Shown: positions 1 to 37,561 of the stretch, in pieces
How the letters are laid out: every line of letters starts with the position of its first letter
Numbering within the stretch: the stretch's first letter is position 1
Origin: Acidimicrobiales bacterium
GTDB taxonomy: Bacteria > Actinomycetota > Acidimicrobiia > Acidimicrobiales > Iamiaceae
Reading direction: 5' to 3'
Assembly (NCBI GenBank): GCA_025463365.1
Contig: JAOBWM010000053.1
Coordinates: forward strand, 1-37,561
DNA: 37,561 nucleotides
Position numbers and translations under genes: made by a program
The notes under the pieces: generated by a model
The model's input: the letters and a program-made list of their open reading frames with translations, nothing else
What the model was told of the DNA's origin: nothing
Database searches by the model: none

Positions 1-348
1 CTGCTCCGCCTCGGCGAGGCCTACGACGACCGGTGGACGCTCTCGGTCGACGGGCGCGACGCCGGCCCGCCCACGGTCATCGACGGGTACGCCACCGGGT
101 GGCGCATCGACGGCGGGGCCCACCACCTGGCCGCCCGCTTCGGCCCGCAGCGCGCCGTGCAGGTCACGTTCGCGATGTCGTTGCTGGGAGTGGTCGGGGT
201 CTTCACGATCGTCGTCCTGCCGCCGCCGACGATCCTGACGCGGCGGGCCCTGTGGCGCCGGCGACCCGAGGTGGCCACCGGCCCCGGCGGCGACCTCGGG
301 ACCGGGCGACTCATCGGCGACGCACCCGGACGGGGGGCTCGGCCATGA
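1..348 (+). CDS. C-terminal end of an AftD-like membrane glycosyltransferase (5' truncated by window)
   Basis: The frame is open from base 1 to a TGA at 346-348, giving the last 115 residues of a larger protein. What is visible is a short soluble stretch (residues about 1-45) with a tryptophan/aspartate-rich pattern (YDDRW, VDG, IDGYATGW), then one hydrophobic segment (about 55-75) and a basic, Pro/Gly-rich cytoplasmic tail. This layout resembles the C-terminus of the DUF3367/AftD family of actinobacterial arabinofuranosyltransferases, whose extracytoplasmic domain ends in a 'dGyatGW' pattern followed by a final membrane helix. Family placement rests on this short piece only, so the substrate cannot be stated. 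Its stop overlaps the start of the next gene (ATGA), and that gene overlaps the flippase the same way, so the three are probably co-translated. Confidence 0.55.
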   Translation: MLRLGEAYDDRWTLSVDGRDAGPPTVIDGYATGWRIDGGAHHLAARFGPQRAVQVTFAMSLLGVVGVFTIVVLPPPTILTRRALWRRRPEVATGPGGDLGTGRLIGDAPGRGARP

Positions 349-908
349 CCGGCGTCTCGCGCCCTGGCGAGGTGGGCGCCGTCCCCATCCCGGCCGACGC
401 CGTCGGGCCCCCGCCCGAACCTGATCCGCCGCCGCGCCCGCGCCCGCTGCCGTGGCGCGGCCTCCTGCTCGTCGCCGCGCTCGCCGCGGTCGGGACGGTG
501 CTCGACGGTCCGACGGGGATCGTCGTCGGCGTGATCGTGGTGGCCGTCTTGCTCGCGGGCGTGACGCGCCGGGCCATCGGCGCCGCCGGTGTGCTGGCCC
601 TCGTGGCCACGCCGATCGCCGTCGTCGTCAACGGCATCCCGGCCCCCGACGAGGTGTCGCCGGTCTTCGTCGTCGGGTCGCTGTGGCCCCACCACCTGAC
701 GTTCGCCGGGCTGTCGCTCGTGGGCACATGGGTCGTCCTCGACGTGGTGGACCACCTACGCGCCGCTCCACCGGTTCGGCCGGAGGCCGCGGAGACGGAG
801 ACGGCGCGCCAGCCCATCGAGCGGTTCGGCCGCACCGCTCGGTTCGTGGCCGTCACGGTCGTGGCGCTGGCCGCGCTGGTGGCGCTCATCGCGGTGTCCA
901 CGCAATGA
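345..908 (+). CDS. small multi-pass membrane protein, unknown function
   Basis: A 187-residue protein starting at an ATG that overlaps the upstream stop (ATGA), so translation is probably coupled. The first 40 residues are Pro-rich and hydrophilic. About five hydrophobic segments follow (near residues 46-60, 64-80, 83-104, 112-132 and 165-183), with a charged, Glu/Thr/Arg-rich loop before the last one. I do not recognise a family. It sits between an AftD-like protein and a Wzx/MATE-type flippase and overlaps both, which suggests a supporting role in the same cell-envelope glycan pathway; this is inferred from context only. Confidence 0.6.
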   Translation: MTGVSRPGEVGAVPIPADAVGPPPEPDPPPRPRPLPWRGLLLVAALAAVGTVLDGPTGIVVGVIVVAVLLAGVTRRAIGAAGVLALVATPIAVVVNGIPAPDEVSPVFVVGSLWPHHLTFAGLSLVGTWVVLDVVDHLRAAPPVRPEAAETETARQPIERFGRTARFVAVTVVALAALVALIAVSTQ

Positions 909-2269
909 CCTCCGCACGGATCACGCAGGTGCGCTCGTCGCGCCTCCTCCAGGGTTCGGCATGGATCCTCATCGGGCTCGGCATCCAATCGGCGCTCGGG
1001 GTGACGTTCTGGTACCTCGGGGCCCACGTGGCATCGAGCGGGCAGCTCGGACGGGCGTCGGCGCTGTTCACCACGATCCAGTTCGTCAACTACGCGTCGG
1101 GCCTCGGTCTGACCATCGCGCTGGCCCGCCATGCCACCCATGCCGACGCCGAGTCCGACGCGCTCTTCACGTGGGGCATCGCCGCCACCGTGCTCTCGTC
1201 GATCGTCGCCGGCTCGCTCTACCTCGGCATCGCCCACAACCCCGCGGTCAGCCTGGCCAACGGCTCGCCGACGGGCTGGCTCATCTTCTGTGCGTACACC
1301 GCGGGCACGTCGGTGGGCCTCCTGGTCGACGTGCGGCTGATGGCCGCCCGGCGGTGGGGTTGGCTCGTGAGCCGCATCGCCATCACCGGGCTGGTCCGGC
1401 TGCCGTTCGTGGGGCTGCACGTCGGCATCCGGCCGGACCTGTGGCTGTACCACCTGATGCTCGCCCCGCTGGCGATCGGTGGGATCCTCGGTGTGCCGCT
1501 CCTCGGCCGCATCGGGGCCGGGAGCTTGCGCCTGAACCGGCCGGCCACCATCCGTGCCGTGGCCCGGTACTCGGGCGTGAACTGGGTTGCGAGCCTGGCC
1601 AGCCAGGCGCCGCAGTTCGTGCTGCCGCTGCTCGTGGCCCAGAGCGTCCGCTCGTCGCTCAATGCCAACTTCTTCCTGGCCTGGACCTTCACCGGGCTGG
1701 TGTTCCTCGTTCCCGGCGCCATCGCCCAGGTGCTGCTGGTCGAAGGGTCCAAGGACGCCAACCGGGCCGTGGCGAGGTCCGCGGCCGCCGACGGCCTCGA
1801 CCCAGACCTGAGCCCCGTCCTGGGCTTCGAGACCGACGTCGGCCAGGACGTGGGCCACGAACCGGCCGCCAACCGGGCCCGTGAGGCGCTGGTGTTCTCC
1901 CTCGGGTTGGCCACGCTGGCCTGGCTCGGCGCCCTGGTCGCCGGTCGGGTCATACCGGCACTGCTCGGCGACGACTACCGCGCCACGGCTCACCTCCTCC
2001 CCAAGCTCATGGCCGCGGGCATCCCGTGGGCGATCACCTCGGTCCGCCTGTCGGAGGCGCGGATCCGGCGGGACCAGCTCGCCACGGTGGCCATCACGGC
2101 CACCCTCGGGCTGGGCATCCTGGTCCCGGCCGTCCTCTGGGTGCCCCATGCCGGCACGAGCGCCGCGACCCAGGCGTGGCTGCTCGGCAACGTCGCCGCC
2201 GCGATCGTCTCGGTCGTGGTGCACCAGCGGGCCCGGCGCATGCCTCGCCTCGCCGCCGCGGCCGGCTGA
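905..2269 (+). CDS. polysaccharide/lipid-linked oligosaccharide flippase (Wzx/MATE-like)
   Basis: A 454-residue polytopic membrane protein starting at an ATG overlapping the previous stop (ATGA). It has about 12-14 hydrophobic segments spread over the full length and a short cytoplasmic N-terminus rich in Arg/Ser. The pattern (GSAWILIGLGIQSALGV near residue 18, FTTIQFVNYASGLGL near 57) and length fit the polysaccharide biosynthesis / MOP-superfamily exporters, which move lipid-linked sugars across the membrane. An acidic hydrophilic insert near residues 295-325 (ADGLDPDLSPVLGFETD) sits in a loop between halves. Neighbouring glycosyltransferases support an envelope-glycan role. The substrate cannot be read from sequence. 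Confidence 0.8.
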   Translation: MTSARITQVRSSRLLQGSAWILIGLGIQSALGVTFWYLGAHVASSGQLGRASALFTTIQFVNYASGLGLTIALARHATHADAESDALFTWGIAATVLSSIVAGSLYLGIAHNPAVSLANGSPTGWLIFCAYTAGTSVGLLVDVRLMAARRWGWLVSRIAITGLVRLPFVGLHVGIRPDLWLYHLMLAPLAIGGILGVPLLGRIGAGSLRLNRPATIRAVARYSGVNWVASLASQAPQFVLPLLVAQSVRSSLNANFFLAWTFTGLVFLVPGAIAQVLLVEGSKDANRAVARSAAADGLDPDLSPVLGFETDVGQDVGHEPAANRAREALVFSLGLATLAWLGALVAGRVIPALLGDDYRATAHLLPKLMAAGIPWAITSVRLSEARIRRDQLATVAITATLGLGILVPAVLWVPHAGTSAATQAWLLGNVAAAIVSVVVHQRARRMPRLAAAAG

Positions 2270-2280
2270 ACTCAGCCGGC
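2261..2280. terminator. palindrome spanning both convergent stop codons
   Basis: A perfect 9-bp inverted repeat (GCCGGCTGA / TCAGCCGGC) with a 2-nt centre. The left arm ends in the TGA of the flippase gene and the right arm starts with the reverse complement of the TGA of the convergent EEP gene. It could act as a short bidirectional terminator although no T-tract is present. Confidence 0.5.
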
Positions 2281-2985
2281 GACGGCCAGTTCGGCCTGGA
2301 CGGGCAGGTGGTCGGATCCGGCACGCGGCAGGACGCGTGCAGACACCACGGCGACGTCATCGGACACGAGCAGGTGGTCGAGCTGGCTGTGCGGTCGGTG
2401 CGCGGGCCACGTCCGGCCGCGCACGGCGCGGCGGTGGCGCTTGATGGCGCGGGTGGCGAGCGGACCCCAGAGGTTGCAGTCACCGGCTACGACCGTCGGC
2501 CGGTGGGCGGGGAGCGCGCCGCCGAGTCGGCGCATCTGGGCGAGGGCGTTGGGCATGGCGAACGAGAGGTGGTGGGCCGCGATGGTCACGGAGCCCGTGC
2601 CGACCTCGACCTCGGCGAGCAGGGCGTACCGGGTGGCGACGTCCCACCGCTCGAGCAGCCGGCCGAGGTCGAAGGTGCGCGTCTCGCGGACCGGGAGCCG
2701 GCTGAGCAGGGCGACGCCCCAGGTGCCTGAAGCCCGCCGCGGATCGGCCGTGATCTCCGGTCGCGGATCGACGAACGAGGCGGCCATCGGCACGTGGAGC
2801 AACCGGTAGCCGAGGGCATCCGCGGTCGGCGTGAGCTGGCCGGATCCGTCGGCGGGCTCCCACACCTCCTGCAGGGCGACGACGTCGGTGTCGAACGCGG
2901 CCACGACCGACGCCAGGTCGAACTGGGCGCCATCGTCGGCCATCCCCCAGCGCGTGTTGAACGAGGTGATGGTGAAGGCGGCCAT
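2272..2985 (-). CDS. endonuclease/exonuclease/phosphatase (EEP) family protein
   Basis: A 237-residue protein of the metal-dependent EEP fold (DNase I / exonuclease III / inositol-phosphatase superfamily). Visible motifs in order are ITSFNTRWG near the N-terminus, the metal-binding glutamate in LQEVW (about residue 36), the HHLSF block, the GDCNLWG block (GDxN) and the terminal SDHLPV block (SDHxP). All catalytic elements are therefore present and the enzyme should be active. There is no signal peptide, so a cytoplasmic role is likely. Substrate cannot be told: nucleic acid, lipid phosphate and phosphodiester substrates all occur in the family. The start is the ATG giving MAAFTITSF; longer in-frame starts would run into the divergent glycosyltransferase gene. 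Confidence 0.85.
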   Translation of the reverse strand: MAAFTITSFNTRWGMADDGAQFDLASVVAAFDTDVVALQEVWEPADGSGQLTPTADALGYRLLHVPMAASFVDPRPEITADPRRASGTWGVALLSRLPVRETRTFDLGRLLERWDVATRYALLAEVEVGTGSVTIAAHHLSFAMPNALAQMRRLGGALPAHRPTVVAGDCNLWGPLATRAIKRHRRAVRGRTWPAHRPHSQLDHLLVSDDVAVVSARVLPRAGSDHLPVQAELAVAG

Positions 2986-3070
2986 GGTCGACAGAAGCGT
3001 GGCCCATGGGCCGGGGTCCCGGCCACCCGGGGTCCGGGGGTCGCCCCCGGATGTGGGAGTGTTTCCGACC

Positions 3071-4159
3071 GTGCCCAGCCTGGATGCCAGCCCGCTCCGC
3101 CTGCTCTGGATGACCCTGCCGGAGTCGCGCGCCGGTCGCGAGCTCGATTGGCTGGGCGCCATGCCCGATGCCGCCGTGACGGGCCTCGGCGAGGTGCCGA
3201 CCGGTGATCCCGTCCCGTTCGTGGAGCGGCCCTACCGCCGGCTCACCCGCCGCTTCGTCGAGGCCGGCGCCCTCGCCTGGTTCGAGGACCTCGACACGGT
3301 CGACGTCGAAGGCGGGACCGACTGGGTCGCGTCCCTCGAGCTCTGCGCGCTGGTCACGGGCCAGGCCCCGGGCCTCGCCAAGCGGCTCGGGGCGCGCCAG
3401 GCGGTGCTCACGTGGGGGAACGACGCTCGCAACCCGCTCTACCGCCTCCCGCCGTACCGCCAGGCGTTGCAGCGCACCCGCGGTGCGGACCTCGTGGTCT
3501 GCCTGATCGAGGCGGCGCGGGACCACTGCCTCGAGCTCGGCTTCGCCGAGGAACGCTGCCGGGTGGTCCTGCCGCCGGTCGACATGGACCGCTTCCACCC
3601 GCCGGCCGAGGCGGTCGAGGAGCCGGTGGCCGCCTTCATCTCGCCGCTGGCGCCGAACAAGGGGATCGACCGCATCCTCGACGCCTGGCCGCTGGTGCGG
3701 GCCAAGGTGCCCGACGCCCGCTTGGTCATCGCGGGCCGCGGGCCGTTGCAGGGCTTGGTCGAGGAGCGGGCCGCGGCGTCGGACGGCTCGATCTCCTACG
3801 TCGGGTCGCTCCCGGGGGACGGGGTGGCGGAGCTGTTGCGGACCGCCGCGCTGTTCGTCACCGCCCCGCGTCCGACTCGGGTCTGGAACGAGCAGTTCGG
3901 GCTGGCCTACGTGGAGGCCATGGCGAGCGGGGTCCCCGTCGTCACCACCATCTGCGGGACCAACCACGAGGCCGTGCTCGAGCCGAGCATTCGCGTCGCC
4001 GACGAGGTCGGGGCACTGGCTGACGGGATGGTCCACTTCCTCGGCGACCCGGGCCTCCGCCGTGCGATCTTCGGGGATCTGCGCCGCGTGGTGGTGGAGC
4101 GCTTCGAGCGCCGCCAGCAACTGGCCGCCCTGCGCGTTGCCTTCGACGACCTCGCCTGA
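3071..4159 (+). CDS. GT4-family glycosyltransferase
   Basis: A 362-residue GT-B fold glycosyltransferase. The C-terminal half carries FISPLAPNKGIDRILDAW (donor-domain entry), LVIAGRGPL and the EX7E signature EQFGLAYVE (Glu274 and Glu282) that binds the nucleotide-sugar in GT4 enzymes. There is no membrane segment, so it should act on the cytoplasmic face with a nucleotide-sugar donor. The start is taken as GTG at 3071, with GGGAG about 11 nt upstream; an in-frame GTG at 3059 is the alternative. It is divergent from the EEP gene and convergent with the acyltransferase. Its neighbours (flippase, other GTs) place it in envelope glycan synthesis. Confidence 0.85.
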   Translation: MPSLDASPLRLLWMTLPESRAGRELDWLGAMPDAAVTGLGEVPTGDPVPFVERPYRRLTRRFVEAGALAWFEDLDTVDVEGGTDWVASLELCALVTGQAPGLAKRLGARQAVLTWGNDARNPLYRLPPYRQALQRTRGADLVVCLIEAARDHCLELGFAEERCRVVLPPVDMDRFHPPAEAVEEPVAAFISPLAPNKGIDRILDAWPLVRAKVPDARLVIAGRGPLQGLVEERAAASDGSISYVGSLPGDGVAELLRTAALFVTAPRPTRVWNEQFGLAYVEAMASGVPVVTTICGTNHEAVLEPSIRVADEVGALADGMVHFLGDPGLRRAIFGDLRRVVVERFERRQQLAALRVAFDDLA

Positions 4160-4172
4160 CGCCGCAGGCGTC
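4158..4172. terminator. small GC hairpin between convergent genes
   Basis: GACGCC-GCA-GGCGTC, a perfect 6-bp stem with a 3-nt loop. It begins at the stop codon of the plus-strand GT4 gene and lies just beyond the end of the minus-strand acyltransferase. There is no T-tract. Confidence 0.4.
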
Positions 4173-4178
4173 GGTGGC

Positions 4179-6128
4179 TCAGCCGGCTTGGGCGGCGGCG
4201 ATCACCCGGGGCATCAGCCAGCGGGCGACGTAGGCCGCGCCGGCTCCCTGGAAGTGCAGCCCGTCGGGGCGGAGGTCGGCGCCGTCGGCCTTCTCGATGC
4301 ACGGCTCGTTCGACGGGCAGACGAAGTGTTCGAGATCCACGACGGTGACCCCGGGCCGGGAGTTGGCGATGTCGTCGAGCACCCGGTTGGTGCATGTCAC
4401 CCGCTCGGGCATCCCCGGCTTCACCCGTTCCAAGACCCACGACAGCGACGTCCCTGGCGCGGTCACCAACACGACGGGGGTGTGGCGCGCCCGCAGGTCG
4501 TCGATGAGCAGGTCGAGGCGGTGGCGCAGCGCGTCCAGGTAGCGCGGCTGGCACGGCATCGACCACTGCCCGTCGATCCGCACCGCTTCGTTGGGGAACT
4601 CACCGAACATGACCATGGCCAGGTCGGGGTGCAACCGGTCCACGACCGACCGGTAGCGGTGGTCGACGTTGCAGTCGGCCACGTCCTCGCGAACGTTCCC
4701 CTCGACGCCGCGGACCGGTCCGTCGGCCGAGAGGAGGTGGCACCCGGGCGAGGCCCGGTTGGCGATCGAGATCCCGAGCTCGTCCTTCTGCGTGGACATC
4801 TCGACGCCGAGCACGAGCGGGACCGAGTCCCCGGCCAGCAGCACGAGGGGCGCGCCCGGCACCGACGACCGGTCGACGAAGTCGTTGCGCTGCTGATCGA
4901 CCGACGGGGGCCGGACCGCGCCCAGGGTTCCCGCGAACAACGCGATGGCGGCCAGCGCGACCGCGGCCGGGAACGCGGCGCGGGCCTGGCGCCCGACGAG
5001 CGCGCCGCCGCGGCGGATGGGTTCCTCGACGAAGCGGTACGACGCCGCGGCGAGGCCGATCGTCACCGCGATGCGGACCGCGGTCAGCGCCCACCCCGAG
5101 ATCCCCGTGCGGTCCTCGTCGAGCACGAGGTAGATCGGCCAGTGGTACAGGTACACGCCGTAGCTGATGCGCCCGAGCGCCTGGAGCGGGGCGAAGGAGG
5201 CCGCGATCCCGACGGGTCCCGGGTGACGGCGGTCGGCCACCGAGGCGACCACGACGGCGCCGGCCAGCCCGGCGAGCGGAAGGGCACCCTGGTAGGGCAG
5301 GGCGCTGTTGCCGTCGAGGAGGACCCACGCCACCGCGAGCCCGAGCGCGGCCACCGCGCCGGCGACGTGTCGGGCCGGGCGGGTGCGAGCCCACGCCTGC
5401 GGACCCATGGCCACCCGGCCGGCGGCCAGGGCGGCGCCGAGCAGCACGGCGGACGCCCGGGTGTCCGTGCCGTAGTAGAGCCGCGACGACGTGACCCCGT
5501 GCAGGTGCAGCCCGACCATCAGGGCGGCCGACGCGGCGGCTCCGATGACGGCCACCACGAAGACGACCTCGGGACGGCGTCGCCACCGCAGCACGCCGGC
5601 CACCGCCAGCGGCCACAGGAGGTAGAGCTGCTCCTCGATCGACAGGCTCCACGTGTGCTGCAGCGGCGACGGCCGCAAGGTGCGGGCGAAGTAGTCGCCG
5701 CTCGACGCGACCGTTCGCCAGTTCGCGACCTCGAACAGGGTGGCGAGCCCATCCCAGCGGATCCCGAGCCGTTCGGTCGGGCCGGCGACCAAGGTCGCGT
5801 AGGCGCCGACGGCGACGAGCGTGATCACGAGGGCCGGGGCGAGGCGACGGGCGCGCCGGGCCCAGAACCGTCGGAGGCCGACGTGGCCGCCCGATCGCCA
5901 GCTCGACAGCAGCAGCGCCGTGATGAGGTAGCCCGACAGGACGAAGAAGAGGTCCACCCCGAGCCAGCCGCCCGTGAGGTGACCGGCGTGGTAGAGGAGC
6001 ACCGCGGCCACCGCGGCCCCCCGCAGGCCGTCGAACGCGGCGACGTGGGGGATGCGTGCCGGGTTCGATCCGTCGCCGGCCGCGGTGGCGGGCACCGGCG
6101 AGACCGGTTCGGCGACCCGGACCGTCAC
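4179..6128 (-). CDS. OafA/YrhL-type acyltransferase-3 with C-terminal SGNH domain
   Basis: A 649-residue two-domain protein. Residues about 27-370 form the acyltransferase-3 membrane domain: FDGLRG, the conserved His in LLYHAGH, and GVDLFFVLSGYLIT near residues 55-75, followed by about ten hydrophobic helices. Residues about 420-645 form an SGNH-hydrolase-like domain with the nucleophile block LLAGDSV and the terminal DGLHF block (Asp/His). Proteins of this build move acyl groups across the membrane and O-acylate extracytoplasmic sugars. The start is GTG, overlapping the stop of the upstream condensation-fold gene (GTGA), so it belongs to the minus-strand operon starting at 9429. Likely role: acetylation or acylation of the glycan made by this locus. 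Confidence 0.88.
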   Translation of the reverse strand: MTVRVAEPVSPVPATAAGDGSNPARIPHVAAFDGLRGAAVAAVLLYHAGHLTGGWLGVDLFFVLSGYLITALLLSSWRSGGHVGLRRFWARRARRLAPALVITLVAVGAYATLVAGPTERLGIRWDGLATLFEVANWRTVASSGDYFARTLRPSPLQHTWSLSIEEQLYLLWPLAVAGVLRWRRRPEVVFVVAVIGAAASAALMVGLHLHGVTSSRLYYGTDTRASAVLLGAALAAGRVAMGPQAWARTRPARHVAGAVAALGLAVAWVLLDGNSALPYQGALPLAGLAGAVVVASVADRRHPGPVGIAASFAPLQALGRISYGVYLYHWPIYLVLDEDRTGISGWALTAVRIAVTIGLAAASYRFVEEPIRRGGALVGRQARAAFPAAVALAAIALFAGTLGAVRPPSVDQQRNDFVDRSSVPGAPLVLLAGDSVPLVLGVEMSTQKDELGISIANRASPGCHLLSADGPVRGVEGNVREDVADCNVDHRYRSVVDRLHPDLAMVMFGEFPNEAVRIDGQWSMPCQPRYLDALRHRLDLLIDDLRARHTPVVLVTAPGTSLSWVLERVKPGMPERVTCTNRVLDDIANSRPGVTVVDLEHFVCPSNEPCIEKADGADLRPDGLHFQGAGAAYVARWLMPRVIAAAQAG

Positions 6129-7195
6129 GGTGCCGGCGCGCTCGCTCGCTCGAGGCGCGCCACGGCGTCATCGAGCAGGCGACGGCCCTCGACGGGGGAG
6201 AGGTCCCGCGCCCGCAGGGTGAGGGTGGTCTCGGCTCCCTCGATCGCCGCCGAGGCGAAGCACACCGCGGATCGACCCCGCGCCACCGGGAAGAAGTCGA
6301 CGCGAGACACGCCGGGCACCTGCTGGCGCCCGAGGTTCGACAGGAGGATCGTGTCGCTGAAGCGCTCGACGACCGGGGTGAGCAGGGCCATGAGCGCCTT
6401 CGGCGCGTTGACCTGCTCGCCGGGTTCGTCGGGACTGGCCAGCGCGTCCTGTACGACGAGGGCGACCGGCCCGCCCGGCGCGACGTCGACCCGCCGGTAC
6501 GAGGCCACGTTGCCGACCCCGGCCGGACCGCCGACGGCCACGGTGATGCCCACCTTGCGGGTGCGCTGGTCGCGCCGACCGTTGTGGGCGGCCACCGCGG
6601 CCACGCAGGCCTCGGCCAGCCGTCCGGTGATCCCCTTGCCCGTCACGGCGATCGTGCGGCTCGCGTAGGTGTCGCCGGGCCAGACGCCGGGGGTGGGGTC
6701 GACCCGGTCCGCGGGCCGGGCCAACCGGGCCAGCAGCGGCAGCTTGGATCCCGGCTCGCCGGGCGGGGGCGACGCCACCGGGCTGGGAGACGGACCGCCC
6801 GTCAGCGCGGCCAGGACCGCGACGAGCGCGAGGCCGTCGAACGCGGCGTGGTGGCCGACGACGCCCAGCCGGGTGCCGTCGGCTCCCACCACGAGGCGGA
6901 GCGGCGGCTCGGCCGCCAGGTCGAAGGGTCGGTCGAGTTCCGGGTGGCCGAGGGGCTCGCCGGTGACCACCACGGGTTCGGGCGGCGGGCCGGGCATCCA
7001 CGTCTCGTCGTCGAGCCGAGCGCCGACGATCGGCACGGCCCGGTGCAGGGCCTCGATGCGGGCCGCGAGGTCGGAGATCGGTGCGGTGAGCGACGCCACC
7101 GTGACCACGACCCAGTCGGTGCGGGGATCGGGGAACCGCAGGAGCGCGAGGGCGTGGCGTGATGCGGGCGCGGGGAGGTCGTCGGGAGCAGCCAC
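6125..7195 (-). CDS. condensation-domain-fold (HHxxxDG) acyltransferase
   Basis: A 356-residue stand-alone protein of the CoA-dependent acyltransferase / NRPS condensation superfamily. The signature HHxxxDG is intact (HHAAFDG, residues 115-121), and a later FSDTILLSNLG stretch matches the structural region after the active site. Length is short for this fold (usually about 420-450), so the C-lobe is compact. Stand-alone members include PapA-type enzymes that esterify lipids or sugars. Here it sits between a glycosyltransferase and an acyltransferase-3 gene, fitting acylation of a glycolipid; that role is inference. The start is GTG at 7195, 14 nt after the upstream stop and with no clear ribosome site, so translational coupling is likely. 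Confidence 0.7.
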   Translation of the reverse strand: MAAPDDLPAPASRHALALLRFPDPRTDWVVVTVASLTAPISDLAARIEALHRAVPIVGARLDDETWMPGPPPEPVVVTGEPLGHPELDRPFDLAAEPPLRLVVGADGTRLGVVGHHAAFDGLALVAVLAALTGGPSPSPVASPPPGEPGSKLPLLARLARPADRVDPTPGVWPGDTYASRTIAVTGKGITGRLAEACVAAVAAHNGRRDQRTRKVGITVAVGGPAGVGNVASYRRVDVAPGGPVALVVQDALASPDEPGEQVNAPKALMALLTPVVERFSDTILLSNLGRQQVPGVSRVDFFPVARGRSAVCFASAAIEGAETTLTLRARDLSPVEGRRLLDDAVARLERASAPAP

Positions 7196-7209
7196 GGCGC
7201 CGGGACCGG

Positions 7210-9429
7210 TCAGGACGCGGCCAGCGCCGACCGCAGCCGGTGGGCCGTCGGGGCGAAGATGGCCTCGGTGTCGAGCACCGCCGACAGCACCGAGACCTCG
7301 TCCAGCGTCTGCTCGAGGGCATCGGCGAGGTCGCGGCCCTCGCTCGGCGTGACGAACGGGAGCAGCGCAAGCGCGCCCTGGTCCCGGGGGACGACCGGAG
7401 CTGACAGCGGCAGGTGTTCGCGCAGCAGGGCCACCACGGCATCGCTGTCGAGATCTGCGGATCGGCTGACCGCCTCGATGGTGGCGAGGGGTTGGCTGCT
7501 GCGCAACCGGCTGCCACGTGACCGGCGAGGGATGCGGGTGACCTGCCAGGTCATGTGGGCGGAGTCGAGCACGATCCGGACGTGGCTGCCCCGCACGGCA
7601 CGCCAGTGGACCGGCACCTCGCGCATGTCGTACCCGATGCGGTCCGCGGTGGCGAGCAGCTCCACGTCGAACGCGTAGCCCCGCTCGTTCAGGAGGTGGA
7701 ACAGCAGCTTGCCGGCCGGGGCCCGGAACGCCTTGAAGCCGCACTGGAAGTCGGCCACCGCGAGCCCGGTGGTGGTCCGGGCGAGCTGGTTGAACGCGCG
7801 GTGGGCGGCGTCGCTCGATGGCGTCACGCCGCTCGTGACCGCACCGGGCGCACTCCGCGAACCGATGGCGATGTGGACGTCGTCGAGCGAGGCGAGGAGC
7901 GGGTCGAGGTGCTCGAGGTCCGTGGCGAGGTCCGCGTCCATGAACACGATCTGGTGGCCGGTGGCTCGCGCCACGCCGGCGCGCACGGCCGCACCCTTGC
8001 CGGCATGGCGGCCGAGCTTGAGCACACCGGCGAGCGGCATCTTCTGGAGGAGCTCGCTCGCAACGCGCACCGTGTCGTCGGTGCTGCCGTCGTCGACCAG
8101 GATCACCTCGGTCCGCCCGAACCGGGTGGCGAGGTGGTCGGCGAGCACGGGCACGGAGAACGGCAGGCGGTCGGCCTCGTTGAAGGCAGGCAGCACGATG
8201 CTGAGGTCGGGCCGCGTCCGCACGACGTGGAGCGTACGGCGTCCGGTCCCCGACGGGATGCCGGCGAACTCAGGTCGGTCGTCCTCGTCGGGCGAGGCAT
8301 GGGTCGCCTGGCCGACCGGCACCCGATCGTCGGGACCGGTCCACGCCCCCGGAGCGACGCGCAGCGACCGGTGGTGCGAGAGCACTGCTTCCTCGCAGAT
8401 CTCCTCGAACCGGTCGACGGTGCGATCCCACGTGCAGGCGGCGGCGCGGCGCCGCGCCCCGACGCGCAGCCGGGCCCGCAGCGCGGGGTCCTCCGCGATG
8501 CGGCGCCACGTCGAGGCGAGGTCCTCGGGTCGATCGACGAGCACACCGCTCATGCCGTCGACGATGGAGTCGCGCAAGCCCGGCACGCGGAACGCGAGCG
8601 ACGGGGTGCCGTAGGCCGCCGCCTCGGTGATCACCAACCCCCAGCCCTCGTGGCTCGCGGGGTGCACCATCAGCCACGCCGAGCTGATGAGCTCCTCCTT
8701 GTCGGCCTCGCTGATCTTCCCGGGGATCTCGACGCCGGGACCCGCCATCGAGCGCAGGTGTTCCAGCTCCGGGCCCTGGCCGGCGATGACCAGGCGGCCC
8801 CCCGTGTGGGGACGCACCTGCTCCCACGCCTTGACCGCCAAGTCGAAGCGCTTGTGGGGCACGAGGCGGCCGATCCCGACGAACAACGGGTCGGGACCCT
8901 CCGGCCGCGGCTCGGCCGGCAGGTTGGTGCCGTTGATGATGATGCGGATGCGGTGCCGGTCGACGCCCATGCCCTCGAGGGCATCGGCGGTCGACGGCGA
9001 GACGGCGACGAACAACCGGTTCCGGTAGACGGCCGGCATCATCCGGTTCTCCATCTCCCGGCCCACCAGCGCGATGGGCTTGGGGAACCACTGGTCCCAC
9101 TGGTCGGTGTGGATGTGGTTGACGAAGCAGATCGAGGCCCGTCGGCGCCAGAACGGCGTGTAGAAGGACATCCCGTTGGCGACGTCGACCACGAGGTCGG
9201 AGTCCCGGAAGTGGCGGAGGTAGGCGAGGGGTGCCCGGGCGTACTGCCCGACGGTCCCGCCGTTTGGCTGGACGCGGTAGGCCCGCGGCTCGCCGACCGG
9301 GTTGGCGCACAGCAGCGCGACGTCGTGGCCCCGCGCCGTCAGCCCGGCGCCCAGGTGGTCGATCAGGACTTCGGACCCACCGGCGAGCTTGTTCTCGAGG
9401 TCGCGCCAGGCGAGGAACAAGATGCGCAT
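7210..9429 (-). CDS. fused GT4-GT2 bifunctional glycosyltransferase
   Basis: A single 739-residue frame with two glycosyltransferase folds. Residues about 1-375 are a GT-B/GT4 enzyme: N-terminal glycine-rich LAGGSEV, FVGIGRLVPHKRFDLAVKAW, and the EX7E motif EGWGLVITE (Glu261, Glu269). Residues about 376-405 form a charged linker. Residues about 406-640 are a GT-A/GT2 enzyme of the dolichyl-phosphate-sugar synthase type: LSIVLPAFNEADRLP, VDDGSTDD (about 445), the metal-binding FMDADLATD (about 497) and the QCGFKAFR block. The last 100 residues (about 640-739) match nothing I know. The GT2 half may load sugar onto a polyprenyl phosphate while the GT4 half extends a glycan. The start is ATG at 9429 with AGGAG about 10 nt upstream. 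First gene of a three-gene operon. Confidence 0.85.
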   Translation of the reverse strand: MRILFLAWRDLENKLAGGSEVLIDHLGAGLTARGHDVALLCANPVGEPRAYRVQPNGGTVGQYARAPLAYLRHFRDSDLVVDVANGMSFYTPFWRRRASICFVNHIHTDQWDQWFPKPIALVGREMENRMMPAVYRNRLFVAVSPSTADALEGMGVDRHRIRIIINGTNLPAEPRPEGPDPLFVGIGRLVPHKRFDLAVKAWEQVRPHTGGRLVIAGQGPELEHLRSMAGPGVEIPGKISEADKEELISSAWLMVHPASHEGWGLVITEAAAYGTPSLAFRVPGLRDSIVDGMSGVLVDRPEDLASTWRRIAEDPALRARLRVGARRRAAACTWDRTVDRFEEICEEAVLSHHRSLRVAPGAWTGPDDRVPVGQATHASPDEDDRPEFAGIPSGTGRRTLHVVRTRPDLSIVLPAFNEADRLPFSVPVLADHLATRFGRTEVILVDDGSTDDTVRVASELLQKMPLAGVLKLGRHAGKGAAVRAGVARATGHQIVFMDADLATDLEHLDPLLASLDDVHIAIGSRSAPGAVTSGVTPSSDAAHRAFNQLARTTTGLAVADFQCGFKAFRAPAGKLLFHLLNERGYAFDVELLATADRIGYDMREVPVHWRAVRGSHVRIVLDSAHMTWQVTRIPRRSRGSRLRSSQPLATIEAVSRSADLDSDAVVALLREHLPLSAPVVPRDQGALALLPFVTPSEGRDLADALEQTLDEVSVLSAVLDTEAIFAPTAHRLRSALAAS

Positions 9430-9635
9430 CAGGTGCGTGCTCCTGCGCCCGGCGTGGGACGTGCCTCGAACGGTGTTGGCATCGCTGGCAGTCCTCCCCG
9501 GACACGCGCCCTGGCGGGCGGACGACATGGTGTCCACGCCCTGGCGGGGCGGGGCCAGGTCGTGTCCGGGCGCGAGGCGCAACTGTAGCGTGGCGACCCG
9601 TCGGCCAGCCCCTCCAGGTCGCACCCCGAGGATCC
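9430..9635. promoter_or_regulatory. divergent promoter region with inverted repeat
   Basis: This 206-nt gap separates two divergently transcribed envelope genes. It holds a -10-like TAGCGT at 9586-9591 (plus strand, about 44 nt before the GTG at 9636), a perfect 10-bp inverted repeat CCCGGACACG (9497-9506) / CGTGTCCGGG (9561-9570), and a direct repeat CGCCCTGGCGGG at 9507-9518 and 9537-9548. The right arm of the inverted repeat covers the expected -35 position of the plus-strand promoter, so it could be an operator. Only sequence symmetry supports this. Confidence 0.4.
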
Positions 9636-11744
9636 GTGCCGCCACCGCTCACCCCCACCGCCGCCTCCCCCGTGACGGCGACGCGCGCGGCCGCGAGGCA
9701 CGCGGCCGGTCGCCGGCTCCCGTCGTGGTGGACGTGGGTGGCAGGCACGGTCGTGGGCCTCGTGGTGCTCGGCCCGGGACTGCGACCGGGCTCGCTGCTG
9801 AACCTCGACCTGCTCGTGACCCCGCACATCCCGGTCCCGAACGGCGTGTACGGCCTCGGTCCCGCGCTGTCCCAACGGGTGCCCTCCTTCGTCGTGCTCG
9901 CCTTGGGATCGCGCGTCCTCGGCGGTCCGCTGGCGGTCAAGCTCGCGATCGTCGCCATGGTGGCCACGGCGTTCGTCGGCGCGGCGCGCCTCACCGGACC
10001 TCGTGCCCGGGCGGCCACCCAGGCGGCGGCCGGTGTGCTGTGGGCCGCCGGGCCGTTTGCCGTGACCCGCATCGGGGTCGGCCACCTCAACGTCGTGCTG
10101 GCCCTCGCCGTCCTGCCGTGGGTGCTGCCCCGCCTCTGCCGCCCGTCGGAGTCCCCGTGGTCGACGTTCCTCGCTGCGGGGTTGCTGGCCTTCGGTGGCC
10201 CCGGCTCGGGCACGCTCGGCGTCGCCGTCGCGGGCGTGGCCCTGCTCGTCGAGCGCGACCGGCGGCCGGTCCGGGTCGTGGCCGCGGTCGGCGCCGCGAA
10301 CCTCGTCTGGGTCCTCCCCACCGCCGTCTTGTTGTGGGCCGGCGCCGCGGTGACCGGCGCCGGCGGGTTCGCCACCCATCCCGGCGGGGCCGCGGGCTGG
10401 TTCGGGCTCCTCGTGGGCAACGGCTTCTGGCGCGCCGACGAACAGGTCGGCGCCATCGGCGGCTGGGGAGCAGCGGCCGCGGTCGTCCTGCTCGTGCTCG
10501 CCGTGGTCGGCCGGCGCCGCCTCGACCCGCGCTGGTCGGGCCCGGCCACCGTGGTCGCCGTCGTGGGGCTCGGACTGGCCGTGGCCAGCGCCGTCCCCGG
10601 TGTCCGCGACGTGTACCGCTGGCTGAGCGATCTCCCGATCGGCGCCCCGCTGCGCGAGAGCAACCGGTTCCTCGCCCTCTGGCTCGTCGTCGCCGCGCCG
10701 GCCTCGGCGCTCGGTGGCGAGGAGCTCGCCCGTCGGCTGGAGCGCCGCGGCGCGCGTCCCCGGCCTGGTGCCGATGCCGATGCCGATGCCGATGCCGATC
10801 GCGAGGCCGATGCCGATCGCGAGGCCGATGTCGATGCCGATGTCGATGCCGGCGGTCCGCTCGGGGTCACCGCCGGGTCGCGGCGGTCGGCCGTGGCGTT
10901 CGCCCCGGTGGTCGGGGCCGTCCCCCTGGCCCTGGCGGTGGCGCTCGCCCTGCCTGGCTGGTGGGGGATCGGAGGCCGCCTCGAGCCCGTCCACTTCCCT
11001 GCTGGGTGGTCCGCGGCCAAGGCCGCGATCGACGCCGACCCCGGTCCCGTGGTCGCGTTCCCTTGGAGCGAGTACCCCTCGATCTCCTTTGCCGACGGTC
11101 GCCAAGCCTTCAACCCGGTCCCGGATTACCTCGGCGGCGACGTGATCAGCAGCTACGACCCGATCTTCGACCCAGCCGTTCCCAGCCAGGAGCAGGTCGA
11201 CCACAGGGCCCGGATCGTGGACCGGCTGAGCCGCAAGGTCCGCCGCGGTGGCGAGATCGGCTCGGACCTCGCGGATCTGGGCGTGCGGTGGATCGTGGTG
11301 GTCCATGAGCGCGGCTGGCAGTCCTACCGCGCCCTCGGGGCCGACCGGACCCTCCACCGGACCGTGCACCGCGACGACGTCGATCTCTACGAAGTTCGGG
11401 CCTGGAAGGGCCCCGCGGTGGACCGCTCGGGCGGCATTCACCGTCTGGACCGCCCGATTCCGCCGATTCTCTTCACCGACGCCCCGGCCGGTTCCGTGCT
11501 CCAGATCTCCGGCGCTCCGGGGTGGTTCCAGGGTTGGTTCCACCCCGTGCGCGTGACCGCCGATGGGCGCCTCAGCCTTACAAGGGAAGGCGGCGTGGTC
11601 TGGTTCTGGCCCGCTCCCGCTCTCCTCGCGTTCGACCTCGCGCTCGCTGTGGTCGCCCTCCGCGCGGCCATGTCGCGGCACCGATCCCGACGATCAGACA
11701 TGCCACCAGCGGAAATACTTGCCTCGGACCCCTCAGGCGGGTAG
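9636..11744 (+). CDS. GT-C-like multi-pass membrane protein, probable lipid-linked sugar transferase
   Basis: A 702-residue integral membrane protein. About 10-12 hydrophobic helices fill residues 30-375 and 425-450. A hydrophilic repeat (residues about 379-405: Asp-Ala dipeptides mixed with Arg-Glu-Ala) interrupts them, and an extracytoplasmic domain (about 455-645) follows, with a last helix near 660-680. The domain includes DLGVRWIVV, a pattern common in the soluble part of AftD/YfhO-like membrane enzymes. The build suggests a GT-C transferase using polyprenyl-phosphate sugars outside the membrane, but I see no decisive catalytic motif, so function is tentative. The start is GTG at 9636 with GAGGA about 5 nt upstream; the ATG starts further upstream would lie inside the divergent gene. 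Confidence 0.65.
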   Translation: MPPPLTPTAASPVTATRAAARHAAGRRLPSWWTWVAGTVVGLVVLGPGLRPGSLLNLDLLVTPHIPVPNGVYGLGPALSQRVPSFVVLALGSRVLGGPLAVKLAIVAMVATAFVGAARLTGPRARAATQAAAGVLWAAGPFAVTRIGVGHLNVVLALAVLPWVLPRLCRPSESPWSTFLAAGLLAFGGPGSGTLGVAVAGVALLVERDRRPVRVVAAVGAANLVWVLPTAVLLWAGAAVTGAGGFATHPGGAAGWFGLLVGNGFWRADEQVGAIGGWGAAAAVVLLVLAVVGRRRLDPRWSGPATVVAVVGLGLAVASAVPGVRDVYRWLSDLPIGAPLRESNRFLALWLVVAAPASALGGEELARRLERRGARPRPGADADADADADREADADREADVDADVDAGGPLGVTAGSRRSAVAFAPVVGAVPLALAVALALPGWWGIGGRLEPVHFPAGWSAAKAAIDADPGPVVAFPWSEYPSISFADGRQAFNPVPDYLGGDVISSYDPIFDPAVPSQEQVDHRARIVDRLSRKVRRGGEIGSDLADLGVRWIVVVHERGWQSYRALGADRTLHRTVHRDDVDLYEVRAWKGPAVDRSGGIHRLDRPIPPILFTDAPAGSVLQISGAPGWFQGWFHPVRVTADGRLSLTREGGVVWFWPAPALLAFDLALAVVALRAAMSRHRSRRSDMPPAEILASDPSGG
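10770..10850 (+). repeat. in-frame 6-bp microsatellite (GCCGAT variants)
   Basis: Thirteen or so 6-bp units of GCCGAT with GTC and CGCGAG variants, coding for alternating Asp-Ala, Arg-Glu-Ala and Asp-Val in a loop of the membrane protein. All units are multiples of three, so copy-number change would keep the frame. Confidence 0.85.
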
Positions 11745-11747
11745 CTT
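11719..11747 (+). promoter_or_regulatory. sigma-70-type promoter of the LPXTG gene
   Basis: TTGCCT (11719-11724), a 17-nt spacer and TAGCTT (11742-11747). The -10 box overlaps the stop codon of the upstream gene. The predicted leader is about 50 nt and carries GGAAGGG about 9 nt before the ATG at 11803. Confidence 0.55.
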
Positions 11748-11802
11748 GACTCGAAATTCCGCGGGGACTTCTCTCCGCTGCAAGGGTGGAAGGGTAAATC
11801 AC

Positions 11803-12351
11803 ATGATTCGTACCAAGCTCCTGGCTGCACTCCTCTGCGGAGCGCTCCTCACGCTGTTTGGGGCCACCACGGCTGCCAATGCCGCTGATTGCGGCTACGG
11901 CGGGTGTCCGGCCACGACGACCACGGCAGTTGGGGGCAGCTCCACCACCTCGGAGATCCCCACGGTCACCGTGGTCCGTGGTGAGACGGTCGACGTGGCC
12001 GGTCACGGCTGCGAGCCCGGCGCCACCGTCACGGTGACGTTCGACGACGGGACCGTGCTCGGCACCTTCACCGCCGACGACAACGGTGACTTCGTCACCA
12101 CCATCACCGTCCCGGCAGACGCCACGGTCGGCACGCACCTGATCACCGCCACCTGCGGCGATCTGCAGCAGTTCCTCAACGTCAACGTGCTCGGCGAGAG
12201 CGTGGACAACACCACGCCCGGCGTCAGCAGCGGCACCCTGCCCCGCACGGGTAGCTCCAACACCGGCCCGCTGGTCGGCATCGGCGCTGCTGCGGTCGTG
12301 CTCGGTGCAGCGTTCGTGTACGGCTCGCGCCGTCCTCGCACCGCTGAGTAG
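11803..12351 (+). CDS. LPXTG-anchored secreted protein with Ig-like domain
   Basis: A 182-residue exported surface protein. Residues 1-28 are a Sec signal peptide (basic MIRTK, hydrophobic core, AANA cut site). A Thr/Ser/Cys-rich linker follows, then a bacterial Ig-like beta domain (about 50-135; VRGETVDVAGHGCEPGATV pattern, GDFVTTITVP). The sorting signal LPRTG lies at residues 146-150, then a hydrophobic helix and the positive tail SRRPR. Sortases cleave after the Thr of such motifs and link the protein to peptidoglycan. No sortase gene is in this window. The Cys pairs in CGYGGC and in GHGC/ATCG could form disulfides. It ends an envelope gene cluster and has its own promoter and terminators. 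Confidence 0.85.
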   Translation: MIRTKLLAALLCGALLTLFGATTAANAADCGYGGCPATTTTAVGGSSTTSEIPTVTVVRGETVDVAGHGCEPGATVTVTFDDGTVLGTFTADDNGDFVTTITVPADATVGTHLITATCGDLQQFLNVNVLGESVDNTTPGVSSGTLPRTGSSNTGPLVGIGAAAVVLGAAFVYGSRRPRTAE

Positions 12352-12354
12352 CAC

Positions 12355-12377
12355 TGGTCGGCGCTGAGCGCCGACCA
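12355..12377 (+). terminator. hairpin 1 after the LPXTG gene
   Basis: TGGTCGGCGC-TGA-GCGCCGACCA, a perfect 10-bp stem with a 3-nt loop, starting 4 nt after the stop codon. Confidence 0.65.
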
Positions 12378-12389
12378 CCACCCTTTGCT

Positions 12390-12422
12390 GAAGCGACCCC
12401 GCCCACCGGGCGGGGTCGCTTC
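12390..12422 (+). terminator. hairpin 2, strong 15-bp stem
   Basis: A perfect 15-bp GC-rich stem (12390-12404 with 12408-12422) closing a 3-nt ACC loop. It directly follows hairpin 1. The absence of a T-tract is usual for terminators in GC-rich actinobacteria. Confidence 0.75.
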
Positions 12423-12524
12423 GCGTCCCACCGAGGTTCGATCGCCTCGCCCTCCCTCGATCAGCCCGGGTTGAATTGACCAGATCAGGCCTGAGCCGGT
12501 TCCCGCCGCTGACCGGCCAGCTTG

Positions 12525-12530
12525 TAGGTT
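12525..12530 (+). promoter_or_regulatory. -10 box TAGGTT, leaderless start of dedA-like gene
   Basis: TAGGTT followed by 6 nt and then the ATG at 12537. This spacing puts the transcription start at or next to the ATG, and there is no Shine-Dalgarno sequence between. Confidence 0.5.
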
Positions 12531-12536
12531 GCGGGC

Positions 12537-13259
12537 ATGCTCGCGACGATCTTGGCCGCTGCCCCTTGGAAGCCGGAGTTCTGGCTGGAGAAGGCCGGGA
12601 GCAGCGCTCCCTACGTGATCACCGCGATCATCTTCGCCGAGTCCGGGCTCTTCTTCGGCTTCTTCCTCCCCGGCGATTCGTTGCTCTTCCTGGCCGGTTT
12701 CATGACCTCCAGCGGGGCGCACCAGTTCGTCCAGTCCGGCGCCGGGACGTCGCTGAAGGCCGTCTACGACGGGATGCCACCGCTCCTGGTGCTCCTGCCG
12801 ATCTTCTTCGTCGCCGCCGTCGCCGGCGACCAGATCGGCTTCTTGTTCGGCCGCAAGGTCGGACCGGCGCTGTTCACCCGGGAGGACTCGCGGCTGTTCA
12901 AGCAGTCCCACGTCACCAAGGCCCACGACTTCCTCGAGAAGTACGGACCCAAGACCGTCCTGATGGCCCGCTTCATCCCGATCGTGCGTACGTTCGCCCC
13001 CATCGTCGCCGGCGTCGGTGGCATGAAGTACCGCACGTTCGTCGTCTACAACCTGATCGGCGGCTTCCTCTGGGCCGTCGGGGTCACGTCCCTCGGTGCT
13101 GCCCTGGGCAACGTGGGCGTCATCCGGGACCACATCGAGATCGCCATCATCGGCGTGGTCTTGTTGTCGCTGACACCGGTGTTCGTCGAGGTCTACCGCT
13201 CCCGCAAGCACCGCGACCCCGGCACCCCGCTCGCCGAAGCCATCCAAGACCTCGACTAG
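12537..13259 (+). CDS. DedA family membrane protein
   Basis: A 240-residue membrane protein with the VTT/SNARE-associated domain of the DedA family. Visible signatures are the acidic-plus-proline re-entrant loop (AESGLFFGFFLPGDSLLF, about residues 38-57) and the arginine motif ARFIPIVRTFAPIVAG (about 143-158). Both are essential in characterised DedA proteins. Four to six helices are visible and the C-terminus is hydrophilic. DedA members take part in membrane homeostasis, and some flip lipid carriers such as undecaprenyl phosphate. That would fit the preceding glycan locus, but the specific substrate here is unknown. No operon partner: it has its own promoter and a hairpin after its stop. 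Confidence 0.9.
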   Translation: MLATILAAAPWKPEFWLEKAGSSAPYVITAIIFAESGLFFGFFLPGDSLLFLAGFMTSSGAHQFVQSGAGTSLKAVYDGMPPLLVLLPIFFVAAVAGDQIGFLFGRKVGPALFTREDSRLFKQSHVTKAHDFLEKYGPKTVLMARFIPIVRTFAPIVAGVGGMKYRTFVVYNLIGGFLWAVGVTSLGAALGNVGVIRDHIEIAIIGVVLLSLTPVFVEVYRSRKHRDPGTPLAEAIQDLD

Positions 13260-13263
13260 TGCC

Positions 13264-13281
13264 GTGACCGGAAACGGTCGC
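13264..13281 (+). terminator. hairpin with GAAA loop after dedA-like gene
   Basis: GACCG-GAAA-CGGTC (13266-13279), extended by further pairs across a one-base offset (GTG with CAC). The loop has the stable GNRA form. It lies 6 nt after the stop codon. Confidence 0.45.
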
Positions 13282-13343
13282 ACGGTCCGCTGGCCCCGGC
13301 TGGCGAGCGTGCGCGGAGGTTGGTGGCTGGAGGTCGTCGACCC

Positions 13344-13635
13344 GTTCTTGTGTGGCTTCGTCGCCCAGGACCCGCCGATCGCACACAAGAAGGCGGCGTC
13401 GACCCGTTCTTGTGTGGCTTCGTCGCCCAGGACCCGCCGATTGCACACAAGAACCGAGCCAGCCCGCTTGCTGTCCCGCTGAGGCGCCAGCTGGCCAGCG
13501 TGGCTGGAGGCCGGAGACGTCGTCTCGTTCTTGTGTGAGTTCGTCGCCCGGGGCCCGCCGATTGCACACAGGAACCGAGCCAGCCCGGTTCTTGTGTGGC
13601 TTCGTCGCCCAGGACCCGCCGATCGCACACAAGAA
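13344..13635 (+). repeat. four copies of a 48-bp inverted-repeat unit
   Basis: Copies lie at 13344-13391, 13406-13453, 13527-13574 and 13588-13635. Each begins GTTCTTGTGTG and ends CACACAAGAA, so each can fold into a 10-bp stem with a loop of about 27 nt whose sequence is nearly constant. Copy 3 has CACACAGGAA in the right arm, which keeps the stem as a G-T pair on this strand. Start-to-start distances are 62, 121 and 61 nt. The flank CCGAGCCAGCCCG follows copies 2, 3 and 4, so the duplicated block is larger than the unit. The block fills the gap between convergent dedA and hppA; no gene is visible. Confidence 0.85.
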
Positions 13636-13730
13636 CCGAGCCAGCCCGCTTGCTGTCGCGCTGGGGCGGATCGCCTGCGGCGCTCGTCCTCTGATTCCGT
13701 CTAGCCCCGCCCGCCAGACCGTTCCGCAGC

Positions 13731-13850
13731 ACCGGCCTGCGGCCGCGCCGCACCCTCGGGGCCGTACCGGCCTGCGGCCTCGCCGCACCCTCGGGGCCCT
13801 ACCGGCCTGCGGCCTCGCCGCACCCTCGGGGCCGTACCGGCCCGCAACCC
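13731..13850 (+). repeat. 35-bp tandem repeat, about 3.4 copies
   Basis: Units at 13731-13765, 13766-13800 and 13801-13835, each starting ACCGGCCTGCGGCC and ending TCGGGGCCGT or TCGGGGCCCT, plus a decayed partial copy. Copies differ at one or two bases. The unit is not a multiple of three and no plausible protein is encoded. The rest of the gap, to 13983, is GC-rich with no feature I can name. Confidence 0.8.
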
Positions 13851-13983
13851 CCTCGCGCCCCACCCGCCTGCGCCCCGCTACATCGTCCCGCTCGCACCGG
13901 CCCTGCGGCCCCGCCGCATCCCGCGCGTCGCGCCGGCTGTGTCGGCCCACACGTCGGGGGAGGGCTCTGGTGCCCGGACGCGA

Positions 13984-14030
13984 CGACGGCGTGCGCCTGG
14001 ACCCCGAAGGGACGCAGACGCACGCCGTCG
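13984..14030 (-). terminator. 12-bp hairpin downstream of hppA
   Basis: CGACGGCGTGCG (13984-13995) pairs perfectly with CGCACGCCGTCG (14019-14030) across a 23-nt loop. It sits 24 nt beyond the hppA stop and could terminate that gene. Confidence 0.5.
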
Positions 14031-14053
14031 GCAGCGTGCGGTGACCGGGTGGG

Positions 14054-16420
<2,367 letters not shown>

Positions 16421-16600
16421 CTTGGATCCTTCGTCAGGTCTGCGGGTGTGGGCTGGATCGCTCTCGCCGATGTCGGTCCGAACGGGCCCCGAGAAGGGCT
16501 GCCGGGGCGCGCGAACGGTCGAAAGTCGGGTCTTTGCCTACCTGTTCGGCCCCTCTGGGCGCCAATCTGGCGCCTCCCCATCGGGTGCGAGGCGGCCGGC
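16421..16600 (-). promoter_or_regulatory. hppA upstream region and lipase-gene hairpin
   Basis: No gene is visible. GGCGCC-AATCT-GGCGCC (16558-16574) is a 6-bp hairpin 27 nt beyond the stop of the DUF3089 gene and may terminate it. Closer to hppA there is GC-rich sequence that can pair (GCCCCG with CGGGGC near 16480-16510), possibly in the 5' leader. I could not define a convincing -10/-35 pair. Confidence 0.35.
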
Positions 16601-17914
16601 TCAGCCGGCGTACGCGTCGGCCTGGTCGCCGACCTGGGCCACCACGTCACCCATCACGAGGTTGACGTCGACGAGGTGCAGCCCCCACTCGGGCGTGAGG
16701 TCACCCGGGATGTCGTCGGCGCGAGGCCCGTCTGGGCTCGGGTGGACCGTGGCCTGCAGGTAGTGGACGCCGTCCTTGGCCTGGCATTGCACGCTCACCA
16801 GCCCCGGCACGGACACGTAGGGCGTGGTGACCTTCCCAGCTGACGGATCGATCCACCCCCCGCCCGTCTGGCCGGCGCCGAGCGAGGAGAGGATCGATGC
16901 CTTGGCGTCGGCTGGGAAGTAGCTCTTGGCCTCCACGTCCCCCTTCGAGCCGCTCGGGTCGGCCGGGCTGACGCACCCCGCCACCTGGCCGGCCTTGCCG
17001 CCGCGGACCTTGCCGAAGAACGTGCCCGACGGGGGCGGGGCCGTAGCCCTGAAGGTCGCCCACGTGGTCACGCAACCCGGCTCGCCGTCCTTGGAGCACA
17101 ACGGCACCTTGGTGAAGTCGCCACCGACGAGCTTGCCGTCAGGCACGGCCACCGACCCGCCCGCGAGGTAGGCGCCGACGAGCTTGGCCCGCACGTCGGC
17201 GTTGGGGTCGATCTCCTTCTTGATGAGCTCGTCGAGGATCCCCGCCCCCTGGGAGTGGCCGATCAGCACCACGCCCCGGCCCTCGTTGTCCTGGGCCATG
17301 TAGGTGCGGAACGCGTCGAGCACGTCGGCGTACGGATCGCCCTGATCGCTGAACTTGGGGTCCCCGCCGCCGATCCGGCCGGCCAATCCGGCCAGGGTGC
17401 CCTGGCGGTACACCGGCGCGAAGAGGCGGCACACCGACTGGAGGCGCGCGGCCTGGTTGAGGGTGACGAACCCCTCCTCGTCGTCGGAGGCCTTCCAGTC
17501 GCTGTAGTTCGACTGGTCCCGCGAGATCGTCGGGTACACGTAGAAGCAGTCGACCTTGGGGTCGGCGGCGGGCTCGAACGGCTGGACCGTCAACGTCCCG
17601 TCGGCGGCCACCTCGGTGCTGTCGAGGTCGCCGTGGCAGAGGTCCTTCGGGGTGTCGGGGCGGCACACCCAATGGCCGGGGTCGTCGTAGCTCTTCGTCT
17701 TGTAGTCGGCGTAGCGACTAAGGGCCTTGCCGGTCCCCGCCGAACCACCGGCCGTCGTGGCCGTCTCGCCGGCCGCCTCTGTCGTGGACGACGAGGTGCC
17801 CTTGCCGGTCGATGCCTTGTCGGCGTCGCTGCCGCTCGAGCTGCACGACGCGACGCCCAGCAGCGTCACCGCGACGAGGGCGAAGGCGAGTCGACGGATC
17901 CGGTTCGAGGCCAT
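16601..17914 (-). CDS. DUF3089 alpha/beta-hydrolase lipoprotein (lipase-like)
   Basis: A 437-residue exported protein. Residues 1-24 are a lipoprotein signal peptide with the lipobox LLGVASC, so it should be lipid-anchored outside the membrane. A Ser/Thr/Gly-rich linker (about 25-62) leads to the hydrolase domain, which contains DCFYVYPTI and the nucleophile elbow GHSQG with Ser221, as in DUF3089 proteins of actinobacteria. Several Cys pairs suggest disulfides outside the cell. The family is annotated as lipase/esterase-like; the true substrate is not known. The start is the ATG at 17914, 6 nt after a TACGGT box, indicating a leaderless transcript. Confidence 0.85.
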   Translation of the reverse strand: MASNRIRRLAFALVAVTLLGVASCSSSGSDADKASTGKGTSSSTTEAAGETATTAGGSAGTGKALSRYADYKTKSYDDPGHWVCRPDTPKDLCHGDLDSTEVAADGTLTVQPFEPAADPKVDCFYVYPTISRDQSNYSDWKASDDEEGFVTLNQAARLQSVCRLFAPVYRQGTLAGLAGRIGGGDPKFSDQGDPYADVLDAFRTYMAQDNEGRGVVLIGHSQGAGILDELIKKEIDPNADVRAKLVGAYLAGGSVAVPDGKLVGGDFTKVPLCSKDGEPGCVTTWATFRATAPPPSGTFFGKVRGGKAGQVAGCVSPADPSGSKGDVEAKSYFPADAKASILSSLGAGQTGGGWIDPSAGKVTTPYVSVPGLVSVQCQAKDGVHYLQATVHPSPDGPRADDIPGDLTPEWGLHLVDVNLVMGDVVAQVGDQADAYAG

Positions 17915-17920
17915 GTCGGG

Positions 17921-17926
17921 ACCGTA
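17921..17926 (-). promoter_or_regulatory. -10 box TACGGT, leaderless start of the lipase-like gene
   Basis: On the minus strand TACGGT is followed by 6 nt (CCCGAC) and then the ATG at 17914. There is no Shine-Dalgarno sequence. Confidence 0.45.
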
Positions 17927-17958
17927 CTCCCGGGGTCTGACAGCCTGCCGTCCGACCG

Positions 17959-18663
17959 TCACACGGTGCGGTCGTCGAGCGGGAGGTGGTTGGCGTCGCC
18001 CAGGGCACGCAGCGACCAGAGGTTGGCGCCGGCCAGCGGGACCGTCCGCAGCAAGGCCACCGAGGCGTGTCCCATCGTGAAGCGATCCCACTCCCAGGGC
18101 TCGGGCTGCACGCCCAGCAGGTGAGCGACGATCGTGCTGTTGGTGCCGCCGTGGGCCACCATCACCACCCGCTCGGGCGCATCGGGGCCCACGTGCCACA
18201 GGCGGTGGTCGTCGGTGGGTTTGACGTCGAGCCCGGCGAGCTCGCCGTGGAGCCCACCGATGATCCGGTCGTGGAAGTCGCGCAGGGGCTCGCCGCCGGG
18301 GACGCCGTCCCAGATGTCAGCGAGCGGCCGCCCGCGGAGCTCCACGAACGCCTGCTCGATCTGGTCGATGGGCGCGCCCTCCCAGTCGTCGGGGTTGCGC
18401 AGCTCCCACATCCACTCCCGCACCTCGACGGGAAGGCCGAGCGTGGAGCTGATCGGCGCCGCCGTCTCCACGGCCCGGACGGCCGGGGAGACGAACAGCC
18501 GGTCGACCGGGCCCGGCGCCGGTTCGTCGCCGTGGTCGGCGAGCCGACCGGCCGCGGCCGCGGCCTGGGCGTGCCCAAGGTCGGTGAGGCCGGGGTCGTT
18601 GCGGCCCATGCCCTCGGGCGTGGTCCACGCCGGTTGGCCGTGGCGGACGAGGATCAGCTCCAT
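17959..18663 (-). CDS. histidine phosphatase family protein (phosphoglycerate-mutase-like)
   Basis: A 234-residue cytoplasmic enzyme with the branch-1 histidine-phosphatase signature LVRHGQ (Arg7, His8 as phospho-acceptor), the second arginine in SPAVRAVETA, the catalytic glutamate region MWELRNPDDW and the second histidine in VMVAHGGTNS. All catalytic residues are present. Substrate is open: sugar phosphates, nucleotides and phosphoproteins all occur in the family. It starts at the ATG at 18663, 7 nt after a TAGGGT box, so it is probably leaderless. It is divergent from the small coiled-coil-like gene at 18767. Confidence 0.88.
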   Translation of the reverse strand: MELILVRHGQPAWTTPEGMGRNDPGLTDLGHAQAAAAAGRLADHGDEPAPGPVDRLFVSPAVRAVETAAPISSTLGLPVEVREWMWELRNPDDWEGAPIDQIEQAFVELRGRPLADIWDGVPGGEPLRDFHDRIIGGLHGELAGLDVKPTDDHRLWHVGPDAPERVVMVAHGGTNSTIVAHLLGVQPEPWEWDRFTMGHASVALLRTVPLAGANLWSLRALGDANHLPLDDRTV

Positions 18664-18670
18664 GGCTCGG

Positions 18671-18676
18671 ACCCTA
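18671..18676 (-). promoter_or_regulatory. -10 box TAGGGT, leaderless start of the histidine phosphatase gene
   Basis: Minus-strand TAGGGT, 7 nt (CCGAGCC), then the ATG at 18663. Confidence 0.5.
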
Positions 18677-18699
18677 CCGAGCAACCTGGAAGGCCCCGG

Positions 18700-18707
18700 T
18701 ATAGGTT
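18700..18707 (+). promoter_or_regulatory. -10 box (TATAGGTT) of the 90-residue gene
   Basis: Extended TATAGGTT lies about 60 nt before the ATG at 18767. It forms a divergent pair with the histidine phosphatase promoter 24 nt away. The transcript would have a leader ending in ACGAGGAGCC, a good ribosome site. Confidence 0.45.
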
Positions 18708-18766
18708 CGCCGCCACCCCTGAACCGAGGCCGAAACCCGGCCCTCGCCCCCGAACGAGGAGCCTCC

Positions 18767-19039
18767 ATGCCCGAGCTCGACCTGTCCCGCATCCAAGCGC
18801 TCGTCGAAGAGGCGATCGACCAAGGAGCCTCCACGGTCGGCGAGATCCACCAGGCTGTCGCGGCGGCTCCCCTCAAGGCGCTGGGCCAGATCGAGCCCCT
18901 GAGCGGCGCGGCCGAGGCGGCGCGGGACCTGACCGAGCAGAGCATCGGATCCGTGTACGACACGATCCGCCGCGTCAACGAACAGGTCGGCATCTTCGCC
19001 GAACAGCTGCTGTCCAAGAAGGACGACCTGGCCGACTGA
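18767..19039 (+). CDS. small helical protein, unknown function
   Basis: A 90-residue, acidic, Cys-free protein with a strong ribosome site (GAGGAG, 6-8 nt before the ATG). It reads as long amphipathic helices with no hydrophobic membrane segment: Ile/Leu/Val at heptad-like spacing in residues 5-30 and 62-84, and an Ala/Gly-rich middle. The build is phasin-like or coiled-coil-like, but I do not recognise a family. It is followed 63 nt later by a single-helix membrane protein on the same strand; whether they share a transcript is not clear. Confidence 0.7.
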   Translation: MPELDLSRIQALVEEAIDQGASTVGEIHQAVAAAPLKALGQIEPLSGAAEAARDLTEQSIGSVYDTIRRVNEQVGIFAEQLLSKKDDLAD

Positions 19040-19102
19040 CATCGCCACGGCCGCAGCCCGAACCGGCCTCATGGCGGGGCCGGAACCGGCCGATGGGACG
19101 GG

Positions 19103-19636
19103 ATGCGGAGTGCCAGCGGGACCATCGACGCCGACGAGGTAGGACCGATCGACCCGGGCGACCCGATCGACCTAGTCGGACCCGAGGCTGCCGTGCCGCG
19201 CTCTGAGCGCCGACCTCGTCGCCTCGGCCCCATCGGCATCGTCGCCCTGGCCGGCCTCCTTGCAGTGGGCCTGACGTTCGCCGTCCGAGGCGTCCAGCGC
19301 TACCGGGTCGACCACCTCGCCGGACAGACCCGCACCGTCACGATCACCTACGAATGCGCCGACCACATCGCGTGGGACCAGCCGGGCTCGTCCTGGAGCT
19401 GGATCGGCTCTGGCCGCCCGGTGGACGGCTCGAACCGACCGTTCCTCCCGAACGACACGTCGCCGGTGCGACGGCAGACGGCGCAGGCAGTGGGCCTCAC
19501 CCACGTCATGACCGGCCGCCTGCACGTCGACACGACGACGGACGCCACGTTCACCGGTGCGGACGGCGGCCACCCTCTGGCACTCCATCGGGTGCGACGG
19601 CCCTACTTCTCGACGGCCGACTGCTGGGTGGCCTGA
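19103..19636 (+). CDS. single-pass membrane protein, unknown function
   Basis: A 177-residue protein. Residues 1-40 are acidic then basic (RRPRR just before the membrane), residues about 42-62 form one transmembrane helix (IGIVALAGLLAVGLTFAV), and the remainder should lie outside the cell. Two cysteines, in YECAD and near the C-terminus in TADCWVA, could form a disulfide. Conserved-looking aromatic residues (HIAWDQPGSSWSWIGSG) hint at a small beta domain. I do not recognise a family. It is convergent with sdhB, and a hairpin lies between. Confidence 0.6.
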   Translation: MRSASGTIDADEVGPIDPGDPIDLVGPEAAVPRSERRPRRLGPIGIVALAGLLAVGLTFAVRGVQRYRVDHLAGQTRTVTITYECADHIAWDQPGSSWSWIGSGRPVDGSNRPFLPNDTSPVRRQTAQAVGLTHVMTGRLHVDTTTDATFTGADGGHPLALHRVRRPYFSTADCWVA

Positions 19637-19646
19637 GCCCAGGCCA

Positions 19647-19661
19647 GAGGGCATGGCCCTC
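19647..19661. terminator. hairpin between convergent genes
   Basis: GAGGGC-ATG-GCCCTC, a perfect 6-bp stem with a 3-nt loop, 10 nt after the stop of the single-pass protein and 44 nt beyond the sdhB stop. It could serve both strands. Confidence 0.45.
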
Positions 19662-19705
19662 CCGCCACTCGCAATGCCGACCGATCAACGCGACCGAGCC
19701 GGCGG

Positions 19706-20472
19706 CTACTTGCGGGAGAGGGTGCGGCGGTTCTTGAACTTGGCCGCGAGGTAGTCCCTGTTCATCAGGGCGATGAAGTCGATCGAGATTTCCTTCGGGC
19801 ACGCCTCCTGGCACTCGCCATGGTTGGTGCAGGAGCCGAAGAACTCCTCCATCGTGTCCACCATGGCCTCGACCCGGGCGTGGCGCTCGGCCTGGCCCTG
19901 GGGCAGCAGGTTGAGGTGGGCGACCTTGGCCGACGTGAACAGGTTGGCGGCCGAGTTCGGGCACGCCGCCACGCACGCACCGCAGCCGATGCAGGCGGCC
20001 GCGTCCATGGCCGCGTCGGCCACCGGCTTGGGGATCGGGATGATGTTGGCGTCGGGAGCCCCACCGGTCTCGGCGGTGATGTAGCCGCCCGACTCGACGA
20101 TGCGGTCGAACGCCGCCCGGTCGACCATCAGGTCCTTGATGATCGGGAAGGCGGCGGCGCGCCAGGGCTCGATCACGATCTCGTCGCCGTCGGAGAACTT
20201 CCGCATGTGGAGCTGGCAGGTGGCCGTGCCCTTCTGCGGGCCGTGTGCCTGGCCGTTGATCATGAGCGAGCACGTGCCGCAGATGCCTTCGCGGCAATCG
20301 TGGTCGAACACCACGGCGTCCTTGCCCTCGTTGATCAGGCGCTCGTTGACGAGGTCGAGCATCTCGAGGAACGACATCTCGTCGTTGATCCCCGGAGCCG
20401 CGATGGTGTCGAACGACCCGTTCGAGTCCGGGCCGTCCTGGCGCCAGATCTTGAGGGTGAGGTTGAGTTCCT

Positions 20473-20476
<4 letters not shown>
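19706..20476 (-). CDS. sdhB: succinate dehydrogenase iron-sulfur subunit
   Basis: A 256-residue electron-transfer subunit of complex II. The [2Fe-2S] ligands are in CREGICGTC plus a later Cys (TATCQL). The [4Fe-4S] and [3Fe-4S] ligands are in [12 protein letters not shown] and [12 protein letters not shown]. It passes electrons from the FAD of SdhA to the heme/quinone site of SdhC. The start is GTG at 20476, overlapping the sdhA stop (GTGA), so translation is coupled. Last gene of sdhCAB. Sequence style ([13 protein letters not shown]-type N-terminus, cysteine spacing) fits the non-E. coli, menaquinone-linked class. Confidence 0.95.
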
Positions 20477-22389
<1,913 letters not shown>

Positions 22390-22411
22390 GGTTCGGTTCC
22401 TCAGCCTGGGA

Positions 22412-23161
22412 TCAGTGGACGGCCACGATGCCGGCCAAGATGGCGACGGGCATGGCGACGTTGCCGACGACGATGAGTGCCGCGAACCCGGCGGCGAAGT
22501 TGCGGCGCCAGGCGTTGAAGCGGGGGTTGTTCCAGCCGAGCGACTGGAAGAGGCTCCACGCACCGTGGAACAGGTGCACCCCCAGTGCCAGGTTGGCGAC
22601 GATGTAGAGGATGCCGACCGGGATCCGATGGAGGCTGGTGCTCACGTTGGCGTAGGCGGCGCCCCGGTGGAACGAGTAGCCGGTGCCGGTCCAGCTGAGG
22701 TCGAACAGGTGCCACACCAAGAAGAGGCCGAAGATCACGCCGGTCCAGCGCATCGTTCGGCTGGCGAAGTTGGCGGCGATGTAGTCGCGCTGGCTCTGGT
22801 ACTTCACCGGTCGGGCGGCGTGGTTCATCCGCGTGAGGGAGTAGGCGGCGTGGATGTGCAGCGCGAAGGCGACGATCAGCCCGCCACGCAACAGCCAGAG
22901 CGTGACGGTCCGAGGAAGGACGGGTACGAGCAGCTCCCGGAGGAACTCGGCGTAGTGGTCGAACTCTGCCGGACCGAGGAACATCTTCAGGTTCCCGATC
23001 ATGTGCAGGAGCACGAACCCCATCAACATGATGCCCGTGACCGCCATCACGTACTTCTTGCCGAGGGCCGAGCGATAGAGCTCGATCGGGAACGGGGCTT
23101 TGCGCTTCGCTCGCTTGGTTCCGGCACCGGCCGGACCGCGAGCAACCGTTGAGGTAGCCAT
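22412..23161 (-). CDS. sdhC: succinate dehydrogenase cytochrome b subunit (single-subunit type)
   Basis: A 249-residue membrane anchor with five hydrophobic helices after a basic N-terminus (about residues 1-30). Histidines suited to binding two hemes lie in the helices: [23 protein letters not shown] and GVHLFHGAW. This matches type-B complex II, which has one cytochrome b protein and no SdhD, and indeed no sdhD gene is present. Such enzymes usually reduce menaquinone. First gene of sdhCAB. The ATG at 23161 lies 8 nt after a TAGCGT box, so the operon transcript is probably leaderless. Confidence 0.93.
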
Positions 23162-23169
23162 CACCGGCG

Positions 23170-23175
23170 ACGCTA
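23170..23175 (-). promoter_or_regulatory. -10 box TAGCGT of the sdhCAB operon
   Basis: Minus-strand TAGCGT, 8 nt (CGCCGGTG), then the sdhC ATG. A TTGCCG lies 19 nt upstream as a possible -35. Confidence 0.5.
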
Positions 23176-23584
23176 CCTCTGCCCCCTGCTGCCACGGCAA
23201 ACGATGGCGTGACCGCCGCCACATCCGGTGTCGTTGCGGCCGTTCGCGTGACCCGTGCCGCGTCCCTGGGGCCAGGTCGGTCCCGTCCTGAGCAGGCGTT
23301 GCGGGCTCGATGCCAGAAAAGTCCCGCTATCGGGCGGTAGCGTGAGGGTTCACAGGTGCATGAGCACCGCTACCCATGGGGTGCGGATATGTCATCGTTT
23401 CCGACGCCGCTCGGACGACTGCGCGGGCGGTGGTCCCCGGCCAGCCGTAAAACCGGACATAACGCCTACCCTGGTGTGCCGGGTTCGCGGGATCCGGCAA
23501 CTACTCATCAGGAGGCTACTCATCAACCTGTCTACTGATCCGGCTGTCGCTGCCCGAGTAGCACGTTTGCCAAGGTCAACGGCC
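23176..23584 (+). promoter_or_regulatory. long leader of the XRE regulator gene
   Basis: No convincing gene fills this 0.4-kb gap. On the plus strand a TAGCGT box (23338-23343) and a TACCCT box (23467-23472) could each start transcription. CTACTCATCA occurs twice as a direct repeat (23501-23510 and 23516-23525), flanking GGAGG so that AGGAGG (23510-23515) forms a strong Shine-Dalgarno sequence. What follows it in frame is ATC (6 nt) and CTG (12 nt), not ATG. The repeat could be an operator for the regulator itself. Confidence 0.4.
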
Positions 23585-23938
23585 ATGGAAGGTGCGCTGC
23601 AGTTTGTCGTTGGCCGAAACCTGCGCCGGGTTCGCAAGTCGCTCGGGTATTCACAGGAGTCGTTCGGCGAGCACGTGGGTTGGCATCGCACGTTCGTGGG
23701 CGCCGTCGAACGTGGTGAGCGCAACCTCACCCTGCGGACGGTCGAGCGCATCTGCGATCAGCTGGGGGTCCATCCGCTCGACCTCCTGTTCGACCAGGAC
23801 TCCGTCGTGATCTTGCGGTCGGAAGAGGACGACTCTCCGCGCTTCGTCGAGCGCACGCTGCTGCGCGCCGCGGACCGCCCGGGAGCGAAGGGCTCCGCAC
23901 GCCCGCCAGCCGGGCGGCGGACCCGCCCCGGGACCTGA
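23585..23938 (+). CDS. XRE-family DNA-binding regulator
   Basis: A 117-residue protein whose residues about 8-65 form a Cro/C1-type helix-turn-helix: RNLRRVRKSLGYSQESFGEHV is helices 1-2, then the recognition helix region RTFVGAVERGERN and TLRTVERICDQLGV. The C-terminal 45 residues are charged and Pro/Arg-rich with no clear fold. I chose the ATG at 23585. The frame stays open upstream, and a strong AGGAGG precedes an in-frame ATC (23522) and CTG (23528), so an N-terminal extension of about 19-21 residues is possible. It precedes an ImmA/IrrE peptidase gene by 39 nt, the classic repressor-plus-peptidase pair in which the peptidase cleaves the repressor. Confidence 0.85.
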   Translation: MEGALQFVVGRNLRRVRKSLGYSQESFGEHVGWHRTFVGAVERGERNLTLRTVERICDQLGVHPLDLLFDQDSVVILRSEEDDSPRFVERTLLRAADRPGAKGSARPPAGRRTRPGT

Positions 23939-23977
23939 CGCCGCTTCGCTGTCAGAGGCCATCGCCATGATGGTGAC

Positions 23978-24400
23978 ATGACGCGATGGAACCCTTGGCG
24001 AGCCTTGCGCTCGAGCGGTGCCCAGTTCTGGTTCGCCTCGCTCGACGGGGACCGCGGCCGATGGATCCGCGGCCCCGCCGGAGACGAGATCCTGCTGGCC
24101 CCCTCGCTCACGCGCCAGGAGCGCCGGGAGGTCCTCGCCCACGAGCTCGTCCACGCCGAGCGCGGCATCGGGTGGCCGGTCGCCACCCCGGCCACGATGG
24201 AGCTCGAGGAGGAGCGCGTCTGGCGCATCGCCCTCGGCCGCCTGGCCCCGAGCGAGGAGGTGGAGGCCTTCCTCCGCCGGCGCGGGACGGTGGGCCCGGT
24301 GACGGTGGCCGATGTCGCCGAGGAGTTCGACCTCTCGCCGGATGGCGCCGCTCGCCTCGCCCGCCTGCTCGCCGTCCAGGTGGGGCGGCTGCCGCCTTGA
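23978..24400 (+). CDS. ImmA/IrrE family metallo-endopeptidase
   Basis: A 140-residue protein with the zinc-peptidase motif HELVH (His55-Glu56-Leu-Val-His59) inside LAHELVHAERG, and a downstream acidic helix (MELEEERVWRIALGRL) supplying the likely third ligand. Related enzymes cleave XRE repressors on signal (ImmA with ImmR; IrrE with DdrO). The preceding gene encodes such a repressor, so the two probably form one switch. The N-terminal 30 residues and a C-terminal winged-helix-like stretch (VTVADVAEEFDLSPDGAARLARLL) flank the motif. The start is an ATG behind a CATGAT box without a ribosome site. It is convergent with the carotenoid oxygenase. Confidence 0.82.
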   Translation: MTRWNPWRALRSSGAQFWFASLDGDRGRWIRGPAGDEILLAPSLTRQERREVLAHELVHAERGIGWPVATPATMELEEERVWRIALGRLAPSEEVEAFLRRRGTVGPVTVADVAEEFDLSPDGAARLARLLAVQVGRLPP

Positions 24401-24406
24401 GCGCGA

Positions 24407-25978
24407 TCAGAGCTGGGCGTCGTCCACCCACAGCCCGTGGAAGCCGAACGGCACACGGACCGGGAGCTGGACCTGGGCCACGGGCCCGTCCGCGATCGCC
24501 TGGGCATCGAAGATGGCGAGCGCTGACCGGTTCGACGGTCGATCCCACACGAAGGTGAGGAGCCAGCCTTCGCCCTCTTCCGTGCTGTCTGCCGCGGGCA
24601 CGAAGAACCCCTCCCCGGCGCGGGTCTTCTCGCCGGGCGACCACACGTCCTCGGCGCCAGTCTTCAGGTCGACGTGGCACAGGCCCGCCAGCTCGAACCC
24701 GTAGGTCGCGTCGGACGCCGTGCTGGTCGCGAACCACCCGTGGCGCGTCGACCGGCCGGTGTGGCGCCGGTCGTGGGTCGGGAGGTCCATCGATCGGTCC
24801 GACAGCTGGCGCTCGGAGAACGTCAGGTCCTTGCCGGCGGTGCCGATGCGCCATTCGTGCAGGTGGGAGGGGAGCAGGTCGCCCTTGGGCCCGAAGGCCT
24901 GCTCCTGCTTGTTGAGGTGCAAGACGATGTCGTCGCCGTCGCGGTGGGCGTTCAGGCCGTGGAAGACGAAGCACTGGGGGATGTCGACCCACCGGATGTC
25001 GGCTGGACCGCCCTCGAGCGGGAGGACCGCGACGCGGCTGCGGCCTCCGGCGTTCCAGTGGAACGGAATCGAGGGGTTCGGGTTGTTGGCATCGGTGCCG
25101 AACACGACCGGACCGATCCAGAAGATCGCGTCGCGATCGGTCACCGCGAAGTCGTGAACCATGCTCGCGGCCTCGAGGGCGATGGGCGTCACCAGGTCGA
25201 TGCGCCCCTGCGGGTCGGCGGCGTAGTACGTCAGGGTGGGCGAGACGATCTCGTATCCGAAGAAGTGCATGCGACCGGTCGCCGGGTCGATCTTGGGGTG
25301 GGCGGTCATCGTGTTGCCGAGCTTCCCGTCGAAGCTCCAGGGGCCCACGGTCGAGAGGTCGCCCGTGTCGAGCTCGAAGGGCCAGCCGACCTCGCCAGTG
25401 GTGAGCAGCTTCCCGGCGTGGTGGACGAGGGCGACGTTGCTCTGGTTGTTCTGCTTGCCGGGGACGCTGCCGAAGTTCAGGGCGTCCTTGCCCGCGGCGG
25501 CGAGCGGCGTCTGCACGTAGCGGTTCCGATACCACGTCGCCTTGCCGCGCTCGAGGCGGACGCCGTGCACCATGCCGTCGCCGAGGAACCAGTGGTCGCT
25601 CTTGCCCGTCGGCGGGTTGGAGCCGTTGCGCACGAAGAGCCCGGAGAGCTCCTTCGGGATCGCGCCCACGACGGTGAGGTCGGCCTTGCGGAGCGTCTCC
25701 TCCTTCGTGACCGAAGCGAAGTTGCCCTGCTCCCAGTACGGCCGGCTCGGGTCGTAGGGCGGGATGACTCGGGTGGTCGTGGTCGCGCCGCGGTCGAGCC
25801 GGCCCCGCGTGCTTCGGGTTGCGGTCGTCGGGCCGTCGGAGCTGCACGCGGCGAGCGCGCCGACCCCGCCGAGCCCCAGACCGGCCGCCCCCAGCCCGAG
25901 CGCTCGCAGCACCGTCCGGCGGTCGGTCGCCCGGGGTGGATCATCCTGGCGCCGCGCGTCGTCCGGATCCTCTGGCAT
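24407..25978 (-). CDS. exported carotenoid oxygenase (Tat signal, lipobox)
   Basis: A 523-residue member of the RPE65/apocarotenoid-oxygenase family, a seven-bladed propeller that cleaves carotenoid double bonds with non-heme iron. All four iron-ligand histidines are present: His227 (AHPKID), His275 (HDFAV), His340 (FHGLN) and His514 (FHGLW). The N-terminus has a twin-arginine signal (DRRTVLRALGLGAAG, about 20-35) ending in a lipobox-like LAAC, then a Thr/Arg-rich linker. This means Tat export and possible lipid anchoring, unusual for a family that is mostly cytoplasmic. The ATG at 25978 has GGGAG 7-8 nt upstream and a TAGGGT box 32 nt upstream. No carotenoid synthesis gene is in this window. 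Confidence 0.87.
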   Translation of the reverse strand: MPEDPDDARRQDDPPRATDRRTVLRALGLGAAGLGLGGVGALAACSSDGPTTATRSTRGRLDRGATTTTRVIPPYDPSRPYWEQGNFASVTKEETLRKADLTVVGAIPKELSGLFVRNGSNPPTGKSDHWFLGDGMVHGVRLERGKATWYRNRYVQTPLAAAGKDALNFGSVPGKQNNQSNVALVHHAGKLLTTGEVGWPFELDTGDLSTVGPWSFDGKLGNTMTAHPKIDPATGRMHFFGYEIVSPTLTYYAADPQGRIDLVTPIALEAASMVHDFAVTDRDAIFWIGPVVFGTDANNPNPSIPFHWNAGGRSRVAVLPLEGGPADIRWVDIPQCFVFHGLNAHRDGDDIVLHLNKQEQAFGPKGDLLPSHLHEWRIGTAGKDLTFSERQLSDRSMDLPTHDRRHTGRSTRHGWFATSTASDATYGFELAGLCHVDLKTGAEDVWSPGEKTRAGEGFFVPAADSTEEGEGWLLTFVWDRPSNRSALAIFDAQAIADGPVAQVQLPVRVPFGFHGLWVDDAQL

Positions 25979-26010
25979 CTCGTTCTCCCTGGGTCCCGCT
26001 CCGGCGGCCA

Positions 26011-26016
26011 ACCCTA
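26011..26016 (-). promoter_or_regulatory. -10 box TAGGGT of the carotenoid oxygenase gene
   Basis: Minus-strand TAGGGT, 32 nt before the ATG, followed by a GGGAG ribosome site. This makes it a led transcript, unlike most neighbours. It lies between the GH2 stop (26037) and this gene's start. Confidence 0.4.
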
Positions 26017-26036
26017 GGAGGAAGCGTTCGCGTCGG

Positions 26037-28274
<2,238 letters not shown>

Positions 28275-28280
28275 CCGTCG

Positions 28281-28286
28281 AACCTA
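28281..28286 (-). promoter_or_regulatory. -10 box TAGGTT, leaderless start of the GH2 gene
   Basis: Minus-strand TAGGTT, 6 nt (CGACGG), then the ATG at 28274. Confidence 0.5.
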
Positions 28287-28378
28287 TCCCGCCACCCTCG
28301 GCGCCCCGCCCGGGGCCTGGCCCGATGACCTGAGGCCACGACGGTGCCGGCGCCGGTGGCGGGGCCCGGGGTCGGCGG

Positions 28379-28384
28379 TAGCTT
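28379..28384 (+). promoter_or_regulatory. -10 box TAGCTT, leaderless start of the MoxR-type gene
   Basis: TAGCTT, 7 nt (CGACGAG), then the ATG at 28392. Together with the GH2 promoter it forms a divergent pair in a 117-nt gap. Confidence 0.5.
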
Positions 28385-28391
28385 CGACGAG

Positions 28392-29798
28392 ATGTCGAAC
28401 CGTGCTGCCACCATCGGTCAACTGCGTGCCTCGGGCTGGACGTCGGTCCCGGTGAAGACGGAGATCCGCCGCAACGCCGTGGCCCGGGTGCGTGACGGAG
28501 CACCCCTCGTCGACGCCGTGCTCGGGTACGAGGACACCGTCCTGCCCCAGCTCGAGAACGCCATCCTCGCCGGCCACGACGTGATCTTCCTCGGCGAGCG
28601 TGGCCAGGCGAAGACTCGCATGATCCGCTCGCTCACGAACCTGCTCGACGAGTGGCTGCCCATCGTGGCCGGGAGCGAGATCAACGACGATCCGTACCAT
28701 CCGGTCTCGCGCCATGCCCGCGAGCTGATCGCCGAGAAGGGCGACGACACGCCCATCGACTGGATCCACCGCGACACCCGCTACGGCGAGAAGCTGGCGA
28801 CGCCGGACACCTCCATCGCCGACCTGATCGGCGAGGTCGACCCGATCAAGGTCGCCGAGGGGCGCTACCTGTCCGACGAGCTGACCCTCCACTACGGCCT
28901 GGTGCCTCGCACCAACCGCGGCATCTTCGCCATCAACGAGCTCCCCGACCTGGCCGAGCGCATCCAGGTCGGCCTGCTCAACGTGCTCGAGGAGCGCGAC
29001 GTCCAGATCCGCGGCTTCAAGGTGCGCCTGCCGCTCGACGTGGTGCTCTTCGCGTCGGCCAACCCGGAGGACTACACGAACCGCGGCCGGCTCATCACGC
29101 CGCTCAAGGACCGTTTCGGCGCCCAGATCCGCACGCACTACCCGCTCGACACCGAGACCGAGATGGCGATCGTCGAGCAGGAGGCCCGTCCGCTCGAGGC
29201 CGAGGGGCTCGAGGTCGCGCTGCCACCGTTCATGGCCGAGGTCGTGTCCACGATCTCGCAGCTGGCCCGCCAGAGCAGCCATGTGAACCAGCGGTCGGGC
29301 GTGTCGGTGCGGCTCAGCGTCACCAACGCCGAGACGCTCGTGGCCAACGCCGCCAGGCGCGCGCTGCGGTCGGGCGAGACCGAGGTCGTCCCACGCGTGT
29401 CGGACCTCGACGCCCTCGCCGCGTCGACTTCGGGGAAGATCGAGCTCGACACGCTCGACGACGACGGCGGCGAGATCATCGAGCGCCTCGTCCAGCAGGC
29501 GGTGCTCACGGTCTTCCGCGACCACCTGGACATCGGCCAGCTGCGCGGCGTGATCGATGCCTTCGACGAGGGGCGGGTGGTGCACGCCGGTGAGGACGTG
29601 CGCGCCGCCGACGAGGTCGCGCTGTCCCAGGAGATCCCCGCGCTGCGCGATGCGGTGGTGGCCCTGGTGGGCGCTGACGAGCGCGCCGGCGTGGTGGCCA
29701 GCGCGGTGGAGTTCGTCCTCGAAGGCCTGCACCTGTCGAAGCGGCTGAACAAGGACGCCGACCACCGCGGGACCCGCGCCACCTACCGCGCCCGCTGA
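28392..29798 (+). CDS. MoxR/magnesium-chelatase-like AAA+ ATPase
   Basis: A 468-residue AAA+ ATPase. Walker A is GERGQAKT (residues 68-75), the Walker B/sensor region is GIFAINELPDL (about 177-187), sensor 1 is FASANPEDYTNRGR, and an arginine-finger-like KDRFGAQIRTHYPLD follows. Such ATPases remodel partner proteins together with a VWA-domain protein. It resembles the pair known in mycobacteria as Rv0958/Rv0959, which are adjacent and of similar sizes. The likely partner here is the VWA gene at 35648, about 5.8 kb downstream on the same strand rather than next door. The start is ATG at 28392, chosen because a TAGCTT box sits 7 nt before it. A longer frame upstream lacks support. Confidence 0.9.
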   Translation: MSNRAATIGQLRASGWTSVPVKTEIRRNAVARVRDGAPLVDAVLGYEDTVLPQLENAILAGHDVIFLGERGQAKTRMIRSLTNLLDEWLPIVAGSEINDDPYHPVSRHARELIAEKGDDTPIDWIHRDTRYGEKLATPDTSIADLIGEVDPIKVAEGRYLSDELTLHYGLVPRTNRGIFAINELPDLAERIQVGLLNVLEERDVQIRGFKVRLPLDVVLFASANPEDYTNRGRLITPLKDRFGAQIRTHYPLDTETEMAIVEQEARPLEAEGLEVALPPFMAEVVSTISQLARQSSHVNQRSGVSVRLSVTNAETLVANAARRALRSGETEVVPRVSDLDALAASTSGKIELDTLDDDGGEIIERLVQQAVLTVFRDHLDIGQLRGVIDAFDEGRVVHAGEDVRAADEVALSQEIPALRDAVVALVGADERAGVVASAVEFVLEGLHLSKRLNKDADHRGTRATYRAR

Positions 29799-29816
29799 CC
29801 GGCAGTCCGCGGGCGC
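29788..29816 (+). terminator. hairpin at the end of the MoxR-type gene
   Basis: GCGCCCGC (29788-29795) pairs perfectly with GCGGGCGC (29809-29816) over a 13-nt loop that contains the stop codon. It lies between convergent genes. Confidence 0.4.
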
Positions 29817-29828
29817 AGTCCCCGAGCG

Positions 29829-30320
29829 TCAGGCGGCGACCGGGCTGAGCAAGAGCTGGAGCATGGCGTCGCTCCAGCCTGACCACGTCTTGCCGACCAT
29901 GGAGATCTCGAAGTCGTGGTGCTCGCCCGACGAGAGGTCGACGTGCACCTGCTGGGCCTGGCGCCCGGGCGCGTCGGCGGTGACGCGGATGTCGGCACGC
30001 TGCCAAACCATCGTCGGTTGCTGGACCACGAAGGGGGCGCCGGCCGGGTACGGGAAGCACGAGACGGTGGTGTCACCCACGGCCACGAGCAGCGTGACGT
30101 CGCTCGAAGCCTTGCGGTCGGACGACTTCTTCCGGCGGAACAGCCAGGCGGCGAGCGGCGAGACCATCCGCAGGGCTCCGCCGGAGACCGCCTGCTTGGT
30201 GTAGGTGCTCATGAGGCCGGCGGGGCTCAAGAACCCGACGGCGAGCACCGGCTCGCCCACATGGGGCTGGACCTGCTCGATGAACGTGCGGCGCATGGCT
30301 TCGGGATCGGGCGTCTTCAC
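29829..30320 (-). CDS. conserved-looking protein of unknown function
   Basis: A 163-residue soluble protein with no recognisable catalytic motif. It contains a hydrophobic patch (GGALRMVSPLAAWLF, about 46-60), then the basic cluster RRKKSSDRKAS and a beta-rich second half (VTLLVAVGDTTVSCFPY, QQVHVDLSSGEHHDFEISMVG). This could be a membrane-associating PH-like or START-like beta domain, but that is a guess. The start is GTG at 30320 with an excellent AAGGAGA about 6-9 nt upstream. Longer in-frame starts lack a ribosome site. It is convergent with the MoxR-type ATPase and divergent from the VOC gene. Confidence 0.75.
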   Translation of the reverse strand: MKTPDPEAMRRTFIEQVQPHVGEPVLAVGFLSPAGLMSTYTKQAVSGGALRMVSPLAAWLFRRKKSSDRKASSDVTLLVAVGDTTVSCFPYPAGAPFVVQQPTMVWQRADIRVTADAPGRQAQQVHVDLSSGEHHDFEISMVGKTWSGWSDAMLQLLLSPVAA

Positions 30321-30454
30321 GGGGGGTCTCCTTCGAGGGCGAGGCAGCGGTTGCACTCGTCGATCCCAGGAGACCGCACGTCGCCCGATCAGGCTTGAGC
30401 AACCGGTGCTCAAATCCGGATCGGTGTGGGGCCGGGGTGGCACCATGGCGGGCG

Positions 30455-30829
30455 ATGCTCGATCACGTCTCCATCCAGGTCGACGATCTCGCCGCCGCTT
30501 CCGCCTTCTACGACGTCGTGCTCGGTTCGCTGGGGTACCGGCGGGTCATGGACCACGGCCAGGCCATCGGGTACGGCGACCTGTTCCCGGCGTTCTGGAT
30601 CGGCGCCGCGACCGATGCCATCGCGAACCGGCAGTCCCACCTCGCGTTCCAGGCGTCGAGCCGCGAGGCCGTCGACGGGTTCCTCGCCGCGGCCGTGGGC
30701 ATCGGGGCCGAGGTGCTCCACGAGGCCCGGGTCTGGCCCGAGTACCACCCCGGCTACTACGGCGCCTTCGTGCGCGACCCGGACGGCAACAACGTCGAGG
30801 CGGTGCACCACACGTTCGGTGGCGCCTGA
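30455..30829 (+). CDS. VOC/glyoxalase-fold metal-dependent protein
   Basis: A 124-residue protein with two beta-alpha-beta-beta-beta modules of the vicinal-oxygen-chelate fold. Candidate metal ligands are His4 (LDHVSIQV), a mid-chain His in QSHLAFQAS and the Glu of NNVEAVHH near the C-terminus; FVRDPDGNNVEAVHH is the standard end block of the family. Members include glyoxalase I, dioxygenases, isomerases and antibiotic-binding proteins, so the reaction cannot be named. The start is the ATG at 30455; an ATG at 30445 is in a different frame. Single gene. Confidence 0.85.
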   Translation: MLDHVSIQVDDLAAASAFYDVVLGSLGYRRVMDHGQAIGYGDLFPAFWIGAATDAIANRQSHLAFQASSREAVDGFLAAAVGIGAEVLHEARVWPEYHPGYYGAFVRDPDGNNVEAVHHTFGGA

Positions 30830-30979
30830 CCGAGCGGATCGGCCCGGTGCGGAACGGGCGGTCTGACTCAGCGACTGACTCACCGCGTGCGTTGACTCGG
30901 ATGTCGGCTGGTAGGGAGGTGGCCCCGCCGCACCTGCTCGCGGTCGACGTGACCTCAGGGGAGCGTGCGCGTGCCGTGG
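30830..30979 (+). other. gap between convergent genes, short direct repeats
   Basis: No gene is visible. CTGACTCA occurs twice near 30864-30884, with a third TGACTC near 30893. I could not find a clear terminator hairpin. Confidence 0.3.
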
Positions 30980-32287
30980 TCAGCGACCGAACGGCGCCGC
31001 GCAGTCCCAGGCCCCTTCGACCTCGACCTTCTGGCGGCCGCGGTACGCATCCGGGTGCTCGCGCCGGCATTGCCAGTCGGTGATCACCGGACCCCAGCCG
31101 ACCGTGACGCCGACCTTGCCGCCGGTGGCCTGGTTGGGATCGTCGGGTCGGACCACGTTGACCCGAAGGACACAGAACGCGAGTTGCAAGGCGACCAGCG
31201 CGATCAGCAGGCGGGGCTTCGCCTCGAGGGCGACGCCGAGGAGGATCGCCAGGCAGAGCAGGCAGGGCAACAGGTGCGGCATCTTCCACGGGAACCGCAG
31301 GAAGAGGATCTGCGACAGCACGAAGCCGACGGTGGCGAACCGGACGAGCCAGGACGCCCGCCAGCTGGCCAGGGCCTTGGCCAGAGCGGGGAGGGCGAGC
31401 AGGGCGACCAGCGTGGCCGGCGGGCCGAGGAGGTTGAGGTCCTTGGCCAGCCCTCGACCGATCTGGACCGCGACACTCGAGGTCGAGAAGTCGTTCTCGG
31501 CGAACGAGAGGCCGTGAGCGGAGAGGTAGGAGGGCACGAAGGCGGCGATCGTGCCCAACCCGGCGACCACCGCGGTGATCAGCACGGCTCGCCGGGGTGA
31601 CCGCGCGGCAGAGGTGGGCTCGGCAGAGGTGGTCTCGGCGGTGTCGGTGTCGGTGGCGAAGGCGGTGGTGGTGGTTGCGTCCGCGATGTCGTGGGGTTCG
31701 TCGGGATCGCCGACTCGGTTCGCGGCCGCCCGGGGCTCCGTGAGCTCGGCGAGCAGGAAGGCCGCGACAAGGGCGCCGGAGCCGACCCGACAGCCCATCG
31801 ATGCTGCGGCGAGGAGTCCGGCGACGACAGGGTGGCCGCGGCGAAGGGCCAGGGCCGCGGCGATGACGAAGGCAAGGGCGAAGACGTACTCCGCTGTCGA
31901 CGTCGCCGCGATCACGAACCACGGGCACGCGCCGACGAGGGCCACGGCCCATCGCCCGCCAGGCCCGATGCCCTCGCGGCGGAGCAGTCGGTCGAGGCCG
32001 ACGAGCAGCGCGGCGGCGGCGGCGAGCGACGACAGGTTGGTGAGGACCGGTCCGCCGACAAGATCGAGGACACCGACGATGAGCTCGTGGACCGGCGCGC
32101 CCGGGGGTCGGCTCGGGACGTACGACAGGTGCTGCGCGATCGAGCGTCCGGAGCGGAAGATGTTGGCTACGTCGAGGTCGTTGCCGGGCCCCGAGACGAT
32201 GAGCGGCGCCGCGACGACCAGGCCGAGCGCAGCCCCGATCCATGGCCACCGCGAGGTGGGTTCGCTCCCTCGCAGGCGTGCCAGCAC
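30980..32287 (-). CDS. GT-C-like multi-pass membrane protein
   Basis: A 435-residue membrane protein with about ten hydrophobic helices and a short extracytoplasmic C-terminus containing cysteines (DWQCRREH, GAWDCAAPFG). The first loop after helix 1 (GPGNDLDVANIFRSGRSI, about 35-52) has the acidic residues typical of the catalytic loop in GT-C enzymes, and the aromatic HLSYVPSRPPG follows. The build suggests a mannosyl- or arabinosyl-type transferase using a polyprenyl-phosphate sugar. A Thr/Glu/Ala-rich low-complexity loop (about 205-228) sits mid-protein. The start is GTG at 32287, supported by a TAGACT box 8 nt upstream (leaderless). Located between repeat arrays and the VOC gene. Confidence 0.65.
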   Translation of the reverse strand: MLARLRGSEPTSRWPWIGAALGLVVAAPLIVSGPGNDLDVANIFRSGRSIAQHLSYVPSRPPGAPVHELIVGVLDLVGGPVLTNLSSLAAAAALLVGLDRLLRREGIGPGGRWAVALVGACPWFVIAATSTAEYVFALAFVIAAALALRRGHPVVAGLLAAASMGCRVGSGALVAAFLLAELTEPRAAANRVGDPDEPHDIADATTTTAFATDTDTAETTSAEPTSAARSPRRAVLITAVVAGLGTIAAFVPSYLSAHGLSFAENDFSTSSVAVQIGRGLAKDLNLLGPPATLVALLALPALAKALASWRASWLVRFATVGFVLSQILFLRFPWKMPHLLPCLLCLAILLGVALEAKPRLLIALVALQLAFCVLRVNVVRPDDPNQATGGKVGVTVGWGPVITDWQCRREHPDAYRGRQKVEVEGAWDCAAPFGR

Positions 32288-32295
32288 GACCGCCG

Positions 32296-32301
32296 AGTCT
32301 A
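32296..32301 (-). promoter_or_regulatory. -10 box TAGACT, leaderless start of the GT-C-like gene
   Basis: Minus-strand TAGACT, 8 nt (CGGCGGTC), then the GTG at 32287. It supports this start over others. Confidence 0.45.
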
Positions 32302-32366
32302 CGAAGCCCGTGGTCCCCGCCCCGCCACGCACCCGTGGACCCGCGCCCACCCCGCCCTCCGCGCCA

Positions 32367-32703
32367 GTGCGCGCACACCCGTGCCGATTGTGCGACGTGT
32401 GTGCGCTCCGGCGCGCTGGAAACACCAGAGCGCGCACACCCGTGCCGATTGTGCGGCGTGTGTGCGCTCCGGCGCGCTGGGCACACCAGAGCGCGCACAC
32501 CCGGTCGGCGGTCGGCGTCGGGGCGGCGTGTGTGCGCTCCGGCGCGCTGGGCACACCAGAGGGCGCACACCCCGTGGGCGGTCGGCGTCCGGGGCGAGGT
32601 GTGTGTCCTGTGGCGCGCTGGGCGCACCTGGGCGCGCACACCGCGACTGGATGATGCGGCGTGTGTGTGCTCTGGCGCGTTCTGCGCGCCTGGGCGCGCA
32701 CGC
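32367..32703 (+). repeat. array of 43-bp inverted-repeat units (five plus a half unit)
   Basis: Full units at 32397-32439, 32458-32500, 32528-32570, 32599-32641 and 32661-32703; the right arm of another at 32367-32378. A typical unit is GTGTGTGCGCTC, a 19-nt loop, then GAGCGCGCACAC, a 12-bp stem with one G-T pair. Spacers are 18, 27, 28 and 19 nt; the 18-nt spacer CCGTGCCGATTGTGCG(A/G)C occurs twice. Unit 5 differs from unit 2 at several arm positions, yet all 12 pairs remain possible using G-T pairs on this strand. Unit 3 has one mismatch and unit 4 has two. The array lies upstream of one GT-C-like gene and downstream of the other. I see no coding sequence in it. Confidence 0.88.
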
Positions 32704-32723
32704 CTCTCGGGCACGCGCGTCGG

Positions 32724-34181
32724 TCAGGCGAGTTTGGCGACCTGGGACGCGGCGGTGAGGAGCCACAGGCCGCCGAGCCCGATGCCCGCCAGCGTGAGCA
32801 GTCGATCGCGGCGCGATCCGAGGAGCACGAGGATCGACAAGATCCCGGCCTCGGTGCTCGCGCGGAGGAACGCGGTCGCACCCGACCACAGGTAGGCGTT
32901 CAGGAGCAACACGACGGCGACGGCCGGGACCCACGCCACGCGCTCGACGAGTGGAGCGGCGCTGCTCCGCCAGCACCATGCGGCCGCGGCGACGAGCGCC
33001 ACGAGCCCGATGATGCACAGCAGCCGGAACGCCTCGGTGCCTCCGCTCGGCGGCACGTCGTGGCCGAGCGCGCGGACCAGACCGGCAAGGGGGGCGCTGA
33101 GGTTGTTGTCGCCGGATGACGTGAGCGGGAGGGCGTCGAACCGGGCCCGTTGGACGAGCTGCCAAACGCCGAAGACGGCGAGCGCGCACCCTCCGACCGC
33201 AGTCGCGGCCAACCCTCGGGAACCGTCGCCCTCGGGCGGACGCCGCTCCTGCGCCGACGCGGTTTCCATCGGTTGACCTGCAGGTTCGTCAGATGTCGCC
33301 GCCGGTGGGTCGGTGGTCGACATCGCCAAGGGTGGGTCGGATTCGTCAGATGTCGCCACCGATGGGTCGATGGTCGACATCGCGAGGGACTGTCCGGCGT
33401 TCGACGGCACCACGAATGGGTCGACCATCGGCGCGCCGCCCCGTCGGCTCGCGAACCACGTCCAGGCGCCAGCCACGGCGACACCGAACGGCACCACGGC
33501 GGTCGTGTCACGGGTGAGGACCGCGCACGCGAAGAGGGCGGCGGCACCGGCCCAGCGACGCTGTCGAAGGGCGAGCAGCGCGCCCAGGGCGAACGCGGCG
33601 GCGACGAGCTCCGACGTGTCGAGCGACAGCGAGTAGGCGAACCCCGGCCACAGGGCCAGGAGCAGCCCCCAGCCCGCGTGGCGACCGGTTGCGCGTGCCA
33701 ACCCGCCACCGATCGCTCCGACCGCCACCGCGGCAGCCAGGTTCAATCCGACGAGGGCCCACGGGACGAGGTCGGGGTCTCCGCCGCTGGCGACGAAGGC
33801 GAGGGCGCCGTAGCCCCAGCGGGAGTTGCGCAGGGCGGGCAGGTCGAACTGCACGCCTGCCACCCGCGCGTCCTTCGACCACGGCGAGACGCCGAGCCGG
33901 TAGAAGAACTGGCCGTCGAACGCCTCGTCGGCGGCTTGCACGGCGAGCGACCCGGGAGCGGCGGCGGCGTGGGAATCGAGCGGCGTCGCCGCCCGCTCAG
34001 CCGCAGAGAGGCCGTCGCACGCGGGATCGGCGGCGCTCGCGGACGGCGTCGCGCACGGTGCCCCGGCGTGAACGAGCAGCGACGGGTCGCCGTCGGCCCG
34101 CACCAGCAGCGCACCCACGAACGTCAGCGCCAGCAGGCCGGCAGCGAGCGCCGGCACCCACAACCGGTCGGGGAGGCGCAC
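32724..34181 (-). CDS. multi-pass membrane protein, probable GT-C-type enzyme
   Basis: A 485-residue membrane protein: helix 1 at about 8-27, a large extracytoplasmic loop with a cysteine pair and the acidic/aromatic block DEAFDGQFFYRLGVSPWSKD (about 87-106), then about nine helices. The Asp/Phe-rich DGQFFYR loop recalls the first periplasmic loop of GT-C family proteins, but I cannot assign a substrate. A long hydrophilic cytoplasmic insert (about 250-325) contains a 19-residue repeat. The start is GTG at 34181, 6 nt after a TAGCGT box (leaderless). It lies between the 43-bp repeat array and a solitary copy of the same repeat. Confidence 0.65.
   Translation of the reverse strand: MRLPDRLWVPALAAGLLALTFVGALLVRADGDPSLLVHAGAPCATPSASAADPACDGLSAAERAATPLDSHAAAAPGSLAVQAADEAFDGQFFYRLGVSPWSKDARVAGVQFDLPALRNSRWGYGALAFVASGGDPDLVPWALVGLNLAAAVAVGAIGGGLARATGRHAGWGLLLALWPGFAYSLSLDTSELVAAAFALGALLALRQRRWAGAAALFACAVLTRDTTAVVPFGVAVAGAWTWFASRRGGAPMVDPFVVPSNAGQSLAMSTIDPSVATSDESDPPLAMSTTDPPAATSDEPAGQPMETASAQERRPPEGDGSRGLAATAVGGCALAVFGVWQLVQRARFDALPLTSSGDNNLSAPLAGLVRALGHDVPPSGGTEAFRLLCIIGLVALVAAAAWCWRSSAAPLVERVAWVPAVAVVLLLNAYLWSGATAFLRASTEAGILSILVLLGSRRDRLLTLAGIGLGGLWLLTAASQVAKLA
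33285..33398 (-). repeat. 57-bp direct repeat coding for a 19-residue repeat
   Basis: Two copies with period 57 bp, starting at 33285 and 33342. In the protein they read as SLAMST-DP-ATSDE-like units. Divergence between copies is low, so the duplication is recent. Confidence 0.8.
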
Positions 34182-34187
34182 GGCCCG

Positions 34188-34193
34188 ACGCTA
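34188..34193 (-). promoter_or_regulatory. -10 box TAGCGT, leaderless start of the 485-residue membrane protein
   Basis: Minus-strand TAGCGT, 6 nt (CGGGCC), then the GTG at 34181. Confidence 0.5.
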
Positions 34194-34243
34194 CGCGCCG
34201 GCCACCCGGGACCAGCGCACACACGTTGTCGGGCGGGTGGGTC

Positions 34244-34286
34244 GTGTGTGCGTGGCGGTGTGGTGGGCGCGTCGGGGTGCACACAC
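34244..34286 (+). repeat. solitary 43-bp inverted-repeat unit
   Basis: Same length and ends as the 32367-32703 array: GTGTGTGCGTGG, a 19-nt middle, then GGGTGCACACAC, with 8 bp of perfect outer stem. An additional half (GCGCACACACG) precedes it near 34215. It lies in the 122-nt gap between two minus-strand genes. Confidence 0.7.
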
Positions 34287-34303
34287 CTCGCCTGTCACGG
34301 CAC

Positions 34304-35539
34304 CTAGGTCGGGAGCGGGCCGCCCTCGGCCACCTTGGCGAGCAGGAGGGCCGCGGGGCGGGGGTCGCGGTTCTCGCCGAACAGGCCCCTGCGTCCGGGG
34401 CCCGCCGATGCGCCCGATCGCGCGTCGATCGGCGAGTCCCACCAGAGCCCGCGCAGCTTCATGCCGTCGTCGACGGCCTCGGAGGCGATGGCTAGGGCCT
34501 CGCGCAGGTGGTCCTCACGCCGCGCTTCGTCGTCGGTGGCGAGGCCGAGGCCGGTCACGAGCAGGTCCCGCTCGGGAAGCGCGTCGGCCAACTGGTGGAG
34601 CACGACGGCGAGACCCTCGGCCCACGCCACCTGGCCGTCGGCTCCGACGGCCAGCGTCTGGGGGTAGGGGAGCAGGGCACCGTCGCCACGGACGGCGAGG
34701 GCGTGGCGATAGCTGAACCCGATCACGTCGAAGGCCTCTCGCGCCCGCGGGACCTCGACCGGGGCCCGGCCGGGCACCACGAGCGTCTGCTCCTCGATCA
34801 TGCGCAGCCAGGACCGTCGGAGCGTCTCGTCCACCACCGAGGCCATCGCCTCGGCGTCGGCGGTGGGCGGCGAACCCGGATCCAGCCGGGCCGGGAACAC
34901 CGGGACGAGCCAGTGGCTCGAGGCCACGGGTCGTCCGCCGCCCCGCAGCCGCAGCGCCGCCTCCACCGTGGCGAGGTGGATCGCTTCGAGCGAGGCCGCG
35001 AACGCCTCGGAGTCGTCGCGCCCGCCGGGCGGACGCGATCCGTCGAGCCAACCCTGCATCGCCCAGCGGGAGGGCTCGTGCACGGGCACCCAGCCGTGGA
35101 CGAGGTCGCCGAACGCCTCCCCGACGAACTCCACGTGCCGGGCCCAGAAGTACCGCCGCGAGCGCTCGTCGCGGAACCCGCGCTCGTCGTGAGCGAACCA
35201 ACCGGGGAGCGGGCCATCGTGCAGACAGCCCCAGACCGACAGGCCCGCATCGCGCGCCACACCCAGGACGAGGCGGAGGTGCTCGATCGCCTCGGCGTCG
35301 TGGTGGCCGTTCGTCGGCTCGAGCCGCGCCCAGTCGAGCGTCAGGCGCAGGTGTCCGAATCCGTGCACGGCGAGCAGGCCGAGGTCGTCGGCGAACGCCG
35401 AGGCGAACCCGTTGCCCGGCTCGGAGGTGGGCAATCGGCCCTCGCGCTCCCACGCACCGAGGTCGGAGGTCGGAGCCGCGCCCTCGGTGATCACCGACGG
35501 CATCCCGGCGCCCCACCAGAATTCGTCGGGGAAGGTCAT
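34304..35539 (-). CDS. GH1-like protein lacking the catalytic nucleophile
   Basis: A 411-residue TIM-barrel protein of the GH1 (beta-glucosidase) type. Landmarks in order: FPDEFWWGAGMPSVITEGA (family N-terminal signature), LRLTLDWARLEP (barrel strand 2), the acid/base block VHEPSRW (Glu155, with His in place of the usual Asn), FDVIGFSYRH, and LVTGLGLATDD. That last block aligns with the nucleophile motif TENG, but Glu is replaced by Gly330 and Asn by Leu. The chain continues in register (DHLREAL, DDGMKLRGLWWDSPID). Retaining hydrolysis should not work, so it may bind sugars, transfer them another way or be a regulator. No signal peptide. ATG at 35539 with GGGAGG upstream. Confidence 0.75.
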   Translation of the reverse strand: MTFPDEFWWGAGMPSVITEGAAPTSDLGAWEREGRLPTSEPGNGFASAFADDLGLLAVHGFGHLRLTLDWARLEPTNGHHDAEAIEHLRLVLGVARDAGLSVWGCLHDGPLPGWFAHDERGFRDERSRRYFWARHVEFVGEAFGDLVHGWVPVHEPSRWAMQGWLDGSRPPGGRDDSEAFAASLEAIHLATVEAALRLRGGGRPVASSHWLVPVFPARLDPGSPPTADAEAMASVVDETLRRSWLRMIEEQTLVVPGRAPVEVPRAREAFDVIGFSYRHALAVRGDGALLPYPQTLAVGADGQVAWAEGLAVVLHQLADALPERDLLVTGLGLATDDEARREDHLREALAIASEAVDDGMKLRGLWWDSPIDARSGASAGPGRRGLFGENRDPRPAALLLAKVAEGGPLPT

Positions 35540-35634
35540 GTCGCATCCTCCCACCGATCGCGCGCCCGTCGTCCGGGCCTGTCTGCACCAGACGCGCCCC
35601 CTCCGGCGACCGACGCGTCGAGCAGGCGCGGGCG

Positions 35635-35640
35635 TAGCCT
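35635..35640 (+). promoter_or_regulatory. -10 box TAGCCT, leaderless start of the VWA gene
   Basis: TAGCCT, 7 nt (CGGCCGG), then the GTG at 35648. No ribosome site is present. Confidence 0.45.
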
Positions 35641-35647
35641 CGGCCGG

Positions 35648-37561
35648 GTGCGCCCCCGCAACCGTCCCCGTTTCCGGTACTCGGCCTGGGACGGCACGCA
35701 GGTCGGCTTCGACCTCGATGCCGACTCGGTCCTGAGCGAGATCAACGACGATCTCCTCTACCACGGGGACCTGAACGCGGCGCTGCGCCGGATGCTCAAC
35801 ACGGGCTTCGAGGACCGCAACGGCGAACACGTGCAGGGCATGAAGGAGCTCATGGAGCGCCTGCGCGAGCAGCGCCGGGAGCGGCTCGAGAACTACGACC
35901 TCGGCGGGGTCTACGACGACATCGCCGAGCAGCTCCGCAACGTGGTCGACATGGAGCGCGAAGCCCTCGACGACCTGGCCCGAGAGGCCGCCGAGTCGGG
36001 CGATGCCCGCCGCAAGCAGGTCACCGACGAAGCGGTGGCCGACAACAAGATGCAGCTCGACCTCCTGCCGCCTGACCTCGCCGGCATGGTCAAGGAGCTC
36101 TCCGAGTACGACTTCACCTCCAGCGAGGCGCGGCAGAAGTTCGAGGAGCTGACCGAGCAGCTCCGTCAGCAGCTCGCCCAGCGCTGGTTCAACCAGATGG
36201 CCGGCGCCATGAGTGATGTGTCGCCCGAGGCGCTCGCCCGCACCAAGGACATGCTGGCCGACCTCAACCAGATGCTCCAGGATCGGGCGGCCGGCAGGGA
36301 GCCCGAGTTCGACCGGTTCATGGAGAACTACGGCGAGGAGTTCTTCCCCGAGAACCCCCGCGACCTCGACGAGTTGCTCGAGCTCATGGCCCGCCGCATG
36401 GCCGCCATGCAGGCGATGCTCAACTCGATGACGCCCGAGCAGCGGGCGCAGCTCCAGGGCCTGTCCGAGCAGTTGCTCGAGGACATGGACCTGCGGTGGG
36501 AGATGGACCAGCTGTCGTCCAACCTCCAGCAGGCGTTCCCCGACATGGGTTGGAACCGCCGCTACGACTTCTCCGGCCAGGACCCGCTGGGCTTCGCCGA
36601 CGCCGCCGCGATCATGAACGAGCTGGGCGAACTGGATCAGATCGAGCAGATGATGCGCGGCGCGGCCAACCCTGGCGCCCTCGCCGAGATCGACATCGAT
36701 CGCGCCCGCCAGCTGCTCGGGACCGAGGCCGCCGACAGCCTCGAGAAGATGGCCGAACTGGCCCGAATGCTCACCGAGGCCGGCCTCATCGAGAACCGCG
36801 AGGGCCGCTACGAGCTCACGCCCGAAGGGCTGCGCCGGGTCGGCAAGCACGCCCTGAACGACCTGTTCTCGAAGATGGCCCGCGACAAGCTCGGCCAGCA
36901 CGAGCTCACTCGTACCGGCCTCGGCCACGAGCGCTCGATGGACACCAAGCCCTACGAGTTCGGCGACCCGTTCAACCTGCACATCGAGCGGACCATTCGC
37001 AACGCGGTGTCCCGGACCGGCGGCGGCACGCCGGTCAAGCTCTCACCCGACGACTTCGAGATCGAGCAGACCGAACAGACCGTCCGTTCCGCCACCGTGT
37101 TGATGGTCGACCTTTCGCTGTCGATGCCGATGCGCGACAACTTCCTGGCCGCCAAGAAGGTCGCGATGGCGCTGCACTCGCTCATCTCGAGCCGGTACCC
37201 GCGCGACTACCTCGGCCTGGTGGGCTTCAGCGAGATCGCCCGCGTCATCGAGCCACGCGAGCTCCCCGAGGTCTCCTGGGACTACGTGTACGGCACCAAC
37301 ATGCAGCACGGCTTCCAGCTCAGCCGCAAGCTCCTCTCGCGGGAGCACGGGACCAAGCAGATCATCATGATCACCGACGGCGAGCCCACGGCCCACATCA
37401 CCGCCAGCGGCCAGCCGGTCTTCAACTACCCGCCCACCCAGGAGACGGTCGACGCCACGTTGATGGAGGTCAAGCGGGCCACCCGCGAAGACATCCGCAT
37501 CAACACGTTCATGCTCGATGCCACCGCCCACCTCCAGCAGTTCATCGAGCGCCTCACCGAG
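35648..37561 (+). CDS. VWA-domain protein, likely partner of the MoxR-type ATPase (3' truncated)
   Basis: The frame is open from GTG at 35648 to the window end (638 codons). Residues about 1-430 are highly charged, mostly helical, and rich in Gln/Glu/Arg/Met, with long coiled-coil-like runs (for example ELMERLREQRRERLENYDL). Residues about 480-638 begin a von Willebrand A domain: the MIDAS metal site DLSLS (Asp488, Ser490, Ser492) and the later Asp of ITDGEP (about 577). This build matches the large VWA partner of magnesium-chelatase-like ATPases (Rv0959 type). The matching ATPase is at 28392 on the same strand. The start is supported by a TAGCCT box 7 nt before it. No signal peptide, so it is intracellular. 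Confidence 0.88.
   Translation, partial: MRPRNRPRFRYSAWDGTQVGFDLDADSVLSEINDDLLYHGDLNAALRRMLNTGFEDRNGEHVQGMKELMERLREQRRERLENYDLGGVYDDIAEQLRNVVDMEREALDDLAREAAESGDARRKQVTDEAVADNKMQLDLLPPDLAGMVKELSEYDFTSSEARQKFEELTEQLRQQLAQRWFNQMAGAMSDVSPEALARTKDMLADLNQMLQDRAAGREPEFDRFMENYGEEFFPENPRDLDELLELMARRMAAMQAMLNSMTPEQRAQLQGLSEQLLEDMDLRWEMDQLSSNLQQAFPDMGWNRRYDFSGQDPLGFADAAAIMNELGELDQIEQMMRGAANPGALAEIDIDRARQLLGTEAADSLEKMAELARMLTEAGLIENREGRYELTPEGLRRVGKHALNDLFSKMARDKLGQHELTRTGLGHERSMDTKPYEFGDPFNLHIERTIRNAVSRTGGGTPVKLSPDDFEIEQTEQTVRSATVLMVDLSLSMPMRDNFLAAKKVAMALHSLISSRYPRDYLGLVGFSEIARVIEPRELPEVSWDYVYGTNMQHGFQLSRKLLSREHGTKQIIMITDGEPTAHITASGQPVFNYPPTQETVDATLMEVKRATREDIRINTFMLDATAHLQQFIERLTE

Follow-up and report, generated by a model that had tools for sequence, protein, structure and literature searches.

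The array of interrupted palindromes at positions 32367-32703 of the window, which is the whole 37,561-nt stretch of DNA analysed here, is probably a cluster of REP/REPIN-like extragenic palindromes that belong to a species-private family, here called F1. A palindrome with the same build but another sequence is found in a sister species (genome G003), and, as far as a comparison of the copies can tell, this suggests a little-known kind of mobile repeat. The mobility reading rests on one genome per species, and the evidence for it is the existence of empty orthologous sites. The host would belong to an Aquihabitans-like genus, because the succinate dehydrogenase encoded in the window shares 89% identity with its counterpart in an Aquihabitans MAG.

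Copies in the window, the host genome and its relatives

The array consists of five 43-bp interrupted palindromes and one right-arm half unit (approximately 32367-32381). The units start at 32397, 32458, 32528, about 32599 and 32661, and they are separated by spacers of 18, 27, 28 and 19 nt. This bears out the array, the unit length and the two spacer classes (18-19 and 27-28 nt) of the original prediction, while the seven units that it intended for a covariance model come down to five and a half at this locus. That prediction overlooked a lone unit at 34244-34287, another array at 13344-13636, which belongs to a second family called F2, and about 106 further F1 copies in the genome. The features of the window are the following.

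13344-13392, minus strand: F2 palindrome, first unit of dimer 1, 49 bp
13406-13454, minus strand: F2 palindrome, second unit of dimer 1
13527-13575, minus strand: F2 palindrome, first unit of dimer 2
13588-13636, minus strand: F2 palindrome, second unit of dimer 2, at a 61-bp period
30980-32332, minus strand: left flanking gene, no family match (codon-usage gene prediction)
32367-32381, minus strand: F1 half unit, one arm only (sequence reading)
32397-32440, minus strand: F1 palindrome unit 1, minus orientation (A) by likeness to unit 2
32458-32501, minus strand: F1 palindrome unit 2 (F1 model, 58.0 bits)
32528-32571, minus strand: F1 palindrome unit 3 (F1 model, 52.4 bits)
32598-32642, minus strand: F1 palindrome unit 4 (F1 model, 53.4 bits)
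32661-32704, minus strand: F1 palindrome unit 5 (F1 model, 46.3 bits)
32724-34181, minus strand: right flanking gene, below-cutoff match to a cell-surface glycopolymer family (codon-usage gene prediction)
34244-34287, minus strand: lone F1 unit in the next intergenic gap (F1 model, 59.2 bits)

The F1 model scored unit 1 slightly higher on the plus strand (51.1 versus 49.2 bits). The array starts 20 nt past the stop codon of the right flanking gene. The tandem-palindrome detector that finds this array returned no pairs in block-shuffled samples of relatives, the controls being made from the relatives' DNA, and a chance origin of the array is excluded in practice. No Rfam match above the gathering score and no tRNA were found in the window. 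In the region 32200-32900, a scan that covers the sigma-70-like promoter type found no such promoter, and a terminator scan gave a single terminator-like match, located at unit 1, and none downstream of the array. No hairpin with a following T-run, as in an intrinsic terminator, was found behind the window array. Inside the right flanking gene call there are also two 47-bp direct copies (33285-33388), which are 89% alike and have a spacing of 57.

The original prediction had proposed a count of copies in the whole genome, and many were found. A blastn comparison of the window array with its own genome gave at least 40 matches spread over many contigs, and a model search with strands merged by hand gave at least 112 F1 units at 26 intergenic loci. 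The model was built from 86 units out of 17 fetched stretches. A gene script based on codon usage places all 26 loci outside genes; seven are located between convergent, nine between codirectional and three between divergent genes, and seven have a contig end at one side. Neighbouring F1 units are spaced over a broad range (54-68 and beyond). The F1 model was also run on 40 relatives, including 11 congeners, with filters that lose weak matches; it found nothing above 29.9 bits, and weak matches occurred once each in three of these genomes. A 23-base exact pattern, which has 39 matches, located in 15 of the 17 F1 stretches, and fits none of the window's own units, so that it tests the family core only, had no match in viral_contigs or in genome_contigs (84,980 genomes, among which the host's own may be absent). 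Neither did blastn match F1 in plasmids or phages.

The F2 family has 33 units of 49 bp in the host genome, 32 of which form 16 tandem dimers, with one single unit. The dimer period is 62 bp in 15 of the 16 dimers and 61 bp in the remaining one. The dimer C2:20250/20312 is an exception to the head-to-tail order, as its two units score best in opposite orientation. No F2 copy was found in any of the 11 congeners. A 35-bp G+C-rich tandem repeat adjoins the F2 array of the window at 13731-13860, within the long gap that precedes the pyrophosphatase gene.

When the tandem-palindrome detector was run on samples of 267-400 kb from relatives, it found five pairs in G003, two in G014, one each in G028 and G020, and none in G010 or in the shuffled controls. 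The main family of G003 (same genus, one contig of 4.94 Mb), called F3, has 48-bp units with arms AACTTGTGGGC. With the best 150 candidates scored, G003 contains at least 86 F3 units at at least 46 loci, and among the matches listed 15 loci are single, 24 double, 6 triple and 1 quintuple. Neighbouring units are 72-74 bp apart, mostly 73 bp, in 28 of 40 cases and 83-116 bp apart in the other 12. The F3 array had no match in 12 other genomes; restriction to one species was examined for F1, F2 and F3. A reading of the arms as scattered single words of the DNA-uptake type was rejected, as all 15 exact AACTTGTGGG copies in 400 kb of G003 are in paired units; of the 19 copies of the shorter CTTGTGGGC in the same 400 kb, five are outside paired units.

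G003 also contains another set of units, mostly 46-47 bp long, with a period of about 60 bp. One array, of three 47-bp units with a period of 71 bp, is present in the G014 sample, and several clusters of 46-bp units were found in G028, which belongs to another family of the order; these two genomes represent two other genera. The same build recurs across the families, with units of 44-49 bp, arms of about 11 bp, a mostly head-to-tail order and a location often just past stop codons, while the sequence differs. The G020 pair (L344) was discarded as a family, since it looks like a local duplication and its arms do not recur as units in the sample. Two observations in these genomes are added here. 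Clusters of 46-bp palindromes, TTCTCGGCGGC..GCCGCCGAGAA, are found in G028 at L322 7557-12220 and L339 10299-12577. In G003, a 39-bp palindrome (TGTCGCAGTTG..CAACTGCGAC) occurs five times over 4.6 kb (L154 10117-14750), at four gene borders in succession, with the last copy falling just inside a gene call.

Pairing, folding and strand bias

The arms of the window units were read by hand on the plus strand with G-T pairs allowed. Units 1, 2 and 5 have 12 pairs each, while one mismatch is present in unit 3 and two in unit 4. Full pairing is thus kept in three of the five units, among them units 2 and 5, for which the original prediction had stated it. The predicted RNA folds of the window units are more stable than those of dinucleotide shuffles (z from -2.2 to -6.1), with the exception of the minus strand of unit 4 (z -1.3). 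For units 1-3 the minus strand gives the more stable folds (-30.0, -35.3 and -31.2 kcal/mol, versus -24.1, -27.8 and -24.2 kcal/mol for the plus strand), while for units 4 and 5 the plus strand is the more stable one.

In the families as a whole, pairing was compared with shuffles. The 86 F1 units are 81.1% paired versus 80.9% in shuffles, with covariation of 0.033 in both, and F2 is 80.9% paired versus 81.2%, without an excess of covariation. Pairing in F3 is below that of the shuffles (79.8 versus 83.3; 500 of 500), because alignment columns 13/36 stay G.G or C.C in 45 of 53 units and columns 15/34 do so in 44 of 53. The stem mismatches of F1 and F2 are at other positions than those of F3 and are less strictly kept. 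Pairwise identity in arms and interior is 0.90 and 0.64 for F1, 0.93 and 0.69 for F2, and 0.995 and 0.75 for F3, the spacers of which have an identity of 0.43. The kept mismatches together with the lack of covariation therefore point to a constraint on a conserved symmetric sequence, beyond that of a mere stem.

These data bear on the proposal of the original prediction that the array is a small structured RNA selected on the plus strand, which we consider very improbable. The proposal draws on an excess of G.T over A.C on one strand. In F1, with units oriented by whole-unit similarity, arms included, there are 265 G.T cells versus 33 A.C cells on the plus strand of that prediction, and F3 has 83 versus 24, mostly at two positions, while F2 shows no bias (27 versus 25). 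The strand skew, however, also reaches the spacers: the plus-strand G+T content of F1, equal to the A+C content of the opposite strand, is 66% in spacers and 69% in unit interiors versus 53% in flanks (window 32364-32704 and 19 loci). The reading as a plus-strand RNA is unsupported because pairing shows no covariation, F1 and F2 being no better than shuffles and F3 worse, and because the G.T bias is common to the unpaired spacers. The prediction had also expected arm changes in other copies to keep pairing more often than to break it, and they break it as often as by chance. The strand is not clearly tied to genes either, as at the nine codirectional F1 loci the plus-type strand is antisense to the genes in six and sense in three, which are too few for a rule. 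The better folding of the minus strand in three of the five window units, the absence of an Rfam match, and the absence of a sigma-70-like promoter around the array, within a scan that leaves other promoter types aside, also speak against it.

Genomic placement and growth of the arrays

Six congeners show synteny of the two genes that flank the window array; in G003 another gene is located in between. At this junction the gap is 391 bp long in the host genome, while in G010, G008 and G002 it is about 40-60 bp long and contains no array. One gene has an F1 array past its stop codon in the host genome and an F3 array past its stop codon in G003 (L066 and L206; 82% identical), and in two more gene neighbourhoods F2 in the host genome corresponds to F3 in G003 (L093/L185 and L089/L186). 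Gaps of this 3′ type may have been landing sites more than once. The palindrome is most likely a mobile, non-autonomous element. By eye, a different palindromic repeat, TTTCGACTCCG.. / ..CGGAGTCGAAA, was noticed at the orthologous junction of the window array in G004 (L367 ~2525-2690) and G006 (L366 ~700-930). A common neighbour gene was also considered as the mobilizer, and it was dismissed after an all-against-all comparison of 256 flank proteins, which gave homologues without a shared partner. A Pfam search of 10 flank genes found ordinary enzymes and transporters and no mobilizer candidate.

The palindromes tend to be located behind genes. In F3, the median distance is 46 bp to the stop codon and 106 bp to the start codon (40 of 46 loci, one skipped). 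Among codirectional loci, the stop is nearer than the start in 15 of 17 for F3, 8 of 9 for F1, and 5 of 8 for F2, which is barely 3′-biased. Fourteen of 39 F3 loci are convergent, 8 divergent and 17 codirectional, as compared with 56, 58 and 212 among all gene pairs of the G003 sample, or 18, 35 and 43 when the gaps are at least 150 bp long.

This 3′ bias and the share of convergent gaps, as well as the stable folds on both strands of the window units, are what would be expected if the hairpins were bidirectional transcription terminators or stabilisers of mRNA 3′ ends, kept for ending or protecting the transcripts of flanking genes. This explanation is nevertheless unlikely. Terminators require no common sequence, yet the arms are 90-99% identical genome-wide and their pairing does not covary. 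The arrays are present in divergent gaps as well (three for F1, two for F2 and eight for F3), the only terminator-like match in 32200-32900 is at unit 1 with none after the array, and three congeners do without an array at the junction of the window.

The growth of the clusters could be followed in the spacers. The match of F3 spacers to their own flanks is 0.65, versus 0.507 ± 0.013 to the flanks of other loci (38 spacers; 0 of 500), and the likeness of F3 interiors is 92% among units of one locus and 76% among units of different loci. On the evidence of this likeness to the flanks, F3 clusters are therefore shown to have grown in place, by local tandem duplication of the palindrome with flanking bases. 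All 36 informative neighbour pairs in the fetched F3 loci are direct, and at the unfetched G003 locus 4339557 the third unit scores best in opposite orientation. The same growth may be assumed for F1 arrays from the likeness of spacers within arrays. The duplicated F3 segment has a nearly constant length, while its ends vary relative to the unit, so that the split point varies. Staggered nicks centred on the dyad found no support as the source of the duplications, as the split points, taken from the seven best-matching 25-nt F3 spacers, are off-centre (2 to 19.5 of 25).

The nearly fixed period, 62 in F2 and mostly 73 in F3 despite diverged spacers, together with symmetric conserved half sites without covariation, could also be accounted for if a dimeric DNA-binding protein, such as a nucleoid organiser or a partition or supercoiling factor, bound the arrays at tandem sites of fixed spacing. 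Helical phasing of the units, suggested by the distances 62, 73, 84 and 93 and by the two spacer classes of the window, found no support, since the distances off the mode show no quantisation by helical turns (P = 0.26 for F1, 0.11 for F3 and 0.30 for G028; 0.71 for F1 and F3 pooled). The broad spacing of F1 does not agree with fixed sites either, the conserved mismatches favour a folded strand, and a sequence that differs wholly between congeners would be unusual for a core chromosome factor. Hence, we regard such binding-site arrays as quite unlikely.

A mobile palindrome could account for these data as follows. Single units would spread by copying, with a putative enzyme recognising the folded palindrome by its arms and conserved internal mismatches, and clusters would amplify locally by tandem duplication. 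New copies would survive mainly downstream of stop codons, presumably because that spot harms genes least. The hairpins there may have a side effect too, in ending or protecting transcripts; roles as terminators or protein sites may be by-products of the mobile element or rivals to it.

Comparison with REP, CRISPR and integron systems

CRISPR arrays likewise are made of regularly spaced repeats, at a period of about 60-73 bp. The arrays described here differ from them in being many and dispersed, in the variation of their repeats, and in their spacers, which recur in F1 and resemble local flanks in F3. The original call that the layout is not CRISPR holds as far as tested, the repeats being variable and the spacers recurring within F1 arrays. 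Its statement that no cas gene is near agrees with a PADLOC scan of eight window proteins, in which no Cas protein was found and the sole match covers a glycosidase.

Long imperfect hairpins with conserved mismatches, a private sequence and a tandem order are also features expected of integron-like recombination sites, that is, attC-like hairpins in tandem. We find this reading hardly credible, as there are no cassettes between the units and the palindromes are dispersed over dozens of loci. The integron integrase model TIGR02249 found nothing above cutoff in the host genome, G003, G014 and G028, and none of 14 control genomes passes it either, so that this search has no positive control.

The suggestion of the original prediction that the element is REP-like holds in kind, as the palindromes are dispersed, extragenic and multicopy. 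The link to a Y1-type transposase, which it also raised, found no counterpart in the genomes: Y1_Tnp (PF01797) is absent from the host genome and from all 12 genus genomes, several of which are incomplete, while the control search finds that of E. coli, and in the family 2 of 24 genomes have it. GTAG or its complement was not found at the ends of any of 169 aligned F1, F2 and F3 units (6 nt outside and 4 nt inside). The palindromes thus differ from the GTAG-REP/RAYT system in lacking the tag and, in the genus genomes searched, the Y1 transposase, and because both are absent we call them REP-like and not members of the GTAG class. Another group, the CGTC-REPs, is palindromic and is described, in the part of the source concerned with them, as having no dedicated transposase found; its stems are 8-9 bp long with loops of 4-5 nt, and its members are mostly head-head dimers (PMC3733652). 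The arms here, in contrast, are about 11 bp long around some 20-27 nt, and a CGTC tag is not constant: it is located at or near a unit end in 11 of 86 F1, 4 of 30 F2 and 5 of 53 F3 units, and GACG in 5, 1 and 6, respectively.

A wider reading, which is possible though doubtful, is that Acidimicrobiia carry an undescribed class of transposase-less palindromes. Its members would share a blueprint, namely a 44-49-bp interrupted palindrome with arms of about 11 bp and kept internal mismatches, arranged head-to-tail at a family-specific, nearly fixed period. The sequence would be replaced between species, and the class would be served by a non-Y1 recognition enzyme, which would copy a measured length of flank along with the palindrome. 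A full-text literature search returned no paper that combined REPINs and RAYT with Actinobacteria and none on Aquihabitans repeats.

The closest likeness is to REPINs, which the relevant passages of one study describe as short, species-specific extragenic palindromes with tens to hundreds of copies per genome, present as singles and as ordered tandem clusters that include flanks (PMC3116915). F1 resembles them in being palindromic, extragenic and of high copy (at least 112 units at 26 loci), and F3, the family examined for this, in having tandem clusters that include flanking DNA (38 spacers). The stem mismatches kept in F3 resemble those of REP group 2, as one REP group is described, in the portion of the paper devoted to it, as having a conserved stem mismatch, and they are comparable to the bulge that E. 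coli REPs need (PMC8266576). In the pertinent parts of these three accounts, REP elements are either linked to a single transposase family or lack a known mover (PMC3116915; PMC3733652; PMC8266576). Beside them, families that keep the same build but differ in sequence between congeners, that come without a Y1 transposase and in high copy, and that have empty sites at an orthologous junction offer a tractable case for asking what else spreads short palindromes, and what fixes their near-constant tandem spacing.
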